The translations under genes and the position numbers were made by a program. The notes beneath the pieces are model-generated. The model was not told the DNA's origin. It searched no databases and worked only from the letters and a program-made list of their open reading frames with translations. This document shows, one piece after another, positions 1-64,000 of a DNA stretch of 64,000 nt; positions within the stretch are counted from its first letter, which is position 1; every line of letters starts with the position of its first letter. The DNA is from Pedobacter cryoconitis (GTDB lineage Bacteria; Bacteroidota; Bacteroidia; Sphingobacteriales; Sphingobacteriaceae), in assembly GCA_019352875.1 (NCBI GenBank), contig JAAAFW010000004.1:204522-268521 (forward strand). The letters are read 5' to 3'.

Positions 1-312
1 GACTATCAGAAATTTGTCGATGCCACAGGTATTCCGGTATTGGCGAACATTACAGAGTTTGGTATGATTCCGATGTATACGGTAGCCCAACTTGAACAAG
101 CCGGTGTAGGGCTGGTACTTTATCCTTTATCGGCCTTCCGTGCTGCTAACCGTGCTGCTCAAAATGTATACACCCATATTCGTCAGGATGGAACACAAGC
201 TGCGGTAATTGACACCATGCAAACCAGGGAACAGCTGTATCAAAGTATTGGCTACTATGCTTACGAAGAAAAATTAGATCAACTATTTAAACAGAATAAA
301 GATGTCCAATAA
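1..312 (+). CDS. prpB: Methylisocitrate lyase, C-terminal part
   Basis: The reading frame is open from base 1 and ends at a TAA at 310-312, so only the last 103 residues are present. The visible part has the PEP mutase/isocitrate lyase superfamily signature of Prp[11 protein letters not shown] followed by [13 protein letters not shown] and a C-terminal YEEKLDQLF. PrpB splits 2-methylisocitrate into pyruvate and succinate, the last step of the cytosolic 2-methylcitrate cycle for propionyl-CoA. Its stop overlaps the ATG of the next gene by 11 bases, which indicates translational coupling with prpC. The N-terminal two thirds lie outside the window. An internal ATG at 64 is not a start. The assignment is supported by the prpC and prpD neighbours. 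Confidence 0.9.
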
Positions 313-1456
313 CCAGGAACCAGTAACATTCAAGCCGAAGAAAAGTGTAGCACTTTCCGGTGTCACGGCTGGTAATACAGCCTTATGCAGTGTCGGTAAA
401 AGTGGTAATGATTTGCATTACCGTGGATACAATATTCTTGATCTCGCAGAAGGTGCAGAATTTGAAGAAGTTGCCTACTTGCTTATTTATGGGGCACTGC
501 CTAATAAAGCGCAGTTATCAACCTATAAGACCAAGCTCCGTTCATTAAGAGGCCTGCCAATATCGGTTAAAAAGATTTTGGAACAAATTCCAGCCTCTGC
601 CCATCCAATGGATGTTATGCGCTCCACCGTATCTGCGTTTGGAAGTATACAGCCCGAAAAAGACGATCATAATCTTGCCGGTTCCCGGGATATAGCCGAC
701 AAATTACTTGCATGTTTTAGTTCAGCATTACTGTATTGGTATCATTTTTCCCATAATGGTAAAAAGATAGAAGTAGAAACTGACGATGATAGTATCGGTG
801 GTCATTTCCTTCATCTGTTACATGGAAAAAAGCCTGAAGCCTCCTGGGAGAAAGCCATGCAGATTTCGCTGAATCTTTATGCCGAACATGAATTTAATGC
901 ATCAACGTTTACTGCCCGTGTCATTGCCGGAACCGGATCGGACATATATTCTGCGATAACGGGTGCAATTGGTGCTTTGCGCGGCCCCAAACATGGTGGT
1001 GCAAACGAGGTTGCCTATGATATCCAAAGTCGTTATGGCTCCGTGGAAGAGGCCGAAAAAGATATACTGGAACGTCTGGCCAAAAAAGAAGTTATCATTG
1101 GTTTCGGACACCCTGTTTATACGATTTCAGATCCCAGAAATGAAGTTATAAAAGGAGTCGCAAAGATGTTGTCAGAAGAAGCTGGCGACCTGCTCTTGTT
1201 CAACGTTGCAGAGCGGCTGGAAACATTAATGTGGAATGAAAAGAAAATGTTTCCCAATCTTGACTGGTTCTCTGCGGTCTCCTATCATTTGATGGGTGTA
1301 CCGACTTTATTATTCACTCCACTATTCGTTGTGTCCAGAGTTACAGGCTGGAGCGCACATATTATTGAGCAGCGTCAGGATGGAAAGATTATCCGTCCAA
1401 GCGCAAATTATGTAGGTCCCGAAAATAGAAGTTTTACTCCAATCGAAAACAGATAA
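302..1456 (+). CDS. prpC: 2-methylcitrate synthase
   Basis: A 384-residue citrate-synthase-family enzyme, the usual length of the short bacterial type. It condenses propionyl-CoA with oxaloacetate to 2-methylcitrate. Recognisable active-site pieces are GPKHGGANE (His about 231), [13 protein letters not shown] (His about 270) and NLDWFSA (Asp about 321), which together match the His-His-Asp catalytic set of citrate synthases. The sequence alone does not separate methylcitrate synthase from citrate synthase, but the position between prpB and prpD does. The ATG at 302 lies inside the end of prpB, and prpD follows after 4 bases, so the three genes form one operon. Confidence 0.92.
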
Positions 1457-1460
1457 AAAT

Positions 1461-2912
1461 ATGTCATCACACATTTCAAACGAAAGGCCGCAACCAGATC
1501 AGGTATTGACCGATATCGTAGACTATGTTTTAAATTATGAAATTACAAACGAACTTGCCTGGAAAACAGCGCATTATTGTTTATTAGATACATTAGGTTG
1601 CGGTTTTGAAGCATTAACTTACCCTGCCTGTACCAAATTATTGGGTCCAGTGGTAAAAGGAACTGTAGTCCCAAATGGAGCGAAAGTTCCCGGTACCCAA
1701 TTTCAGTTAGATCCGATTCAGGCGGCATTCAATATAGGAACGATAGTCCGTTGGCTTGATTTTAACGATACCTGGCTTGCTGCAGAATGGGGACATCCTT
1801 CAGATAATTTGGGTGGAATATTGGCTACGGCAGATTGGTTATCCAGAACTGCAGTGGCGCAGGGTAAATCTGCAATAACGATGAAAGTTGTTCTGGATGC
1901 GATGGTTCGTGCACATGAAATTCAGGGCGTACTGGCACTTGAAAATTCTTTCAATAAAGTTGGACTGGATCATGTGCTGCTGGTAAAAGTCGCTTCTACC
2001 GCAGTTGTGGGCAGATTGATCGGCTTGAATAGGGACGAACTCATCAATGCCGTTAGTCTGGCATTTGTTGACGGGCAATCCCTGCGTACTTATAGACATT
2101 CTCCCAATACTGGCAGCCGAAAATCCTGGGCAGCAGGAGATGCAACTTCCAGAGCGGTAAAACTGGCATTAATAGCACAGACAGGAGAAATGGGATATCC
2201 GTCGGTATTAACGGCGAAAACCTGGGGGTTCTATGATGTTTCCTTTAAGGGGAATGAATTTAAATTTCAGCGTGGGTACGGTTCGTATGTCATGGAAAAC
2301 GTGTTGTTTAAAATCTCCTTTCCCGCAGAGTTCCACTCGCAAACTGGTGTAGAAGCTGCAATGACAATCTATACACGTTTAGGAGTACTAGGTAAAACTG
2401 CAGAAGATATTCAAAGTATCAGAATAAGAACACACGAGGCTGCAATTCGTATTATTGATAAAAAAGGCCCGCTTGATAATCCCGCAGACAGGGATCATTG
2501 TATCCAGTATATGGTAGCTGTTCCGTTAATTTTCGGCAGGCTGACTGCCGGGGATTATGAAGATCAGATTGCGGCAGATCCAAGGATCGATATACTGAGA
2601 GATAAAATTGAATGTGTAGAAGATCCGCAGTTCACCAAAGACTACCATGATCCACAGAAACGTTCTATAGCGAATGCGCTCACAGTAACTTTTCACGACG
2701 GTACAGTACTGGAGGAAGTCGTTGTTGAATATCCCATCGGACACCGCTTACGCCGTGAAGAGGGGATGCCTGAGCTGATTAAAAAGTTCAGAATTAACCT
2801 GGCCAGAAGATTCCCGGAAAAACAGCAGCAGTCTATTCTGAGTCTTGCACTCGATTACGAAAGACTGTTGGAAACACCAGTTAATGAATTCCTCGACTTG
2901 CTCGAGATTTAA
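1461..2912 (+). CDS. prpD: 2-methylcitrate dehydratase, MmgE/PrpD family
   Basis: A 483-residue MmgE/PrpD-family protein, the full length for this family. It dehydrates 2-methylcitrate to 2-methyl-cis-aconitate in the cytosol. Family-type segments include the N-terminal helical region with [11 protein letters not shown] and [20 protein letters not shown], the central [14 protein letters not shown] stretch ([17 protein letters not shown]), and the C-terminal domain around [15 protein letters not shown] and YPIGHRLRR. The gene starts 4 bases after prpC and is followed by a strong terminator, so it is the last gene of a prpBCD operon. No local regulator (PrpR type) is visible in the window; it may lie upstream. 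Confidence 0.92.
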
Positions 2913-2937
2913 GGTTTAAACTGCTTTTTTATATAAG

Positions 2938-2967
2938 AAAGGATGTCTGGAAAGGCATCCTTTTTTT
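2938..2967 (+). terminator. Rho-independent terminator of the prp operon
   Basis: AAAGGATG at 2938-2945 pairs with CATCCTTT at 2956-2963 across a 10-base loop and runs into a tract of T. It sits 26 bases after the prpD stop and before the convergent ABC permease gene. Confidence 0.85.
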
Positions 2968-3049
2968 ATGGGGATGAAAATGTAATTTAACCGATGATTT
3001 TTAATGTCTGATAGATAATATGGTCTAACTTATTGAGCAGATGCTATTA

Positions 3050-4177
3050 TTAAGGGACCGCGGTAATATGAAGGCGGTTTCTGATAAAGATAAACCAAGC
3101 CGCAAGAGTAATTAAGGGAAGGGCAAACCACAGCAATTGATAAAGCAGTATTAGGAACATTATGTTAAAACTTATAAAAATGTAGAATAGATATTGTTTC
3201 ATATTTATTCCGGTCAGATAAGTGAGACTGCGGAAGAAAATCAGCATTATAAATCCCGTCAGCAGAAGTACTGCAGTTTGAACTAAAGTATAGGTGCTAA
3301 ATAACCATAAAATTTCCGGTAGGATTAAGATCAGATAATTAAGCATGAACCCGTTAAAAAGGCGAAATCTGCTGTAAGGCAGATTTGGTACAAACGATAA
3401 ATAAGTTGCATTAAACCTGTATTCCTGATAAAAAAGTACACTATGTGTAGTGACAATAGTAAGAACAATACATCCGGGAATCAAAAGATCTGTCCGCAGG
3501 CTGGAAAGTAGGGCATACATGCCTGTAGCAAGAAAAAATGAAAGCAATTTGGTCACCAGGTATGTGAGTTTTAGCTGATCGAACGTATAATAGCTGAATA
3601 AACTGAACAACGGTTTTTTCCATGTCTGGATAAATCTATTGAAGTAAATTAATTTTACTTTATCCTGTAGCCTGTTGAGCAGCCAGGTATAGTATAAAGC
3701 ACTCAGACTTTGTAATAAAATGAGGTAAATGAATATACAGCACGGGAGCAGTTGGTAACCAAATATAAAACCTATCACCGCTGCGAAGCAGGTATAGATC
3801 CATAACGGCAGAAAGATATGAAACTGAACAACAAACCAGGTTATAAACTGTGAACGTAACGGTAAGGCTATAACACTGTAAAATAAGAACAGTTTATCTT
3901 GTTGTCTAATCTGGTTGCTGATATATTGCGAGCTCTTTAAGGTATATGCCAAACAGATCAGAGCATAGAAACCGAGAATTACCGGGCTACTAACTAATGA
4001 CAATGTAATAATCAGGTTCCATCTGGTAAACGCCCAAACTGGTACGCTACCGAGTGTGTTTATGAAGAAGCAATAGCTGATAAATGTTCCAAAGAGAAAA
4101 ACAAGCAGGCCGGCATGCATCTGGTAAAATCCGCCTGCGAATATTTTAAGAAGAACTTTTGTCACAGGGCTACGCAT
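3050..4177 (-). CDS. Multi-pass membrane protein, probable ABC transporter permease
   Basis: A 375-residue very hydrophobic protein with about ten predicted membrane segments (for example residues 18-38, 52-74, 95-150 as two or three helices, and a hydrophobic C-terminal third). I recognise no specific family motif. It is probably the membrane subunit of an ABC-2-like exporter because its ATG overlaps the TGA of the ATP-binding gene (ATGA at 4174-4179 read on the minus strand), a typical translational coupling of an ATPase and its permease. The substrate is unknown. It could take part in secretion, peptide export or lipid handling. Inner membrane location is inferred from hydropathy. Confidence 0.7.
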   Translation of the reverse strand: MRSPVTKVLLKIFAGGFYQMHAGLLVFLFGTFISYCFFINTLGSVPVWAFTRWNLIITLSLVSSPVILGFYALICLAYTLKSSQYISNQIRQQDKLFLFYSVIALPLRSQFITWFVVQFHIFLPLWIYTCFAAVIGFIFGYQLLPCCIFIYLILLQSLSALYYTWLLNRLQDKVKLIYFNRFIQTWKKPLFSLFSYYTFDQLKLTYLVTKLLSFFLATGMYALLSSLRTDLLIPGCIVLTIVTTHSVLFYQEYRFNATYLSFVPNLPYSRFRLFNGFMLNYLILILPEILWLFSTYTLVQTAVLLLTGFIMLIFFRSLTYLTGINMKQYLFYIFISFNIMFLILLYQLLWFALPLITLAAWFIFIRNRLHITAVP

Positions 4178-4809
4178 CAGAAAGGAAATTTCAAGCTCTG
4201 CCCGGAGATAGAAAGTTCAATGGCATCGGGTAATAAATTTTGATCGGGTGTTTGATGTGAAGACAATAGAAATGTGATGTTTTTATCTTGGTAACTGGTT
4301 GTTATCCAGTTGTAAATGGTGTTTAATGATGCTGCGTCAATAGTAATCAGGGGTTCGTCAAGCAGAATTACTTCGGGTTTGCCCATAAATGCAAGTAACA
4401 GGGAGAGTTTTTTAAGCATTCCACTGGAATAGGTATTTATCGGATTATTTAAATAATGTTCCATATTCATTTGGCTTATAAATGAAGCATCCTGCTGTGG
4501 ATCACTTCCTTTAGCTTTTTTGAATAAGGCGATCATTTCTGCTCCCGTCAGAAAACCGGGAAATATAGGTTCTGCATCACCAAAGTTCACCTTTTCACGA
4601 TAAGCAACCGGATGCTTCTTAAGGCTGATCTCTTGGAGATGAACATCACCGTTAAAAAAAAGTAAACCCGCCAGAGACTTTAGTAAAGTGCTTTTTCCTG
4701 TTCCGTTTGCACCTTTGATCCAATAGATACCAGCAGACAGAGTCAAGTCTGGTATCTCTAATACGGTCTGTCTTCCGTAGGATTTTTTAAAATGGCTAAA
4801 ATGAATCAT
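4177..4809 (-). CDS. ABC transporter ATP-binding protein
   Basis: A 210-residue stand-alone ABC ATPase. The Walker A motif GANGTGKST is at about residues 33-41, the signature-like YSSGMLKKLSLLLAF is at about 122-136, and Walker B EVILLDEP is near residue 145. The signature SSGMLKK departs from the canonical LSGGQ, as is common in small Bacteroidota ABC-2 ATPases. It is coupled by a 4-base overlap to the membrane protein gene downstream, so the two probably form an exporter energised at the inner membrane. The substrate cannot be read from the sequence. Confidence 0.88.
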   Translation of the reverse strand: MIHFSHFKKSYGRQTVLEIPDLTLSAGIYWIKGANGTGKSTLLKSLAGLLFFNGDVHLQEISLKKHPVAYREKVNFGDAEPIFPGFLTGAEMIALFKKAKGSDPQQDASFISQMNMEHYLNNPINTYSSGMLKKLSLLLAFMGKPEVILLDEPLITIDAASLNTIYNWITTSYQDKNITFLLSSHQTPDQNLLPDAIELSISGQSLKFPF

Positions 4810-4856
4810 ACAGATGAAGTCAGGTTTTTATCTTAGATGTTTTGATATTCAGTTTG

Positions 4857-4920
4857 TTACAGGATCTTGTAATGGTTGAAATGTTTTTTTTGTTTAGTTG
4901 TATTTTTTATATTTTACAAC
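4857..4920. promoter_or_regulatory. Two dyads in the divergent ABC/lipoprotein intergenic region
   Basis: TTACA/TGTAA (4857-4861 and 4868-4872) and GTTGTA/TACAAC (4897-4902 and 4915-4920) lie between the divergently transcribed ABC ATPase and lipoprotein genes. They could be operators. There is no other support, and short dyads are frequent in AT-rich DNA. Confidence 0.25.
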
Positions 4921-4958
4921 AGTGCTGGCAGTCTGATAGCTTCTCTAGAAAATAAACC

Positions 4959-5897
4959 ATGGAAATCAAATTTATCATACCCATATTCTCTTTCGCACTG
5001 CTGATCACCGGGTGCAGCCCGGTAAAGCAGAACCTAAGAGATACAAAACTATTAGGGTTCAAATACAATTATTGTGCGCCCAACGTTCCTTATCCGAAGC
5101 AAGAAACTTTGTCAAAGGATACTGTCGATATTCAGCTTTCACAGACTAATATTTCCCAGCATGACCAGCTTATCTGCAGAATTCTGGGGATAAGTAAAGA
5201 TATTGATGGTTTGTGGAAGCTTAACCGTGCCGGCGGTAAAGATAATACGGCAGATAAAGTATATCTCAGACAGAAAATAAGTAACAAAATATTACTCGCG
5301 CAGACACAATTACAGGCTGTCGCCGCAGAACTGGATTGCGAGGGGGAACGTGCCGACATGGCTGCAACCTATCTGGATGGACTAAACAGTAAAAGAAATA
5401 GAAAGCTCACAGTCGGTTCAGTAATCCTTGGTGCTTTAACCACCGTTGCTACCGCGGTTATTTCCAATAATGGGGCACAAAATACAGTAGCTATTAGTGG
5501 GGGATTGATAAGTGCAGGATTAGGCGCGATGACAATTAATCCAAAAGGGAGAGAGGTAGAGTTTGAGCATGAGCATAATTTACTGCATAGTATTTGGACG
5601 GAGCCTGAAACGAATACAGATTATCCCGAGTTTGTCTGGGAGATGCTACATGAAAAGAAATTCAGTAATCAAGGAAATGTAACTTTATCAGAAAGTGTAA
5701 AAAGACGGTGGATCCAATTTCAGTTTGACGGCAAAATAGATCCCGAACAGGAGAAACTTCTGTTTGGATCCGGTGGTTTTTATGGTGCCGACGATCTGCA
5801 TACCAGGGCGTCAATGATCAATCAGCTTCAGTCTACAGTGCGTTCCCTTAATCAGGAATTAACTGGCCTGATTGGTTTCGTTGCCAATATGGAATAA
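4959..5897 (+). CDS. Lipoprotein of unknown function
   Basis: A 312-residue protein with a signal peptide ending in LLITGC (lipidated Cys at residue 19). The mature part has a run of polar helices, then a short hydrophobic, Gly/Ala-rich stretch near residues 147-185 (VGSVILGALTTVATAVIS and GGLISAGLGAM) that could be a membrane-inserting hairpin, followed by a soluble C-terminal region. I do not recognise a family. It stands alone: divergent from the ABC transporter upstream and 82 bases before the next gene. The location is probably the outer or inner membrane facing the periplasm. Confidence 0.75.
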   Translation: MEIKFIIPIFSFALLITGCSPVKQNLRDTKLLGFKYNYCAPNVPYPKQETLSKDTVDIQLSQTNISQHDQLICRILGISKDIDGLWKLNRAGGKDNTADKVYLRQKISNKILLAQTQLQAVAAELDCEGERADMAATYLDGLNSKRNRKLTVGSVILGALTTVATAVISNNGAQNTVAISGGLISAGLGAMTINPKGREVEFEHEHNLLHSIWTEPETNTDYPEFVWEMLHEKKFSNQGNVTLSESVKRRWIQFQFDGKIDPEQEKLLFGSGGFYGADDLHTRASMINQLQSTVRSLNQELTGLIGFVANME

Positions 5898-5937
5898 AGA
5901 AATTTTAATCTGATAGTGATTTATTTAAAAATATAAT

Positions 5938-5945
5938 TACATTTG
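5938..5945 (+). promoter_or_regulatory. Bacteroidota -7 box TACATTTG
   Basis: A perfect TAnnTTTG match 34 bases before the ATG at 5980. Transcription would start near 5952. I do not see a clear TTG -33 element at the expected distance. Confidence 0.4.
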
Positions 5946-5979
5946 CCACTCAGTTGCGAATGTGATTGCGAGTATCCCT

Positions 5980-6327
5980 ATGACAAAAAGAAGAAGAGAT
6001 TATATAAAGCAGTTATTCAGCAAGGCAGGTTGCCTTCTGCTGATGGCTCTTTTTCTTTTTATTTCGGCCGCACAGATTTTGCATACACATGGGTATAAGG
6101 TACAAACGGAGCACGCCGGTGACAGTGATAATTTAGATCAATCTGTCGATTGTAAAGTTTGCGACTATTTTATCCATCACCATAATAAACAGATATTCCT
6201 TACTTACCCGCCACTTATAGCTATACCTGTTCCAGAAATTGTCGTTATTTCTACAGGTGTGTTTGCCCGTATCTATAAGTTTACGCTTCAAGGATTTACG
6301 AACAAGGGTCCGCCTGCACTCAACTAG
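5980..6327 (+). CDS. Small His-rich membrane protein of a metal-uptake locus
   Basis: A 115-residue protein starting MTKRRRDY; a GTG at 5962 would add six residues but is less likely. A basic N-terminus precedes one hydrophobic segment (about residues 16-34), then HTHG, then CKVCDYFIHHH near residues 60-70, then a second moderately hydrophobic stretch. The pattern of His plus CxxC plus His3 resembles small membrane proteins of the DUF2946 kind that sit beside metal-related TonB receptors. I infer binding of a transition metal in the periplasm or inner membrane. It precedes the ZnuD-like receptor by 148 bases and probably belongs to the same uptake locus. The metal is not identified. Confidence 0.65.
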   Translation: MTKRRRDYIKQLFSKAGCLLLMALFLFISAAQILHTHGYKVQTEHAGDSDNLDQSVDCKVCDYFIHHHNKQIFLTYPPLIAIPVPEIVVISTGVFARIYKFTLQGFTNKGPPALN

Positions 6328-6335
6328 TTTCAATT

Positions 6336-6350
6336 GCATCGTCCCGATGC
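6336..6350 (+). repeat. Short hairpin between the His-rich protein and the receptor
   Basis: GCATCG and CGATGC are separated by TCC, with no T tract after them. This could be a weak terminator, a processing site or an operator ahead of the receptor gene at 6476. Confidence 0.3.
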
Positions 6351-6475
6351 TCATTCGTTGCCTTCTCTGGTGATGTGCTTTACTATTTTATTTTTATACG
6401 GATCTGGAAAGATATCTGCTTAACAAGTATGTCTTTTCATAGGATTCCCTAATGGCTAATAGCCTCTGAGTTTTA

Positions 6476-8881
6476 ATGAAGAAATTCTTTATTCTGGTTT
6501 TCTGCGTGCTTTGGAGTAAGGTACTCTATAGTCAGGAATTTCGCCTGAGCGGAAAAGTAACCACCACTACCGGCCTCCCTGTCAAATATGTAAGGGTTTC
6601 AATTACAGGTCAATCCCGTCAATCTGTTGCCGATTCTGCCGGTGTTTTTTCAGTTTATGGTTTGAAACCCGGACAATACGAGGTGAATTTTATACATATC
6701 GGTTATCAGAAAAAAATACAGGTGGTTGTTATAGGTACTACCGATGTGTTTATGGCAATTACGATGGACCCATGGCAACATCAACTAAAGGAAGTTGGCG
6801 TACGAAATAAAAGGGGGGAGATAAGGCGGCAGACTGAATCGATGAATATTGAAGTGGTTGGTAGTGAATTTATTCAGCGGAATCTGGGTGGAAGTTTAAT
6901 GCAAACCCTGGACCGCCTTCCTGGAATTAACACAATTGGTATTGGTTCTGGGCAATCCAAACCTCTGATCAGAGGACTTGGTTTTAACCGTGTAGTAGTT
7001 GTAGATAAAGGTGTTAAGCACGAAGGGCAGCAGTGGGGAGCGGACCACGGACTAGAAATTGATCAGTTTGCTGCGGGTGAGGTTGAATTGATTAAAGGAG
7101 CGGCATCCTTCCTTTACGGTTCAGACGCGATTGGGGGTGTGATTGATATTAAACCCAGATCTGCTCCTGCAAAAAACACATTTGGTGGTGCAGTGGATCT
7201 GATTGGGAAAAGCAATAATAATCTTTATGGTACATCTGCTAATTTGTTCGCCCGTCAGGATCATTTTTTCTATGATGCCCGTGTTACTTATCAGAATTAT
7301 GGAGACTACAGCGTACCCGCTAATCAGGTTTTTGTATATGATTACGCTGTAGACCTTAAAAACGGTAGATTAAGAAATACTGCTGGTCGCGAAACTGCGG
7401 TGCATTTGAATACTGGTTATATTAGAGATGGATTCAGGACTGTTTTTTATCTGAGTAACGTTTATAGTAAAAGCGGGTTTTTCGCAAACGCCCATGGTCT
7501 GGAACCAAGAAGAGTGGATACAGAAATGCATGATCGTTCCAGCCGGGATATCCAGATGCCCGGCCAAGAGGTTAATCACCTAAAGTTAATTAACCGTACC
7601 GAATATAGTATTGCTCAACATAAACTGCAAATAGAGCTTGGTTATCAGCGCAATTTCCGGCAGGAATTCAATCAGTATGTAAATCACGGTTATATGCCGC
7701 CGGCTTATCCGGATACACTTCCTATACCGCCAGATCTCGAGCGGGAATTTGATAAACATGTATATAGTGTAAATCTGCGGGATGAGTTTAAAGCAGGAAA
7801 GCATTTGCTCACTGCTGGGATTAATGCAGAATATCAGCATAACCGGATCAATGGTTGGACATTTCTGGTGCCTTCATTTAACCAGATGACCACGGGTGCT
7901 TTTATTTATGACAAATATGAGCTAAACGATCAGGTGCTTCTACATGCAGGAATGCGGTATGATTATGGGCGTGTCCGGCTTTTTGAATATCAGGACTGGT
8001 TTCCTTCTAGCGGTGCAACCGGCGCAACCGGTGGTAAATTAATCAGGGCAAACAACCTGACGCGGCGGTTTAGTAGTGTGGTCTGGTCAGCCGGAATAAA
8101 CTATAACCCAGAGCACTTTGTATTGAAAGCTAACCTGGGCAAAAGTTTCAGAATGCCTATTGCGAAAGAGTTGGGGGCAAACGGGGTCAACTATCATTAT
8201 TTCAGCTATGAAAAAGGGGATGCAAATCTTTCAGCAGAACAATCTTATCAAGCAGATCTGAGCCTGGGCTGGAATGCAAAGAACTGGTCAGTATTGATAA
8301 GTCCATTTTATAATTACTTTCCAAACTATATCTATCTGAATCCTACTGCTTATCATGATTATTTCTATGGAGCTGGCAACCAGGTGTTCCAGTATTCCCA
8401 AAGTAAAGTTATGCGTTATGGCGGTGAGCTAAAGCTCCGGGTCGATCTGCTAAAAGGGCTCAGTTCCGAATTTGTTGGCGAATACCTATATGCCAGGCAG
8501 CTTTCAGGCGATAAAAAAGGGTACGGCTTACCTTTCTCACCACCTATATCTGGTATGATAAGCTTGTCCTGGTCCCCCGCATTTGGAGGGGGGCTGGATG
8601 ACACCTATCTCGGGATCGATTACCGCATTGCCGGCAAGCAGGACCGGATTGTTCCACCCGAAAAGAAAACACCGGGCTATACGGTAATCAACCTTCAGGC
8701 AGGTACTAAAATAAACTTATTTCGCCAGCCATTGATCCTTAATATGCAAGTGCAGAATTTACTGAATACCAAATACATGAATCATACAAGTTTCTATCGT
8801 CTGATAGAATTGCCCGAAGCTGGGAGAAATCTTATCCTGTCTTTGAAAATTCCATTTCAACTGAAAACGGATGCGAACTAA
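6476..8881 (+). CDS. TonB-dependent outer membrane receptor, ZnuD-like
   Basis: An 801-residue receptor with a signal peptide (cleavage near LYSQ), an N-terminal carboxypeptidase-regulatory-like domain (about residues 20-105), a plug (about 115-230 with PLIRGLGFNRVVVVDKG and VELIKGAASFLYGSDAIGGV) and a beta-barrel ending in an aromatic-poor LKIPFQLKTDAN. KHEGQQWGADHGLEIDQF in the plug and PIAKELGANGVNYH in the barrel resemble the ZnuD zinc-receptor group rather than siderophore or SusC receptors. The neighbours, a His-rich small protein and three DUF4625-type lipoproteins with paired His, fit transition-metal import across the outer membrane. Zinc is an inference from ZnuD; copper, cobalt or another ion is possible. 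Confidence 0.85.
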   Translation: MKKFFILVFCVLWSKVLYSQEFRLSGKVTTTTGLPVKYVRVSITGQSRQSVADSAGVFSVYGLKPGQYEVNFIHIGYQKKIQVVVIGTTDVFMAITMDPWQHQLKEVGVRNKRGEIRRQTESMNIEVVGSEFIQRNLGGSLMQTLDRLPGINTIGIGSGQSKPLIRGLGFNRVVVVDKGVKHEGQQWGADHGLEIDQFAAGEVELIKGAASFLYGSDAIGGVIDIKPRSAPAKNTFGGAVDLIGKSNNNLYGTSANLFARQDHFFYDARVTYQNYGDYSVPANQVFVYDYAVDLKNGRLRNTAGRETAVHLNTGYIRDGFRTVFYLSNVYSKSGFFANAHGLEPRRVDTEMHDRSSRDIQMPGQEVNHLKLINRTEYSIAQHKLQIELGYQRNFRQEFNQYVNHGYMPPAYPDTLPIPPDLEREFDKHVYSVNLRDEFKAGKHLLTAGINAEYQHNRINGWTFLVPSFNQMTTGAFIYDKYELNDQVLLHAGMRYDYGRVRLFEYQDWFPSSGATGATGGKLIRANNLTRRFSSVVWSAGINYNPEHFVLKANLGKSFRMPIAKELGANGVNYHYFSYEKGDANLSAEQSYQADLSLGWNAKNWSVLISPFYNYFPNYIYLNPTAYHDYFYGAGNQVFQYSQSKVMRYGGELKLRVDLLKGLSSEFVGEYLYARQLSGDKKGYGLPFSPPISGMISLSWSPAFGGGLDDTYLGIDYRIAGKQDRIVPPEKKTPGYTVINLQAGTKINLFRQPLILNMQVQNLLNTKYMNHTSFYRLIELPEAGRNLILSLKIPFQLKTDAN

Positions 8882-8916
8882 TTCAAAATCAATACAAATA
8901 TTAACAATCAACAATT

Positions 8917-9675
8917 ATGAAAAAAACAGATCAAAACACGCGTAACGCAAGGACAGGTAAAATGAAAATTAACAAGATGGTGATTATGCTGCTCTTTTTC
9001 TCTGCAGCTTTCACTGCCTGTAAAAAAGACGATAAACCAGAGATTTCTGCACCGGTTATCAACGCATTGGAAATCGGCCATGATAATAATAAAATAGCTT
9101 ATCCTGGCACGGATATCCATATTGAAGCCGAATTGCTTGCTGCAGGAAAACTGGCAGGTGTAAAAGTCGAAATTTCCCCTAAATCAGGTACAGGCTGGAA
9201 GTTTAGCCAGGAGTACACAGAAGGTTTTTCAGGTTTAAATAATGCGACATTTCACAAACATATTGACGTTCCGGCAGATGCAACCACCGGCCAGTATTTG
9301 GTGGTCTTTGCGGTAACAGACCAGCAAGGTTCAGTTACTAAAGTCGAGAATATTCTGGAAGTGAAATTCGATCCTTCTTTACCTGCAGCGACCGGATTTG
9401 AAGTAGGAATTAACACCGCCGGCAATGACCTCCATATGGAAGCTACACTTACAGCGGTCAATAAAATTGCTAAAGTCGTTGCTGAAGTACATGGTGCAGG
9501 ATGGGAAAAAGAATTTGAATTTACAGATGCAGCTATGGTCGGACAAACCACCTATAAACTGCATAAACACCTCGATGTAACTGCAGCCCCGAAAGGCCAT
9601 TACCATGTTCATTTAAAAGTGATTGACCAGGCTGGCAAAGAAAATGAATTCGAACAGCATTTTGATAAACCCTGA
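8917..9675 (+). CDS. Lipoprotein with two DUF4625-like domains
   Basis: A 252-residue protein. The signal peptide ends AAFTAC, with Cys 35 from this ATG or Cys 20 if translation starts at the ATG at 8962, which gives a more usual leader. The mature part has two beta-sandwich-like repeats (about residues 45-150 and 160-252), each with an HxHxD-type element: FHKHIDVP and LHKHLDV. These are the marks of the DUF4625 family. The gene starts 35 bases after the receptor gene and probably shares its transcript. I infer a surface or periplasmic metal-binding accessory protein; the two His pairs are candidate ligands. No biochemical role is established for the family as far as I know. Confidence 0.8.
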   Translation: MKKTDQNTRNARTGKMKINKMVIMLLFFSAAFTACKKDDKPEISAPVINALEIGHDNNKIAYPGTDIHIEAELLAAGKLAGVKVEISPKSGTGWKFSQEYTEGFSGLNNATFHKHIDVPADATTGQYLVVFAVTDQQGSVTKVENILEVKFDPSLPAATGFEVGINTAGNDLHMEATLTAVNKIAKVVAEVHGAGWEKEFEFTDAAMVGQTTYKLHKHLDVTAAPKGHYHVHLKVIDQAGKENEFEQHFDKP

Positions 9676-9699
9676 TTACAAGACTAATTTAAATATCAA

Positions 9700-10623
9700 A
9701 TGAAGAAAATATATTCTGTTTTTTTATCAATAGCTCTTGTATCCGGGCTTTCTGTTGCTTGTAAAAAAAATAATCAGTCTGTTCCTGAGGCAGCAAAACC
9801 CACTGCCGACAATATAGAGATTGGAACCGGGAACAATAAAAATGCCTTGCGAGGCAGAGACTTTCACTTAAATGCAGATGTACTTGCTGGAGACAAAATA
9901 AGTGATGTCCAAGTTAAGATTCTACAGAAAAATACAGAGAGTTATTCGGCTCCCTGGAAGTTTGAATTGAGTTGGGCAGAATTTAAAGGGGTTAAAAATG
10001 CGACCGTACACAAACACTTCACTATTCCTGCCGAGGCACCGGAAGGAAAATACGATTTCTTTTTTATTGTTCTGGATGAAAATGGCAGTAAGCTGGAAAT
10101 CAGAGAAGATTTTGTGATAACTGATCCCGCCAACGTGCCGGTCGATCCGCAAATAGGCAGGGATATGATCTCCAGAAACGGACAGCTAATCTATTACATG
10201 GAAACCTGGGTCGAGAAGGAACTGATTTTTAAAAAAGGGGACGAACTTAAAGCTCATGCCCAGGTCAATGAAATTAAAGGTGATGGAGTATTATACTCCG
10301 TATTAATCAAAAGAAGTGCTAATTATCACCCGGAATCGGTAGATAATCTTGATCTGAATAAGGTTATAGTCATTTCAAAAGTAGAGCATCACAACCTGCC
10401 GGCGGCGTCAAAAGTGGCTACACTCCGGCAGATCAATGGTGTGTGGGGAGGGGAGGATATTACGATTGGAGCTACTGAAGATTTCAACGAGCCGAAACCT
10501 AATCCTGTCTCAGGTGAAAAAAGCTGGGCATCTGGTCAATATGATCTAGTCTTTTTGTACAAAAACACCACTTATAACAGGAGTACTTTTAAATCATTTC
10601 CGATCACCGTGGACTATAAATAA
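9700..10623 (+). CDS. DUF4625-like lipoprotein with C-terminal extension
   Basis: A 307-residue lipoprotein (signal peptide ending LSVAC, Cys 21). The first half is a DUF4625-like domain with the element VHKHFTIP near residue 105, matching the upstream gene. The second half (about residues 155-307) is a separate, unrecognised domain containing EHHNLP and GVWGGEDITIGATED. It starts 24 bases after the preceding lipoprotein gene and is probably in the same operon. The likely role is metal capture or delivery with the ZnuD-like receptor; this is inference from context and conserved His. Confidence 0.8.
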   Translation: MKKIYSVFLSIALVSGLSVACKKNNQSVPEAAKPTADNIEIGTGNNKNALRGRDFHLNADVLAGDKISDVQVKILQKNTESYSAPWKFELSWAEFKGVKNATVHKHFTIPAEAPEGKYDFFFIVLDENGSKLEIREDFVITDPANVPVDPQIGRDMISRNGQLIYYMETWVEKELIFKKGDELKAHAQVNEIKGDGVLYSVLIKRSANYHPESVDNLDLNKVIVISKVEHHNLPAASKVATLRQINGVWGGEDITIGATEDFNEPKPNPVSGEKSWASGQYDLVFLYKNTTYNRSTFKSFPITVDYK

Positions 10624-10669
10624 TCACGGTGGTGAAATTTAACCAGGAATCATCTATTTAAAAAATATA

Positions 10670-11146
10670 ATGAGAAGAATAAACTTTTTAATATCGCCAG
10701 TTTTAATACTCTTTTTGCTCACGAACTGTAGTAAAGACAATGATACGGCAACTGATACTACATATCCGGAAATTGATAACACCGCGTCAGATGCTTTCCC
10801 TAAGCAATGTAGTATAATAAAACGTGGAGAGACATTTACCTTTCGAACCTTATTAACTGATAATTCAGAGCTTGGTTCGGTAAGTGTGGATATCCACCAC
10901 AATTTCGATCATCATACACATAGCACAGAGGTTGATGACTGCGGTATGGATCCGATAAAAAAAGCGGTGAAGCCTTTTCTGATGATCAGGGATTTTCCTA
11001 TTCCTGCCGGGTCGAAAAGTTACCAGTTGAACACTGAAATCAATGTGCCAGCAGATATCGATCCGGGCGATTATCACTTTATGATTCGTCTGACAGATAA
11101 ACAGGGCTGGCAGACTATAAAAGGATTAAGTGTGAAAATACAATAA
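10670..11146 (+). CDS. Small DUF4625-like lipoprotein with His-rich insert
   Basis: A 158-residue lipoprotein (signal peptide ending LLTNC, Cys 20). It has one DUF4625-like domain in which a His/Asp/Cys-rich segment, HHNFDHHTHSTEVDDCG, follows the first strands, and the domain ends DPGDYHFMIRLTDKQGW. The cluster of six His, plus Asp and Cys, is a likely metal-binding loop. It is the third lipoprotein of the set and starts 46 bases after the second. It ends just before a convergent gene. Confidence 0.78.
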   Translation: MRRINFLISPVLILFLLTNCSKDNDTATDTTYPEIDNTASDAFPKQCSIIKRGETFTFRTLLTDNSELGSVSVDIHHNFDHHTHSTEVDDCGMDPIKKAVKPFLMIRDFPIPAGSKSYQLNTEINVPADIDPGDYHFMIRLTDKQGWQTIKGLSVKIQ

Positions 11147-11159
11147 TCCAATTTGTTTA

Positions 11160-11194
11160 TTCAGCGGTACATCTTAAAAAAATGTGCTGCTGAA
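11160..11194. terminator. Hairpin between convergent genes
   Basis: TTCAGCGGTACAT (11160-11172) pairs with ATGTGCTGCTGAA (11182-11194), with two G-U wobbles if read as RNA. It lies between the last lipoprotein gene and the convergent acetyltransferase gene and probably ends one or both transcripts. Confidence 0.55.
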
Positions 11195-11205
11195 TATCTG
11201 ATAAT

Positions 11206-11910
11206 TTAGTTTTTTCTGGTATACCTCAATTTGGCCAGAGGAAAATCAATCCTTTTAGTGAAATTCAGAAATTCATAGATTTTTATAGCTCTTGTGTTCG
11301 ATTCCAATACATGCAGAAATGGAATATTCCCCTTTTCGAGCGTTATTTGACATAACCCCCGTAATAATTGCTGCGCATAGCCATTACCCGTATGTGCCGG
11401 ATGGGTACAAACGGCACTCATCTCAGTAAAACCATTCAATTTCATTCTTTCTCCCGCGACCGCAACGAGAGTTCCTTCCTTTCTGATACCGTAATAATTA
11501 CCCAGAAGCGTTGTTTTTTGCTTGAAAAAACCTGGTTGCACAAGATTAACTAATGCATGAAGCTCATCTGAATCTTGTTCCGATAGCTGTGATATCGTAT
11601 CAATTGCAGATTCTTTTGTTGAAGGATTATAAACCATCTGAATACAAGCTAATTGCTGCAGGATTTCCCAGTTCTCAGGAACTGATTCCAATTCATCTTT
11701 TAAAAAGATTTCTTCCTCGTTTTTTATATAAGGTTCCAGCTGTGTCAATAGATTTTTATCATTGTACTGCAGTCCTATAAATGGAATAGTCTGTTCTTGA
11801 TAACGCTTTATTTCATGCGTACCAGCTGAAAATTCCTGATGAACTGAAGATAAAGCGCTCCAGATCGGATTATCTAGTAGGGATAGTTTATGTTTCATTG
11901 GGGTAGTCAT
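11206..11910 (-). CDS. GNAT-family N-acetyltransferase
   Basis: A 234-residue protein. The C-terminal half (about 120-225) is a GNAT domain: strand and acetyl-CoA loop TEMSAVCTHPAHTGNGYAQQ, then PFLHVLESNTRAIKIYEFLNF, as in FR47-like and RimI-like enzymes. The N-terminal half is less conserved and probably helps bind the acceptor. It would transfer acetyl from acetyl-CoA to an amine; the substrate is unknown. ATG at 11910 gives MTTPMKHK; the ATG four codons later is equally possible. The upstream region has a -7 box and a dyad. Confidence 0.85.
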   Translation of the reverse strand: MTTPMKHKLSLLDNPIWSALSSVHQEFSAGTHEIKRYQEQTIPFIGLQYNDKNLLTQLEPYIKNEEEIFLKDELESVPENWEILQQLACIQMVYNPSTKESAIDTISQLSEQDSDELHALVNLVQPGFFKQKTTLLGNYYGIRKEGTLVAVAGERMKLNGFTEMSAVCTHPAHTGNGYAQQLLRGLCQITLEKGNIPFLHVLESNTRAIKIYEFLNFTKRIDFPLAKLRYTRKN

Positions 11911-11925
11911 CTTTTATAGTAAAAA

Positions 11926-11956
11926 TTTACGTAAACATTTACATAAGCCAAATGTA
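11926..11956 (-). promoter_or_regulatory. Promoter box and overlapping dyads upstream of the acetyltransferase
   Basis: Read on the minus strand, TACATTTG (11956-11949) is a perfect TAnnTTTG box. Just downstream, around the expected start of transcription, TTTACGTAAA (11926-11935) and GTAAACATTTAC (11931-11942) overlap as three TTTAC half-sites, an operator-like arrangement. Confidence 0.4.
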
Positions 11957-12100
11957 CCGATTTGTGCGCTTTGAAAAAACATAATATTTATTTTTATTGC
12001 ATCATTTTTAGTCGCTACATAAACAAAAATTAATTTGTAAAGTTATTGTACATGAAAAAGCCAAAAGATTTTAAATTAGCGACCGACTACACAAGAAACT

Positions 12101-13891
12101 ATGTATAACGCCCCGCCATTTTTAAGTAAAGAACAGTTAATAGATGTATTCGATCAGACTAAAACCGCTACAGCTGTACATGTTGGAGAACTCGCTGTCA
12201 TTCAAATGGCCAATGATGCGATGTTGAAAATCTGGGATAAAGACAGATCCGTTATCGGAAAATCCCTTGAAGATGCATTGCCTGAATTGAAGGGACAACC
12301 CTTTGCTGAAATGTTTAAACGTGTATGGAAGGAAGGTATAACTGTTGCCGGAACTGAAACTGCTGCCGACCTGATTACAGATGGGAAGGTGTACACTTAT
12401 TATTTCGATTTTGAGTACCGTGCTATTAAAGATAGAAATGGGAAAACCATCTGTGTTTTACATACTGCAACCGACGTAACCGAACGCGTAAAACATCGTT
12501 TAACTCTTCAGGAAGCTTACTTTAAAGAACAGGCTTTGCTAAGGGAACAATCACTAAATGAAGAACTGGCTGCGTCTAATGAGGAACTGAATGCTGTTAA
12601 TGAAGAGCTGTCTAAAAATCAGGATGAACTTAAAATACTAAATGAAACCCTTGAAGGAAGAGTAGAAGCACGTGTTAAGGATTTAAGAGAGAGCGAAAAT
12701 AATTTCCGTTTGCTTTCGGAAGAACTTGCGGCAATTAACGAAGAAATGGCAGCCGCAAATGAAGAACTCCTGACTTCTAATGAAGAGTTATATGAGGCCC
12801 AGGAAAGATTGCAGGAAATTTACGATCGTCTTGAAGATAAGGAAATTGCCTTAAGGCTTGCCATCGAGGCGGCAAACTTTGGAACTTGGCATATTCATTC
12901 TGTATCCAGAGAGTTTATAACCTCCGGCAGACTTCGGGAGCTTTTCGGATTCCATGCAGATCAAGATATTACTATTGAAGACGCGTTGAATCAAATTACA
13001 GATGAATACCGGCAATATGTATCAGATAAATTGGAGAATGCTTTAAGTGGAAATGGCAATTATGATGTTTCCTACCCAGTAGAGGGTTTTCATGATAAAA
13101 AAGTTCGGTGGCTCAGGGCAATGGGAAACTTAAAGGCAGATAAATCAGGTGAGTTTTCTTCCTTTACAGGTGTAGTGATGGATATATCTATACTTAAAAA
13201 GGATGAACAACGTAAAAATGATTTTATAGGTATGGTTAGTCATGAACTGAAAACACCACTGACTTCCATGAATGGCTACCTTCAGCTACTGCAGCGTAAA
13301 ACCAGCAAAATGCAAGACGATTTCATTAATTCGTCTTTAGACATGGCAGTCAGACAAGTCAAAAAAATGACTGGTATGATTAACGGTTTTTTAAATGTTT
13401 CACGTCTTGAATCTGGTAAAATCGTTTTAAATCAACATCACTTCCTTTTAAACGAATTGGTACAGAGCGCAGTGGAAGAAGCAAGGTTAATGGAGACAGG
13501 TCAGACTATAAATTTTCAGCCTTGTGAAAATATACCTGTATACGCAGACTTCGATAAAATAAGCAACGTGATTTCGAATCTCTTGAGTAATGCAGTAAAA
13601 TACTCACCTGTTGATAAAAATATCAACTTGCAATGCAACATCATAGATGGAATGGCACAGGTGAGCGTTAAGGATAATGGTATCGGAATCAGCGAGAATG
13701 ACTCCGGTAGAATTTTTGAGCGTTATTATAGGGTTGTAAGGGACAGTCATATTTCAGGCTTTGGAATCGGGCTCTATCTGAGTGCAGAAATTATAGCAAG
13801 GCATCATGGTAATATCTGGTTAGAGAGTGATCCGGGCAATGGATCTACCTTCTATTTTAATCTTCCTTTAGCAAAGCAACCTGGAAATTAA
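12101..13891 (+). CDS. Soluble PAS-domain sensor histidine kinase
   Basis: A 596-residue kinase without a membrane segment. The order is PAS (about residues 10-130), a long coiled coil with repeated ASNEELNAVNEEL-type heptads (about 145-250), a second PAS (about 255-365), then the kinase core. The H box is DFIGMVSHELKTPL with His 381. The N box is SNVISNLLSNAVKYSP, the G1 box KDNGIGI and the G2 box GFGIGLYLS, all intact. No receiver domain or response regulator gene is adjacent, so its partner is elsewhere. It probably senses an intracellular signal through the PAS domains. Confidence 0.92.
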   Translation: MYNAPPFLSKEQLIDVFDQTKTATAVHVGELAVIQMANDAMLKIWDKDRSVIGKSLEDALPELKGQPFAEMFKRVWKEGITVAGTETAADLITDGKVYTYYFDFEYRAIKDRNGKTICVLHTATDVTERVKHRLTLQEAYFKEQALLREQSLNEELAASNEELNAVNEELSKNQDELKILNETLEGRVEARVKDLRESENNFRLLSEELAAINEEMAAANEELLTSNEELYEAQERLQEIYDRLEDKEIALRLAIEAANFGTWHIHSVSREFITSGRLRELFGFHADQDITIEDALNQITDEYRQYVSDKLENALSGNGNYDVSYPVEGFHDKKVRWLRAMGNLKADKSGEFSSFTGVVMDISILKKDEQRKNDFIGMVSHELKTPLTSMNGYLQLLQRKTSKMQDDFINSSLDMAVRQVKKMTGMINGFLNVSRLESGKIVLNQHHFLLNELVQSAVEEARLMETGQTINFQPCENIPVYADFDKISNVISNLLSNAVKYSPVDKNINLQCNIIDGMAQVSVKDNGIGISENDSGRIFERYYRVVRDSHISGFGIGLYLSAEIIARHHGNIWLESDPGNGSTFYFNLPLAKQPGN

Positions 13892-14033
13892 AGACAAATG
13901 TGGGATTCTATCCGTTTATAGGCAGTAGTGCAACCGATATTCGTACTGAAGACAGCGAATAAGCTTTGCCCATAGATATTGATCTGAACTCAATTTTTAA
14001 ATCTGAAACATTTCATTTTCCATGCTGTTAGGG

Positions 14034-14052
14034 GATTAAATTCTATTTAATC
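14034..14052. repeat. 8-bp dyad upstream of the acidic protein
   Basis: GATTAAAT and ATTTAATC with a 3-base spacer, 26 bases before the ATG at 14079. It could be an operator; it is AT-rich and may be chance. The rest of the 187-base gap after the kinase gene shows nothing clear. Confidence 0.25.
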
Positions 14053-14078
14053 AAAAAACTGTTACTAGCTTATTTATT

Positions 14079-14408
14079 ATGGAAAACAACGAAAACCGTG
14101 CCTTTCAGGATGCACTGGATCAGACTGAATTGGATGACGCTACTAATTTCAGCGAACTTAAAGAAGAGAATAGCACCGGCGATGAAGAAAATGAAGAACT
14201 AAGTCCTGCAGATGACGATGAGTTGGCAGACAGTAATCCAATTCCAGATCAGGATGATTATACGGGTTACGACTCCAGTGAAGACACAGGTAACACAGCG
14301 GCAGATCTGGATCTGAATCCAGATGATGACGATGATACGGCTGTCGAACCGGAAGACCTCGACACGCTTAATGCACAAGATGAAGATGATCAGGATACGA
14401 TGTCTTAA
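14079..14408 (+). CDS. Highly acidic small protein of unknown function
   Basis: A 109-residue protein with 42 Asp/Glu and only two basic residues, no hydrophobic core and runs such as DDDDD. It is very probably intrinsically disordered. There is no signal peptide. Such proteins may bind cations or basic proteins, or act as nucleic-acid mimics, but nothing here proves any of these. It starts 187 bases after the kinase gene and ends 62 bases before the AI-2E family gene; shared transcription is possible. The start is the only ATG at the head of the frame. Composition is very unlike the neighbours. Confidence 0.65.
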   Translation: MENNENRAFQDALDQTELDDATNFSELKEENSTGDEENEELSPADDDELADSNPIPDQDDYTGYDSSEDTGNTAADLDLNPDDDDDTAVEPEDLDTLNAQDEDDQDTMS

Positions 14409-14470
14409 AGGACCTCTTATCCTGAAATTTATCTTTTTATAGTTTCATTTTTTTTACTTAACGATACATA

Positions 14471-15568
14471 ATGATCAGACAGCAGCCAGTTAATTTATAC
14501 AAACTTATTACTTCCGTTATCCTATACACCTTCGGGCTGATAATTCTGCTCTGGTTTTTATATCAGATTACGAATGTCCTGTTACTTTTTCTTCTGGCTA
14601 TGGTACTGGGACTAATTATCAGCAATCCGGTGAACCGGCTGGAACAAAGAGGTATGAAGCGCTGGCTTGCTTCACTGATTATTCTCGGTACAATATTTAC
14701 TGTTACTACGGCACTTTTCTGGTTAATTGTGCCGCATATCAGTGAGCAAATTGATACTTTGATTGACAACCTGCCAGATTATTATAAGAGCCTTTCAGAT
14801 AATACTGCTTCATTGCTCAAAAACTATCCAGAATTGAATAAGGAACTACAGAAAGGGGGGATGTCAGTATCGGCAATGGTACCATCTGTGGGTAAAACAG
14901 TGATCGGGCTAAGTGCATTTTCTATCTCTATACTTGGTGGAATCTTCGTTTTTATCATATTTATCTGTATGGTAGTCTTCTTTGTAACTAACCCCAAACC
15001 GCTCATATCTTTGTATTTATCTGTATTTAAACCAGAGAAAAGGAATAAAGCGGAGGATGCATTAAAACATACTGCTGTGATGTTGGGGGGATGGATGAAG
15101 TCAAACCTGATAGGGGGGATTATACAGGCAATTCTGGTTTACCTTTTTCTTACTTTTATGAATGTGCCGGGTGCTCTGGTATGGGCTGCGCTTGCTTTTT
15201 TTTCGGAGTTACTTCCAAAAATTGGCTTTTATATTATGGCGATTCCTCCTACTTTAGTCGCCCTTTCCATAAGTCCGGCTACAGCGCTGTGGTGTTTGGC
15301 TTTTTTCCTTCTGCTGAATGAGGTAACTGCAGATTTTCTTATGCCAAAGCTTCGGGCAAGCACAATGAATATTCACCCTGTGTGTTCATTGTTTTTGATA
15401 CTAGCAATGGGAGCTGCCTTTGGTCTGACGGGCGTTTTGCTGGCTACCCCACTTGCAGCGATCGTTAAGGCATATTATGAAGAGTTTTACCTGACACAGT
15501 TTCCAAATGATCCGGATATGGAAAATCGAGTGTACCGCATTCTCTATCCGGAAAGGAAAAAAACATAA
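14471..15568 (+). CDS. AI-2E/PerM family transporter
   Basis: A 365-residue inner membrane protein with about eight hydrophobic segments in the pattern of the AI-2E (UPF0118, PerM) family: an N-terminal pair (about residues 12-50), a third helix near 62-85, a soluble amphipathic section (about 90-145), then clustered helices ending with LFLILAMGAAFGLTGVLLATPLAA. The family includes an AI-2 exporter and Na+/H+ antiporters, so the substrate is open. It follows the acidic protein by 62 bases and may share a transcript with it and with the small membrane protein downstream. Confidence 0.88.
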   Translation: MIRQQPVNLYKLITSVILYTFGLIILLWFLYQITNVLLLFLLAMVLGLIISNPVNRLEQRGMKRWLASLIILGTIFTVTTALFWLIVPHISEQIDTLIDNLPDYYKSLSDNTASLLKNYPELNKELQKGGMSVSAMVPSVGKTVIGLSAFSISILGGIFVFIIFICMVVFFVTNPKPLISLYLSVFKPEKRNKAEDALKHTAVMLGGWMKSNLIGGIIQAILVYLFLTFMNVPGALVWAALAFFSELLPKIGFYIMAIPPTLVALSISPATALWCLAFFLLLNEVTADFLMPKLRASTMNIHPVCSLFLILAMGAAFGLTGVLLATPLAAIVKAYYEEFYLTQFPNDPDMENRVYRILYPERKKT

Positions 15569-15634
15569 TAACACTGTAAGACTTGCGAAAATTATTTAGC
15601 TTTAGACTTACGGATTTATAAATATCCTGCGTAT

Positions 15635-15976
15635 ATGACATTTATACTACCTGTAATTATTCTTTTTTTACTCACATTGGTGTTTTTTGGGAAAAACATC
15701 CAGGAATGGCAGGGTAATGCTTTGAACAGCACTGCGACAATGATGATTTGTGTATTAGCCGTGATTGCTGCCGGCGTGATTGGCGCGATAAAAGCAGACC
15801 CATTGTATGAGTACTTCATTTTTGGCTTTTGGGCCTTTCTTTTTATGCTTGGTATGACAGTACTGGTTGGACTGATCGATCTTTTCAACAAAACCAGGTT
15901 TTATAAAATACCCTGCTTTTTTACTATTCTGCTCATAGTTGCATATGGCATTGTATTTTTAATCAAAGAAGGATAG
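15635..15976 (+). CDS. Small four-helix membrane protein
   Basis: A 113-residue protein made almost entirely of hydrophobic segments (about residues 3-20, 31-50, 58-80 and 88-110). I recognise no family. It lies 66 bases after the AI-2E family gene on the same strand and ends 14 bases before the convergent hydrolase. An inner membrane location is inferred. Confidence 0.6.
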   Translation: MTFILPVIILFLLTLVFFGKNIQEWQGNALNSTATMMICVLAVIAAGVIGAIKADPLYEYFIFGFWAFLFMLGMTVLVGLIDLFNKTRFYKIPCFFTILLIVAYGIVFLIKEG

Positions 15977-15990
15977 AAAATGCATAATGT

Positions 15991-17079
15991 TTACCGGTAT
16001 GCGGGAATAATGTATTTCACTAAAATGTCAAATGCCTGTTTGGCCTTCCATGAACCATAATTGCTTTGGGTAAAAACGACGACCAGGCCCGAATCTTTAA
16101 TGGTCATTATGTATTGTCCACCATTACCGGAAGCAAAAACAATATTTGCCGTATAGCCCTCCGTTTTAATCTCTTCATTATACCAGTAATAACCGTAAAA
16201 AGTGGGTTGAGGAACCGCAGTTTTGTTTCTGCTTAGTTTAATGAAAGAGGTTTCAGGTATCGGAATTGTCGCCGTGGTCGAGCTTTTTAGCCATTTCTCA
16301 CTAATGATACGTTTTCCATTCCAGATACCCTTATTGAGTAGCAACTGACCTATTTTTTGCATATCCTGTGTACGTATAAAAAACGATCCCCCAGTCATAC
16401 CATGTCCGGCGGGGTCGGTAGTCCATCGGTAGTTTGTAATGCCCATCGGTTCGAACAGATATAATTTAGCGAATTCCATCACAGACATACCAGATGCATT
16501 GCTGATAATTCCACTAATAATCATTGGGTCAATTGATGTATATGACCATACTTTTCCAGGCTCGTATTTCATAGGCACACCTAATGAAAATTTGAGCCAA
16601 TCCTGGGTAGGTTCCATTTCGGCCTCACAATCCTTCTCGCCATTCCATTCGTCGCAATCTATGCCTGAACGCATTTCCAGTAGATTTTTAATAGTCATTT
16701 TCCGTTTTAACGGATCTGCAGCAAACACTTTTTCTTGTGGAAAGAAGGTGTAAACAAATTGATTTACATCTTTCACGATACCTCTGTCAATGGCAATCCC
16801 TAACAACAGACTCGCTATTGATTTGAAAGAGGATCTGGAGTCGTTCAATGAATCTGCAGTCAGGCCATTAAAATAATGTTCGTAAACCTGTGTCCCGTTT
16901 TTAGAAATCAGAATACTATTTATGCCGGAATATTCATTCCGCAGAATAGCTGCCTCAGCTTCATCCATAATAGTCGAAGTTTTAACAGGGAGTGTCTGAG
17001 CATGCAGTTTCAATGAGAATGTCAGGACAGATAAAAGAATGAGAGCAGTAAGTTTCATGAAGTTAAAGATACATTTCAA
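15991..17079 (-). CDS. Secreted serine hydrolase, beta-lactamase fold
   Basis: A 362-residue protein with a signal peptide (cleavage near KLHAQ). It carries the class C beta-lactamase/DD-peptidase marks: SSFK (nucleophile Ser 83, Lys 86), YTS at about 180-182 in place of the YxN motif, and SGNGGQYI near residue 325 in place of the KTG/HTG strand. This is the Beta-lactamase (PF00144) family, which includes esterases, D-aminopeptidases and cell-wall enzymes. The substrate is unknown, and true beta-lactamase activity is not implied. It is periplasmic and transcribed alone. Confidence 0.85.
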   Translation of the reverse strand: MKCIFNFMKLTALILLSVLTFSLKLHAQTLPVKTSTIMDEAEAAILRNEYSGINSILISKNGTQVYEHYFNGLTADSLNDSRSSFKSIASLLLGIAIDRGIVKDVNQFVYTFFPQEKVFAADPLKRKMTIKNLLEMRSGIDCDEWNGEKDCEAEMEPTQDWLKFSLGVPMKYEPGKVWSYTSIDPMIISGIISNASGMSVMEFAKLYLFEPMGITNYRWTTDPAGHGMTGGSFFIRTQDMQKIGQLLLNKGIWNGKRIISEKWLKSSTTATIPIPETSFIKLSRNKTAVPQPTFYGYYWYNEEIKTEGYTANIVFASGNGGQYIMTIKDSGLVVVFTQSNYGSWKAKQAFDILVKYIIPAYR

Positions 17080-17169
17080 TTTGAGAATGAAGTGTATAAG
17101 AATAATAATGTTCTTGGGGAGCTAACCGGCTCAATTTTTGAAGCTTGAAAATTAATTTAGTTTTTATTT

Positions 17170-18354
17170 ATGCCCGACAACCAATTGTTATTAGACGCAT
17201 TTAGGAATAGTAATTTTCAAGACGCAAGAGAAATATTAAAGGAGGAATCAAATATCCCTATTGATCTGCAGCCCTTTGAAAGGGTTCAGTTATTCGACAA
17301 ATTAATCAGAAATAAAGCATTTGATATTGTTTTTCTCTTTATCAGACATCAACTAATAGAGACCGATTTATACGAATACAATACTTTTAATCATACACTT
17401 TTAAAAAGCATCTTCTTAAATCTTCAGCAAGAAGAAGAAGATATCATTTTTTTTGACGAATTTCTTTCGACGCTGCAAAATCTCGATGAGGTGATAGATA
17501 ATCAAACACTTTTGGGGCATGCCTTGGAATCAGGCGTACATCCATTATTGATTAAAAGCCTGATTAATGCTGGCTGTGATATAAACTGGGTAAGTAATGC
17601 TGAGGAAACTTATCTTCATCAGATTACATCGGACAACCGGGTTAAGCCAGAAAATGCTGCTGTTCTCCTTGATTTGATGATCAATGAAGGCTTAGACGTA
17701 AATGCAATTGATATCGTTAAAAAAACTCCGCTAATCAACGCAATTTCAAGAAATAAAGTTCTCTTAATTGATTTGCTGTTAAAAAATGGCGCCGGCAGTA
17801 ATATTCCGGACAATATGGGAGAAACTGCGTTTTACCATGCTATAGTCCATCAACAGAATTTACCGCTATATGAGAACCTACGCAGCTATGAAACTCCAGA
17901 TTTCGAGATTCCAAACAAAAATAAGGAGACGATATTATTTGAATTTCTGCGCAGATTAAACCGCCCTTCGGAAACTTTGCTGAACTTATTAACGGAACTT
18001 ATTAAAGATGGCGCTGACCTGTATGCACCTGCAATTTATTATGGGAAAGAGAAGACACCGGCAGATATTGTTGCAGAAAAGACTTTCGATGTTTTTAATA
18101 CCGTTATCCGGTTAGATGTTCTGGACTTAACGCGACTAGACCAAAATGGAAATTCATTACTGCATAAGGTTTGTGCTTTTGACGTTAATTTTGATCTGGA
18201 AATGGCCAAGGATACCTATAGAAAGGTCAAACTACTGATCCAAAAAGGTATTGATATCAATCTAACTAATAATCAAGACCAAACCGCGATGATGCTCGCT
18301 TCAACTGATAACTTGAAAGCTAAAACTGTAGAGCTGCTTTTGACCAATAAATAA
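17170..18354 (+). CDS. Ankyrin repeat protein
   Basis: A 394-residue protein without a signal peptide. A helical N-terminal region (about residues 1-120) is followed by ankyrin-type repeats, clearest at NAIDIVKKTPLINAISRN, LLLKNGAGSNIPDNMGETAF and LLIQKGIDINLTNNQDQTAM. It starts the three-gene cluster with the second ankyrin protein 5 bases downstream, so they are almost certainly co-transcribed. Ankyrin arrays bind proteins, and bacterial ones often serve as immunity or scaffold proteins. The partner here is not known. Confidence 0.8.
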   Translation: MPDNQLLLDAFRNSNFQDAREILKEESNIPIDLQPFERVQLFDKLIRNKAFDIVFLFIRHQLIETDLYEYNTFNHTLLKSIFLNLQQEEEDIIFFDEFLSTLQNLDEVIDNQTLLGHALESGVHPLLIKSLINAGCDINWVSNAEETYLHQITSDNRVKPENAAVLLDLMINEGLDVNAIDIVKKTPLINAISRNKVLLIDLLLKNGAGSNIPDNMGETAFYHAIVHQQNLPLYENLRSYETPDFEIPNKNKETILFEFLRRLNRPSETLLNLLTELIKDGADLYAPAIYYGKEKTPADIVAEKTFDVFNTVIRLDVLDLTRLDQNGNSLLHKVCAFDVNFDLEMAKDTYRKVKLLIQKGIDINLTNNQDQTAMMLASTDNLKAKTVELLLTNK

Positions 18355-18359
18355 TTATT

Positions 18360-19670
18360 ATGTCCATGTCATTTATAATTGCCTGTGAATCTGGCAAGAG
18401 AAAGATTGCAGAAATCTTATTAAAGAATAAAGAAGTAGATGTTACCTATACCGATGAAAAAGGAAGGACTGCGCTACATTATGCGGCGCACAGAGGATAT
18501 CTGGATATTGTAAAGGCTTTGGTCGAGGCGGGGGCAGAACTGGATTATGAAGATCACAACGGAGAAACTCCATTATTTTTTTCATGCCTGCAGAAGCAGA
18601 AGCAAACTGCAATGTATCTGCTGGAAAAAGGAGCAAGAACTGATACCAGGGATCTTCAGGGAAATAGTCTTTTGCATCTGGCAGCTAGGACTTCCCAGGT
18701 GGAGGTACTTCAGGAATTATTAAAAACCGGTTTAAATGCCGACCAGGAAAATAATGAAGCAGAAACACCTTTGATGTTTGCCGCATATAGTAAGAATAAG
18801 GAAATTCTTATCCAGTTCCTGAATAATGGGGTGAATGTGAATGCCGCGGACAAGCAAGGTAATACTGTATTATTCTATGCTGTAAAATCTGGCAGTAATT
18901 CAGCACTCTCATTGCTGTTGGAGAACGGAGCTGAAACTAATCGGGCAAATCACGCTGGTGAAACACCCTTATTGCTTGCCTGTTATCAAAATAACAATAT
19001 GCTTGTTAAATTATTAGTTGAGTCAGGCGCAGATATAGCTATATCTTCTAATAATGGCTTATCTCCGATATGGTATGCTTGTAACCACAATCAAAAAGAA
19101 ATAGTAAATCTTTTCATTCAACAAGGAATTGATATCAATTATAGCAAGCCATTGTCTGGAAATGACGACTCCATGAACTCATACCTGGATTGGGTGCAGA
19201 CAGCTAATAACCTGGCAAATGAAAGTAATTTTTCCTTGAATGAGAATTATCAGTACGGAGGGGAGAGCCTGTTGCATGTTGCTGTTAAAAAGGGCCATCT
19301 GAGTTTGGTTAAACTTCTTCTTGAAAACGGAGCGGCTGTTAATATTCAGGATGAAAGCGGCAACACAGCTTTGCATTATGGCGCTGCCAATGGAAAAAAG
19401 GATATCGTGAAAACTTTGCTGGAAAATGGTTCGGATACAGCAATAGTGAATGTTAAAGAACAAAAAGCGATTGATTATTCAAATATTAAAGGCTTTAATG
19501 AAATCACTGCATTACTACTTTCTTTCGGGCCTAAGGATACGACTATTGTTACTGGTAGCTCAATAAGTATTAAAAAACAAGACTTGCTGGATCTTAAAGA
19601 CCTGCTGGAAGCCGGGATTCTTACGCCGGCGGAATTTGAGATTGAAAAACAAAAAATACTCAAAGGATAA
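18360..19670 (+). CDS. Ankyrin repeat protein with C-terminal SHOCT motif
   Basis: A 436-residue protein formed of about eleven canonical ankyrin repeats (ALHYAAHRGYLDIVKALVEA, GNSLLHLAARTSQVEVLQEL, ALHYGAANGKKDIVKTLLEN and others), starting almost at residue 1. A short insert around residues 260-295 interrupts the array. The last 30 residues, DLLDLKDLLEAGILTPAEFE and IEKQKILKG, match the SHOCT motif, a short oligomerisation or targeting element often found at protein ends. No signal peptide. It lies between the first ankyrin gene (5-base gap) and the STM3941-like gene (19-base gap). Confidence 0.85.
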   Translation: MSMSFIIACESGKRKIAEILLKNKEVDVTYTDEKGRTALHYAAHRGYLDIVKALVEAGAELDYEDHNGETPLFFSCLQKQKQTAMYLLEKGARTDTRDLQGNSLLHLAARTSQVEVLQELLKTGLNADQENNEAETPLMFAAYSKNKEILIQFLNNGVNVNAADKQGNTVLFYAVKSGSNSALSLLLENGAETNRANHAGETPLLLACYQNNNMLVKLLVESGADIAISSNNGLSPIWYACNHNQKEIVNLFIQQGIDINYSKPLSGNDDSMNSYLDWVQTANNLANESNFSLNENYQYGGESLLHVAVKKGHLSLVKLLLENGAAVNIQDESGNTALHYGAANGKKDIVKTLLENGSDTAIVNVKEQKAIDYSNIKGFNEITALLLSFGPKDTTIVTGSSISIKKQDLLDLKDLLEAGILTPAEFEIEKQKILKG

Positions 19671-19689
19671 ATACCAATAAACAAACATT

Positions 19690-20226
19690 ATGGAATTTTA
19701 CAGAAACAGAAAAAAGTCGGTTAATCTTATACTTGTATGTTCAGGAATACTTCTTCTGCTGATATTTATCTTTTTATACAGTATTGGCTTATTTAACGGT
19801 GAGGTGATTGCTAAGGGAGTCGCGATCTCATCAATATTCGGTTTAATATTAGCATTTATAATTATTAAGATGTTAATCTCTTTAAGAGATACATCCCCAT
19901 TGGTAATCCTGAGTGAGCAAGGTATAATCGCTAAGGTTACTCCAGTGAGTAAAGCAGCCGGCTTGATTTTGTGGGCAGATATTATTGATATGAACCTGAC
20001 CAAAGTTGGTGCAGATACATTAGTAGCACTTACAGTCGACAAACCTGATCATTACGGGCCGATAATCCGTAAGAAATTATCGGCGTTGGCAACTAGCGGA
20101 GCAGATGACGGAAATGGAAATTTATTAATTTTCCTGACGGCTTCAGCATTGGATATTGAAGCACCAGAGTTACTCACTATAATCGAGAAATACAGAGGCG
20201 GACTTGATAATCATCAAAATTTTTAA
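19690..20226 (+). CDS. STM3941-family-like membrane protein
   Basis: A 178-residue protein with a basic N-terminus (MEFYRNRKKS), two hydrophobic segments (about residues 12-32 and 40-62) and a soluble C-terminal domain with LVILSEQGIIAK, ILWADI and LIFLTASALDI. That is the layout of the STM3941 family, a two-helix anchor followed by a PH-like domain. It ends the ankyrin operon. It may anchor the ankyrin proteins at the membrane; this is inference from order only. Confidence 0.75.
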   Translation: MEFYRNRKKSVNLILVCSGILLLLIFIFLYSIGLFNGEVIAKGVAISSIFGLILAFIIIKMLISLRDTSPLVILSEQGIIAKVTPVSKAAGLILWADIIDMNLTKVGADTLVALTVDKPDHYGPIIRKKLSALATSGADDGNGNLLIFLTASALDIEAPELLTIIEKYRGGLDNHQNF

Positions 20227-20430
20227 ACATTTGACACCGGAGATTCAGAATATCAACTTGTAAAGAATACTCTGGAAATAAACAATAAATAATTAATCGA
20301 CCTGCACGCATCATTTTGATTCTAGTTTAGTGCCTTAATGTGCCAAATAATGGGGTTTCATAAGATATGGTGAGAATTATTCGTCCTGTTAATTCATTAT
20401 TAATCATTTATTAATGCCTCTGTGATAAGT

Positions 20431-20505
20431 TTATACTTATAAAAACAGAAACTATAAATAACGCAACCGTTGTTTATAGTTTCTGTTTTTAATAACCAAG
20501 TATAA
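20431..20505. repeat. Long perfect hairpin just upstream of the orphan gene
   Basis: An 18-bp perfect inverted repeat, 20441-20458 with 20473-20490, has a 14-base loop that itself contains CAAC-C-GTTG. An outer TTATACTT/AAGTATAA pair (20431-20438, 20498-20505) extends it to within 3 bases of the ATG at 20509. It may be a terminator for the ankyrin operon 205 bases upstream, or a structure that blocks the next start codon. The other 200 bases after 20226 show nothing else. Confidence 0.75.
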
Positions 20506-20508
20506 GCT

Positions 20509-20997
20509 ATGAATTTTAAAGAAACTCACTTTCTGTGTTTCCTCTGTGTCTGTACGATAAACTTAGAAGGATTTAGTAGACAAACGAAAGAGAAGGATGC
20601 GAATCCTATCTGCAGTTGCTTTTACTATCCGAAAACTAGAGTGGGGAGTTGCGCTGTAACAATAGACGGCCGGACGTATAAGGCGGGCCGGTTAAACCTT
20701 ATTAATCAAACACCCTTTGTTCCGGCTCCGGAGCTAAAGTCATACTTTTACCAGCAACAAATTCTGACTGAAATTGATCAATCAAAATCAACATTTTATG
20801 TGGTTGATTTTGGTGAATCCAGTGAAATCACATCCATTTCTAAAGCACATAATAGCTCACCTGAAAATACTACTACGTTATTTATTGATTACGATTTAGA
20901 ATCCTCAGATGATCATTTTTGTCTGACTGAAGACTTTGATAATAATCGCTCAGTGAAAGTGTTTTGGGCACAAATTGGCATATTGGAAGCAGTATAA
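20509..20997 (+). CDS. Orphan protein of unknown function
   Basis: A 162-residue frame that I do not recognise. The N-terminus MNFKETHFLCFLCVCTINLE is weakly hydrophobic and Cys-rich, not a convincing signal peptide. Further Cys (PICSCFYY, GSC) give seven in total, in a protein otherwise rich in Ser, Asp and Glu. Long hairpins flank it on both sides (20431-20505 and 21006-21043), and the ATG sits 3 bases after the first. No gene is close on the same transcript. It may be real but rarely translated, or a decayed remnant; Met 1 is the only Met in the N-terminal region. Confidence 0.5.
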   Translation: MNFKETHFLCFLCVCTINLEGFSRQTKEKDANPICSCFYYPKTRVGSCAVTIDGRTYKAGRLNLINQTPFVPAPELKSYFYQQQILTEIDQSKSTFYVVDFGESSEITSISKAHNSSPENTTTLFIDYDLESSDDHFCLTEDFDNNRSVKVFWAQIGILEAV

Positions 20998-21005
20998 AGC
21001 TTCTT

Positions 21006-21043
21006 TGTTCATGTCTTAAGCAATCGATTGCTAAACATGAACA
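21006..21043. terminator. Near-perfect loopless hairpin after the orphan gene
   Basis: TGTTCATGT (21006-21014) pairs with ACATGAACA (21035-21043), and inside it AGCAATCGATTGCT (21019-21032) is a 14-bp perfect palindrome. There are only two or three unpaired bases and TTTT follows closely. It starts 8 bases after the gene stop and is a plausible terminator, but also a cruciform-like site. Confidence 0.55.
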
Positions 21044-21107
21044 GAATTTTGAAGTAAAGAGATAATAATCTAAACCAAATATAAATTATGACTAACCATC
21101 TTTTGTT

Positions 21108-21121
21108 TTCGCCAAGGCGAA
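21108..21121. promoter_or_regulatory. Palindrome upstream of the first susC-like gene
   Basis: TTCGCC-AA-GGCGAA, 75 bases before the ATG at 21197. It could be an operator or a leader hairpin for the glycan locus, which has no adjacent regulator gene. Confidence 0.3.
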
Positions 21122-21196
21122 TTCCCCCCGACACTAATTTTTTGTTTTTGAACATTGAAAATCCAAAAAACTTAAACCATAACAAAGTCATTGATT

Positions 21197-24100
21197 ATGA
21201 AAAAAATTAGATACTTACTCATACTACTTCTTATTTTTCCTTTACTAGTATCAGCTCAACAGGGGGTAACTATTAGTGGAAGAGTGTTTGACGCATCAGG
21301 AAAGGCGACTCTTCCGGGTGTCAGTGTAAAAGTAAAAGGTACCTCTGTAGGTACAGTAACGGATAGCGAGGGAAAGTTTTCTTTATACGTCCCTAATCCT
21401 GAGGCTTCGATCCAGATATCATCTATTGGTTTTATCAGACAGGAAATACCGGTAAAGAGCAGAAAAGACTTCCAGATTTTACTGGTTGAAGACAGTCAGG
21501 TCCTTCAGGATCTGGTGGTCGTCGGGTATGGTACACAAAAGAAAGAAACTGTAACAGGGTCGGTCTCCACCATAAAAAGCCAGGACATTGTTGTTACTAA
21601 AAACGAAAGTGTAGTTAATATGCTAACTGGTAAAATTGCTGGTGTGCGTGTTCTGCAAAAGACAGCCGAACCGGGTGGTTATGCGAATAATCTGAATATC
21701 AGGGGATTTAAAAGTGATCCGCTGATCGTTATAGACGGCGTAATCGGTGGTGATCAGGCTACTTTAGGAAGAATGGACCCAAATGAGATTGAAAATATTT
21801 CTATCTTAAAAGATGCTGCTGCTTCAATATATGGAATCCGGGCTGCCGGTGGAGTAATCCTGGTGACTACAAAGAAGGGTGACAGGAGTGGTAAATTCGA
21901 TATTAATTACTCCGTTAACCGGTCCTTTCAAACTTTCCTGGGTATGCCAGAAGGTGTGGGTGCGGTGGATTATATGCTGCTGAGTAATGAACAGAGAAAG
22001 CATGACTTCAATAATAACTTTCTCGGTAATCAGGCACCGGCATTTTCTTACAATGATATTAAGCCCTGGCTTGATGGCACCCGGAAATCTGCAGACTGGA
22101 TAGGTGAAGCTTTTAATAAGTCTGCCGGACAAGTACAACACAACTTAAATGTGAATGGCGGTAATGAGAAAATCACCTATTTCTTTAATCTCGGTTATCA
22201 GGAACAGGATGGTGTTTTTAAATCAGGAGATCTAAACTATAATAAATACAATTTTAGATCTAATGTTACGGTCGATATTACAAAAGGTTTAAAAGCGCAG
22301 ATATTGACCTCTGGAATGATGGATCAGAAAAATCAGCCTTATACCGATCTCTGGACTATTTATAAATATACCTGGAACCAGATTCCAATTGATCAGCTTT
22401 ACGCAAATGACAATCCGTTATATCCAAGCGTAATTCGCGATAATATGAACCCGGCCGTCGTGACTAACTCTGATATTGTAGGGTCAAAAAGGTTCGAAAG
22501 GAAAAACTTCACAGGACAATTAAATCTTCAGTATGATATACCGGGGATAAAAGGATTGAGTGCCAAAGCGCTATATAGTCTCGATTACACCGTAGACGAT
22601 AACAATGAACACAGGAAAGAGTATACGTTGTATAATTATAAAGCAGATGATGATTCTTATCTGCCAAGTAAAGTACAAAGTCCGTCAAGGATTCGCCGTT
22701 CCTATTACAGCAGATTTAATACGTTAAGTTCTGTCTCGTTAAATTATGCCAATACCTTTTTCAATGACCATAACCTAAGTGCAACATTAGTTTATGAACA
22801 AAGTCATCAGAAGGGCGATAACTTCTATGCGCAGAGAGATACACAAATTCCTGTTGATTATTTATTTGGTGGTCTGGCCAATAGTCAGATGCTCGGTGGT
22901 ATGGATATAAATGGCTTAAACGACCTTGGATTCAGAAGTATTATTGGTAGGGTAAGTTATGATTATAAAGGTAAATACCTTGGTGAATTTAGCTTCCGCC
23001 GTGATGGATCAAACAAGTATCAGCCCGGCACAAGTGATCAGTATGGATTTTTTCCAGCTGTATCAGTCGGTTGGGTATTAACTAAAGAAGATTTCTTCCG
23101 TAATCTGATTCCCGAGGACATCCTGACAAGTCTAAAATTCCGGGCTTCGTATGGTCAGACAGGAGATGAAAGAGGACGGGCATTTAACTACGTTTCAGGA
23201 TTTAACTATCCGGTAGACTCTTACATATTCGGTGGCGATGCTGTGAATGGTTCTACCCAAAGACTGGGTAATCCTGGATTAAGCTGGGCAGTAAATACTA
23301 AAAAGAATATCGCTGTAGATTTCAGCTTACTGGGTGGTAAAATCGATGGTACGTTTGAAGTTTTCAGAAGCGACCGCACGGGATTAGAAGCAAAGCCGAC
23401 TGAGGCTTTACCAGGAACGGTTGGTGCCGATGTGCCAGAGATTAATTATAACAGCGATAGGGTTCAAGGACTGGATTTCACGCTGTCACATAGAAATAAA
23501 ATCGGTAATGTGGGTATAAACGTGAGTGGAAATATCGGTACCACGCGTGCACAATGGCTAAACTATCTCCAGGGCAGAGCTGGAAATGAATATGAAAACT
23601 GGAAAAATTCACAGGCAAACAGGTATCAGAATATCTGGTGGGGGCCTACCTATGGTGGGCAGTTCAATAATTATAATCAGATATACAATCACCCGGTTAA
23701 TATGGGAGGAGGAAATAACAGCACTGTACCAGGTGATTATTTTTATGAAGACTGGAATGGTGACGGAGAGATCAATGGCAAAGATGATCACCCGATAGCA
23801 ACTAATGATTCACCACTGATAAATTTCGGAGCAAGCATTGGATTAACGTATAAGAACTTTGATATGAATGTCCTTTTACAAGGTGCTACCGGCGTTTATG
23901 TGCAATATGGTGAACAATTTGCCAATCCTTTGATGTATGGAGGAAGTGCCTTAACACGCTTTCTTGACAGCTGGCACACTTTAGATCCGAATGCAAATAT
24001 TTATGATCCTAACACGCAATGGGCGTCTGGTTTTTACCCGGCAATGGGCTCACCTGCTGCAAAAGGAACTAAGGCTATACAAAATGCCAGCTATCTGAGA

Positions 24101-24346
24101 ATTAAAACATTGGAATTTGGTTACAGTCTGCCTGCTGGTACGTTGAAAAAAGTCGGTGTAAAAAAACTCAGAGTATTTGTTAACAGTTACAATCTGGCAA
24201 CATTTACAGGTTTGAAGAACTACGACCCGGAGCATCAGGGACCTAAATCACAAGATGAAATCGACAATCATTTTGAAGTATCCTTGGGAGGATATACCTA
24301 TCCAATGAACAGAACTTTTAATATAGGAGCAAACGTTTCCTTCTAA
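21197..24346 (+). CDS. SusC/RagA family TonB-linked outer membrane protein
   Basis: A 1049-residue SusC-type receptor. The ATG at 21197 (MKKIRYLL) is preferred over an upstream TTG at 21191. The signal peptide cleaves near LVSAQQ. A carboxypeptidase-regulatory-like domain (about residues 22-105) leads to VVVGYGTQKKETVTGSVS, the hallmark of SusC proteins, then the plug with LIVIDGVIGG and IENISILKDAAASIYGIRAA and a long barrel. There is no STN domain, so it does not signal to a FecR-type anti-sigma factor. It forms the barrel of a SusCD glycan importer with the SusD gene 12 bases downstream. Confidence 0.93.
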   Translation: MKKIRYLLILLLIFPLLVSAQQGVTISGRVFDASGKATLPGVSVKVKGTSVGTVTDSEGKFSLYVPNPEASIQISSIGFIRQEIPVKSRKDFQILLVEDSQVLQDLVVVGYGTQKKETVTGSVSTIKSQDIVVTKNESVVNMLTGKIAGVRVLQKTAEPGGYANNLNIRGFKSDPLIVIDGVIGGDQATLGRMDPNEIENISILKDAAASIYGIRAAGGVILVTTKKGDRSGKFDINYSVNRSFQTFLGMPEGVGAVDYMLLSNEQRKHDFNNNFLGNQAPAFSYNDIKPWLDGTRKSADWIGEAFNKSAGQVQHNLNVNGGNEKITYFFNLGYQEQDGVFKSGDLNYNKYNFRSNVTVDITKGLKAQILTSGMMDQKNQPYTDLWTIYKYTWNQIPIDQLYANDNPLYPSVIRDNMNPAVVTNSDIVGSKRFERKNFTGQLNLQYDIPGIKGLSAKALYSLDYTVDDNNEHRKEYTLYNYKADDDSYLPSKVQSPSRIRRSYYSRFNTLSSVSLNYANTFFNDHNLSATLVYEQSHQKGDNFYAQRDTQIPVDYLFGGLANSQMLGGMDINGLNDLGFRSIIGRVSYDYKGKYLGEFSFRRDGSNKYQPGTSDQYGFFPAVSVGWVLTKEDFFRNLIPEDILTSLKFRASYGQTGDERGRAFNYVSGFNYPVDSYIFGGDAVNGSTQRLGNPGLSWAVNTKKNIAVDFSLLGGKIDGTFEVFRSDRTGLEAKPTEALPGTVGADVPEINYNSDRVQGLDFTLSHRNKIGNVGINVSGNIGTTRAQWLNYLQGRAGNEYENWKNSQANRYQNIWWGPTYGGQFNNYNQIYNHPVNMGGGNNSTVPGDYFYEDWNGDGEINGKDDHPIATNDSPLINFGASIGLTYKNFDMNVLLQGATGVYVQYGEQFANPLMYGGSALTRFLDSWHTLDPNANIYDPNTQWASGFYPAMGSPAAKGTKAIQNASYLRIKTLEFGYSLPAGTLKKVGVKKLRVFVNSYNLATFTGLKNYDPEHQGPKSQDEIDNHFEVSLGGYTYPMNRTFNIGANVSF

Positions 24347-24358
24347 ACCTATTGAAAC

Positions 24359-26176
24359 ATGAAAAAGATTAATAAATTAATTCTGATGGTAATGATTACT
24401 GCTACAGCAGTAATCAGCTCCTGCCAAAAGTTAGATATGCCACCCACTAATATTTTTACGCCTGATATTATTTTCGGGAGCGAGGCTGGTGTGAAATCTT
24501 TTCTGGCAACGATTTACAGGGCATTACCAATTGAGGATTTTAAATACAGACCAGATCAGGGATTCAAGGTTGGAGCCAATGATTGGGAAAATTTTTATAA
24601 TTCTGCATCTGTAACGGGTGAACAAGTAGGACCTTTTGGCGGTATGGATATTGGTGGTGGCTTTGGTTACTGGCCTTATAAAGATATCCGTAATGTGAAT
24701 ACGCTTATTGAAGAATTGCCTAAATATGCAAATAAACTGGGGGAAGCAAAAGTTAAATCTCTACTAGGCGAAGCTCACTTTTTAAGAGCATACTTTTATT
24801 TTGGGTTAGCTAAGCGTTACGGAGGAGTTCCAATTTTAACTGAAGTACAGGATCCGGGCGCTCCTTTGGAGAGTTTGCAGGTTCATCGTGACAAAGAAGA
24901 AGCTACCTGGGATTTTATTGGTGCAGAATTAGATTTGGGTTATCAGATGATGGATGAAACTAATGAAACCGGAAGAGCGAATAAATACGTAGCGGCAGCC
25001 TTAAAATCCAGAGCAATGTTATATGCAGGCAGCATAGCAAAATATGGCTCAGTTAACTTTGTTGACGGACTTGCCAGAGCACAGGGCATTGTTGGAATAC
25101 CAGCTGATAAAGCAAACCAATATTTCACCAAGGCATTTGACGCAGCTAAATTACTTGATGGACATTACTCGCTTTATGATAAAAATTCAGATAAAGTCCA
25201 GAACTATATAGATCTCTTTCTGAAAGGCGATAGCCCCGAAAATATTTTTATAAAACAGTATTCTATTGTTTCCGGAAGCGCACATAGCTGGGATGCGACT
25301 ATGTCTCCCCGTTATATGACCGCGAATGCACTTTCAAGATCTTATCCGACTTTAGATTTTGTCCAACGTTGGGGAGCACTTTCTGTTACCAATACTGATG
25401 GTACACCAAAACGCTTTAATAACCGTGCGGAACTAATGGAGGGACTTGAACCAAGATTGCTGGCTACTGTATATTTTCCGGGAGCGACATTAAGAGGGCT
25501 TACTTTTGATATGCAAAGAGGGATTTATCCATCCTTTTCGGGCACAGCGGCAGCTGAAGTAGCCAAGCAACCTAATACACGTAGTTATATTCTGGCCGGA
25601 GATACAAAAACGCTTTACCAGGGGAAAATGGTTATTGGTTTTACCGGTCCCTGGACCGGCGGAGATGAACTGACCCGTACCGGGTTTTATGTAAGAAAGT
25701 ATGTAGACGCAGCTAAACCAATCGCAACGGTCGACTTAAACAGAAGTGAGCAGCCGTGGATTGACCTTCGTTATGCAGAAGTATTACTGAACAAGGCCGA
25801 AGCCGCAATGGAATTAGGGAATGCCTCAGATGCTTTAACGGCTATAAATTTAATCAGAGTAAGGGCAGGAGCAACAGTTTATAATAATATCGATATAGAT
25901 AAGATACGAAATGAACGGGGGATGGAACTTGCTTTTGAAAATCACTATTACTGGGATTTGAAAAGATGGCGAAACGCAGATCTCGTACTGAATAATACAA
26001 GATTCAAAGGGCTTATGCCTTACTACGTCTTTAGTGAAAATAAGTACATCTTCCTGGCCGAACCAGAATTAATGCAGCGCAACTATAATTTTGATAAACG
26101 GTTTTATTACGAGCCAATACCTGGTGGAGAACTAGGGAAAAATCCAAATTTATACCCTAATAATCCAAATTACTAA
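24359..26176 (+). CDS. SusD/RagB family glycan-binding lipoprotein
   Basis: A 605-residue lipoprotein (signal peptide ending VISSC, Cys 22). The body has the SusD fold marks: the TPR-like helices (LLGEAHFLRAYFYFGLAKRY near residue 140) and the C-terminal LRYAEVLLNKAEAAMELGN and RNERGMELAFENHYYWDLKR. It closes over the SusC barrel as the lid that captures the oligosaccharide at the cell surface. It lies between susC-like (12-base gap) and DUF3823 (18-base gap) genes in one operon. Confidence 0.92.
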   Translation: MKKINKLILMVMITATAVISSCQKLDMPPTNIFTPDIIFGSEAGVKSFLATIYRALPIEDFKYRPDQGFKVGANDWENFYNSASVTGEQVGPFGGMDIGGGFGYWPYKDIRNVNTLIEELPKYANKLGEAKVKSLLGEAHFLRAYFYFGLAKRYGGVPILTEVQDPGAPLESLQVHRDKEEATWDFIGAELDLGYQMMDETNETGRANKYVAAALKSRAMLYAGSIAKYGSVNFVDGLARAQGIVGIPADKANQYFTKAFDAAKLLDGHYSLYDKNSDKVQNYIDLFLKGDSPENIFIKQYSIVSGSAHSWDATMSPRYMTANALSRSYPTLDFVQRWGALSVTNTDGTPKRFNNRAELMEGLEPRLLATVYFPGATLRGLTFDMQRGIYPSFSGTAAAEVAKQPNTRSYILAGDTKTLYQGKMVIGFTGPWTGGDELTRTGFYVRKYVDAAKPIATVDLNRSEQPWIDLRYAEVLLNKAEAAMELGNASDALTAINLIRVRAGATVYNNIDIDKIRNERGMELAFENHYYWDLKRWRNADLVLNNTRFKGLMPYYVFSENKYIFLAEPELMQRNYNFDKRFYYEPIPGGELGKNPNLYPNNPNY

Positions 26177-26194
26177 GCATAAAAATTTAAAAAT

Positions 26195-26914
26195 ATGAAA
26201 AAGCTGTTGACGAAAATATTACTGGGGGTAACTGTGATAGCAAGTTATGCATGTACGAAAATAGATAATTATGATGGTCCTAATGCTTCGTTTGAAGGGA
26301 ATATTATTTCTACCCAAGGCGGTAATTTACTGACCTCACAAGGTAGCACTCAGATCAGGCTTGAACAAATTAGCTGGAGTGCAAACCCCTCTCCGCAGGA
26401 AATTCCGAGTAAGTTTGATGGAACCTTTAAAGACACCAAGTTATTTAAAGGAAATTATAGAATAATTCCTAAAGGAGGAGCATTCTGGCCACTTCGCGAC
26501 ACTGTGGTTATGGAAATCGGGAAAGATACCCGGCGCGATTTTGAGGTGACACCTTATCTGCTGATTAAAAATTTTACAGCGACAGTGAATGGTACAACTT
26601 TAACACTGAAATATAATCTGGAGGCTCCGATAAGTGTCGGTATGCCTTCCATTTTAGAAACGCAGCCCTACGTAAACACCACAAAACTTGTAGGAGCAGG
26701 AGCCTCGATCAGAGATTTTTCTGACGTTTATAAAAAAGCAATCAATAAACCCTGGGCTAGTATGACGGCTGCAGATAAAGCAATATCTATTGATATTCCG
26801 GGCATGTTGCCTGGCAGGACATTTTATGTGCGGGTTGGGGTGAGCTTAAATGATAGTTTCAAAAGTTCTAATTTCTCTGAAATCATTGAAGTCAATATTC
26901 CGGCCGCAAAGTAA
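26195..26914 (+). CDS. DUF3823 lipoprotein, surface glycan-binding candidate
   Basis: A 239-residue lipoprotein (signal peptide ending ASYAC, Cys 20). After KIDNYDGPNASFEGNI it continues with an Ig-like beta-sandwich, as in DUF3823 proteins that follow SusD in many Bacteroidota glycan loci. The N-terminal domain resembles a carboxypeptidase-regulatory fold, and a second domain starts near residue 125. It probably acts as a surface glycan-binding or structural partner of SusD. The function is not established. It is followed by the glycosidase after 86 bases. Confidence 0.8.
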   Translation: MKKLLTKILLGVTVIASYACTKIDNYDGPNASFEGNIISTQGGNLLTSQGSTQIRLEQISWSANPSPQEIPSKFDGTFKDTKLFKGNYRIIPKGGAFWPLRDTVVMEIGKDTRRDFEVTPYLLIKNFTATVNGTTLTLKYNLEAPISVGMPSILETQPYVNTTKLVGAGASIRDFSDVYKKAINKPWASMTAADKAISIDIPGMLPGRTFYVRVGVSLNDSFKSSNFSEIIEVNIPAAK

Positions 26915-27000
26915 AAAGCATATAATTAAATATAGTCAGGAAGTTGCTGTTGGGTAAAATATCAGCTTGCAGCAGCTTCTTTCACAATTTAAACTAATAT

Positions 27001-28332
27001 ATGATGAAGAAGATTTATATAGTGCTTTTCTCTTTTCTGGTCATAGTATATCTCGCGGCTTGCGCAAAAGAACAGGAAATAAAGGAGGAAATCCTTAAAG
27101 GAAAACCAACTGCAATCGTACCTGAAAAGGTATATGATCTGACAGGTCTGTTATATCAATCTTATACTGATCTTGTAATGGCTGGTTATCAGGGATGGTT
27201 TGCAGCAGAAGGTGATGGTTCAGAAAGAGGCTGGTATCACTATCAAGGGAATGGCGGTTTTTATCCGGGAAATACTAATGTTGACTTCTGGCCTGATATT
27301 ACAGAATACCAGAAGAAATATAAGTCACCTTTTAAATTCGCAGATGGTTCGGATGCTTACCTGTATAGCCCTTATGACGAAGAAAGTGTTGATCTTCATT
27401 TTAAATGGATGAAAGATTATGGCATTGACGGAGTTCATATGCAGCGTTTCGTTGGTGAAATTAAATCGTCTAATCAGTCTGGTAAAAGGCACTTCAATAA
27501 AGTTCTTGCTAATGCTTTAAAGGCAGCAAAGAAATATGGCAGGGCCATTAGCGTGATGTATGATCTGAGTGGGTGTTCAAGTGCCGACGTTACTTACGTT
27601 GAACAAGATTGGAATGAGTTGCAAACCCTTTTCAAATTATCTGATAATCAACAAAATCCTACCTATTTATATCACAATGGTAAACCGATGTTAACTATCT
27701 GGGGCGTAGGATTCAACGATAATAGAAACTACACTATTGCAGATGTAGATCAACTGGTTAACACGCTTAAGGGGGCAGATAATAGGGTTTCCATAATGTT
27801 GGGGGTTCCATTTTACTGGAGAACTTTAGGTAATGACACCGAGAATTCACCTGCATTACACACATTAATTAAAAAAGCAGATATAGTTATGCCATGGGCT
27901 GTTGGCAGGTTTGGACCGGGTGGTTACAATGAAAGCATTGTATACAACGATATTCAATGGTGTAACGATAACCACGTTGATTACGTTCCATTGGTCTTTC
28001 CTGGATTTAGCTGGGGTAATATGAATAAGAATCCTGCTATCTATAATCAGATACCAAGAATGAAAGGTGATTTTCTATGGCAGCAGATTGCTGGGGCAAA
28101 AAGTGCAGGTGCAAAATCTCTGTATGTAGCCATGTTTGATGAAATAGATGAAGGTACAGCAATATTTAAATCGGCACGGGAAGCTGATACACCATTGAAT
28201 GGTGATGAAGGGCTGAAATTTGTAGGAATAGAAAATGATCTTGCTTCTGATTATTACTTATGGTTAACAGGAGAAGGAGCAAGCTGGTTTCATGGTGAGG
28301 CAGGTTATGGCCCGAATAAACCAGTTCGGTAA
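27001..28332 (+). CDS. GH71/GH99-like glycoside hydrolase, lipoprotein
   Basis: A 443-residue lipoprotein (signal peptide ending VYLAAC, Cys 21). The TIM-barrel has MAGYQGWFAAEGDG (about residue 60), YSPYDEESVDLHFKWMKDYG, and FDEIDEGTAIF with Glu 381 and Glu 384. The last matches the E-x-x-E-G-T catalytic pair of family GH99 endo-alpha-1,2-mannosidases and mannanases, while overall similarity puts it in the broader GH71/99-like group. It is likely an outer membrane, surface-exposed endo-enzyme that trims the polysaccharide before import by the SusCD pair. The exact substrate cannot be read from the sequence; an alpha-mannan-like glycan is the best guess. An ATG one codon later is also possible. 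Confidence 0.85.
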   Translation: MMKKIYIVLFSFLVIVYLAACAKEQEIKEEILKGKPTAIVPEKVYDLTGLLYQSYTDLVMAGYQGWFAAEGDGSERGWYHYQGNGGFYPGNTNVDFWPDITEYQKKYKSPFKFADGSDAYLYSPYDEESVDLHFKWMKDYGIDGVHMQRFVGEIKSSNQSGKRHFNKVLANALKAAKKYGRAISVMYDLSGCSSADVTYVEQDWNELQTLFKLSDNQQNPTYLYHNGKPMLTIWGVGFNDNRNYTIADVDQLVNTLKGADNRVSIMLGVPFYWRTLGNDTENSPALHTLIKKADIVMPWAVGRFGPGGYNESIVYNDIQWCNDNHVDYVPLVFPGFSWGNMNKNPAIYNQIPRMKGDFLWQQIAGAKSAGAKSLYVAMFDEIDEGTAIFKSAREADTPLNGDEGLKFVGIENDLASDYYLWLTGEGASWFHGEAGYGPNKPVR

Positions 28333-28399
28333 CAAATATTCTTCGTGATTAAAATTCAGTGGAATGAATGGGTTAATGTCTCAATTAAAAAAAACAGAA

Positions 28400-29038
28400 A
28401 TGAAATTAAATAGAATAATGATGGTACTTCCCATCGCTATAATGGTGTTAACATTTGGCAGTTGTAAAAAGGATGAATATAATTCCAGAGATACAAGTTA
28501 TGTAGTACCACCACCAGACGTGCCGTCCAAACCAGTTGACCCTACTCAGATCGTATTTGATAATGCAGACTCAAAGGATGGGTGGCAAACTGTAGGAGAT
28601 CCTGTTATTGAGTTTTCGGGAGCTAAACAGGGGACTGGGTATCTGAAGAATACAATAGCTAATGGCTCTGATTTTATGCAATTTATAAAGCACCTGCAAA
28701 AACCACTGGATACTAAATTAACAACAGAAAACGGTCAGTTTTCATTCTGGTGGTATATCTCTGATGTTTCTGCGTTAAAAGCTGACGGGCAAATTGAAAT
28801 TACAAGTGGAGGAGATGCAGACAAAGACGAATATGGATGGGATATAGCTCCGATGCTCCCGAATTTAAAAAATGGCTGGAACGAAATGAATCTCAATTTT
28901 AAAGATGCAGTTCAGAGTGGGGCACCAAACCCTACAGCAGTAAACTTCTTCCGTATTTTCTTATTTACTTCGTCTAAAGATCATTCTGGTGTAGTTACCG
29001 GTGTAGATGGTCTTGTATTCAGAGCAGTTCCGCAGTAA
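28400..29038 (+). CDS. Lipoprotein with lectin-like domain
   Basis: A 212-residue lipoprotein starting MKLNRIMM (the ATG at 28364 would add 12 residues before the leader). The signal peptide ends FGSC, Cys 22, followed by a Pro-rich linker (VVPPPDVPSKPVDP) and one beta-rich domain with FDNADSKDGWQTVG and FSFWWYISDVSAL, which looks like a carbohydrate-binding jelly roll. It ends the glycan locus 67 bases after the glycosidase and is probably a surface glycan-binding protein. No specific family is recognised. Confidence 0.72.
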   Translation: MKLNRIMMVLPIAIMVLTFGSCKKDEYNSRDTSYVVPPPDVPSKPVDPTQIVFDNADSKDGWQTVGDPVIEFSGAKQGTGYLKNTIANGSDFMQFIKHLQKPLDTKLTTENGQFSFWWYISDVSALKADGQIEITSGGDADKDEYGWDIAPMLPNLKNGWNEMNLNFKDAVQSGAPNPTAVNFFRIFLFTSSKDHSGVVTGVDGLVFRAVPQ

Positions 29039-29056
29039 ATCATCCGCAATTTATCC

Positions 29057-29088
29057 GTGTAGTAGATTGGCTTTTCCTTCTACTACAC
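29057..29088. terminator. Terminator after the glycan locus
   Basis: A 10-bp perfect stem, GTGTAGTAGA (29057-29066) with TCTACTACAC (29079-29088), followed after a few bases by TTTTT. It lies between convergent genes and ends the transcript of the 21197-29038 operon. Confidence 0.75.
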
Positions 29089-29112
29089 AGGTAAATTTTT
29101 AAATGTTAATGA

Positions 29113-31572
29113 TTAGTTTTCATTTATACTGGTGCGTTTTTTCTCATCATTCGCGCTAGTGCTTTCTTTGGTTCTTTTAATACTTCCGCCAAAACTGTAA
29201 GTGAAGCTTAATCTTGCTATCCTGGTTTCAATTTGATTTTCTATACGCTGGTTTATCAACAACGAATTTTGAACATAGCTGTTTTTATACCCTTTGAATA
29301 TATCAGTCACGTTAAAAGCCAGATTGGCTTTTTTATTAAAGAAACTTTGCGAAATACCGGCCGTAACTGCGGTATATGGGTCATTCGTCAGATTCCTGTC
29401 CTGCGACTTACCTGCAAATCTCACTAACGTAAGAAATGTGAAGTTTTTGGCAAGCCGGAAACTATTATAAGTGCCTGCAGTTAAATTCAGCATTCCGGTA
29501 TTGTGTATAGCCGTTCCTTCGAACGAACCCTTAAAGGAACGTTTATTAAAATTGGCCGAGCTGCTGGTATACCACCAGGGTGTAACCTGTTTGTTAAAGG
29601 CAATGAATAAACTCAAATATTGTGTATACCTGTTATTAAATGGCTTTGTTGAAACTATTTCCTGTTCTGAATAAGGTGCGGAGAAGAAGGTGAAATCGCC
29701 AGTTACCCTGCTGTAATCGATTGTCGTAAATAATGAGTTTTTGAATACATGGGTTAGAGCGGCATTATAACCTACAGCGGGTGCCAGATCTGGGTTACCT
29801 TGTGTAAAATTACTGGCATTAACTATACGAACAAGTGGATTTAGATTTTCATAAGTGGGTCTGTTAATGTACTTCCGCGCGCTGAAATTTAGGCCATGAT
29901 CTTTATTAAATTTATAGTCCAGAAAAATGGAAGGAAACAATTGCACATATTTTTTGATAAAAACCTCTCCTGTATAAATTTGTTCTCCCTTTCCCCAAGT
30001 ATTTTCTGTTCTTAAACCTATGTTGTACGACAACTTATCGCCTGTCCTGATATAAGTGGCATAGACTGCATTAATATTCTCCTGATATCTGAAATTATCA
30101 TTTTTTGAAGTATCCTTTACAGGAACAGAACCGGTTACATCAAAGAAGTTGTTACTGTTATCAGATTTTACAAAACTTGATTTCAAGCCAAAATCGAGCT
30201 GTGAATTCTTCTTTAAAGGTTGGGTATAATCAGCTTTTGCTGAATAGGATCTGAAACCACGTTTTTGCTCAAGAATTGATTGGGATAATTTCGTTAGGTT
30301 AGTTAAATAGGGTTGAATAGTATAATCTTCTGCTGAATTGTTCAGATAATTAAAGTAATCCAGATCTATGGTATATTCCCTGCCAGAGGTATCTATTTTA
30401 TGCTGCAGGTGCATTCCTGTGTTAAAATTACCAATTTTAGTTTTTACCTGGTTACTGAATTGAGTACTGTTTAATAGCTTTTCTCCGGCATCAGACAACT
30501 GTGAGGTTGAAAAAGTTGCTCTGGTCAGCTGTTGAATTTCCTTGGCACCAGATAATGATAACGTTGTTTTATCTGATAGAAACAGATCTATTCCAAGATT
30601 GGGAGAATACGTGCGCATATCCCTAGTACTACTTAGATTCGAAAAAGAGCGTCCCGCTGGGATGCCCTCTTCAGTAAAAAAAGCGGAGCTGATTTTAGAA
30701 TCGAAATAATATTTGTTAAATGAATAATTAGGATTTAATAAGATGTTGATATCCTTGTTTTTATAGTTTAGATTACTGCCAGTATGATGTTTGCCGTACT
30801 TACCCTGGCCGGCACCACCATATACATTTCCGTTTAATCCATCATTGTGATTTCTTTTTTTGACAAGGTTTATAATCCCCGCCCCACCACCGGCATCATA
30901 TTTCGATGAGGGGTGTGCAATAAGTTCTACTTTTTCGATGCTCGAAGCTGACATCCCTTTTAATAAACTTGAAAGCGCATCCATGGATAATGGTGTCGAT
31001 TTACCATTTATAAATATCTGAATATTCTGGCCGTTCAGGCTAATTTGTCCGTCCGGGTTTACGCGCACTCCGGGAAGTTTATCCAGAACCTCTTCAATCG
31101 AAGCACCCGCACTGATTTCATTATTTAAATTGATAACAATCTTGTCAGCTCTTCTCTCAATAAATGGTTTTTGAGCTGTTATGGTTACATTATTTAGTTC
31201 CCGGATTGCAGATTTTAGCTGTAAAGTTCCCAAGTCTATAATATTTCGATCAGAATTTATATTTAGTCTTTCCCGGTAAATTGTTTGGAAGCCCAGCATC
31301 GTTATTTCAATAAAATAACTTCCGTTTTTTACGAAATCAAATTTAAAAAGGCCTGTATTGTCACTGACAGATGTTTTAACCAATGCCGAATCCGAGCTGT
31401 TTTTCAAAAATACCGTAGCATATGGGACATACTCCATTGTCTGGTCAATGATTTTTCCATTTATAGTACCTGAAGCACGTGATTGTGCATGGAGCTGAAA
31501 TGTACTTAACAGGGCAATAAAAAGAGCCAATGCCGGTAGTAAATGGCGTTTTTGTAGATTTTTTAATTTCAT
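29113..31572 (-). CDS. TonB-dependent receptor-like protein, outer membrane beta-barrel family
   Basis: An 819-residue protein with a signal peptide (cleavage near QLHAQ), a carboxypeptidase-regulatory-like domain (about residues 35-125), a plug-like region with VLDKLPGVRVNPDGQISLNG and IEKVELIAHPSSKYDAGG, and a barrel of the outer_beta-barrel (PF14905) kind. YINRPTYENLNPLVR is typical of this group. The C-terminus after TYSFGGSIKR is a polar tail. It is one of three such proteins in the window (also 49325 and 61603). The ligand is unknown. It is transcribed alone and divergent from the sigma factor gene. Confidence 0.87.
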   Translation of the reverse strand: MKLKNLQKRHLLPALALFIALLSTFQLHAQSRASGTINGKIIDQTMEYVPYATVFLKNSSDSALVKTSVSDNTGLFKFDFVKNGSYFIEITMLGFQTIYRERLNINSDRNIIDLGTLQLKSAIRELNNVTITAQKPFIERRADKIVINLNNEISAGASIEEVLDKLPGVRVNPDGQISLNGQNIQIFINGKSTPLSMDALSSLLKGMSASSIEKVELIAHPSSKYDAGGGAGIINLVKKRNHNDGLNGNVYGGAGQGKYGKHHTGSNLNYKNKDINILLNPNYSFNKYYFDSKISSAFFTEEGIPAGRSFSNLSSTRDMRTYSPNLGIDLFLSDKTTLSLSGAKEIQQLTRATFSTSQLSDAGEKLLNSTQFSNQVKTKIGNFNTGMHLQHKIDTSGREYTIDLDYFNYLNNSAEDYTIQPYLTNLTKLSQSILEQKRGFRSYSAKADYTQPLKKNSQLDFGLKSSFVKSDNSNNFFDVTGSVPVKDTSKNDNFRYQENINAVYATYIRTGDKLSYNIGLRTENTWGKGEQIYTGEVFIKKYVQLFPSIFLDYKFNKDHGLNFSARKYINRPTYENLNPLVRIVNASNFTQGNPDLAPAVGYNAALTHVFKNSLFTTIDYSRVTGDFTFFSAPYSEQEIVSTKPFNNRYTQYLSLFIAFNKQVTPWWYTSSSANFNKRSFKGSFEGTAIHNTGMLNLTAGTYNSFRLAKNFTFLTLVRFAGKSQDRNLTNDPYTAVTAGISQSFFNKKANLAFNVTDIFKGYKNSYVQNSLLINQRIENQIETRIARLSFTYSFGGSIKRTKESTSANDEKKRTSINEN

Positions 31573-31617
31573 GGAATAGTATGTAACAGATTATGATACA
31601 GCTAATATAGTATTTGT

Positions 31618-31633
31618 AACTAAAAACTTAGTT
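31618..31633. promoter_or_regulatory. Dyad upstream of the 29113 receptor gene
   Basis: AACTAA-AAAC-TTAGTT lies 46 bases upstream of the receptor start in the 200-base divergent region before the sigma gene. It is a possible operator. I find no other clear element in this gap. Confidence 0.3.
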
Positions 31634-31772
31634 GGTTTGTGAAAATAAATCTGTTTGAGTCTTATTACCAGGAAATGCTTCAGGAGAGGGGGTAAAGATG
31701 TCTGTCTGATTAGATATTTTACTTTTAACAGTGGCTTAATATCAGCTCCATAATTTGGCTGCCAGATGAGTT

Positions 31773-32336
31773 ATGGATATTAACAGCACTGATAATATAA
31801 TCTGGAACCATATTGTAGATGGTGAGGAAAAAGCCTTTGAGATTCTTTTTATCAGGTATTATCCTGGATTAATCCGATATGCAAAAAACCTGCTTCCATA
31901 CCCGAGTGACGAAGCGGAGGATATTATCACTGACGCTTTTTTTAAAATATGGCAGCAGCGGGAAACTATAAATATTCATACGTCGGTGGTGTCTTATCTT
32001 TTTATTACCGTACGCAGCCGTATTTACGATTTTTACCGTGCAAAGCGAATGTGTGTTCCGGTAGAAGACGCGCTTGACCATGCCGAACCGGAATACCTGA
32101 TTCCTGACAATCTTTTGGTTTATAAAGAATTATGTATGGAGATGGAATACCTGATCAGCCTGCTTCCCAAACGCACAAGGTTAATTTACCAGATGAACAG
32201 GAATGATAATATCACCTATAAAGACATTGCCGTTATTTTAGATATATCCGTCAATTCAGTAAAAACACATATGTATCGCGCAATCAGCTTTTTAAAAGAG
32301 TCTTATTACGCTTCGCACAATAATTCCGGATGTTAA
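31773..32336 (+). CDS. ECF RNA polymerase sigma factor, FecI-like
   Basis: A 187-residue ECF sigma factor. Region 2 is EKAFEILFIRYYPGLIRYAK and DEAEDIITDAFFKIWQQRE (about residues 15-70); region 4 is YQMNRNDNITYKDIAVILDI and SVNSVKTHMYRAISFLKE (about 132-180). It is followed by a FecR-like anti-sigma factor and a SusC with STN domain, the standard arrangement in which substrate binding at the receptor frees the sigma factor to transcribe the susCD-like genes. Confidence 0.93.
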   Translation: MDINSTDNIIWNHIVDGEEKAFEILFIRYYPGLIRYAKNLLPYPSDEAEDIITDAFFKIWQQRETINIHTSVVSYLFITVRSRIYDFYRAKRMCVPVEDALDHAEPEYLIPDNLLVYKELCMEMEYLISLLPKRTRLIYQMNRNDNITYKDIAVILDISVNSVKTHMYRAISFLKESYYASHNNSGC

Positions 32337-32420
32337 GAAATCGTTGCCTGTGTTATCGTTATATGAATTCGTGAAATGCTTGTCATGAACTGGTTATTCT
32401 TATTCGTCCTATGGATGAAA

Positions 32421-32426
32421 AAGGAG
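32421..32426 (+). promoter_or_regulatory. Ribosome binding site supporting a TTG start
   Basis: AAGGAG lies 10 bases upstream of a TTG at 32437. The fecR frame has a stop at 32416-32418 and no ATG between it and the conserved N-terminus, so TTG is the likely start. Confidence 0.5.
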
Positions 32427-32436
32427 AAATACAGTT

Positions 32437-33435
32437 TTGGAAGAAATACTTTTATTGATTACCCGCCATCTGGCAGGGAAGACAAGTGAGCAGGAGGAAA
32501 ATTGGCTAAGGGGTTGGAAGGATTCTTCTTCCGTCAATAGACAAACCTTTGAGGAGGTTAAACAGGTTTGGCTTGCCTCTTATCAAAGAGATGATACAGC
32601 CGCGATTCATGCTTTTCAGCGGCTTGACAAAAAAATGCAGGCTCATAAACAGCAGGAGACTTGTATTGCCACGGCCGGTACATCCCCGGTTTCTAAATCC
32701 AGGCGGTTTGCTTTAATTGCTTCCCTGACTCTGATCTTTATAATTTCAGGAATATTTTATAAGGTTTATTATCCATCGGAACCAGTTGTGATTAAAGAGT
32801 TTACTGCATCCGGTCAGAAAAAGGAGATCCGCTTGCCGGATGGGACTAAGATCCTCCTCGCTCCTCAAAGCGAGCTTTTTTATCCAAAAGATTTTACGGC
32901 AGAAAAACGCGTGGTTGAATTACAGGGCGAGGCCTATTTTGAGGTGAGCAAAAACCCGCACCGGCCATTTATTGTACGTACGGCAACATTGGACGTACAA
33001 GTATTGGGTACGCATTTTAACGTGAACAGTTATAAAAAGAATAGCATCACGTCAGTATCGCTGATGGAAGGAAAAGTCAAAGTACTGATGGCTGGAGACG
33101 ACGGAGAAGAATACCTGCTCGCGCCGGGGCAGGAACTCTCACTGAATAAACTAAATCATCAGGTTTATCAGCATGAGTTTGATCAGGAATCTACAACCGG
33201 TTGGATGACAAATACATTATTGATTAAAAACGAAAAGCTGGGACAGGTAGCTGAAAAAATAAGTCAGCTTTATGGTGTCAAGCTCATCTTCGCAGATCAG
33301 GCTACGGCCGATACCCGTTTATACGCGAGATTCAAAAACGAATCTTTACTGAATGTACTGGAAACAATCAGTGCAACTGGAAATATTGCCTATCGTATAG
33401 AAAGAAACAAGGTCTATTTAACGCTTAAAAATTGA
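32437..33435 (+). CDS. FecR-family anti-sigma factor
   Basis: A 332-residue protein. The N-terminal anti-sigma domain (EEILLLITRHLAGKTSEQEE and NWLRGW) is followed by one membrane segment (about residues 90-110, FALIASLTLIFIISGIF) and a periplasmic FecR domain with IRLPDGTKILLAPQSELFYP, GEAYFEVSKNPHRPFIVRT and LGTHFNVNSY, then a C-terminal STN-like part. The start is TTG, preceded by AAGGAG. It would hold the sigma factor at 31773 inactive until signalled by the STN domain of the receptor at 33576. Confidence 0.92.
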   Translation: MEEILLLITRHLAGKTSEQEENWLRGWKDSSSVNRQTFEEVKQVWLASYQRDDTAAIHAFQRLDKKMQAHKQQETCIATAGTSPVSKSRRFALIASLTLIFIISGIFYKVYYPSEPVVIKEFTASGQKKEIRLPDGTKILLAPQSELFYPKDFTAEKRVVELQGEAYFEVSKNPHRPFIVRTATLDVQVLGTHFNVNSYKKNSITSVSLMEGKVKVLMAGDDGEEYLLAPGQELSLNKLNHQVYQHEFDQESTTGWMTNTLLIKNEKLGQVAEKISQLYGVKLIFADQATADTRLYARFKNESLLNVLETISATGNIAYRIERNKVYLTLKN

Positions 33436-33471
33436 ATCTACAAAACAGAATAATATCCTGATAGAAAAAGA

Positions 33472-33526
33472 CATGCCAGGCATGGGATTTTTAAAATTTA
33501 ACCGGCATGGACTAGATGCCGGTTAA
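33472..33526. promoter_or_regulatory. Two related palindromes between fecR-like and susC-like genes
   Basis: CATGCC-A-GGCATG (33472-33484) and TTAACCGGCAT-GGACTAG-ATGCCGGTTAA (33498-33508 with 33516-33526, 11-bp perfect arms) share the core GGCAT/ATGCC. They may be a terminator for the regulatory pair or a leader structure or operator of the susC-like gene 50 bases downstream. Confidence 0.5.
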
Positions 33527-33575
33527 TAACGCCATATAAATGTTCGAATATTTAAGATAACGAATTTGCTAATTT

Positions 33576-36500
33576 ATGAAAATAAAGATATCTACACGCT
33601 ATTTATTTTACCCCTTATTGTGCTTTACAACCACAATCATACTATTAATCACAATTGGCATAGGGTCAGTTTCCGGTGCTGAAAAAGATCAGGACCTCTC
33701 AAAAATACGATGCTCGGTAACTGCCTCAAGACAGTCCTTACAAAGCGTTTTTGATGTAATACAGAAGCAAACAGCTTTTAGTATCGTATGTGTGAATCAA
33801 ATGGGGTTTTTACAAAAAGAAATTACTCTTAATGCTCCTAAAAGTAATCTGGAAGATGTAATGCAGAAGCTTTCGGTAAAAGCTGGCTTTACTTACACAG
33901 CATTAAGTGATAAGATTATTGTTAGAACCATTGCACCCGCTGGGATTGCAAATCATGTCGCAAGAGTTATTAAGGGCCGTATTACAGATAAAACTAATGG
34001 CGCCCTTCCAGGTGTATCCATATTGGTAAAAGGGACAAATACAGGTACCTCCAGTAATCAGGATGGCGATTTTTCCATTAAGGCGTCGACTGGAGATGTT
34101 TTGACTGTTTCCTTTATAGGATATAAAAATGTCGAAATTCCGGTAACTGAGTCTGAAAATTATACAATTATACTGGAAGAGGATTCGAAGGGTCTGTCAG
34201 AAGTTGTGGTAACAGCACTTGGCGTAAAGAAGGAAAAGGCTAAACTCGGATATGCCGTTCAGGAAGTTCAGGGTGAGAGTCTGGTAAAGGCGCGTGAGCC
34301 CAATGTTATTAACTCTCTGACCGGTCGTGTTGCAGGTCTGAATATTCAGAACTCTACAGATCTTTTTCAGGATCCGAAGATCTCGCTGCGCGGACGTAGT
34401 CCATTAGTAGTTATTGATGGTATTCCGGATCAGTCTGCAGATGTATGGAAGATTAACGCTGATGATATTGAAAGTATGACCATACTTAAAGGTGCGAATG
34501 CTTCAGCTTTGTACGGCTCTATCGGACAGAATGGTGCAATTATGATTACGACCAAACGTGGTAAAGGTAATGGATTGAGTATTGATGTGAATACCTCTAC
34601 TGAATTTCAGCCGAGTTTTGTGCGTATCCCAAAAGTTCAGACGCAGTACGGAAATGGATTTAAGGGACAATACGCGTATGTGGATGGTTCGGGAGGTGGA
34701 ACAGAAGGCGGCGGTTGGATCTGGGGGCCGAAACTCGATCAGCTGGATCCGTCCACACGCAGTGGATATTTTGAAACGCCACAGTTCAACAGCCCGGTTG
34801 ATCCTGTTACCGGGAAGCTGGTTCCACTGCCTTTTATATCGCGAGGACAGAACAACGTGTCAGATTTCTTCAGGACCGGAAGTATATCCAGTAATAATAT
34901 AAGTGTTACCCAAACATCTGACCGGGGTACATTCAGAGCGTCTGCTTCCCATGTTTATCAAAGGGGAGTAGTGCCAAATACAGATTTAAAAAACACTTCT
35001 TTTAATCTTTCCGGAAACTATAAACTGACTGAGGAACTAACCATGGACGCCAGGGTGAGTTATAACCGTCAATACACGAGTAATTTTCCTGAGACAGGCT
35101 ATGGACCAACAAACTACTTATATAACCTGATTTTATGGACAGGTGCAGACGTTAGCGTTAAGGACCAGCGAAACTACTGGACGCCAGGTAAAGAAGGAAT
35201 ACAGCAGCGTAATTATAATAATTCATATTATAACAATCCGTATTTCCAGGCGTATGAATATTTACAGGGATATGCGAAAGACAATACATTTGGTTCACTT
35301 AATCTTAATTATAAGCTAAGTCCTTCTTTTAGTGTTCAGTTCAGAAACGGGATAAATACCTACGGATTGAACCGCACATATAAAGAACCTAAAAGTTATA
35401 TTGGATACGGAGATAAGTCCCGCGGACAATATACGGTTGCTACCGGTAATTATTTTGATATCGCATCTGACCTCATTGTTGACTATAATCATACTTTCAC
35501 TGAGAAAATTAAACTACATGCGCAATTTGGCGGGTCAAATTATTATAGGAACCACAAGTACGGAAGCACCAATACGGACGGCCTTGATGTTCCGGGATTT
35601 TATAACCTGTCTAATTCGACAAATCCGCTTCAGGGAACAAATTTCATAGAAGAGAGACGTACAAGCGGAATCTATGGCTTAGTGGATCTTGAATTTTTAA
35701 ATGGCATTTATTTAACTGCTACGGGCAGGAATGACCATATTTCCACCTTACCGGTTGCAAATAATAGTTTCTTTTATCCATCAGTGAGTTCATCAGTCGT
35801 GATTTCCCAACTTACCAAATTACCAGATTGGCTTAGTTATCTGAAAGTCAGGGGAGCGTGGTCCAGAGTGTCAAGTGCAACACTAAATGATAATAATTAC
35901 ACCTACAGTTACCTTCCTTCTTATAATAAGGGCGTGATCTGGAACAGTCAGCCGTCGCTCGCCTACGGCAGTGCACTATTAAATGCCAGCCTGAAGCCGC
36001 AGACCTCAGACAGTTGGGAAGCCGGCCTGGATACGAGATTTTTCAATAATAGGTTAAGTCTGGAAGCCACTTATTATCAGACACGTGATTACAATAATAT
36101 TGTATCTATTCCAATATCAAATACCAGTGGTTTTAAAACCAGGCTGGATAATGGAAACGTATATCAGCGTAAAGGAGTGGAGCTTGTGCTTTCCGGTACT
36201 GCCGTACAGAGCAAGAACTTCAGCTGGGATATTACTGCAAACTTTAGTCAGTACCGCAGATATCTGAAAGAAATTTACGGCAATGCAGAACGGCTTAACA
36301 ACCTGAAAGTAGGTGATCGTACAGATAAGATATTTACAACCGTTTATCAGGAAGATGCAAATGGCAATGTAATCTACGGCGCCAATGGCTTTCCACTGGA
36401 GGATACTTTTAAACGATCTGTAGGCAATCAGGACCCTAACTGGACTTATGGAATGGAGAACTCTTTCCGTTATAAGAATTTTAGCTTTAAATTCTTGGTA

Positions 36501-37001
36501 GACGGTCGTTTAGGTGGTAAACTCTATTCTACAACTAACCAGAAAATGTGGTGGGGCGGAACCAATCCGGGCACAGTGAACCAATATCGTGATGATGCCA
36601 ATGCCGGCAAGTCTACTTTCGTCGGTGAGGGAGTAATTGTAACTTCAGGTCAGGTGAATTATGACGGGAATGGCGTAATTGTAAGTGATACACGTACGTT
36701 TGCACCGAATACCAAAGCTGTAAATTATATTGATTATATGACCAATACAAGTAATGGTGCTTATAATAACTATAACTATTTCTCACAGACTTTCCTGAAA
36801 CTGCGGGAAGTTACATTAACCTGGCAAGTACCTGTTAAATGGCTTGGTAAATCGGGAATTAAAGCATTAAATGTTTCTGCTGTAGGACGTAATCTGTTGC
36901 TGTTTTCTAAAATGCCTAACGTAGATCCTGATCCGGGAATTGACAACCTTCAAACTCCTTCTATGCGCACTATAGGATTTAATGCGAACCTAAGATTCTA
37001 A
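33576..37001 (+). CDS. SusC-like TonB-linked receptor with N-terminal STN signalling domain
   Basis: An 1141-residue receptor with a long signal peptide, an STN domain (about residues 45-125, SLQSVFDVIQKQTAFSIVCV and LEDVMQKLSVKAGFTYT), a carboxypeptidase-regulatory-like domain (about 130-210), the SusC segment SEVVVTALGVKKEKAKLGYA, the plug (RGRSPLVVIDGIPDQ, MTILKGANASALYGS) and a barrel ending in GFNANLRF. The STN domain contacts the FecR-like protein encoded upstream. Together with the next gene it forms a SusCD-like importer. The substrate is inferred only from the phosphodiesterase-like gene downstream. Confidence 0.94.
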   Translation: MKIKISTRYLFYPLLCFTTTIILLITIGIGSVSGAEKDQDLSKIRCSVTASRQSLQSVFDVIQKQTAFSIVCVNQMGFLQKEITLNAPKSNLEDVMQKLSVKAGFTYTALSDKIIVRTIAPAGIANHVARVIKGRITDKTNGALPGVSILVKGTNTGTSSNQDGDFSIKASTGDVLTVSFIGYKNVEIPVTESENYTIILEEDSKGLSEVVVTALGVKKEKAKLGYAVQEVQGESLVKAREPNVINSLTGRVAGLNIQNSTDLFQDPKISLRGRSPLVVIDGIPDQSADVWKINADDIESMTILKGANASALYGSIGQNGAIMITTKRGKGNGLSIDVNTSTEFQPSFVRIPKVQTQYGNGFKGQYAYVDGSGGGTEGGGWIWGPKLDQLDPSTRSGYFETPQFNSPVDPVTGKLVPLPFISRGQNNVSDFFRTGSISSNNISVTQTSDRGTFRASASHVYQRGVVPNTDLKNTSFNLSGNYKLTEELTMDARVSYNRQYTSNFPETGYGPTNYLYNLILWTGADVSVKDQRNYWTPGKEGIQQRNYNNSYYNNPYFQAYEYLQGYAKDNTFGSLNLNYKLSPSFSVQFRNGINTYGLNRTYKEPKSYIGYGDKSRGQYTVATGNYFDIASDLIVDYNHTFTEKIKLHAQFGGSNYYRNHKYGSTNTDGLDVPGFYNLSNSTNPLQGTNFIEERRTSGIYGLVDLEFLNGIYLTATGRNDHISTLPVANNSFFYPSVSSSVVISQLTKLPDWLSYLKVRGAWSRVSSATLNDNNYTYSYLPSYNKGVIWNSQPSLAYGSALLNASLKPQTSDSWEAGLDTRFFNNRLSLEATYYQTRDYNNIVSIPISNTSGFKTRLDNGNVYQRKGVELVLSGTAVQSKNFSWDITANFSQYRRYLKEIYGNAERLNNLKVGDRTDKIFTTVYQEDANGNVIYGANGFPLEDTFKRSVGNQDPNWTYGMENSFRYKNFSFKFLVDGRLGGKLYSTTNQKMWWGGTNPGTVNQYRDDANAGKSTFVGEGVIVTSGQVNYDGNGVIVSDTRTFAPNTKAVNYIDYMTNTSNGAYNNYNYFSQTFLKLREVTLTWQVPVKWLGKSGIKALNVSAVGRNLLLFSKMPNVDPDPGIDNLQTPSMRTIGFNANLRF

Positions 37002-37019
37002 TTGTAAAGATATATACAC

Positions 37020-38477
37020 ATGAAAAAAAGAGTATTCATTTTACTTGCAGCAAGCGTTGTTTTACTGCATACAGGATGTAAAAAACTAAGCGAATTTCAA
37101 ATAGACCCTAACAAGTCAACCATTGCCACACCGGATTTATTACTCAATACGGTCGAACAAAAGGCGTTTCAGTCTACGAGTTTGAATGTTACGGTGGCGA
37201 CAAGACAAATGGGAATTACCGAATCTGCTTCCAATTATCAATATTACGGCTGGACAAGGAGCGACTATGGCGATTTTGATAACCTCTTGCAGGTGGTAAA
37301 AATGGAGCAGGCAGCGGCCGCGCAAAATAAGCCGGAATATATGCCATTGGTGAAGTTTTTCAAAGCATGGTATTTTTTAAAACTAACCCAGACTTTCGGC
37401 GATATTCCTTATAGCGACGCCTTGAAAGGCGAAGATAATATCAGCTCACCAAAATATGACAAGCAGGAAGATATCTACCTAAGCATATTGAATGACCTGA
37501 AAACGGCTAATGGCATGATCGACGGAAACACACCATCTGTACAACGTGATATTGTCTATAATGGTAATATGATGAATTGGAAGCGTGCAATCAATTCTTT
37601 ATCTCTTAGAGTATTGATGAGTCTTTCAATTAAGGAGAATGACAGCCGCTTTGAAATTAAAAGGCGTTTTGCTGAAATTGTAAATAACCCGGCCCAATAT
37701 CCCATTTTCACGGGTAATGCAGATAATGGCCAGCTAAAATTCTACGATCTTCAGGATAATCGTTATCCGTATTTTAATGATAATAGTATCCAGACTGCCT
37801 ATTATATGGATGAAAGTTTTGTCAATATATTAAAACAGCTGAAGGATCCAAGATTGTTCAGCTTTGCGGATAAGGCACCCAAATTTGCAGCGTTGCCAGC
37901 AACTGATTTTAGTGCTTATGCCGGTATACAAGGAAGTGCCCCGGTTAATGAGAATGCTTTGCGCCAGATTAAAGGAGAAGCGTCCAGGATTAACCCCCGG
38001 TTTTATAGCAATCCGGTGAATGAAGCCAGTATCGCGATTGGATACCCTGAGCAGCAGTTTATTTTAGCAGAAGGTGTGATCCGGGGCTGGATCGGAGGAA
38101 ATGCAAATGATTATTATCAGAATGGAATTGCAGCTTCCATGAGTTTTTATAACATTGATCAGGCGACTATCAAAAATTATTTGTCACAGGGCGAATTGCA
38201 GTTGGGCAATAATGCTGTTTCACAGATTATTACTCAAAAATATATTGCTTCTTTTATGAACAGCAGCTGGCAACCGTTTTTCGAACAGAGACGCACTGGT
38301 TTTCCTGTTTTCGAGGTTTCAGGTTCAGGTGTGCTAAATAACAAGCGGATACCTAAGCGCTGGATGTATCCCGAGTCGGACTTACAGGTAAATCAGCAGC
38401 ATGTGATTGATGCAATCAGCAGGCAGTTTCCTGAAGGAGATAATATAAACGGAATAATGTGGCTCCTTAAGCCATAA
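37020..38477 (+). CDS. SusD-like lipoprotein (SusD-like_2 type)
   Basis: A 485-residue lipoprotein (signal peptide ending LLHTGC, Cys 20). FQIDPNKSTIATPDLLLNTV, FFKAWYFLKLTQTFGDIPYS and GYPEQQFILAEG are typical of the second SusD-like family (PF12771). It begins 18 bases after the SusC-like gene and would serve as its surface lid and ligand-binding subunit. It is followed after 45 bases by the phosphodiesterase-like gene on the same strand. Confidence 0.9.
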   Translation: MKKRVFILLAASVVLLHTGCKKLSEFQIDPNKSTIATPDLLLNTVEQKAFQSTSLNVTVATRQMGITESASNYQYYGWTRSDYGDFDNLLQVVKMEQAAAAQNKPEYMPLVKFFKAWYFLKLTQTFGDIPYSDALKGEDNISSPKYDKQEDIYLSILNDLKTANGMIDGNTPSVQRDIVYNGNMMNWKRAINSLSLRVLMSLSIKENDSRFEIKRRFAEIVNNPAQYPIFTGNADNGQLKFYDLQDNRYPYFNDNSIQTAYYMDESFVNILKQLKDPRLFSFADKAPKFAALPATDFSAYAGIQGSAPVNENALRQIKGEASRINPRFYSNPVNEASIAIGYPEQQFILAEGVIRGWIGGNANDYYQNGIAASMSFYNIDQATIKNYLSQGELQLGNNAVSQIITQKYIASFMNSSWQPFFEQRRTGFPVFEVSGSGVLNNKRIPKRWMYPESDLQVNQQHVIDAISRQFPEGDNINGIMWLLKP

Positions 38478-38522
38478 ATCCTGGACTCAATTCTTATATT
38501 CATCAATACGATCAGATATTAC

Positions 38523-39752
38523 ATGAAAAAAATATTTATTTGTGGCCTTTTACTGCTGAACATCAGTGGTTATGCGCAATCTAAGCGAAAAGTAGTTTAT
38601 GTTATTGCAGATGGCATTCCACCGGATGTCATAGAAAAACTGGAACTACCCAACTTCAAACGTATAATTAATGAAGGTACTTACCTGAGAATACATGTCG
38701 GAGGCGATAAAGGAAGTTACAATGAAACACCGACTATTTCTGCAGTAGGGTATAACAGCCTGCTTACCGGAACCTGGGTGAATAAACATAATGTTCCGGA
38801 TAATGATATTAAAGAACCTAATTATAACTATCAAAATATATTCAGGTTGTTTAAATCCCAATTTCCTGATAAAAAGACGGGAATATATTCCAGCTGGACA
38901 GATAACCGCACTAAGCTTTTAGGGCATCGTCTGCCTTCGGCCGGTAATTTACAGGTCGATTATATTGCCGACGGTTATGAATTGGATACACTGAATTTCA
39001 AGCATGATAAGCAGCGCGATTTTATGCACAGGATTGATGAAAAAGTCGTGGAACAAGCGGCATTAAGCATCAGAAAAGACGCGCCTGATTTGTCCTGGGT
39101 ATATCTGGAATATACGGATGATATGGGGCATATGTATGGTGACAGCCCCAAATTTTATGCTGCAGTTCAAATGCTGGACGTACAGATGGGTAAAATATAT
39201 GATGCCATTAACGAGCGTAAAAAGAAGTATAAGGAAGATTGGCTGCTGGTTATTACAACAGATCACGGGCGTAGCGAAAAAGACGGTAAAGGACATGGTG
39301 GACAATCAGACAGACAACGTAATACCTGGCTGGTAACCAACAGCAATGAGTTGAACAAGTATGCACATACTTATGATCCTGGAATTGTTGATATTATGCC
39401 TACGATCGCCAGATTTTCGGGTGTTCAAATTCCCAAAGATGTTCTGGAGGAAATTGATGGAACTCCGCTGATTGGCCCGGTGTCAGTAGCAGATATGAAA
39501 GTCAATTATATTCAGGGAGATATTGACCTCAGCTGGAAGGTGATCGAGAACTCCGGGAATGTTAAAATATGGGTCACTACTACCAACAACTTCAAGGCAG
39601 GTGGAAAGGATACCTATCATATGGTCAAAGAAGTGCCGGTAAAGAACGGACACGCATTGATTAATGTAAAAGACTATCCTTCTGAATTCTATAAAATAGT
39701 GATGGAAGCGCCCGTTAATACATTAAATAAATGGCTGATCATTAAGAAGTAG
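38523..39752 (+). CDS. Secreted nucleotide pyrophosphatase/phosphodiesterase-like protein, alkaline phosphatase superfamily
   Basis: A 409-residue protein with a signal peptide (cleavage near SGYAQ). It carries the two-metal core of the alkaline phosphatase superfamily: YVIADG with Asp 30, TPTISAVGYNSLLTG with Ser 73 in the place of the nucleophile Thr of NPP enzymes, YTDDMGHMYG, and TTDHGRSEKDGKGHGG. It probably hydrolyses phosphodiester or phosphomonoester bonds in the periplasm or at the surface. A beta-rich C-terminal domain (about residues 310-409) is added. Its position in a sigma/anti-sigma regulated SusCD cluster suggests the imported ligand contains phosphate; this is inference. Confidence 0.85.
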   Translation: MKKIFICGLLLLNISGYAQSKRKVVYVIADGIPPDVIEKLELPNFKRIINEGTYLRIHVGGDKGSYNETPTISAVGYNSLLTGTWVNKHNVPDNDIKEPNYNYQNIFRLFKSQFPDKKTGIYSSWTDNRTKLLGHRLPSAGNLQVDYIADGYELDTLNFKHDKQRDFMHRIDEKVVEQAALSIRKDAPDLSWVYLEYTDDMGHMYGDSPKFYAAVQMLDVQMGKIYDAINERKKKYKEDWLLVITTDHGRSEKDGKGHGGQSDRQRNTWLVTNSNELNKYAHTYDPGIVDIMPTIARFSGVQIPKDVLEEIDGTPLIGPVSVADMKVNYIQGDIDLSWKVIENSGNVKIWVTTTNNFKAGGKDTYHMVKEVPVKNGHALINVKDYPSEFYKIVMEAPVNTLNKWLIIKK

Positions 39753-39772
39753 TAGCTTTCAGCTTGCTAAAT

Positions 39773-39806
39773 AAAAATAGAGGGCCTTTTAAGGCCCTCT
39801 ATTTTT
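39773..39806. terminator. Strong bidirectional terminator
   Basis: A 14-bp perfect stem, AAAAATAGAGGGCC (39773-39786) with GGCCCTCTATTTTT (39793-39806), loop TTTTAA. A and T tracts flank it, so it can stop transcripts from both the phosphodiesterase-like gene and the convergent hydrolase gene. Confidence 0.92.
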
Positions 39807-39825
39807 ATTTCAGGTAACCGGTTTC

Positions 39826-40698
39826 CTAAGCCAAACCATTTATAAAACTGACTATTTCTCTCGCCAATGATTCCGGCTGTTCTTCGGCAATATAGTGGCC
39901 GCAATCTTTAATGACACCTCCTATAACATGATGGCCTAGTGGTTTCATTTTTTCAAATAAATCGGGGGCGCTTCCCACATCCCCGCCGAGTGCAAGAACC
40001 GGGACAGTAAGTTTAGTATCCATTAGTTGCTTATTCTGATCCATATCTTCCAAAACTGCACGATAATACCCGAGCATTCCCCTCAAGCCACCTAAAGAAG
40101 AATAGACCCGTTCATATTCATCAATATCCCCACTGGTAAAAGTATTAATAAAATTGGCTGACTTTCGGTTGAAGAACCATTCGATTAGAATTCGCTCGCG
40201 GCCCTGAAGCAGAATTTCCGGAAGATCAGAAATAGGGTTAAACAGGAAATGCCAGTTTCTCCAGTTATCTGCGCCCAGGGTAATTGTAGGCTGCAGGGTT
40301 ACACCGGGGATATTTCCGTCAAGCAAAACCAGACCACGTAAGGATTGACTGTATGCATGTGCAAACGGGTAACCAACCCATGAACCAATATCATGGCCGA
40401 CAAAAACATAATTTTTTTCGCCCAATTGATCTAGAAGTGTATGAATGCGTTCTGCTGTAGTTCTTGTATCATAACCATCTGCCGGTTTATCTGAATCACC
40501 TTGCCCGGGAAGGTCTATGGCTATTACTTTAAATTGTTTTGCAAGTAAGGGAATTACTTTTCGCCAGGCGTACCAGCTTTGTGGAAATCCTGCGATAAGA
40601 ACAATCGTAGGACCTTTGCCACATTCGACGATATGGAAACGAATACCTGCTGCCTCAACCAGCCGGTGCTGGAGTTGATAGTTTAAATGATCACCCAT
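39826..40698 (-). CDS. Alpha/beta hydrolase, epoxide hydrolase-like
   Basis: A 290-residue cytosolic hydrolase. The oxyanion-hole motif is AGFPQSWYAWRK (about residue 36), the nucleophile elbow GHDIGS has Asp 103 in place of Ser, and the base is His 268 in KDCGHYIAEEQPE. An Asp nucleophile places it with epoxide hydrolases and haloalkane or fluoroacetate dehalogenases. It is transcribed toward the terminator at 39773. An AraC-family gene lies 83 bases upstream on the same strand. The substrate is unknown. Confidence 0.87.
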   Translation of the reverse strand: MGDHLNYQLQHRLVEAAGIRFHIVECGKGPTIVLIAGFPQSWYAWRKVIPLLAKQFKVIAIDLPGQGDSDKPADGYDTRTTAERIHTLLDQLGEKNYVFVGHDIGSWVGYPFAHAYSQSLRGLVLLDGNIPGVTLQPTITLGADNWRNWHFLFNPISDLPEILLQGRERILIEWFFNRKSANFINTFTSGDIDEYERVYSSLGGLRGMLGYYRAVLEDMDQNKQLMDTKLTVPVLALGGDVGSAPDLFEKMKPLGHHVIGGVIKDCGHYIAEEQPESLAREIVSFINGLA

Positions 40699-40781
40699 TT
40701 GATTAATGTCTTTCAGTTCTAATACTGTTGGACACTAATTTGTTTTAGAGATATAATTTATAAATCAATCTGACAAAAATA

Positions 40782-41627
40782 TCAGACAATCACTCTGTGT
40801 GCTTTGCGAAAATGGGAAGGGCTCGCACTTCTGTATTTTTTAAAAATCCTGTTCAGATGACTATCATCAGTGAAGCCAAATTCTCTCGCAATTTCGCCAA
40901 TTCTCATATCGCTATGTAATAATCTGTTTTCTATCAGTTTCAGTTTATACTGCATCAGGTAATCCTGCAGGGTTTCATTGGCATGCTTTTTAAAATAACG
41001 GCCCAGATATGATTCGGAAATTCCGAAAGTTATACCGAGATGTTCAGCGGTTAGCCTTTCAGGGTTATAGATATTGCTTTGTATATATTGTAAGATGTCC
41101 ATTGCCTTTTCTTCAGACTGTTCATTGATCTTTTCAGGTAGGGTTTTAGCAATATTTCTGGCTACTATGATAATTAAAGTATTAACCAGCTGACGGATTA
41201 GCTCTTTATTATAAAGGTCGCGATTAACGTACTCCCGGATTAAAGCGTTAATAATGGGCTCAACTAATGTCTTATCTACCTGGTTTGTTAATATACAGCC
41301 TGGTTGATGATTTGCATGTTGTAAGATGAATTCAAGTTTCTGGATGTTATCTGGTTGTAAGGCACTGTTTTTAATATAGATATTGTTAAACCGGATAAAT
41401 AAAAACTGAGTCGTTTCCTCGATTTCAAAGGAATGGCAATCGTCTGGGGTAATCAGAAAAAGGTGTCCTTTATGATATGGAAATTTATTTTTATTGATAC
41501 ACTGCTGCCCGGTTCCGGATACAATGTATACCAACTCGAAAAAGTTGTGTTCATGCGCTTTTTTCGGACATTCATTGAGTTCCTTAAAAACAATTTCGAA
41601 GGGTTCGTAAATATTTTCCTTGTGCAT
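40782..41627 (-). CDS. AraC-family transcriptional regulator
   Basis: A 281-residue regulator. The N-terminal part is a cupin-like sensing domain (KAHEHNFFELVYIVSGTGQQ near residue 20, with GHLFLITPDDCHSFEIEE). The C-terminal AraC DNA-binding domain (about residues 180-281) has two helix-turn-helices, TAEHLGITFGISESYLGRYF and IGEIAREFGFTDDSHLNRIF. It is divergent from the oxidoreductase gene at 41714 with an 86-base gap, and probably controls it, itself or the hydrolase downstream. Confidence 0.92.
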   Translation of the reverse strand: MHKENIYEPFEIVFKELNECPKKAHEHNFFELVYIVSGTGQQCINKNKFPYHKGHLFLITPDDCHSFEIEETTQFLFIRFNNIYIKNSALQPDNIQKLEFILQHANHQPGCILTNQVDKTLVEPIINALIREYVNRDLYNKELIRQLVNTLIIIVARNIAKTLPEKINEQSEEKAMDILQYIQSNIYNPERLTAEHLGITFGISESYLGRYFKKHANETLQDYLMQYKLKLIENRLLHSDMRIGEIAREFGFTDDSHLNRIFKKYRSASPSHFRKAHRVIV

Positions 41628-41684
41628 GGTACAAAATTACTGTTTTACCGAATAGATGTACTGATTTTTCTGAGTATACGCTAT

Positions 41685-41692
41685 TAATTTTG
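41685..41692 (+). promoter_or_regulatory. -7 box TAATTTTG of the oxidoreductase gene
   Basis: A perfect TAnnTTTG match 21 bases before the ATG at 41714, giving a short leader. It lies in the divergent region with the AraC gene. Confidence 0.5.
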
Positions 41693-41713
41693 ATGTATAA
41701 AAAATAAAATACA

Positions 41714-42649
41714 ATGAAAGCGATCATTTTAAAAGAGTTCGGATCTGCAGATCAGCTGCAAATACAAGAGTTAAATATACCTGTAGCACAGGAACAGGAA
41801 GTACTGATCCAGGTAAAAGCAATTAGCATTAATCCGGTAGATATAAAAACCCGTGAAGGAAAAGGAGCAGCGGGAAAAATCGGAAAGGAGAGACCAATTA
41901 TTTTGGGTTGGGATATCTCTGGTATTGTAACGGAATCCCGGTCTGAGAAGTTCAAAGTTGGCGATGAGGTATTTGGTATGGTCAACTTTCCAGGGCATGG
42001 TAAAGCTTATGCCGAATTTGTATCAGCACCTGCAGATCAACTGGTACTAAAACCTGCATCAATAAGCCATATTGATGCGGCGGCAGCGACGCTGGCGGCT
42101 TTGACAGCATGGCAAGCGCTGGTAACCAATGCGAAAATAAAAGCTGGAGATCGCGTCTTAATTCACGCTGCGGCTGGTGGGGTAGGGAATTACGCGGTGC
42201 AGCTTGCCAGGCACCTTGGCGCCTATGTAATTGGAACTTCTTCAGGAACAAAAAAAGATTTCGTACTTAGTCTGGGTGCAGATGAGCATATAGATTATAC
42301 AGCAGTTCCTTTTGAGCAGGCAACGAGTGATATTGATTTTGTGCTGGACACAATTGGTGGGGATAATATAGACCGGTCTTTGAAAGTGATTAAAAAAGGA
42401 GGAACGATTATCAGCATTCCTTCCGGCCTAAGAGAAGCGGTGACCGAAAAAGCGACGAAATCAGGAATCAATGGATATTTTATAATGGTACAATCTAATG
42501 GTCAGGATATGCAGCAGATAGCAAGGTTACTGGAAAATGGTCAGCTCAAATCTCATGTATTGCAGGTCTTTGACTTTGACGACATGGCAAATGCCCATAG
42601 AGCACTGGAGACCGGGAGGACGCAGGGAAAAATAGTTGTCAGGTTATAA
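41714..42649 (+). CDS. NADP-dependent quinone oxidoreductase-like protein (MDR family)
   Basis: A 311-residue medium-chain dehydrogenase/reductase without structural zinc ligands. The catalytic domain begins MKAIILKEFGSADQLQIQEL, the cofactor-binding motif is HAAAGGVGNYAVQLARHLGA at about residues 150-170, and the end is GRTQGKIVVRL. This is the quinone reductase-like group; it would reduce quinones or enones with NADPH in the cytosol. The divergent AraC-family gene suggests induction by a small molecule. A hairpin terminator follows directly. Confidence 0.9.
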   Translation: MKAIILKEFGSADQLQIQELNIPVAQEQEVLIQVKAISINPVDIKTREGKGAAGKIGKERPIILGWDISGIVTESRSEKFKVGDEVFGMVNFPGHGKAYAEFVSAPADQLVLKPASISHIDAAAATLAALTAWQALVTNAKIKAGDRVLIHAAAGGVGNYAVQLARHLGAYVIGTSSGTKKDFVLSLGADEHIDYTAVPFEQATSDIDFVLDTIGGDNIDRSLKVIKKGGTIISIPSGLREAVTEKATKSGINGYFIMVQSNGQDMQQIARLLENGQLKSHVLQVFDFDDMANAHRALETGRTQGKIVVRL

Positions 42650-42658
42650 TAATCCTGG

Positions 42659-42711
42659 AAAAGGAAAACGGGAATGATCTCCGACCATTCCCGTTTAATC
42701 TAAATTAACGC
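42659..42711 (+). repeat. 53-bp direct repeat, copy 1, containing a terminator
   Basis: This is identical base for base to 43836-43888. It contains a terminator-like hairpin, AAACGGGAATG (42666-42676) with CATTCCCGTTT (42686-42696), and lies 10 bases after the oxidoreductase stop. The two copies flank the hydrolase gene at 42789. Confidence 0.9.
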
Positions 42712-42752
42712 CTTTCGATTTGTATCTTTAAATAAAGGTAATGCTGGTGTTT

Positions 42753-42760
42753 TATATTTG
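42753..42760 (+). promoter_or_regulatory. -7 box TATATTTG of the secreted hydrolase gene
   Basis: A perfect TAnnTTTG match 29 bases before the ATG at 42789, between the repeat copy and the gene. The -33 element is unclear. It suggests that the gene between the repeats carries its own promoter. Confidence 0.45.
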
Positions 42761-42788
42761 TTTTGCCCTTAAAATTTATTCTTCGTAA

Positions 42789-43814
42789 ATGACTCGATAC
42801 CTGCTTTTAGTATTATTGTTAGTTTCTGGCTTACTGAAAGCTCAACCCGTAAAACCTGAAGATTACGGATTAAAAGCTTTTTATCTTGAAGATCCTAAAC
42901 TGGGTAGGATTGATTATTATTTAACTGAAAGAGCACTAGACCAAAAGAAACCATTGTTGATTGCTTTGGATGGCTCTGGAAATTTTCCACTCGTTATCTT
43001 TGTACAAAAGACTAAAGGTTCAGAAGTAATGAATGTTTTTGATCATGATTTACTTGCCCTTTCAGATCGTTTTCATGTTTTACTTATTGGAAAGCCAGGC
43101 ATTGCTTTTTGTGATACAATTAAAACAGATACGACCGATATCAATCATGTGGCAGCTAAGCTTCCAAGTCCAAAAGCTTTTCTGAATAACAACGGCTTAT
43201 ACTGGAGGGTTCAAGCAGTATCTAAAGTTTTAGATAGATTGATGAAGGATATACCGATTGATAAACATAAGATTATTGCATATGGATATTCGGAAGGTGC
43301 TCAAGTAGCTCCTGCACTTGCAATAAGCGATAAAAGAATAACTCATTGTGCTGTCGTAATGGGAAGTGGTTTAAATCAATTTTACGACTTTATAACAGCA
43401 GTGAGAATTAGGGTCTTAAAGAAGGAGATTACAGAGGGGGCGGCGCAACAGCAGATCGATTCACTCTTCCTTAAATTCAAGGACATTTATGCTCATCCAA
43501 ATGCCACCGATAAACAATGGGAGGATAATACCTATAAACGCTGGGCTTCATATTGTAGCACCATACCAATGGAAAACCTGGTAAAACTCAATATACCGAT
43601 ATTTATGACGGCCGGGAGCCAGGATATAAATTCGCCCATTTATGGGGTCGAATATGTCAGGTTGGATTTTTTAAGGAGGGGTAAACAAAATCTAACTTTT
43701 AAGACCTATCCAACAGATCATTTTTTTTCTGAACATTATATAGATGATGGTAAACCAGCTCTACGTTCCTACAAAAAGCAAATGCTTTTAGATTTCATGA
43801 GTTGGATACAATAA
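42789..43814 (+). CDS. Secreted alpha/beta hydrolase (serine type)
   Basis: A 341-residue protein with a signal peptide (cleavage near LLKAQ). The alpha/beta-hydrolase core shows the nucleophile elbow GYSEG with Ser 168, an acid candidate in TAGSQDINSP (about residue 280) and a His candidate in YPTDHFFSEH (about residue 317). It is probably a periplasmic esterase or peptidase of unknown substrate. It has its own promoter box and is bounded by two identical 53-bp terminator copies, which suggests that the gene arrived as a unit. Confidence 0.78.
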   Translation: MTRYLLLVLLLVSGLLKAQPVKPEDYGLKAFYLEDPKLGRIDYYLTERALDQKKPLLIALDGSGNFPLVIFVQKTKGSEVMNVFDHDLLALSDRFHVLLIGKPGIAFCDTIKTDTTDINHVAAKLPSPKAFLNNNGLYWRVQAVSKVLDRLMKDIPIDKHKIIAYGYSEGAQVAPALAISDKRITHCAVVMGSGLNQFYDFITAVRIRVLKKEITEGAAQQQIDSLFLKFKDIYAHPNATDKQWEDNTYKRWASYCSTIPMENLVKLNIPIFMTAGSQDINSPIYGVEYVRLDFLRRGKQNLTFKTYPTDHFFSEHYIDDGKPALRSYKKQMLLDFMSWIQ

Positions 43815-43835
43815 TAATAATAAAGAAGATTTAAA

Positions 43836-43888
43836 AAAAGGAAAACGGGAATGATCTCCGACCATTCCCGTTTAATCTAAATTAACGC
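43836..43888 (+). repeat. 53-bp direct repeat, copy 2, containing a terminator
   Basis: This is identical to 42659-42711 (offset 1177 bases). The hairpin arms are at 43843-43853 and 43863-43873. It lies 21 bases after the stop of the secreted hydrolase gene and serves as its terminator. Confidence 0.9.
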
Positions 43889-43911
43889 TCTCATATACTA
43901 AAGCGTTCAAA

Positions 43912-43926
43912 ACAATAAATTATTGT
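43912..43926. promoter_or_regulatory. Dyad upstream of the Crp-family gene
   Basis: ACAATAA-A-TTATTGT, 60 bases before the ATG at 43987. It is a candidate operator, perhaps for autoregulation; it does not match the classic TTGAT-N4-ATCAA site. Confidence 0.3.
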
Positions 43927-43986
43927 GCCCATCTAAAATTAATTCCTGATTTTTCTAAATCATCGTTACTTTTATAAAATTCAGGC

Positions 43987-44550
43987 ATGCACGACATATT
44001 ACGTCAACATATAGAGAAAATAGTATCATTGAGTGACGAGGAATTTGCCTTCGTGCGTACTCATTTTACAGCCAAAAAATTTAAGAAGCACCAATTTCTT
44101 ATACAGGAAGGTGAACCTGTGAAATACTTTTATTTTGTAGTTTCAGGGCTTTTAAAGTTGGTGCATACCGATGATACAGGAAAGGAGCATATTGTTTCTT
44201 TTGCTATGGAAGATTGGTGGGAAAGTGATTTTTATGCCTTCTATACACAAACTGCAGCAACCATGTCGCTGGAATGTGTAGAAGATACTGAAGTGCTTTG
44301 TCTGTTACTCAAAGATTATAAAAAGCTGTGCGACGATCTTCAGAAGATGGAACGTTTCTTTCTTGAAAAATCGAACTTTGGTTTTATCGGGTCACAAAGA
44401 CGTATTATATCGTGGTTAACGTCAAATTCTAAAGAGCGTTATGAACAGCTTCTTAAGCAGTATCCTTCACTTGTACAGCGTGTGCCTAAAAGTCTGCTTG
44501 CTGCCTACCTCGGTGTTTCCCGCGAAACATTGAGCAGACTGTCTCCTTAA
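43987..44550 (+). CDS. Crp/Fnr-family transcriptional regulator
   Basis: A 187-residue regulator. The N-terminal cyclic-nucleotide-binding-like domain (about residues 15-115: FKKHQFLIQEGEPVKYFYFV, SGLLKLVH, CVEDTEVLCL) is followed by the dimer helix and a helix-turn-helix, VPKSLLAAYLGVSRETLSRL, at the C-terminus. It lacks the Cys set for an iron-sulfur cluster, and its effector pocket is unlike that of true CRP, as usual for Bacteroidota members. The Rid-family gene follows after 126 bases on the same strand and could be a target or partner. Confidence 0.92.
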   Translation: MHDILRQHIEKIVSLSDEEFAFVRTHFTAKKFKKHQFLIQEGEPVKYFYFVVSGLLKLVHTDDTGKEHIVSFAMEDWWESDFYAFYTQTAATMSLECVEDTEVLCLLLKDYKKLCDDLQKMERFFLEKSNFGFIGSQRRIISWLTSNSKERYEQLLKQYPSLVQRVPKSLLAAYLGVSRETLSRLSP

Positions 44551-44640
44551 TGCTGTGATATAACTCACTTTTTATTCGTGCGCTTTGTCAAGAGCCAGTT
44601 CCATGGGTTATCTGCAGATTTGCATATAGATTTTAAACAA

Positions 44641-44656
44641 GCGCCAGTGTTGGCGC
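44641..44656. promoter_or_regulatory. GC-rich palindrome upstream of the Rid-family gene
   Basis: GCGCCA-GTGT-TGGCGC, ending 20 bases before the ATG at 44677. Its composition stands out from the AT-rich surroundings. It could be an operator or a hairpin in the leader. Confidence 0.35.
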
Positions 44657-44676
44657 GGATTCAAAGCCCTAATAAA

Positions 44677-45066
44677 ATGGAAACAAGAAATATTAATCCC
44701 TGGAAATGGCAGGATGCACGTAGTTACTCACAAGCTGTTGAAGTGAAAAATGTCGAAAGTACGCTGTATTGCTCAGGTCAGGCGGCTATAGATGCAAATG
44801 GAATATCAAGTAACGAAGACATGAAATCCCAACTCATTCAGGCATTGCAGAATCTGGAACAAGTGATCCAGGAAGCCGGTTATGAATGCAAAGGTATTGT
44901 CCGGTTAAATATCTACACAACCTCAACTGCCGAACTTTGGCCTCATTTTGATGTTTTCCAGGACTGGATAGCAAAACACGGTATCAAACAAGCACTGACC
45001 TTGTTAGAAGTAAAAAGTCTTTTTGAAACCTTAAAAGTCGAATTTGAAGCTACAGTAGTGAAATAA
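44677..45066 (+). CDS. Rid (YjgF/YER057c/UK114) family protein
   Basis: A 129-residue protein starting METRNINPW. A GTG at 44578 would add 33 residues that are not part of the fold and would place the palindrome at 44641 inside the gene. Family marks are YCSGQAAIDANG (about residue 35), LIQALQNLEQVIQEAGYECK and VRLNIYTTS. Where RidA enzymes have a catalytic Arg near the C-terminus, this protein reads ALTLLEVKSLFET, so imine deaminase activity is doubtful; it may belong to an Arg-less Rid subgroup. It probably forms a cytosolic trimer. Confidence 0.85.
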   Translation: METRNINPWKWQDARSYSQAVEVKNVESTLYCSGQAAIDANGISSNEDMKSQLIQALQNLEQVIQEAGYECKGIVRLNIYTTSTAELWPHFDVFQDWIAKHGIKQALTLLEVKSLFETLKVEFEATVVK

Positions 45067-45080
45067 TTGAGGTCACAGAC

Positions 45081-45128
45081 AGAACAAAAAGGCTGTAATC
45101 ATATTTATAATTACAGCCTTTTTGTTCT
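45081..45128. terminator. Strong bidirectional terminator
   Basis: A 19-bp perfect stem, 45081-45099 with 45110-45128, 10-base loop, ending in T-rich sequence. It closes the Crp/Rid-family region. Confidence 0.92.
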
Positions 45129-45209
45129 TTTCATTGGTCACTTTCTACATGTGCTGAACAGATTTTCGGATAAGTGTTTTTAATCAGAGGTTAATAAAGT
45201 TATGCTCGG

Positions 45210-45343
45210 GTTTCGTCAAGCTTTGCTTCATACTTCATTCACTGTTTACTCATAGTTCCTTCATACTTCGTTCAATCGAAATTGAAGGAAGTATGAACAG
45301 ACATTGAACATAGTCCGACCAGAGTTCGTAACAATGACGAAAC
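45210..45343. repeat. Structured intergenic element with nested inverted repeats
   Basis: In the 321-base gap before the DoxX gene, GTTTCGTCA (45210-45218) and TGACGAAAC (45335-45343) bracket an inner 17-bp stem with one mismatch (45260-45276 with 45281-45297, loop CGAA). TTCATACTTCRTTCA also occurs twice directly (near 45227 and 45260). It looks like a dispersed REP- or MITE-like repeat. No coding frame is evident. Confidence 0.55.
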
Positions 45344-45387
45344 ACACCTTGTCGTCTGGCGATAAACAGAATGAAGAGATTATTATA

Positions 45388-45858
45388 CTACTTTTTCTTT
45401 TCCCCGATTACGTCATCAATTGAGTAAATACCAGCACCAGTGATCATTATTGATACCAGGCCCGCTATATATAATAAATTAATTTCATATCCCGGAGAGC
45501 CAAAAAGGGGGCCTGACGGAGTCAGGCCTATCGTTTTAATTGTACTGAAACCATAATGTATATGAACACTGAACATGGCAACCAGCATGGTGATTATCAG
45601 CGGAATTGCTGTTATACCAACGTAAAACCCTGAAAATATGGCTAAACCACCGACTAGTTCCACCATGACAGTGACCCATGCGGTAATATGGGGAAGGGGA
45701 GTGTTCAAATAGGTAAGTAATTTTTCAAAACCAACAGGAGCTCCCGTACTCAGTTTCGCCCAACCGTGAGCCATAAACCCAAATCCAATTATCAATCTTA
45801 AGAATAGCGGGGACCATTGTTGCTGTTTTTTCAGGTTTGAATAAAAATCATTAATCAT
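45388..45858 (-). CDS. DoxX-family membrane protein
   Basis: A 156-residue inner membrane protein with four hydrophobic segments. The N-terminal segment PLFLRLIIGFGFMAHGWAKL and the pattern LLTYLNTPLPHITAWVTVMV, ELVGGLAIFSGFYVGI are typical DoxX. DoxX proteins are linked to oxidative and thiol stress in other bacteria. It follows the anti-sigma gene by 75 bases on the same strand, and is probably transcribed with the sigma/anti-sigma pair. Confidence 0.88.
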   Translation of the reverse strand: MINDFYSNLKKQQQWSPLFLRLIIGFGFMAHGWAKLSTGAPVGFEKLLTYLNTPLPHITAWVTVMVELVGGLAIFSGFYVGITAIPLIITMLVAMFSVHIHYGFSTIKTIGLTPSGPLFGSPGYEINLLYIAGLVSIMITGAGIYSIDDVIGEKKK

Positions 45859-45933
45859 ATTTTAAAATTTAGATAAGTTTGACGGGCACAAATAAGTGTG
45901 ACCATTGATGAAATTTAATGGTGTGTTCTTTGT

Positions 45934-46221
45934 TCAATCATCATTGACATGATCCTCAATCTGCTGTTGTAATTTTTTTTTGAATTTTGTGTCTAGTTTC
46001 AACTCTGCATGATTGCGATTAAATAAATTATGTATCATCTTATTCAGCAGAATGCTTTGCTTCATAAACGTGGCACATATTGAGCAGCCTGCCACATGAA
46101 TTTTAAGTTCAGCTTCTTCCTGCAAAGTGATTCTGGCAATCTGTTTTTTTTCAATTAAAAATGTCGCTTTTCTGCAGTTATAGGATATTTTCTTTAATTC
46201 TTCTTTCTCGAAGTTTTTCAT
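45934..46221 (-). CDS. Zinc-finger (ZAS-like) anti-sigma factor
   Basis: A 95-residue protein with Cys 16 and the zinc motif HVAGCSIC (His 42, Cys 46, Cys 49), the HxxxCxxC core of anti-sigma factors of the zf-HC2 type. There is no membrane segment, so it is a soluble anti-sigma factor whose zinc-thiol cluster could sense oxidants. It starts 6 bases after the sigma gene, indicating co-translation with it. Confidence 0.85.
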   Translation of the reverse strand: MKNFEKEELKKISYNCRKATFLIEKKQIARITLQEEAELKIHVAGCSICATFMKQSILLNKMIHNLFNRNHAELKLDTKFKKKLQQQIEDHVNDD

Positions 46222-46227
46222 AGTTCT

Positions 46228-46833
46228 CTAATTTTGGAGCCAGTTTTTCTGAAGGCAAGACCTCAAGTTAACTTTAGCACGGTGAATAATTACCCAGAAA
46301 TTTGATGATGAAACTCTTAACTCACTGCAGATATATGCAGTGCTTTCATCATCCATATGTTTCATTGTAAACACAGCCAGCCATAGTTTCGGTAGCTTCT
46401 TCATGCACGCCCTCAATATTTGCTGAAATTCTTTGTTTTCCAGCGCATCGGCCTGTTCAATACCAAATTCTTTGGGTCTGTGTTCGTGATTCCAATGGCC
46501 ATTTTCATGATCAAAAAAATCATTCTGTTCCTGTTCGGCTTTAATGATATCTGTATCTTTTGCAAAAGCTGACGATTTCTGACGATAAACATCAATAATC
46601 TTGTTTTTTAGGATGGATGTTAACCAGGTCTTTTCGGAGCTTCTGCCTTCAAATTTTGCGGAACGTTCTAATGCCGCTAAAAATGTCTCCTGAACCAAGT
46701 CCCTGGCCAGATCTACATCTTCGATCCTGAGGATAGCGTAGGAATAGAGATAGTCGGCATATTTGCTAACCCATAGATGAGGATCTAATTTTTCGTTCCC
46801 CCTTATTGTAGTTTTATCGTGTTCCTGTTGCAT
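46228..46833 (-). CDS. ECF-type RNA polymerase sigma factor
   Basis: A 201-residue sigma factor. Region 2 is at about residues 25-90 (DLARDLVQETFLAALERSAK, KTWLTSILKNKIIDVYRQ), a His-rich linker (DHENGHWNHEHRP) is near residue 110, and region 4 is at about 140-198 (AYICSELRVSSSNFWVIIHR). It is paired with the ZAS-type anti-sigma factor and DoxX. The upstream region carries a copy of the same promoter pattern found on the opposite strand ahead of the DUF417 gene, so it probably drives its own gene. Confidence 0.92.
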   Translation of the reverse strand: MQQEHDKTTIRGNEKLDPHLWVSKYADYLYSYAILRIEDVDLARDLVQETFLAALERSAKFEGRSSEKTWLTSILKNKIIDVYRQKSSAFAKDTDIIKAEQEQNDFFDHENGHWNHEHRPKEFGIEQADALENKEFQQILRACMKKLPKLWLAVFTMKHMDDESTAYICSELRVSSSNFWVIIHRAKVNLRSCLQKNWLQN

Positions 46834-46887
46834 AAATGAAAATTGCCAATCATGATGAATTTAATTTAGATAAATCCAATTGTATTT

Positions 46888-46919
46888 TTAGTCGGGTTCG
46901 CTTTGAAAACCTTACAAAT
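46888..46919 (-). promoter_or_regulatory. Putative ECF promoter of the sigma factor operon
   Basis: Read on the minus strand: ATTTGTAAGG (46919-46910), 15 bases, CGACTAA (46894-46888). It is the mirror copy of the plus-strand promoter at 46932-46963. Expected transcription start near 46881, giving a leader of about 48 bases before the sigma ATG. Confidence 0.7.
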
Positions 46920-46931
46920 TCTTTAATTTTT

Positions 46932-46963
46932 ATTTGTAAGGGTTAATGTGTTTCTGCGACTAA
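46932..46963 (+). promoter_or_regulatory. Putative ECF promoter of the DUF417 gene
   Basis: ATTTGTAAGG (46932-46941), 15 bases, CGACTAA (46957-46963). Identical boxes and spacer length to the minus-strand copy; the spacers differ in sequence. Transcription would start near 46970, just before the ATG at 46978, which excludes the GTG at 46948 as a start. Confidence 0.7.
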
Positions 46964-46977
46964 GCCATAAAAACAAT

Positions 46978-47397
46978 ATGAAAATTCAAAAAATGGGATA
47001 TGCAGTTGGCGTAATTGCAACATCAGTGGTATTATTATGGATTGGTATTTTGAAGTTTACTGCTGCGGAGGCCGCTGGTATCAAGCCTCTTGTAGAGCAC
47101 AGCTTTTTAATGAGCTGGATGTATAAAATTGCTTCGGTAAATATCGTATCAATTCTAATAGGCCTATTTGAGATAGTTACAGGTCTACTTTTATTACTTT
47201 CTTTCAGGATAAAAATAGCCGGAAAAATAGGGGGGTACCTCGCATTAGTCATATTTTTTACAACAATCAGTTTTCTCGTTACCACACCAGGGATTTGGAA
47301 AAAGGTCGAATTCGTGCCTGTTACCGATTTTTTCATACTAAAAGACCTTGCGTTTCTAGCTATAGCTTTACAGGTAATTGAGCGTCACTCAGATTAG
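46978..47397 (+). CDS. DUF417 (YkgB/RclC-like) membrane protein
   Basis: A 139-residue inner membrane protein with four hydrophobic segments. Marks of the DUF417 family are LLWIGILKFTAAEAAGIKPL and VEHSFLMSWMY, then FEIVTGLLLLLSF and TTPGIWKK, ending in DFFILKDLAFLAIALQV. The E. coli relative RclC belongs to the reactive-chlorine response. The start at 46978 is fixed by the promoter boxes just upstream. Divergent from the ECF sigma gene and sharing its promoter pattern, it is probably part of an oxidant stress regulon. Confidence 0.87.
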   Translation: MKIQKMGYAVGVIATSVVLLWIGILKFTAAEAAGIKPLVEHSFLMSWMYKIASVNIVSILIGLFEIVTGLLLLLSFRIKIAGKIGGYLALVIFFTTISFLVTTPGIWKKVEFVPVTDFFILKDLAFLAIALQVIERHSD

Positions 47398-47411
47398 TGT
47401 ACCCTAAACTT

Positions 47412-47482
47412 AGTTATATAACTGCTAAAGCAGTTGTGTAACTAAGTTTTAGTTGTATAACTGAAATATAAGTTATACATTC
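47412..47482 (+). promoter_or_regulatory. Four phased operator-like boxes upstream of the BlaI-type gene
   Basis: AGTTATATAACT (47412-47423), AGTTGTGTAACT (47432-47443), AGTTGTATAACT (47451-47462) and a weaker AGTTATACATTC (47471-47482) start 20, 19 and 20 bases apart, so all fall on one face of the helix. They end 4 bases before the repressor ATG at 47487 and are the likely binding sites of the BlaI-like protein. Confidence 0.75.
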
Positions 47483-47486
47483 GGAC

Positions 47487-47849
47487 ATGGAAGAATTAAC
47501 TAAAAGCGAAGAAAGGATAATGCAGGTCCTTTGGAAACTGCAAAGCGCATTTGTTAAGGATATTATTGAAGCACTTGAGGAGGAGCCGAAGCCACCATAT
47601 AATACAATCTCCTCAACAGTGAGGTTACTGGAGAAAAAAGGTTATGTGTCCTACAAAGCTTATGGTAAAACTTATGAGTATTTTCCTGCGATAAGTAAGG
47701 CGGAGTATACAAAGACAACTTTCTCGAAAATGTTTGCTGGATATTTTGATAGTTCACCTGCAAGTTTACTCTCATTTATGGTTAGAGAAGAGCAGTTGAG
47801 CGAACAGGATGTTGAAAATCTCAAAGCTTTGATCAAGAAAAAATCCTGA
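47487..47849 (+). CDS. BlaI/MecI-family repressor
   Basis: A 120-residue winged-helix regulator. The start LTKSEERIMQVLWKLQSAFV and the following YNTISSTVRLLEKKGYVSYK are the standard BlaI/MecI DNA-binding signature; the C-terminal third (residues 75-120) is the dimerisation helix region where BlaI proteins are cleaved. It is followed after 2 bases by an M56 peptidase gene, the usual BlaR1-type partner that inactivates the repressor. Four operator-like boxes just upstream suggest autoregulation. Confidence 0.92.
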   Translation: MEELTKSEERIMQVLWKLQSAFVKDIIEALEEEPKPPYNTISSTVRLLEKKGYVSYKAYGKTYEYFPAISKAEYTKTTFSKMFAGYFDSSPASLLSFMVREEQLSEQDVENLKALIKKKS

Positions 47850-47851
47850 TC

Positions 47852-49315
47852 ATGGAATTTATCTATTATCTGCTGAAAGTCAGTATATGCCTGGCACTTT
47901 TTTTTGGAACTTATGTGCTGTTCCTAAAGAAACTAAGCTTTTTTACAGCTAATCGCGTATATCTGCTTGCCACATTACTCCTTAGTTTTACGATCCCTTC
48001 CCTGAAATTTGAGCGAAGTCCGGAGATTACTGCTCCCCGGTTTTTTGGCGACTATGATACTGTTGAGCATATCTCAGGTAAATCACTTTCACCAATAGTG
48101 GTCAATGATGCAACTGGTTTCCTGTCACTTTCAGATTTGTTTTTTTACACTTACCTTCTGGGTACGCTGATATTTTTGTCGGTAAGCTTTTTTAAAATAT
48201 ATCAGTTAATCCGATATGCCCGCTCTGAGTATATCCGGATCGACGGTTTAAAAGTCATTTATAAGAAAAGCGGCTTTGTTAACTGCTCTTTTTTTAATTA
48301 CGTTTTTATAGATCAGGACAGTCTGACAAAAGACGAATTGCAGATACTGTTAACACATGAACGGGTTCATGCGAAACAACTGCATACGCTCGATAAATTG
48401 GTATTATTACTTTGTAAGTCCTTGCTCTGGTTCAATCCAGTTATTTATTGGTATGAAGCGGCTTTAGAGGAGGTACATGAATTTGAAGCCGACCAGATCA
48501 CAGCAACTGAGTTTTCTGCTGATATATACGCAAATCTACTTATTGGACTTGCTTCTAAAAAACAATTAAATCCAGTTCTCCATGGCTTCAGTAAGCAGCC
48601 GCTTAAAACAAGAATTGTCAGGCTGTTTACAAAAACCTCACCTGCCAGCTTTAGGTGGTCTTATTTAACCGTTATTCCATTACTGGTGTGCCTAAGTTGG
48701 ATCTTTGCATTTAAAGCACCTGAGATTTCCCTGAAACAGACTGCCGGGAATAGCGATTTTGTTTTGGTTTTGGACGCTGGCCACGGAGGGACAGACAAGG
48801 GAGCTGAGGGTGGTGGCTTTTTAGAAAAAGACCTGTCATTGAAAATCTTGCAAAAAGTAAACCGGATTGCAAACGAAAGAAATGTTAAAGTTATAACAAC
48901 GCGAAATATCGACCAGTATCTGTCTTTAAAGGATCGTGTTAAGGCAAAGGGTGATCTGTTGATTTCATTTCATTTGAATCAGGATATTGACCCTGAAATT
49001 AATGGAATCCAGCTGCTGGTTGGAAATCCCGGGGCAGATAGCGCAAAACGTAAAAAGTTAGATCAAATAAGCTATCAGTTGTATAAAAACTTGAGCCAGC
49101 TAAATGGAATTGCAGTAGACAACATACCAAAAGAAGTTGAAAGCCTGTATATTCTGAACAGAAGCAGTGCTCCGGCAATTATCCTTGAGCTAGGTTACCT
49201 AAGTAATCTAAATGACAGACGTTATTTGACCGACCCGGTAAAACAGGAAGAATTAGCCAATACAATAGTAACTTCTATAATTGAATACAGCACCATTCTG
49301 AATCGGGAAAAATAA
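47852..49315 (+). CDS. BlaR1-type M56 metallopeptidase fused to an N-acetylmuramoyl-L-alanine amidase domain
   Basis: A 487-residue membrane protein. Four hydrophobic segments (about residues 5-25, 34-50, 95-115, 270-288) surround the zinc protease motif HERVH (His 169, Glu 170, His 173) with a downstream EFEADQ as third ligand, as in BlaR1. After the last segment an Amidase_3 domain (about residues 303-480) follows with all expected elements: DAGHGG (His 311), EKDLSL, LISFHLN and ILELGYLSN. Amidase_3 enzymes cut the amide between N-acetylmuramate and L-Ala in peptidoglycan. BlaR1 has a penicillin-binding domain at this place, so here the extracytoplasmic part may instead bind or cut cell-wall fragments. 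Confidence 0.9.
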   Translation: MEFIYYLLKVSICLALFFGTYVLFLKKLSFFTANRVYLLATLLLSFTIPSLKFERSPEITAPRFFGDYDTVEHISGKSLSPIVVNDATGFLSLSDLFFYTYLLGTLIFLSVSFFKIYQLIRYARSEYIRIDGLKVIYKKSGFVNCSFFNYVFIDQDSLTKDELQILLTHERVHAKQLHTLDKLVLLLCKSLLWFNPVIYWYEAALEEVHEFEADQITATEFSADIYANLLIGLASKKQLNPVLHGFSKQPLKTRIVRLFTKTSPASFRWSYLTVIPLLVCLSWIFAFKAPEISLKQTAGNSDFVLVLDAGHGGTDKGAEGGGFLEKDLSLKILQKVNRIANERNVKVITTRNIDQYLSLKDRVKAKGDLLISFHLNQDIDPEINGIQLLVGNPGADSAKRKKLDQISYQLYKNLSQLNGIAVDNIPKEVESLYILNRSSAPAIILELGYLSNLNDRRYLTDPVKQEELANTIVTSIIEYSTILNREK

Positions 49316-49324
49316 CAAAATAAC

Positions 49325-51709
49325 ATGTTTAAATTCGCAAGCTTTCTTCTGTTTGCCAGTATGCTTTTACTGGTGAACGGCTCTTCAGCGCAATATAAAA
49401 TAGACGGTAATGTATTTGGAGAGGGGGTAGCATTGACCGCTATATCGGTTACGATCACAAATGGGAGTAACTTTTCGAAAACCACACAAACGGACAACCT
49501 TGGCAGATTCTTTTTTAATGATCTTAAAAAAGAAAATTACCTGCTTTTATTTTCTTCGGTAGATTTTAAGAAAATACAACGTAAAATATCGCTGAACGCA
49601 GATACCATAGTTCATGTAAATCTAGAGAAATCAACTATTGAACTGCAAAATGTAGAAATTCAGTTTAAAAAGGCGTTAATAGAAAAAAAAGTAGATAGAA
49701 CTATTTTTAATGTAGATGGGAGTGTTGCTGCAATTGGAACTGATGCCCTGGAACTAATGAGTAAAGTCCCCGGCATCCGGGTTGTAAATGAAAGGGTTTC
49801 TTTAGTCGGCAAAGGAAGCATCAATATTATGATTAACGATAAAATCACACCACTATCCGAAGACGATTTAGCCAATTATCTACGATCTATTCCTTCAGAC
49901 CATATTTCCAAAATTGAGGTTATCACTAATCCTTCTGCCAAATACGATGCACAGGGGAATAATGGTTTGATTAATATTGTGTTAAAGAAAGCTGTTGCAG
50001 AAGGATTTAAGGGGGCCGTAAATCTCGGTTTTACACAGGCGAGTCATCTTACAGGCTCAGGTGGGGGGAATTTAAGCTTTAGAAAAAATAAGATCACTTT
50101 ATTCACAAATTTCAATATCCGTAAGGGTTCAACTGTTCCTTTTGAACAAAGTAATATCTTTTATCCCGTTCAGACCTGGAATGTCGTGAACAAAGACCGG
50201 AATTTTCGCGTTGTACCCAGTGGACAATTAGGTCTGGATTATCAGATTTCCAAAAATACAACTGCTGGTCTCTCCTATAACGCGGGGCAGACTGATTTCC
50301 ATTCCGAAGAAAATATAAAAACATCCGTATTTAATAAAGCAGGCGAGATAGACTCGATATTGAATTCTGATGCCAATGCAAAGATCAAATCGAATTATAA
50401 AACTGGAAATTTTTATTGGAAACAATTGATCGATACAATGGGTAAACAGCTCGTTATTAACGCAGACTGGTTTAAGTACAAAGATGATAATCATCGATTT
50501 TTTGATAACACGACTTTTGGCCGGGATGGCGGGATAGTTCCGGAATCATTTGCCCAATACCTTTCCTCAAGCCGGCAGAATATCGGTCTTTATACTTTAA
50601 AAGCTGATTTGGATTTGCCATACAAAGCTTTCAATCTTTCCTTAGGGGCAAAAGCCAGCTTTATAAAAAATCAAAGCGAAGTATCGTTCTTTAAGATGAC
50701 GAATGATATTTATGAAATTGATAACGGTCAGACTAACCTTTTTAATTACAATGAAAATACACAGGCACTTTATTTTAATCTCAATAAAACCTTCAAGAAG
50801 TGGGATTTTCAGATGGGATTAAGGGCTGAGTATACACAGATAGAAGGCATATCTGTAAACTCAACGACTAGAGAGGACTATCTACGGCTGTTTCCTACGT
50901 TGTTTATAAGTTATCGAAAAAATGAAAAAAGTGAGTTTTCTTTAAATTACGGACGCCGTATTAACAGGCCCGCTTATAAAAAGCTGAATCCTTTCCGGTG
51001 GTATAGTAATCAATATTCTTATGCTGAAGGCAATCCCTTCCTGCGCCCCTCTTACAATAATAACATAGAATTATCCCATACCTATTCAAATGTTTTAACT
51101 ACTACATTATCTTTTAATAACACAAATGACGGATATAATAATGTGAATTTCACCGATGTAAATACTAATATTCAAATCTTGCGCCCGGTGAATTTAATGA
51201 CCAGCTATCAGTATCAACTGAGTAATTCTATTGTCTTTAACCGGCTGAAATGGTTGGAAAGTCTGAATCAGCTGGACGTATTTTATATAAGATCTAATTC
51301 ATCCATTGCAGAGACTCTTCCAAATTTAAACGGTGTTGGTGCTTATTTTTCTACCTCAAACCAGGTCATTTTTAATAAAATCAGAACACTGATGGGGGAA
51401 GTGAATTTTTGGTATCAGTTTCCGGGAGTTAATGATCTGAATAAAATGAAAAGTCAATATCGTCTTGATATTGGATTTAAAAGGCTGCTTTTAGATAACA
51501 AGCTCCAGCTTGCTTTGAATATGGCCGATATACTGAAAAGCGGAAAAGATAGGTATAGTAGTATAGTTAATGGCATTAATCAGGAATACAGAAATTATTA
51601 TGATTCACAATATTTGCGTTTAACTGTCAGGTATAATTTCGGAAACGATAAAATTAAGCAGCAAGACCGTAAGCCTGGTAATGAAGAAGAAAGGCGTCGG
51701 AGTAACTAA
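49325..51709 (+). CDS. TonB-dependent receptor-like outer membrane beta-barrel protein
   Basis: A 794-residue protein with a signal peptide (cleavage near NGSSAQ), a carboxypeptidase-regulatory-like domain (about residues 23-105), a plug-like region (LELMSKVPGIRVVNERVSLV, ISKIEVITNPSAKYDAQG) and a PF14905-type barrel (YGRRINRPAYKKLNPFRW). A basic, polar tail follows the last strand. It begins 9 bases after the M56-amidase gene, so it is co-regulated by the BlaI-like repressor. Its ligand is unknown; cell-wall fragments are a guess from context. Confidence 0.87.
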   Translation: MFKFASFLLFASMLLLVNGSSAQYKIDGNVFGEGVALTAISVTITNGSNFSKTTQTDNLGRFFFNDLKKENYLLLFSSVDFKKIQRKISLNADTIVHVNLEKSTIELQNVEIQFKKALIEKKVDRTIFNVDGSVAAIGTDALELMSKVPGIRVVNERVSLVGKGSINIMINDKITPLSEDDLANYLRSIPSDHISKIEVITNPSAKYDAQGNNGLINIVLKKAVAEGFKGAVNLGFTQASHLTGSGGGNLSFRKNKITLFTNFNIRKGSTVPFEQSNIFYPVQTWNVVNKDRNFRVVPSGQLGLDYQISKNTTAGLSYNAGQTDFHSEENIKTSVFNKAGEIDSILNSDANAKIKSNYKTGNFYWKQLIDTMGKQLVINADWFKYKDDNHRFFDNTTFGRDGGIVPESFAQYLSSSRQNIGLYTLKADLDLPYKAFNLSLGAKASFIKNQSEVSFFKMTNDIYEIDNGQTNLFNYNENTQALYFNLNKTFKKWDFQMGLRAEYTQIEGISVNSTTREDYLRLFPTLFISYRKNEKSEFSLNYGRRINRPAYKKLNPFRWYSNQYSYAEGNPFLRPSYNNNIELSHTYSNVLTTTLSFNNTNDGYNNVNFTDVNTNIQILRPVNLMTSYQYQLSNSIVFNRLKWLESLNQLDVFYIRSNSSIAETLPNLNGVGAYFSTSNQVIFNKIRTLMGEVNFWYQFPGVNDLNKMKSQYRLDIGFKRLLLDNKLQLALNMADILKSGKDRYSSIVNGINQEYRNYYDSQYLRLTVRYNFGNDKIKQQDRKPGNEEERRRSN

Positions 51710-51710
51710 T

Positions 51711-52736
51711 TTAGTAATTCCCCTGCTTTAGGAATATCGGATCGGTCAATGTATTCATGAAAGCAATAAGCTGTTTTTTCTCTGTGCTGCTCAATGCAAT
51801 TCCAGCTGTTCCATTACTATATAAAGTGCTGTCCAGTCCTTTTTCATTTTTTAGTCCTGTATAATGATCGAGCACTTGCTGTAAGGTAGCAAATCTGCCA
51901 TCATGCATATATGGAGTAGTCAATGCGATATTACGTAAGCTTGGTACTTTAAATTTGCCCATATCGTCCGGCTTACCAGTGAGGGTACCAAGGCCTTGAT
52001 CGGCTGCCGTTCCTGTTCCTGCATTTCTCAGCGACTCATCTGTGAATAGCTCTCCATTATGGCAGGGGGTACATTTTTCTTTGAAAATTAACATTCCCCT
52101 GTGTTCATCGTCTGAATAAGAGAGGTTTTCTTTTCTGGAGTAAGTATCGTACCGCGAATTGGAAGTAACAAGCGTATTGAGATATTCGGTAAACACTCTT
52201 TTGAGGCGTTCCTCAGTAATATCTTCTGTTCCAAATACCTTTTTGAATTGCTTTTTATAACTCGCCGACTGGTTTAAACGAGCTAGAACTATGGATATGC
52301 TGGATGCCATTTCTACCGGACTTTGTATAGCGTTAACTACCGTTTGTGATAAGTGTCCGGCCCGGCCGTCAGCAAAGTAGCTTTTCTTCCATTGGAGGTT
52401 CATTAGTGCAGGCGTATTTCTGGCCGCATGTACAGTGCCATTTCCTCTGCTGAAAGTAATACCGGGGTCGGAATATGCATTCTCATTTTGATGGCATGAT
52501 GAGCAGGAGACTTTGCGGTCAGCTGATAAACCAGGATCTTTAAAAAGGGTTCGGCCAAGGGAAATTCCTTTTAGTGTAGCCATGGTTGTATCTGGTGGAA
52601 GGACCGGGAAATTGACCGGCTGGTTGACAGCCATTTTTGAATCTGAAGCCGAAAACATAAAGCCTACGGTCAAAATACCAAAGCTTGTTAACAATAACAC
52701 TAAAATAATCAATTTGCCTTTTTGCTGTCCAGCCAT
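51711..52736 (-). CDS. Di-heme cytochrome c peroxidase (MauG/CcpA family)
   Basis: A 341-residue protein with an N-terminal signal or anchor segment (about residues 8-28). Two heme c sites are present: CSSCH (Cys 78, Cys 81, His 82) and CTPCH (Cys 222, Cys 225, His 226). The segment TPALMNLQWKKSYFADGRAG and the late TTPYMHDGRFATLQQVLDHY are typical of bacterial cytochrome c peroxidases. It would reduce hydrogen peroxide in the periplasm with electrons from cytochromes. It ends one base from the convergent receptor gene stop, with no visible terminator between them. Confidence 0.93.
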   Translation of the reverse strand: MAGQQKGKLIILVLLLTSFGILTVGFMFSASDSKMAVNQPVNFPVLPPDTTMATLKGISLGRTLFKDPGLSADRKVSCSSCHQNENAYSDPGITFSRGNGTVHAARNTPALMNLQWKKSYFADGRAGHLSQTVVNAIQSPVEMASSISIVLARLNQSASYKKQFKKVFGTEDITEERLKRVFTEYLNTLVTSNSRYDTYSRKENLSYSDDEHRGMLIFKEKCTPCHNGELFTDESLRNAGTGTAADQGLGTLTGKPDDMGKFKVPSLRNIALTTPYMHDGRFATLQQVLDHYTGLKNEKGLDSTLYSNGTAGIALSSTEKKQLIAFMNTLTDPIFLKQGNY

Positions 52737-52780
52737 CTTCTCTGTATTCCACTTTATTATTTGATCGAAAATTCAAACGG

Positions 52781-52788
52781 CAAAAGTA
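52781..52788 (-). promoter_or_regulatory. -7 box of the peroxidase gene
   Basis: TACTTTTG on the minus strand, a TAnnTTTG match, 44 bases upstream of the peroxidase ATG. The -33 element is not at the usual distance. Confidence 0.4.
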
Positions 52789-52953
52789 AGGCAAGAGCAA
52801 AGGTTTTCCTAATAATTATAGTGGTCTTATTGTAAGGATACTCTTACGGGGCATGAAAATACTGCAAACGAAATTCCCGGTTTGGGGTTTATAAAAGAGC
52901 TTAAACTATTTTATCGATGACAAACAAATAAACGAACTTAAAAGCAACAAATC

Positions 52954-53304
52954 ATGATTGAAAATAATAAAGAGATTTTAACAAAAGCAAACGCGGCTGT
53001 CTCTGACGGAGATTATGAGCGGTTTCTTTCATTTAGTGCTGATGACGTGGTATGGACATTTATTGGTGAGGAAACACTAGAAGGGAAAGAAGCCGTGCGG
53101 CAATACATGTTAAGGACGTATCTGGAACCTCCAAAGTTCAAAATAGATAACCTAATTGCTGAAGGTGATTTTGTTACGGCCGTCGGGGAAATCAGCATAA
53201 AAGATAAAGACGGGAAAACGAATCATTATTTATATTGCGACTTCTGGAGATTTAGCGGTGGTAAGATGGCCGAATTAAAAGCTTTTGTTGTTAAAAAGGA
53301 GTAG
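52954..53304 (+). CDS. SnoaL-like / NTF2-fold protein
   Basis: A 116-residue protein with the NTF2-like fold pattern: an N-terminal helix pair (TKANAAVSDGDYERFLSFSA), DDVVWTFIGEETLEGKEAVR, a central strand EGDFVTAVGEISIKDKDG and a final strand FWRFSGGKMAELKAFV. Members are small isomerases, hydrolases or binding proteins. The substrate is not predictable. It is transcribed alone, divergent from the peroxidase. Confidence 0.82.
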   Translation: MIENNKEILTKANAAVSDGDYERFLSFSADDVVWTFIGEETLEGKEAVRQYMLRTYLEPPKFKIDNLIAEGDFVTAVGEISIKDKDGKTNHYLYCDFWRFSGGKMAELKAFVVKKE

Positions 53305-53395
53305 AGGTACAGATGTTAATCTGGTTTAGAACTTTTCAATTAAGATCAGGTTAATTCTCTAAATATTAAAAAAACTCCCTCTAACTGTGATAGGT

Positions 53396-53881
53396 ATGAA
53401 ATATAAAATACTGTTTTTTGCAATAATTATAATTTCGTCACTGACTTCTAAAAATCTGGAGGGACAGACTAAAAAAAATATCTATTATGTCGTAGATACA
53501 ATAAGTACTACGGTGAATAACAGGATTTCAGAGTTGGGAACTGAAGGAAGTCTTAAGTATATAAGTTTCTATTGCAAGTGTCTCCCTCCATACAATAGAA
53601 ATTTAACTTTCGTTTATGATCCAGGTAAACAAAACGTTCAGATTATTAAAGAAATTAGTTATCTGACGCTTTCCTGGAAGGAGTTACAGGAGTTAGTCGT
53701 AAAGGCCGGGGCTGAGTTTAAGTATCAGTACAATCTGACCATACTAGAAGTATTGCCCGACAAAACCTACAGATCAGCCAACGTAAGACTGGTAATATAT
53801 CCCCAAACTACCGTGGATTTTGAGAAACTGAAATTCTCTAAAGACTCGTCTGATCCTTTACTCTTAGAATTTGAACTTTAG
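53396..53881 (+). CDS. Secreted protein of unknown function
   Basis: A 161-residue protein with an N-terminal signal peptide (MKYKILFFAIIIISSLTSKN, cleavage near LEGQ). A GTG at 53387 would add three residues. The mature part is beta-rich and has a CKC pair (YCKCLPPY). I do not recognise a family. It stands alone 91 bases after the SnoaL-like gene and is followed by a terminator-like hairpin. Confidence 0.6.
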   Translation: MKYKILFFAIIIISSLTSKNLEGQTKKNIYYVVDTISTTVNNRISELGTEGSLKYISFYCKCLPPYNRNLTFVYDPGKQNVQIIKEISYLTLSWKELQELVVKAGAEFKYQYNLTILEVLPDKTYRSANVRLVIYPQTTVDFEKLKFSKDSSDPLLLEFEL

Positions 53882-53890
53882 AGATCAATT

Positions 53891-53933
53891 GTACAACCGG
53901 CCTGCTGTCTATCTGATTGCATGCTGGTTGTAC
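53891..53933. terminator. Hairpin between convergent genes
   Basis: GTACAACCGGC (53891-53901) pairs with GCTGGTTGTAC (53923-53933) with one G-U wobble and a 21-base loop, between the secreted protein and the convergent HAD gene. There is no strong T tract. Confidence 0.45.
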
Positions 53934-53971
53934 TAGATGATATTATTGTATCGACTTAGGGCAACAACTTG

Positions 53972-54577
53972 TCATACCAGAATATTAAAACTCTTAAGCT
54001 CTTCTTTCAATGATTGAGGAGTCGTAAACTGTATTGCATAGATGCCCAATTCCTGTGCAGCTTTCACATTTGCCGGATTATCATCTATAAACAAAGATTC
54101 CTGAGCCTTAATTCCAAATCTTTGCAAAAGTAAATAGTATATCCGGTGATCTGGTTTGACCAATTTTTCTTCGCCAGAAACGACGATTCCATCGAATTGC
54201 TTCAAAAAGTCAAATCTTTCATAAGCCACTTTAATCTTTTCTGCTGACCAGTTTGTTAACCCAAAGATATTGTGAGTTTTGCTGACGCTGTTTAATATCT
54301 CTACTGTTTCGGGGATATCGGATCGCAGCATAGTGGCCCAGCAATCATCGTACATGGCAATTTTTTCCTGGTACTCGGGGAATTGCCTTTGGAGGATTTG
54401 TACCGCCTCGGCAAAGGGCCGGCCTCTGTCTTGTTCCCTGTTCCAATCGTGGTTGCAGATATTTTCAAGGAAATAATTCATTTCATTTTTGTCCTCAAAA
54501 TGCTTCTCATACAAATATCTGGGATTCCAGTCAAGCAGGACATCGCCAAAGTCGAATATTATATTCTTAATTTCCAT
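53972..54577 (-). CDS. HAD-family hydrolase (phosphatase-like)
   Basis: A 201-residue protein starting at the ATG at 54577 (MEIKNIIFDF); an upstream TTG would add ten residues. The HAD motifs are all present: FDFGDVLLDW (nucleophile Asp 10, with a second acid in motif I replaced by Gly-Asp spacing, as in YihX-like proteins), GLTNWS (motif II), VKPDHRIY (motif III Lys) and FIDDNPANVKAA (motif IV). It resembles the YihX-type sugar-phosphate phosphatases. It is cytosolic, and the substrate is unknown. Confidence 0.88.
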   Translation of the reverse strand: MEIKNIIFDFGDVLLDWNPRYLYEKHFEDKNEMNYFLENICNHDWNREQDRGRPFAEAVQILQRQFPEYQEKIAMYDDCWATMLRSDIPETVEILNSVSKTHNIFGLTNWSAEKIKVAYERFDFLKQFDGIVVSGEEKLVKPDHRIYYLLLQRFGIKAQESLFIDDNPANVKAAQELGIYAIQFTTPQSLKEELKSFNILV

Positions 54578-54634
54578 ATATCTTATTTTAAGCCTGCATA
54601 ATTGCAAAGTTTATATTGTTATTACCATCTGGTT

Positions 54635-55759
54635 TCAAGCGTTGCCAAGCTTTTTTCGTAGCCATTTGCGTATAGGTTCATCATAAAACTTTAAGCTAAG
54701 GTAGCCGATAAGGAAAGCTCCTATGAAAGTGATACACCCATACAAAATCTTCATTTTCATATCCGCCTGGGGATTATTGCTCAGCCAGGCAGAATACACA
54801 TAGATTAGTGGAAAATGTGTGATATAGACCGGATAGGAGATATCACCCAGAAACTTGCACAACCGGGACTCCATACCTTTCGAAACCGTCCCGCTTGCGG
54901 CGATATAGATGATGGCTGGAAAGATGAACACGATAGTTAGCGACTCATACAGGCCATTTATCCATCTGTAATCTTCTCCGCCTATTCGCGGCATAATGAG
55001 TACGCAGCTCACTAATGCTGAACTGATTAGGAAAGACCTTTTTATCCTGGAAATAGTGATTATTCTGGAAAGTAAAAGACCGCCGAAAAACGGATAGATG
55101 AGCCGGGTAAATCCGATTGCAAGCTGTTCACTATTTAGCGTCCAGCCACCCATGAGGTCGCCGCTCTCACTGTTCACTGCATAATAGATCAGATAAGCAC
55201 CGGAAATCAGCACGACTGTGGCCAGGGCCTTTTTTGAAAATTTCCTGACACCGATTGCATACAAGATATTCGCAATATATTCATAAAACAAAGACCAGCC
55301 AGGACCATTAAGCGGGTGCATTTCCTGCCACCCCCTGATATCCATTGATGGGGGAAGGGGAATTAACGTAAAACCGACAAGCATTGTCGCGATAACCGCC
55401 CATAAAGGAACTGTATGGATCAGCGGCCACTTTGGAGAGTCTGCATAATAAAATAGGCTAGCACCTATAATCATACCCAAAATAACCATTGGTTGCAGCC
55501 GTTCTACCCGGCGTTTTAGGAAACTGGATAAAGTCATCTTATCCCAGCGGTCATCGTAGGCATATCCAATCACAAAACCTGACAGAATAAAGAAAAAATC
55601 GACGGCTAAATAACCATGATTGATGAACTGATCTAGTAAACTGGTTGCATTTGGTTCGAAAACATGGAATGCGACGACAATAATTGCTGCGACGCCGCGT
55701 AGTCCGTCGAGAATTGGATAATGGGGCTTTGATTTAAGGTTACTGGTATAGTTTTGCAT
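54635..55759 (-). CDS. Acyltransferase 3 family membrane protein
   Basis: A 374-residue inner membrane protein with about ten hydrophobic segments. The N-terminus, LDGLRGVAAIIVVAFHVFEP and DFFFILSGFVIGYAYDDRW, is the acyltransferase 3 (OafA/NolL) signature, with a conserved His in FHVFE. The end has YITHFPLIYVYSAWL. Such enzymes add acetyl or other acyl groups to sugars of surface polysaccharides or lipids. It lies 57 bases upstream of the HAD gene on the same strand. The acceptor is unknown. Confidence 0.88.
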   Translation of the reverse strand: MQNYTSNLKSKPHYPILDGLRGVAAIIVVAFHVFEPNATSLLDQFINHGYLAVDFFFILSGFVIGYAYDDRWDKMTLSSFLKRRVERLQPMVILGMIIGASLFYYADSPKWPLIHTVPLWAVIATMLVGFTLIPLPPSMDIRGWQEMHPLNGPGWSLFYEYIANILYAIGVRKFSKKALATVVLISGAYLIYYAVNSESGDLMGGWTLNSEQLAIGFTRLIYPFFGGLLLSRIITISRIKRSFLISSALVSCVLIMPRIGGEDYRWINGLYESLTIVFIFPAIIYIAASGTVSKGMESRLCKFLGDISYPVYITHFPLIYVYSAWLSNNPQADMKMKILYGCITFIGAFLIGYLSLKFYDEPIRKWLRKKLGNA

Positions 55760-55805
55760 AAATTAATATCCGTTGAACCAACGGACCACCCAGTTGATAG
55801 GAATA

Positions 55806-55883
55806 TTTTTGCAATTATATGCGAATTTGCTATTAATTGCAAAAATAAATGCATTAGTTTGTGTTTTGTTAAATAACAAAACA
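55806..55883. promoter_or_regulatory. Two inverted repeats in the divergent intergenic region
   Basis: TTTTTGCAATTA (55806-55817) and TAATTGCAAAAA (55834-55845) form a 12-bp perfect pair; TGTTTTGTT (55862-55870) and AACAAAACA (55875-55883) form a 9-bp pair. Both lie between the divergent acyltransferase and epimerase-like genes and are operator candidates. Confidence 0.45.
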
Positions 55884-55948
55884 ATTCATGCTAAAACCTA
55901 CATTATATATTTCTGATGCGAAAGGGGAACCAAAACTTGGTTAGTATG

Positions 55949-55999
55949 AAAGGGTCCGGGAGTGGTTTAGGAACGCGTTGTATTTTCCCGGTACCCTTT
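55949..55999 (+). terminator. Hairpin in the leader of the epimerase-like gene
   Basis: AAAGGGTCCGGGA (55949-55961) pairs with TCCCGGTACCCTTT (55986-55999), with one bulged base and TCTTT after it, 43 bases before the ATG at 56043. No gene upstream is read in this direction, so it may be an attenuator or the end of a small RNA. Confidence 0.5.
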
Positions 56000-56042
56000 T
56001 CTTTAAAAAATTCAATAAACCAAATATCAAATAGCAAAACGT

Positions 56043-56918
56043 ATGTTTAAATCAAAGAAAAATCTATCAGGAATGCTGCTTGTCGCTGTCATTTTCTTCA
56101 CGGGAATCTCGACCTCAAATGCCCAAAAAAGAAAAGATGTCGGTCTGCAGCTTTTTAGTCTCCGTGAACTATTGCCAAAGGATGTTGCAGGAACACTACA
56201 AAAAGTCTCCCAAGCCGGCTATAGTCAGGTTGAATTATATGGTTTTAGTATTAAGGATCAATTTTGGGGCTTGAAGCCGGCTGAGCTCAAGAAAATTCTT
56301 GACGAGAATGGATTGAAGCCAGTCAGCGGGCATTTTAATATGTCTCCTTACTTTAAATCGGGAGATGAAGCTGAGCTTAAAGCTGCAATAGAGGCCGCTA
56401 AAATTCTGGGATTGAAATATGTTACTATTCCTTGGCTCGATGCAGATACGAGAACCAGCGCTGAGGATTACAGAACTGTAGCGAAAAGGCTCAACTATGC
56501 AGGTCAGCTCTGTAAAAATGCAGGGTTGAAGTTGGCCTACCACAACCATGATTTCGAGTTTATCAAATATGGCAATGAAACAGGAATGGACATTTTGTTA
56601 AAAGACACAGATAAAAAACTGGTTGATTTTGAAATGGATATTTATTGGGTTATCCGTTCCGGACTCCAGCCTTACGAACTATTTAAAGCCAATCCCGGTA
56701 GATATGCGATGTGGCATATCAAGGACATGGACAAGTCCGATCCGAAATTAAATACAGAGGTCGGTTCGGGGTCAATTGATTATAAAGATATCTTCAAGCA
56801 TGCAAAGCTTTCCGGAATGAAATACTTTTTTGTGGAACACGAGAACAACTATAAACCCGATATGCTTGGTTCCATCACAAAAAGCTGCGCTTTTATTAAG
56901 GATCAGATTCTAAAATAG
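56043..56918 (+). CDS. Secreted sugar phosphate isomerase/epimerase-like TIM-barrel protein
   Basis: A 291-residue protein with a signal peptide (cleavage near TSNAQ), then an AP endonuclease 2/xylose isomerase-like TIM barrel. Visible elements are DVGLQLFSLREL, GYSQVELYGF, VSGHFNMSPY, LAYHNHDFEF, FEMDIYWVIRSG, MWHIKDM and FVEHEN, which supply the His, Glu and Asp residues that bind a divalent metal in this family. The reaction may be isomerisation or epimerisation, or 3-keto-sugar chemistry, of an imported sugar in the periplasm. It is transcribed alone. Confidence 0.87.
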   Translation: MFKSKKNLSGMLLVAVIFFTGISTSNAQKRKDVGLQLFSLRELLPKDVAGTLQKVSQAGYSQVELYGFSIKDQFWGLKPAELKKILDENGLKPVSGHFNMSPYFKSGDEAELKAAIEAAKILGLKYVTIPWLDADTRTSAEDYRTVAKRLNYAGQLCKNAGLKLAYHNHDFEFIKYGNETGMDILLKDTDKKLVDFEMDIYWVIRSGLQPYELFKANPGRYAMWHIKDMDKSDPKLNTEVGSGSIDYKDIFKHAKLSGMKYFFVEHENNYKPDMLGSITKSCAFIKDQILK

Positions 56919-56936
56919 GGCAAAATAAATTACAAA

Positions 56937-56985
56937 AAGTATCGGGTGATTTCAATCCATATGGGATGGAGGTTACCCGATACTT
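56937..56985 (+). terminator. Hairpin after the epimerase-like gene
   Basis: AAGTATCGGGT (56937-56947) pairs with ACCCGATACTT (56975-56985), with an inner ATCC/GGAT pair. It lacks a T tract. The rest of the 219-base gap before the efflux operon shows nothing clear. Confidence 0.5.
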
Positions 56986-57137
56986 GGATCAAATTAAGTG
57001 ACCATCCTGCAATAGCAATAGTGTTTATGGCAGTTAAGTTTAGTTGATTAATGATTTGGTTATATTTATTTGCCTGGTCGTTCAAATACATAAGTAAATC
57101 GTTATCATTGTAGAGACCACACTGATAATGGAACTAT

Positions 57138-58454
57138 ATGAAGATAACCTTATTAAGCTTTACTTTATTGTTATTCTCGTCGTTCTTATTTTCACAAGAA
57201 AGCCCAAACATAGTTACGCTCAGTTCTTTAGATCATGCCTTTCAAAAAGCACTGAAATCTAATCCCCGCCAAAATATTTATCGCCTGCGTACCAGACAAG
57301 CCATTTATAATCATAAGTCGGCCCTGGGGTTTTTGCTCCCGTCTGCATCGGGTACATTTAACGGAACCGATAATTTAAGCTTAGGAGTAACCCCCGTTCC
57401 GGGAGAACTGGTGGGCGAGCCAGGTACCACTTTTTACGCACAGTTTGGTAAAAGGTATAACTATAATGCTGGTTTAAATTTAAGCCAGGTGTTATTCGAC
57501 TGGCAGGTTATTCAGGAAACAGCAATTGCGAAAAAGAACATAGAACTTTCACAGGCAGATGAGTTGTCTTTTACACAGAAACTGAAGGAACAGGTGGCCC
57601 AGGTTTATTTTACTACACTCATTGCAAAAAGTGCGGTAAAGCTTGCAGAAATGGATGAAATGCTGGCAGACAGTCTCGTCCAAATAGCGAAACAGAGTTT
57701 TGCCCATGGATCAACAGATCAGTTGATACTCAACCAGTCAATCATCAATGCTAATCAGATTCAACAGAATAAAACCAGAAGTTATAACCTATATGAGCAG
57801 GGGAAAGAAAATCTGAAGCTGCTTCTTGGAGAAAACCCGCTTGATAAAATTGAACTTAAGGAAGAATTACAAAGGATAACCTCAACTGTAGCAGATCTTA
57901 ACATCATAGGGAAAGATCAGTCACTGGACAGCTATCGTGTACAAGCGGAAATTGCCGTCCTGAAAAGTAAATCCCAACGTGCTATAGCCTATCCTAAATT
58001 CCTGGCCTCTGCTTATTTTGGTGGGCAGCAGTTTAGAAATGATCTCGGACTGTCTTTAAAAGATAATGCCTGGTCGCGTTACCAATATATAGGCGTTGGG
58101 CTTTCTATTCCTTTTTTTACAGGATTTACCAATAGTAATAAATACAAAAGCTCGAAGGTACAGAGCGATATAACCCAGCTGCAATATACCGAAGCGAAGA
58201 GGACTACAGCCATTAACGATAAGATGCTCCTTAAGAATCTGGATACGCAGTATCAACTAGCCGGATCATCGTTAGCAAATTTTGAATTGTATGGAAGTAC
58301 ACTGCAACTTAGCCGGCAAAAACATATGGAAGGTCTGATTAGTATGGATATTTATTTTAAAACATTTATGGATTATCTGAATGCCGAGAATCTCTATTTA
58401 AATGACCTTTCACAATTATATACTATTAAGGCCATTTTAATTTCAAGACAATAA
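57138..58454 (+). CDS. TolC-family outer membrane efflux protein
   Basis: A 438-residue protein with a signal peptide (cleavage near FLFSQ). The two repeated long helical segments and the strands typical of TolC can be seen: SLDHAFQKALKSNPRQNIYR near the N-terminus, and LKEQVAQVYFTTLIAKSAVK. It forms the outer membrane channel of the tripartite pump encoded by this gene and the next three. The gaps are 25, 1 and 72 bases, so it heads a four-gene operon. Confidence 0.92.
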   Translation: MKITLLSFTLLLFSSFLFSQESPNIVTLSSLDHAFQKALKSNPRQNIYRLRTRQAIYNHKSALGFLLPSASGTFNGTDNLSLGVTPVPGELVGEPGTTFYAQFGKRYNYNAGLNLSQVLFDWQVIQETAIAKKNIELSQADELSFTQKLKEQVAQVYFTTLIAKSAVKLAEMDEMLADSLVQIAKQSFAHGSTDQLILNQSIINANQIQQNKTRSYNLYEQGKENLKLLLGENPLDKIELKEELQRITSTVADLNIIGKDQSLDSYRVQAEIAVLKSKSQRAIAYPKFLASAYFGGQQFRNDLGLSLKDNAWSRYQYIGVGLSIPFFTGFTNSNKYKSSKVQSDITQLQYTEAKRTTAINDKMLLKNLDTQYQLAGSSLANFELYGSTLQLSRQKHMEGLISMDIYFKTFMDYLNAENLYLNDLSQLYTIKAILISRQ

Positions 58455-58479
58455 ATCATTTAGCTAAAAATCCTTTAAG

Positions 58480-59571
58480 ATGAGATATGTTCAACTATTT
58501 GCAGTACTGCTGGTCCTGTCTGCCAGCGGATGTAAGGACAAACAAGAAATAAAACCTGGTAGGAAGACTTTAACAGATGCCGTTTTTGGCAGCGGGCACC
58601 TTGAAAATAAAAATCAGTATGCCGTAAATGCGAATACTGATGGTTACTTGAAAGAAGTATATATCACAGAAGGCGATCAATTAAAAATACAGCAGCCCTT
58701 ATTCCGTATCAGTGATGAGTTGCAAGAAACACAAACCGGAAATGCACTGACCAGGTTAAATTATGCAAAAACGAATGTATTACCCGCCTCAGCTCAACTG
58801 GACCAACTGAATATACAGATCAGGCAAACTACTGACAGAGTCAGAACAGATTCGGTTAATTTAAAACGTTACGAACGTTTATTGCAGACTCATGCCGTGG
58901 CGGAAATTGATTTTGAAAGGATCCAACTGCAATATCAGGAATCCCTATCGGCCTTAAAGATCTTGTATAAGAGTAAGGTCGATCTGGACCAGAACCTTCA
59001 CTTGAGCGTAGCAAATGCAAAAGCAGATTACGAAGTTCAGCAGCAACAAAGCCGTTTCTATAAGATTAATGCAACTTCCGGCGGAATTGTATTGAGTATT
59101 ATTAAAAAACCTGGTGATTATGTGAAAAAAGGAGAACTTCTTGCGCGTATTGGCGCTGGAGCACCCGTTATCAAATTGTCTGTTGCCGAAGATGATATTC
59201 AGCTGGTCAAAGAAGGGCAGCAGGTACTGATTTCTTTAAACAGTGTGAAAGATAAGGTTTTCAAGGCGGTGATTACCAAGAAATATCCGTCATTTGATAC
59301 GGAACAACAGGCTTTTACCGTGGAAGCCCTTTTTACAGAAGCTCCCGATGAGTTTATAAATGGAACTCAGTTACAGGGAAATATCCTCATTTCTGAAAAA
59401 AAGAATGCCCTGGTTATTCCTTCGTTTTATCTTTCTGAAGGCGATTATGTCTGGCTCAAAGAGCGAAAAATGAAAAAAGCAGTTAAAGTCGGAATCCGTA
59501 CCCTGGAATGGACGGAGATCTTGAGCGGAATTACTGAAAATGATTGGTTAAGCTTACCTGGAAAAAACTAG
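58480..59571 (+). CDS. Periplasmic adaptor (membrane fusion) lipoprotein, HlyD/AcrA-like
   Basis: A 363-residue lipoprotein (signal peptide ending SASGC, Cys 18). The order is a split lipoyl domain (VNANTDGYLKEVYITEGDQL and the later SGGIVLSIIKKPGDYVKKGE), a coiled-coil hairpin between (about residues 80-185), then a beta-barrel domain with VLISLNSVKDKVFKAVITKK. It links the TolC-type channel to the ABC permease. Its stop is separated by one base from the permease start, indicating tight coupling. Confidence 0.92.
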   Translation: MRYVQLFAVLLVLSASGCKDKQEIKPGRKTLTDAVFGSGHLENKNQYAVNANTDGYLKEVYITEGDQLKIQQPLFRISDELQETQTGNALTRLNYAKTNVLPASAQLDQLNIQIRQTTDRVRTDSVNLKRYERLLQTHAVAEIDFERIQLQYQESLSALKILYKSKVDLDQNLHLSVANAKADYEVQQQQSRFYKINATSGGIVLSIIKKPGDYVKKGELLARIGAGAPVIKLSVAEDDIQLVKEGQQVLISLNSVKDKVFKAVITKKYPSFDTEQQAFTVEALFTEAPDEFINGTQLQGNILISEKKNALVIPSFYLSEGDYVWLKERKMKKAVKVGIRTLEWTEILSGITENDWLSLPGKN

Positions 59572-59572
59572 G

Positions 59573-60814
59573 ATGCTTAACACCAATTATAAAATAGCAG
59601 GAGTTTATTTGACTGCAAAACCCAGGCAGACAATCGTCGCCTTATTAGGCGTAACTTTCGGAATCTCCATGTACGTATTTATGATCAGTTTTGTGACTGG
59701 AGTAAATGAGATGACCAATAAGCTGGCTTTTACTTCCTTTGCTCATATACGAATCTATAATGATGGGCCGAAAGATAACACTGACCTGATCAGTGAAAAA
59801 TCAAATGAAACGGCACTGGTTAACTTGCGTAATGCCAAGGTAATCAAGTATACCACGGGTATTAAAAATCCGGCAGAGCTCATTAAACTTCTGCAGCATC
59901 AGCCGGAAGTGACCGGTGTTACCCCCCAGGTCAATGTCAGCGTTTTTTTTAGAAACGGTGGTAATAAAATTAATGGAATGTTGAGTGGGGTAGAGGTCGA
60001 TGCTGAAAACCGTTTGTTTACGATAGCCGATTATATGGTAAGTGGAAACTGGAATTCGCTCAAAACGCAGCCCAATGGTATAATTCTCGGCGTTAAATTA
60101 GCTAAATCACTGAGAGTTGGAATCGATGATAATGTAAATGTACTTACTGCTGAAGGGATCATGAAAAACCTGAAAGTGATCGGGGTTTTTAAGACAAATA
60201 TGGGTAGTATAGACGGCACTAAGGCCTACCTGAATATTAATTCGACCCGTCAGATGCTGGCTAAAAATCAGAGTTATGTGACCGATCTGCAGATCATGGT
60301 CAATGATTATAAGGTAACAGCCCCATTAGTTCAAAGACTTTCCACTGTTGTTCCCTATAATACTGAGAGCTGGCAAACTTCAAATCAACAAATGTACGCG
60401 CAATCAAAATTATACGATATGGTAGCTCGTGCAGTATCATTTACCATTTTGCTGGTAGCCGGATTTGGGATCTATAATATTATGAATATGACCATTAACG
60501 AAAAAATCAAAGAAATTGCCATCTTAAAAGCGATGGGGTACTCGGGTTTTGATATCACAGTTATATTTTTAACGCAAGCTCTTGTAATTGGAGTTCTGGG
60601 TGGGATCATAGGAATGCTGATCGGCTTCTGCCTGGGTTATATCGTAGAGTTGATCCCTTTTAAAATGGGTGCCCTCGATCATTTACCTATGGCTTACCAT
60701 GTTAAAGACTACCTGATGGCTTTCCTCTTCGGATTAGCCACCACATTTATAGCCGGTTATATGCCGGCCAGAAAAGCTGCGAAAATTGACCCTGTAGAGA
60801 TCATCAGAAGTTAA
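59573..60814 (+). CDS. ABC transporter permease, MacB/FtsX-like
   Basis: A 413-residue permease with one N-terminal membrane helix (about residues 20-42), a large periplasmic MacB-type domain (about 45-270) and three C-terminal helices (about 283-305, 325-355, 375-395). The coupling segment INEKIKEIAILKAMGYSGFD is typical of MacB/LolCE permeases, and the end is PARKAAKIDPVEIIRS. It works with the ATPase encoded downstream and the adaptor and TolC-like channel upstream. The exported substrate is unknown. Confidence 0.92.
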   Translation: MLNTNYKIAGVYLTAKPRQTIVALLGVTFGISMYVFMISFVTGVNEMTNKLAFTSFAHIRIYNDGPKDNTDLISEKSNETALVNLRNAKVIKYTTGIKNPAELIKLLQHQPEVTGVTPQVNVSVFFRNGGNKINGMLSGVEVDAENRLFTIADYMVSGNWNSLKTQPNGIILGVKLAKSLRVGIDDNVNVLTAEGIMKNLKVIGVFKTNMGSIDGTKAYLNINSTRQMLAKNQSYVTDLQIMVNDYKVTAPLVQRLSTVVPYNTESWQTSNQQMYAQSKLYDMVARAVSFTILLVAGFGIYNIMNMTINEKIKEIAILKAMGYSGFDITVIFLTQALVIGVLGGIIGMLIGFCLGYIVELIPFKMGALDHLPMAYHVKDYLMAFLFGLATTFIAGYMPARKAAKIDPVEIIRS

Positions 60815-60886
60815 CGATCAACAGTAAAATATAAGAACGTTTCGCTCTACAAAAAAACCGTATTCATATAAGAATAACACAATCTG

Positions 60887-61564
60887 ATGGAAAAAAAGAT
60901 AGCACTAAAAGCTAATCATTTGGTTAAGTACTTCAATCAGCCAGAACCTTTTCAAGTACTCAAAGACCTTAGTTTTGAAGTGAAGAGTGGCGAATTTTTG
61001 TCCCTTACCGGAAAATCTGGTTCCGGAAAATCAACGCTGTTATATATATTGTCTACTATGGATACTGCTTACGGGGGGGAACTGACCATTAACGGCATTA
61101 AGCTGACCGGTAAATCTCAGGATCAGCTGGCTGCTTTCAGAAACGAGCATATAGGTTTTGTATTTCAGTTCCATTATCTACTGCCTGAATTTACCGCACT
61201 CGAAAATATTATGCTGCCGGCACTGAAGCTAAAAAAGAAGAGCAGGGAAGAAATTAAAGAGAAGGCTTATCAGCACCTGAAGTTACTGGGGATCGAAGAA
61301 CAAGCACTGAAACTTTCGGGAAAACTATCCGGAGGACAGCAACAGAGAGTCGCCATTGCCCGGGCGCTAATCAACGATCCATCCATTATTATGGGAGATG
61401 AACCTACAGGAAACCTCGATTCAAAAAATACCCAAGTTGTTTTTGATATTTTCCGGGAGTTATCTGAAGTATACGGACAAACCATAATTACAGTTACACA
61501 TGATGATGATTTCGCGAAAAATACAGATAGAATTATAGAAATGAGCGATGGAAGGTTATGTTAA
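60887..61564 (+). CDS. ABC transporter ATP-binding protein, MacB/LolD-like
   Basis: A 225-residue ABC ATPase. Walker A TGKSGSGKST is at residues 41-50, the signature KLSGGQQQRVAIARAL near 145 and Walker B IIMGDEPTGNLDS near 165, all canonical; the H loop is VTHDDDFA. It energises the MacB-like permease encoded 72 bases upstream, completing a TolC/adaptor/permease/ATPase efflux system. Confidence 0.93.
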   Translation: MEKKIALKANHLVKYFNQPEPFQVLKDLSFEVKSGEFLSLTGKSGSGKSTLLYILSTMDTAYGGELTINGIKLTGKSQDQLAAFRNEHIGFVFQFHYLLPEFTALENIMLPALKLKKKSREEIKEKAYQHLKLLGIEEQALKLSGKLSGGQQQRVAIARALINDPSIIMGDEPTGNLDSKNTQVVFDIFRELSEVYGQTIITVTHDDDFAKNTDRIIEMSDGRLC

Positions 61565-61596
61565 CAATTGAGATCCGGTGACAGCCAACATCTCGA

Positions 61597-61614
61597 AGCA
61601 GGCTAAAGCCTGCT
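61597..61614. terminator. Hairpin between convergent efflux and receptor genes
   Basis: AGCAGGCT-AA-AGCCTGCT, a perfect 8-bp stem that overlaps the stop codon of the minus-strand receptor gene. There is no T tract. It may end either transcript. Confidence 0.45.
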
Positions 61615-63972
61615 CTGTTCACTTGTTTTTTCTTTAATGGCTTTACTATTCAAAGCATTGTTGCCCAAATTATATCTAAAACTGAGCCGGATGTTTTGGG
61701 TGTCTCCGTAATAAGTAAATGAGTTTCGCTGGTCGGCGTAATTGGAAGTAACTGTCATTTTCTCGCCACGGTAAACGTCGGAAATCATTAAGCCAATTTC
61801 CGCCCTGTTTCTAAATAGTTTTTTACGTGCATTAAAATTTAGGCTGCTCATTGAACTTACTTTGGCAGGTCCCTGCACGCCACCTGTAATAAAGCTGAAG
61901 TTTATGCCTGCGGTAAAGCCATCCTTTTTGCTTATGGTATATTGTTGGTCTATATTGGTATTTAAAGCATTAACCCGGTTGTACAGCGTAGTCCCGTCGC
62001 TCAGCTTAAAACTGCTTTCAACCCGGTTCGGTCCGGCCTGCATATCAACTGTGAACCATGGGGCCAGCTGGAAGCTGACGCTAAAATCAATACCATAGTA
62101 GCGGTTTCCAGGTATATTTGTGACTTTTTGGATCAGGATATTATTTACGTTATCCTGGAAAGGCAATTGAATTGTGGGATGCTGTTCATAGCTGTAATAA
62201 GCCTCAGCCCGATAGTTACCTTTATAAGCATAACTTATGCTAAGCTGGTCGGTAATAGCCGGCTTGAGCTTTGCGTCACCAACCAGGTAAGAGTTTGGAC
62301 TGAAATAAGTTTTAGAAGGATTTAGATAACTGTATTGCGGACGGCTAATTCGCCTGCCATAAGACAGTCCCAGAGTATGCCTGTCGCTTAGCTTATTCTG
62401 AACAAAAAACGTAGGGAACAAATTCAAATAATTCTGTTTATTAATCTCTTCCGGTTGACTCGAATTTCCAACCGTAGAGGTGTGTTCAGCGCGTAAACCC
62501 GCCTTTAAGCTCCAGCTTTTGATTTCTTTATTTAAACCGATATAACCTGCCAGTACAGATTCATCGTACCGGTAAGTATTGCTGAGCGCGGGATCTGCGG
62601 CAAAACTACCGGACATGTAATGCTGAAAATCCTGCGTATTATCTGCTTTTACCTTACTATATTTCAAACCGCTTTCCAACTCAAACAGCGGTAAACTATT
62701 ACGGTAATCCATCTGTGTACTGAATAACTGAATTTGCTGATTATTGTTGTTTTTAAACCGGTTAGTATAAGGATCTGCTACATGGTAAACTGTACTGATA
62801 TCCTGATCTGCCCTGTTATTATCATTTGTAAAATCTGCAATCAGGCTTAGTGATTCTTTAGCTGAGAAACGATGGTCATAGGAGATGCTGTAAGCCGTAT
62901 TACTGCGTGGTGTGATCCGTTCATTTTGGGTGTCAAAACCATATTTGTACTGCCCCTGTTGATAAACGGCCGTAGGTATCTGGTAAAGCGAATGATTTTT
63001 TTTTGCCACATAGCCGTTTGTGCCGATTGTGATCGTATTAAGACTGTCCGGCGCGTACTCCATGCTAAACCGGTAAGTATGCTCGGCGTCACGGTAATTC
63101 TTTCGCCTGAGTATATTATACCAAGTTTGCTGCTGGTCAGCGTAGTCAGTTATTTCACTGATCTCATTATAAAAGATTCCATTACCAAAAGTATAGCTGG
63201 CAGCAGCAGCAAATTTCTGTCCCTTTATATACTGGGTTATACCGAAATTGCTTTTAGCATAAATGCCCTGAGTATAGCTGCTGTTTATTGAACCTTTATA
63301 TCCATTTTGCAGATTTTTCTTCAGTTTGATATTGATGACAGCGCTACCAGATGCTTCGTATTTTGCGGGTGGGTTGGTAATAATCTCTACAGATTTGACC
63401 TCATTGCCACTAGTACCTTCCAGGAATGCTTTCAAGTCATCACCAGAAAGGTAAACTTTTTTATCATTAATAGTCACCAGAATAGATTTACTGCCCCGCA
63501 AGGAAAGTTCCCCACCACCGGACTGCACTCCGGGTGCGCGTTTTACGATTTCCCAGGCATTAGCCGACGACAACGCGGTATTCTCTACATTGAATTCCAG
63601 CCGGTCGATCTTACGTATGATCGTGGGTTTAATTGTGGTGATTTGCACTTCGGCAAGCTGTGAAACCTCGTCCCTTAAATTTATAATTGGTAGCTCCAGG
63701 TCGTTTTCTATGCTAACGGATTGCTCAAAAGGGGTGAATCCTACTGTATTGATCAATATTTTATAGTTGCCTTTAGCCAGTCCTGTGAACTGAAAACCTC
63801 CATCTGAAGTTGCAATCGTCCGTTGCCTAAAGCTGGTATCTTTACTGCTATTCAATGTTATATTAGCATAAGGAATGGCGATGGATTTTTCGTCCTGGAT
63901 ATGACCGGACAAAGTAAGTTTTTGTGTGAATCCTGCCAGAGGCAGTAATAATAGAGAAAATAAAATGCGCAT
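61603..63972 (-). CDS. TonB-dependent receptor-like outer membrane beta-barrel protein
   Basis: A 789-residue protein starting at the ATG at 63972 (MRILFSLLLLP); a TTG at 63996 would add eight residues. Signal peptide, carboxypeptidase-regulatory-like domain (about residues 16-100), plug-like region (AWEIVKRAPGVQSGGGELSL, VKSVEIITNPPAKYEASG) and a PF14905-type barrel (YGRRISRPQYSYLNPSKTYF). The third receptor of this type in the window. Convergent with the efflux operon. The ligand is unknown; its promoter is at or beyond the window edge. Confidence 0.88.
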   Translation of the reverse strand: MRILFSLLLLPLAGFTQKLTLSGHIQDEKSIAIPYANITLNSSKDTSFRQRTIATSDGGFQFTGLAKGNYKILINTVGFTPFEQSVSIENDLELPIINLRDEVSQLAEVQITTIKPTIIRKIDRLEFNVENTALSSANAWEIVKRAPGVQSGGGELSLRGSKSILVTINDKKVYLSGDDLKAFLEGTSGNEVKSVEIITNPPAKYEASGSAVINIKLKKNLQNGYKGSINSSYTQGIYAKSNFGITQYIKGQKFAAAASYTFGNGIFYNEISEITDYADQQQTWYNILRRKNYRDAEHTYRFSMEYAPDSLNTITIGTNGYVAKKNHSLYQIPTAVYQQGQYKYGFDTQNERITPRSNTAYSISYDHRFSAKESLSLIADFTNDNNRADQDISTVYHVADPYTNRFKNNNNQQIQLFSTQMDYRNSLPLFELESGLKYSKVKADNTQDFQHYMSGSFAADPALSNTYRYDESVLAGYIGLNKEIKSWSLKAGLRAEHTSTVGNSSQPEEINKQNYLNLFPTFFVQNKLSDRHTLGLSYGRRISRPQYSYLNPSKTYFSPNSYLVGDAKLKPAITDQLSISYAYKGNYRAEAYYSYEQHPTIQLPFQDNVNNILIQKVTNIPGNRYYGIDFSVSFQLAPWFTVDMQAGPNRVESSFKLSDGTTLYNRVNALNTNIDQQYTISKKDGFTAGINFSFITGGVQGPAKVSSMSSLNFNARKKLFRNRAEIGLMISDVYRGEKMTVTSNYADQRNSFTYYGDTQNIRLSFRYNLGNNALNSKAIKEKTSEQSRL

Positions 63973-64000
63973 GCTATGGTTGATTTGATGCCTCAAACCT

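Follow-up and report, generated by a model that had tools for sequence, protein, structure and literature searches.

Mirror-image candidate promoters between an ECF sigma factor gene and a DUF417 gene in Pedobacter cryoconitis and a predicted methionine and thiol repair circuit

Described circuits and the genes of the locus

Among described systems, the ECF sigma factor sigmaE of Neisseria meningitidis (NMB2144) with its anti-sigma factor MseR (NMB2145) stands closest to the locus reported here. The meningococcal sigmaE promoter consists of a -35 element GTMAGBWTT, a spacer of 12-13 bases and a -10 element CGTCTAAH, with transcription starting at a conserved A, 6 nucleotides past the -10 motif; the ZAS anti-sigma factor carries Cys4, His30, Cys34 and Cys37, and msrA/msrB is a target of sigmaE (PMC2893595). 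Oxidative stimuli left sigmaE expression unchanged in Neisseria, which counts against an oxidant reading of such a circuit (PMC2893595). In the absence of MseR, the doxX gene of the sigmaE operon (NMH_2149) rose 35.9-fold, more than any other gene in the rows shown (PMC3240639). A second group, ECF16, is represented by SigF/NrsF with mrpX-yedYZ in perchlorate reducers (PMC4623255), and by BcrS/AbcS with bcrXQP in Brucella, which is induced by hypochlorous acid and for which the listed bcrX and bcrS recognition sequences lie on opposite strands, 38 bases apart (PMC8315932). ECF16 systems have a Met-rich peptide, MsrQ and MsrP as effectors, a six-helix DUF1109 anti-sigma factor and a (T/C)GTAAC-N17-CGAA promoter (PMC4623255, PMC8315932).

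The window, i.e. the whole stretch of 64,000 nucleotides of Pedobacter cryoconitis DNA that was analysed, encodes on its minus strand an ECF sigma factor of 201 aa (46228..46833; Sigma70_r2 PF04542, Sigma70_r4_2 PF08281), which scores 165.4 bits against TIGR02943 (Sig70_famx1) over residues 27-200 and passes the curated cut-off of 162.2. On the same strand lie the genes of a predicted ZAS anti-sigma factor of 95 aa (45934..46221) and of a DoxX family membrane protein (45388..45858; PF07681, 58.5 bits), and doxX is predicted to be co-transcribed with the sigma gene. The predicted ZAS protein had no match in the Pfam search and scores 33.9 bits against NF052368, under the cut-off of 50. Its Cys16, His42, Cys46 and Cys49 are invariant across 13 aligned sequences, which were chosen by hand, the N-terminal Cys lies 26 residues ahead of the His in HxxxCxxC, and no membrane segment is found in it (19-residue hydropathy maximum 1.33 vs threshold 1.6).

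On the plus strand, a DUF417 membrane protein of 139 aa with an ATG start is encoded at 46978..47397 (PF04224, 109 bits). RclC of Escherichia coli is a DUF417 protein, and an earlier reading of the window, made from its letters and reading frames and referred to below as the sequence-only reading, had called the product RclC-like. Membership in the wider DUF417 family stands, but the score against the RclC model NF040476 (62.9 bits) is far under the cut-off of 275. In E. coli, rclABC is under the transcription regulator RclR, which activates rclC in its oxidised form (PMC7464077). The likeness is that of a DUF417-type membrane protein in an oxidant-response circuit; the difference is that rclC depends on RclR rather than on a sigma factor.

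The twin sites in the window and in the genome

The pattern ATTTGTAAGG-N15-CGACTAA occurs in two exact copies in the window, at 46932-46963 on the plus strand and at 46919-46888 on the minus strand, both with 0 mismatches, and no exact copy appeared in 100 dinucleotide-preserving shuffles of the whole stretch (expected 0). The mirror-image 32-base matches of the sequence-only reading are therefore present where it had placed them, with identical boxes and with spacers unlike each other (GTTAATGTGTTTCTG and TTTTCAAAGCGAACC); the divergent region, put there at 145 bases, measures 144 bp between the start codons of the sigma and DUF417 genes. A genome-wide search for the box pair found the exact core TGTAAGG-N15-CGACTA twice in the whole genome (4.93 Mb, 99% complete), and both copies are the twin sites. 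Two core sites with 1 mismatch exist elsewhere in the genome, both inside reading frames. At up to 3 mismatches the window contains 11 core matches vs 12.5 expected, and at up to 2 mismatches the genome contains 39 vs 166 for the boxes read backwards, neither of which is a signal. The signal resides in the two exact copies, and the loose matches carry none.

The predicted promoter of the sigma-ZAS-DoxX operon (46888..46916, minus strand) has its -35 box TGTAAGG at 46916-46910 and its -10 box CGACTAA at 46894-46888, and the predicted promoter of the DUF417 gene (46935..46963, plus strand) has the same boxes at 46935-46941 and 46957-46963, each pair with a 15-base spacer. On both strands an A sits 7 bases past CGACTAA. 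From this conserved A and the neisserial start site, transcription of the sigma operon is predicted to start at 46881 (A, minus strand), and that of the DUF417 gene would start at 46970 (A, plus strand) with an 8-base leader. The DUF417 start at 46978, which the sequence-only reading had fixed from the plus-strand promoter, agrees with this spacing and with the start of a 63%-identical relative (L152), which falls on the corresponding residue. Between the two -35 boxes lie 18 bp (AATTCTTTAATTTTTATT; 46917..46934) that are A/T but for one base; together with the A/T-rich columns upstream of the boxes in relatives, this suggests a possible UP element common to both promoters.

TAnnTTTG is the -7 consensus of Bacteroidota. 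It is absent from the divergent gap on either strand, so no housekeeping promoter of such type lies there. A sigma-70 scan of 45000-47600 gave 6 matches vs 8.3 expected, one of which, a weak one (9/12), lies over the twin region on the minus strand (46907-46879).

The likeness to the neisserial system was judged from the published ZAS positions, promoter and doxX rather than from a sequence comparison. In both, an ECF sigma factor gene is directly followed by that of a small ZAS anti-sigma factor; both anti-sigma factors carry a Cys and HxxxCxxC with identical spacing (26 from Cys to His), without a membrane segment in the window's protein, and doxX belongs to the sigma operon. The promoters resemble each other in the -35 GTAAGGTT and in a CGnCTAA-type -10, 12 bases from the extended -35. 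Written as GTAAGGTTT-N12-CGACTAA, the minus site of the window fits GTMAGBWTT/CGTCTAAH but for A instead of T in the -10 (CGACTAA vs CGTCTAA), and the plus site (GTAAGGGTT) departs at the W of GTMAGBWTT too. Besides, the window's sigma gene, unlike the neisserial one, faces a second, divergent candidate promoter. As for msrA/msrB, they are candidate targets in the window's relatives but not in the window's genome, and the available portions of the neisserial sources contain no mention of DUF417, MsrP-like proteins, DUF1223, Met/Lys-rich peptides or redoxins among the targets.

Conservation of the sites and the genes behind them

The pattern tested on relatives was derived from the window alone. 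We took the best 80 of 518 relatives of the sigma factor in named genomes (58-72% identity; Pedobacter, Mucilaginibacter, Chitinophaga, Dyadobacter, Olivibacter, Arcticibacter and others), dropped L199 for its short upstream sequence, and scanned the remaining 79 sigma loci from -350 to +60 of the called start with a spacer of exactly 15. A sigma-strand site with at most 2 mismatches was found at 72 of the 79 loci (at most 1 mismatch at 70, exact at 46), a divergent site at 55, and sites on both strands at 53, so that conservation upstream of sigma orthologues, which the sequence-only reading had named as a check, is present for the site and in part for its divergent twin. At the same 79 loci from the best 80 of 518 relatives, spacers of 13, 14, 16 and 17 on the sigma strand gave 1, 1, 0 and 0 matches, and the boxes read backwards gave 1. 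Among 60 permuted box pairs, 59 yielded at most 1 match; the one exception (GTAAGGT + GCCTAA), with 55, is the motif itself in a shifted register. Chance as the origin of the twin motif is ruled out by the shuffles, the genome scan, the conservation at sigma loci and these permuted-box controls.

The conserved core in the 71 tabulated sigma-strand sites of relatives is TGTAAGG, then wTT, then CGACTAA; thus, of the -35 box given in the sequence-only reading, TGTAAGG is conserved, while its leading ATT is conserved weakly. Alignment of the sites shows nearly invariant boxes, a spacer that is weakly conserved apart from the wTT after the -35, and A/T-rich sequence over the 20 bases upstream of the -35. 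Since the spacer columns are mostly weak and the box columns nearly fixed, the conservation is not mere relatedness. The A at 7 bases past CGACTAA is shared by 48 of the 71 sigma sites and by 49 of the 55 divergent ones.

Seven of the 79 loci (best 80 of 518 relatives) have no sigma-strand site between -350 and +60. At L187, an exact site lies 35 bases inside the called sigma frame, and the sigma start is probably called too early. At L166 and L173 the site precedes redoxin-thioredoxin genes running into sigma, at L192 and L217 it precedes an upstream gene rather than sigma, and at L206 and L228 the locus scan found no site.

The arrangement of the boxes allows another interpretation, in which TGTAAGG and its mirror copy are not promoter elements but the half-sites of a dimeric regulator: TGTAAGG/CCTTACA is an inverted repeat with an 18-bp gap, as expected of a palindromic operator, and the -35 boxes are 15-18 bp apart in 16 of the 53 two-site loci (best 80 of 518 relatives). 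Overall, however, the gap varies from 15 to 153 bp, single copies precede other genes, and every -35 is followed, at a distance of exactly 15 bases, by a CGACTAA-type box of its own. We reject the operator on its variable gap and consider it highly improbable.

In a survey of 151 family genomes, a sigma relative (E <= 1e-25) was found in 36 and an exact site in 29, with 69 sites in total. Since the boxes read backwards also matched exactly 26 times in these 151 genomes, a few of the 69 probably arose by chance. Among the 36 genomes with a sigma relative, 22 have exact sites (62 sites), compared with 7 of the 115 that lack one (7 sites; Fisher p 1.8e-11), and the latter number is about what chance allows. 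One of the exact sites (L145:2458-2485, genome G017) ends 18 bases before the gene of a different ECF sigma factor (2504-2989) in a genome without a sigma relative, which would fit real ECF promoters whose main reader is another ECF sigma factor of the same genome. The co-occurrence with the sigma gene, and the site that 72 of 79 loci (best 80 of 518) carry before that gene, speak against such a reader, to which we assign little probability, and favour the sigma factor of the locus.

The range of the promoter has a limit. In the phylum search, 25 of 40 matched genomes, namely those given a new locus, have no sigma-strand site of at most 2 mismatches (sigma identity 41-53%), which rules out a promoter common to every relative of the sigma factor; two of these loci (L245 and L258) have a 2-mismatch site on the strand opposite sigma. 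Some distant members do have the site: L117 and L119 (42% identity) carry a 1-mismatch site at the sigma start, L118 has a site with spacer 16 at sigma, and L154 (34% identity) has a site before DUF417. Therefore the edge of the promoter's range is not sharp, as judged with five more distant sigma places of the family left out (the second copy of G020, G086, G091, G092 and G109).

All 69 exact sites of the family were fetched, and 61 of them are followed, within 320 bases, by a member of one recurring set of genes, while 8 have no such gene behind them. The targets are sigma (18), a Met/Lys-rich small protein (10), DUF1223 (8), DsbD_N (6), MsrA (6), redoxins (6), MsrB (3), DUF417 (2), cytochrome b561 (1) and YHS (1), with MsrA or MsrB genes following 9 of the 69 sites; these labels come from seeds picked at such sites and are partly circular, and the Met/Lys-rich class follows our own rule. 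The Pfam names of representative targets are independent of the seed labels. Representatives pass the family cut-offs for PMSR, SelR, Oxidored_molyb, cytochrome b561, DUF1223, AhpC/TSA and DsbD_N, whereas the scores for YHS (28.4 bits against a cut-off of 30.3) and for the MXKDX model (26.7 bits against 41) stay below. The genes behind the site in relatives thus include msrA, msrB, MsrP-like operons, Met/Lys-rich peptides, redoxins, DsbD-like proteins and DUF417. The 80 named loci (best 80 of 518), selected because they contain sigma, hold 202 sites with no more than 1 mismatch, which precede sigma (71), DUF1223 (40), Met/Lys-rich proteins (40), redoxins (18), a 433-aa lipoprotein-like protein (10), cytochrome b561 (5), MsrB (4), YHS (4), DUF417 (2) and DoxX (1), with 7 unassigned.

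Some of these genes deserve a separate description. A lipoprotein-like protein of 433-434 aa with no Pfam match recurs near or behind the promoter (L163:7869-9173, L167, L181, L217 and L107). In six genomes (L126, L127, L128, L131, L135 and L137) an exact promoter sequence lies inside the upstream reading frame, about 154-302 bases before a DsbD_N-labelled gene, a label for which Pfam was run on L126 only. G150, a genome of the same genus in about 220 contigs, has an msrA with an exact promoter sequence (L142:1373-1400), and no sigma relative was found in it; its sigma gene may be missing from the assembly.

DUF417 relatives occur at 7 places in 6 of the 151 family genomes, the window's included, and an own-strand site lies directly upstream at 4 of the 7: in the window's genome (0 mismatches), at G015:C100 (0), in G074 (1) and in G095 (2), the last at the noise level of genome-wide scans but about 20 bases before the gene. 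In G082, DUF417 is the last gene behind the exact site of sigma, after sigma, cytochrome b561 and MsrP-like genes. No own-strand site was found near DUF417 in G096, which has no sigma relative at E <= 1e-25, or at G015:C92. Among the 80 named loci (best 80 of 518), four contain DUF417 genes (L158, L163, L197 and L217); at L158 the gene is found on the divergent side, but farther out, after redoxin and thioredoxin genes. An adjacent divergent sigma/DUF417 pair is seen in the window only, among the loci examined, and the divergent partner varies in relatives. DUF417 is therefore a recurrent but optional member of the set.

The proposed circuit and its scope

We propose, with a probability of roughly 80%, that the twin boxes are the -35 and -10 elements of divergent promoters read by the sigma factor encoded at 46228-46833, and that the locus is a Bacteroidota counterpart of the sigmaE/MseR methionine-sulfoxide regulon. 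Conservation and co-occurrence support the proposal of the sequence-only reading that these are recognition sites of the sigma factor, which would drive its own operon and the DUF417 gene. If one sigma factor recognises both promoters, its own operon (sigma, ZAS, DoxX) and DUF417 are predicted to be switched on together. In the resting cell, the ZAS protein would hold the sigma factor through a zinc site formed by Cys16, His42, Cys46 and Cys49, and thiol oxidation of this site would release it. Release of sigma on thiol oxidation is known from RsrA-type ZAS proteins. DoxX and DUF417 may then help the membrane to bear oxidants. Promoter activity, dependence on the sigma factor and an inducing oxidant are thus all predicted. 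The small oxidant-type stress regulon suggested by the sequence-only reading is supported and can be narrowed down, since the relatives point to the repair of oxidised methionine and thiols.

The inducing signal might instead be copper or another metal acting on the same promoters, with DoxX as the remnant of a bufferin-type operon, since bufferins from DUF692-type (MNIO) enzymes chelate excess copper (PMC12452194). With NF050144, the HvfX model for copper-RiPP maturation, the DoxX protein reaches 75.3 bits, but this is just under the cut-off of 80, and an HvfX/bufferin-type DoxX should reach at least 80 bits and have a DUF692 partner, whereas no PF05114 match, i.e. no DUF692 enzyme, is found in the window's genome. 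Besides, the targets in relatives belong to Msr, redoxin and thiol-transfer families. A metal signal is unlikely, though less so than the alternatives weighed above, and we retain oxidised methionine and thiols.

The window's genome contains one MsrA gene and one MsrB gene, with no site of at most 2 mismatches at either; no MsrP-type enzyme was found in this genome, and no site with the 15-base spacer and at most 2 mismatches lies near its DUF1223 relative (45% identical). With no site at its own msr genes and no MsrP or DUF692 enzyme, the methionine-repair reading rests on the relatives, and the regulon predicted for this genome is two transcripts, so that its own set would be cut down to sigma-ZAS-DoxX and DUF417.

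The relatives resemble ECF16 systems in their Met/Lys-rich MXKDX-like peptide, cytochrome b561 family protein and MsrP-like molybdoenzyme. The window differs from them, as far as the available parts of the sources describe them, in having a small ZAS protein without a hydrophobic segment instead of the six-helix DUF1109 anti-sigma factor, and TGTAAGG-N15-CGACTAA instead of (T/C)GTAAC-N17-CGAA. From the shared features, the circuit appears to work like both systems, nearest to the neisserial one in anti-sigma factor and promoter, and it falls outside ECF16 by both of these features.

A wider proposal, for which we see about even odds, is that one ECF sigma/ZAS circuit is common to Pedobacter, Mucilaginibacter, Chitinophaga and Dyadobacter, uses neisserial-type promoters for methionine and thiol repair in the envelope, reaches ECF16/NrsF-like effectors by another anti-sigma factor and promoter, and has been reshuffled by moves of the promoter module. 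If so, its programme would comprise MsrA, MsrB, MsrPQ-like proteins, a sacrificial Met-rich peptide, redoxins, DsbD and DUF417; the hypochlorite effector set of ECF16/NrsF would be reached through a different anti-sigma factor and promoter; gene content would change by moving one promoter module between genes; and the window's DUF417 version would be one of the most stripped-down forms. It also raises the question why the same effectors should be under two unlike sigma/anti-sigma pairs. Shared regulation would link methionine and thiol repair with DUF417, DUF1223, YHS-like and Met/Lys-rich proteins. Few ECF circuits with defined promoters are known in Bacteroidota; for this one, a promoter can be given in sequence, along with a sigma factor, a candidate sensor and a list of targets. 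No report of such a regulon in Bacteroidota was among the matches listed in the open-access literature, as judged from titles and the beginnings of abstracts.

Next to the DUF417 gene, at 47406-47479, AGTTRTRTAACT occurs three times at intervals of 19-20 bp, together with an inverted repeat of 21 nt. These elements lie before a BlaI/MecI-type repressor gene (47487-47849; PF03965) and look like its operators. Directly after the repressor gene, 47852-49315 encodes a predicted BlaR1-type M56 peptidase region fused to an N-acetylmuramoyl-L-alanine amidase (Amidase_3).
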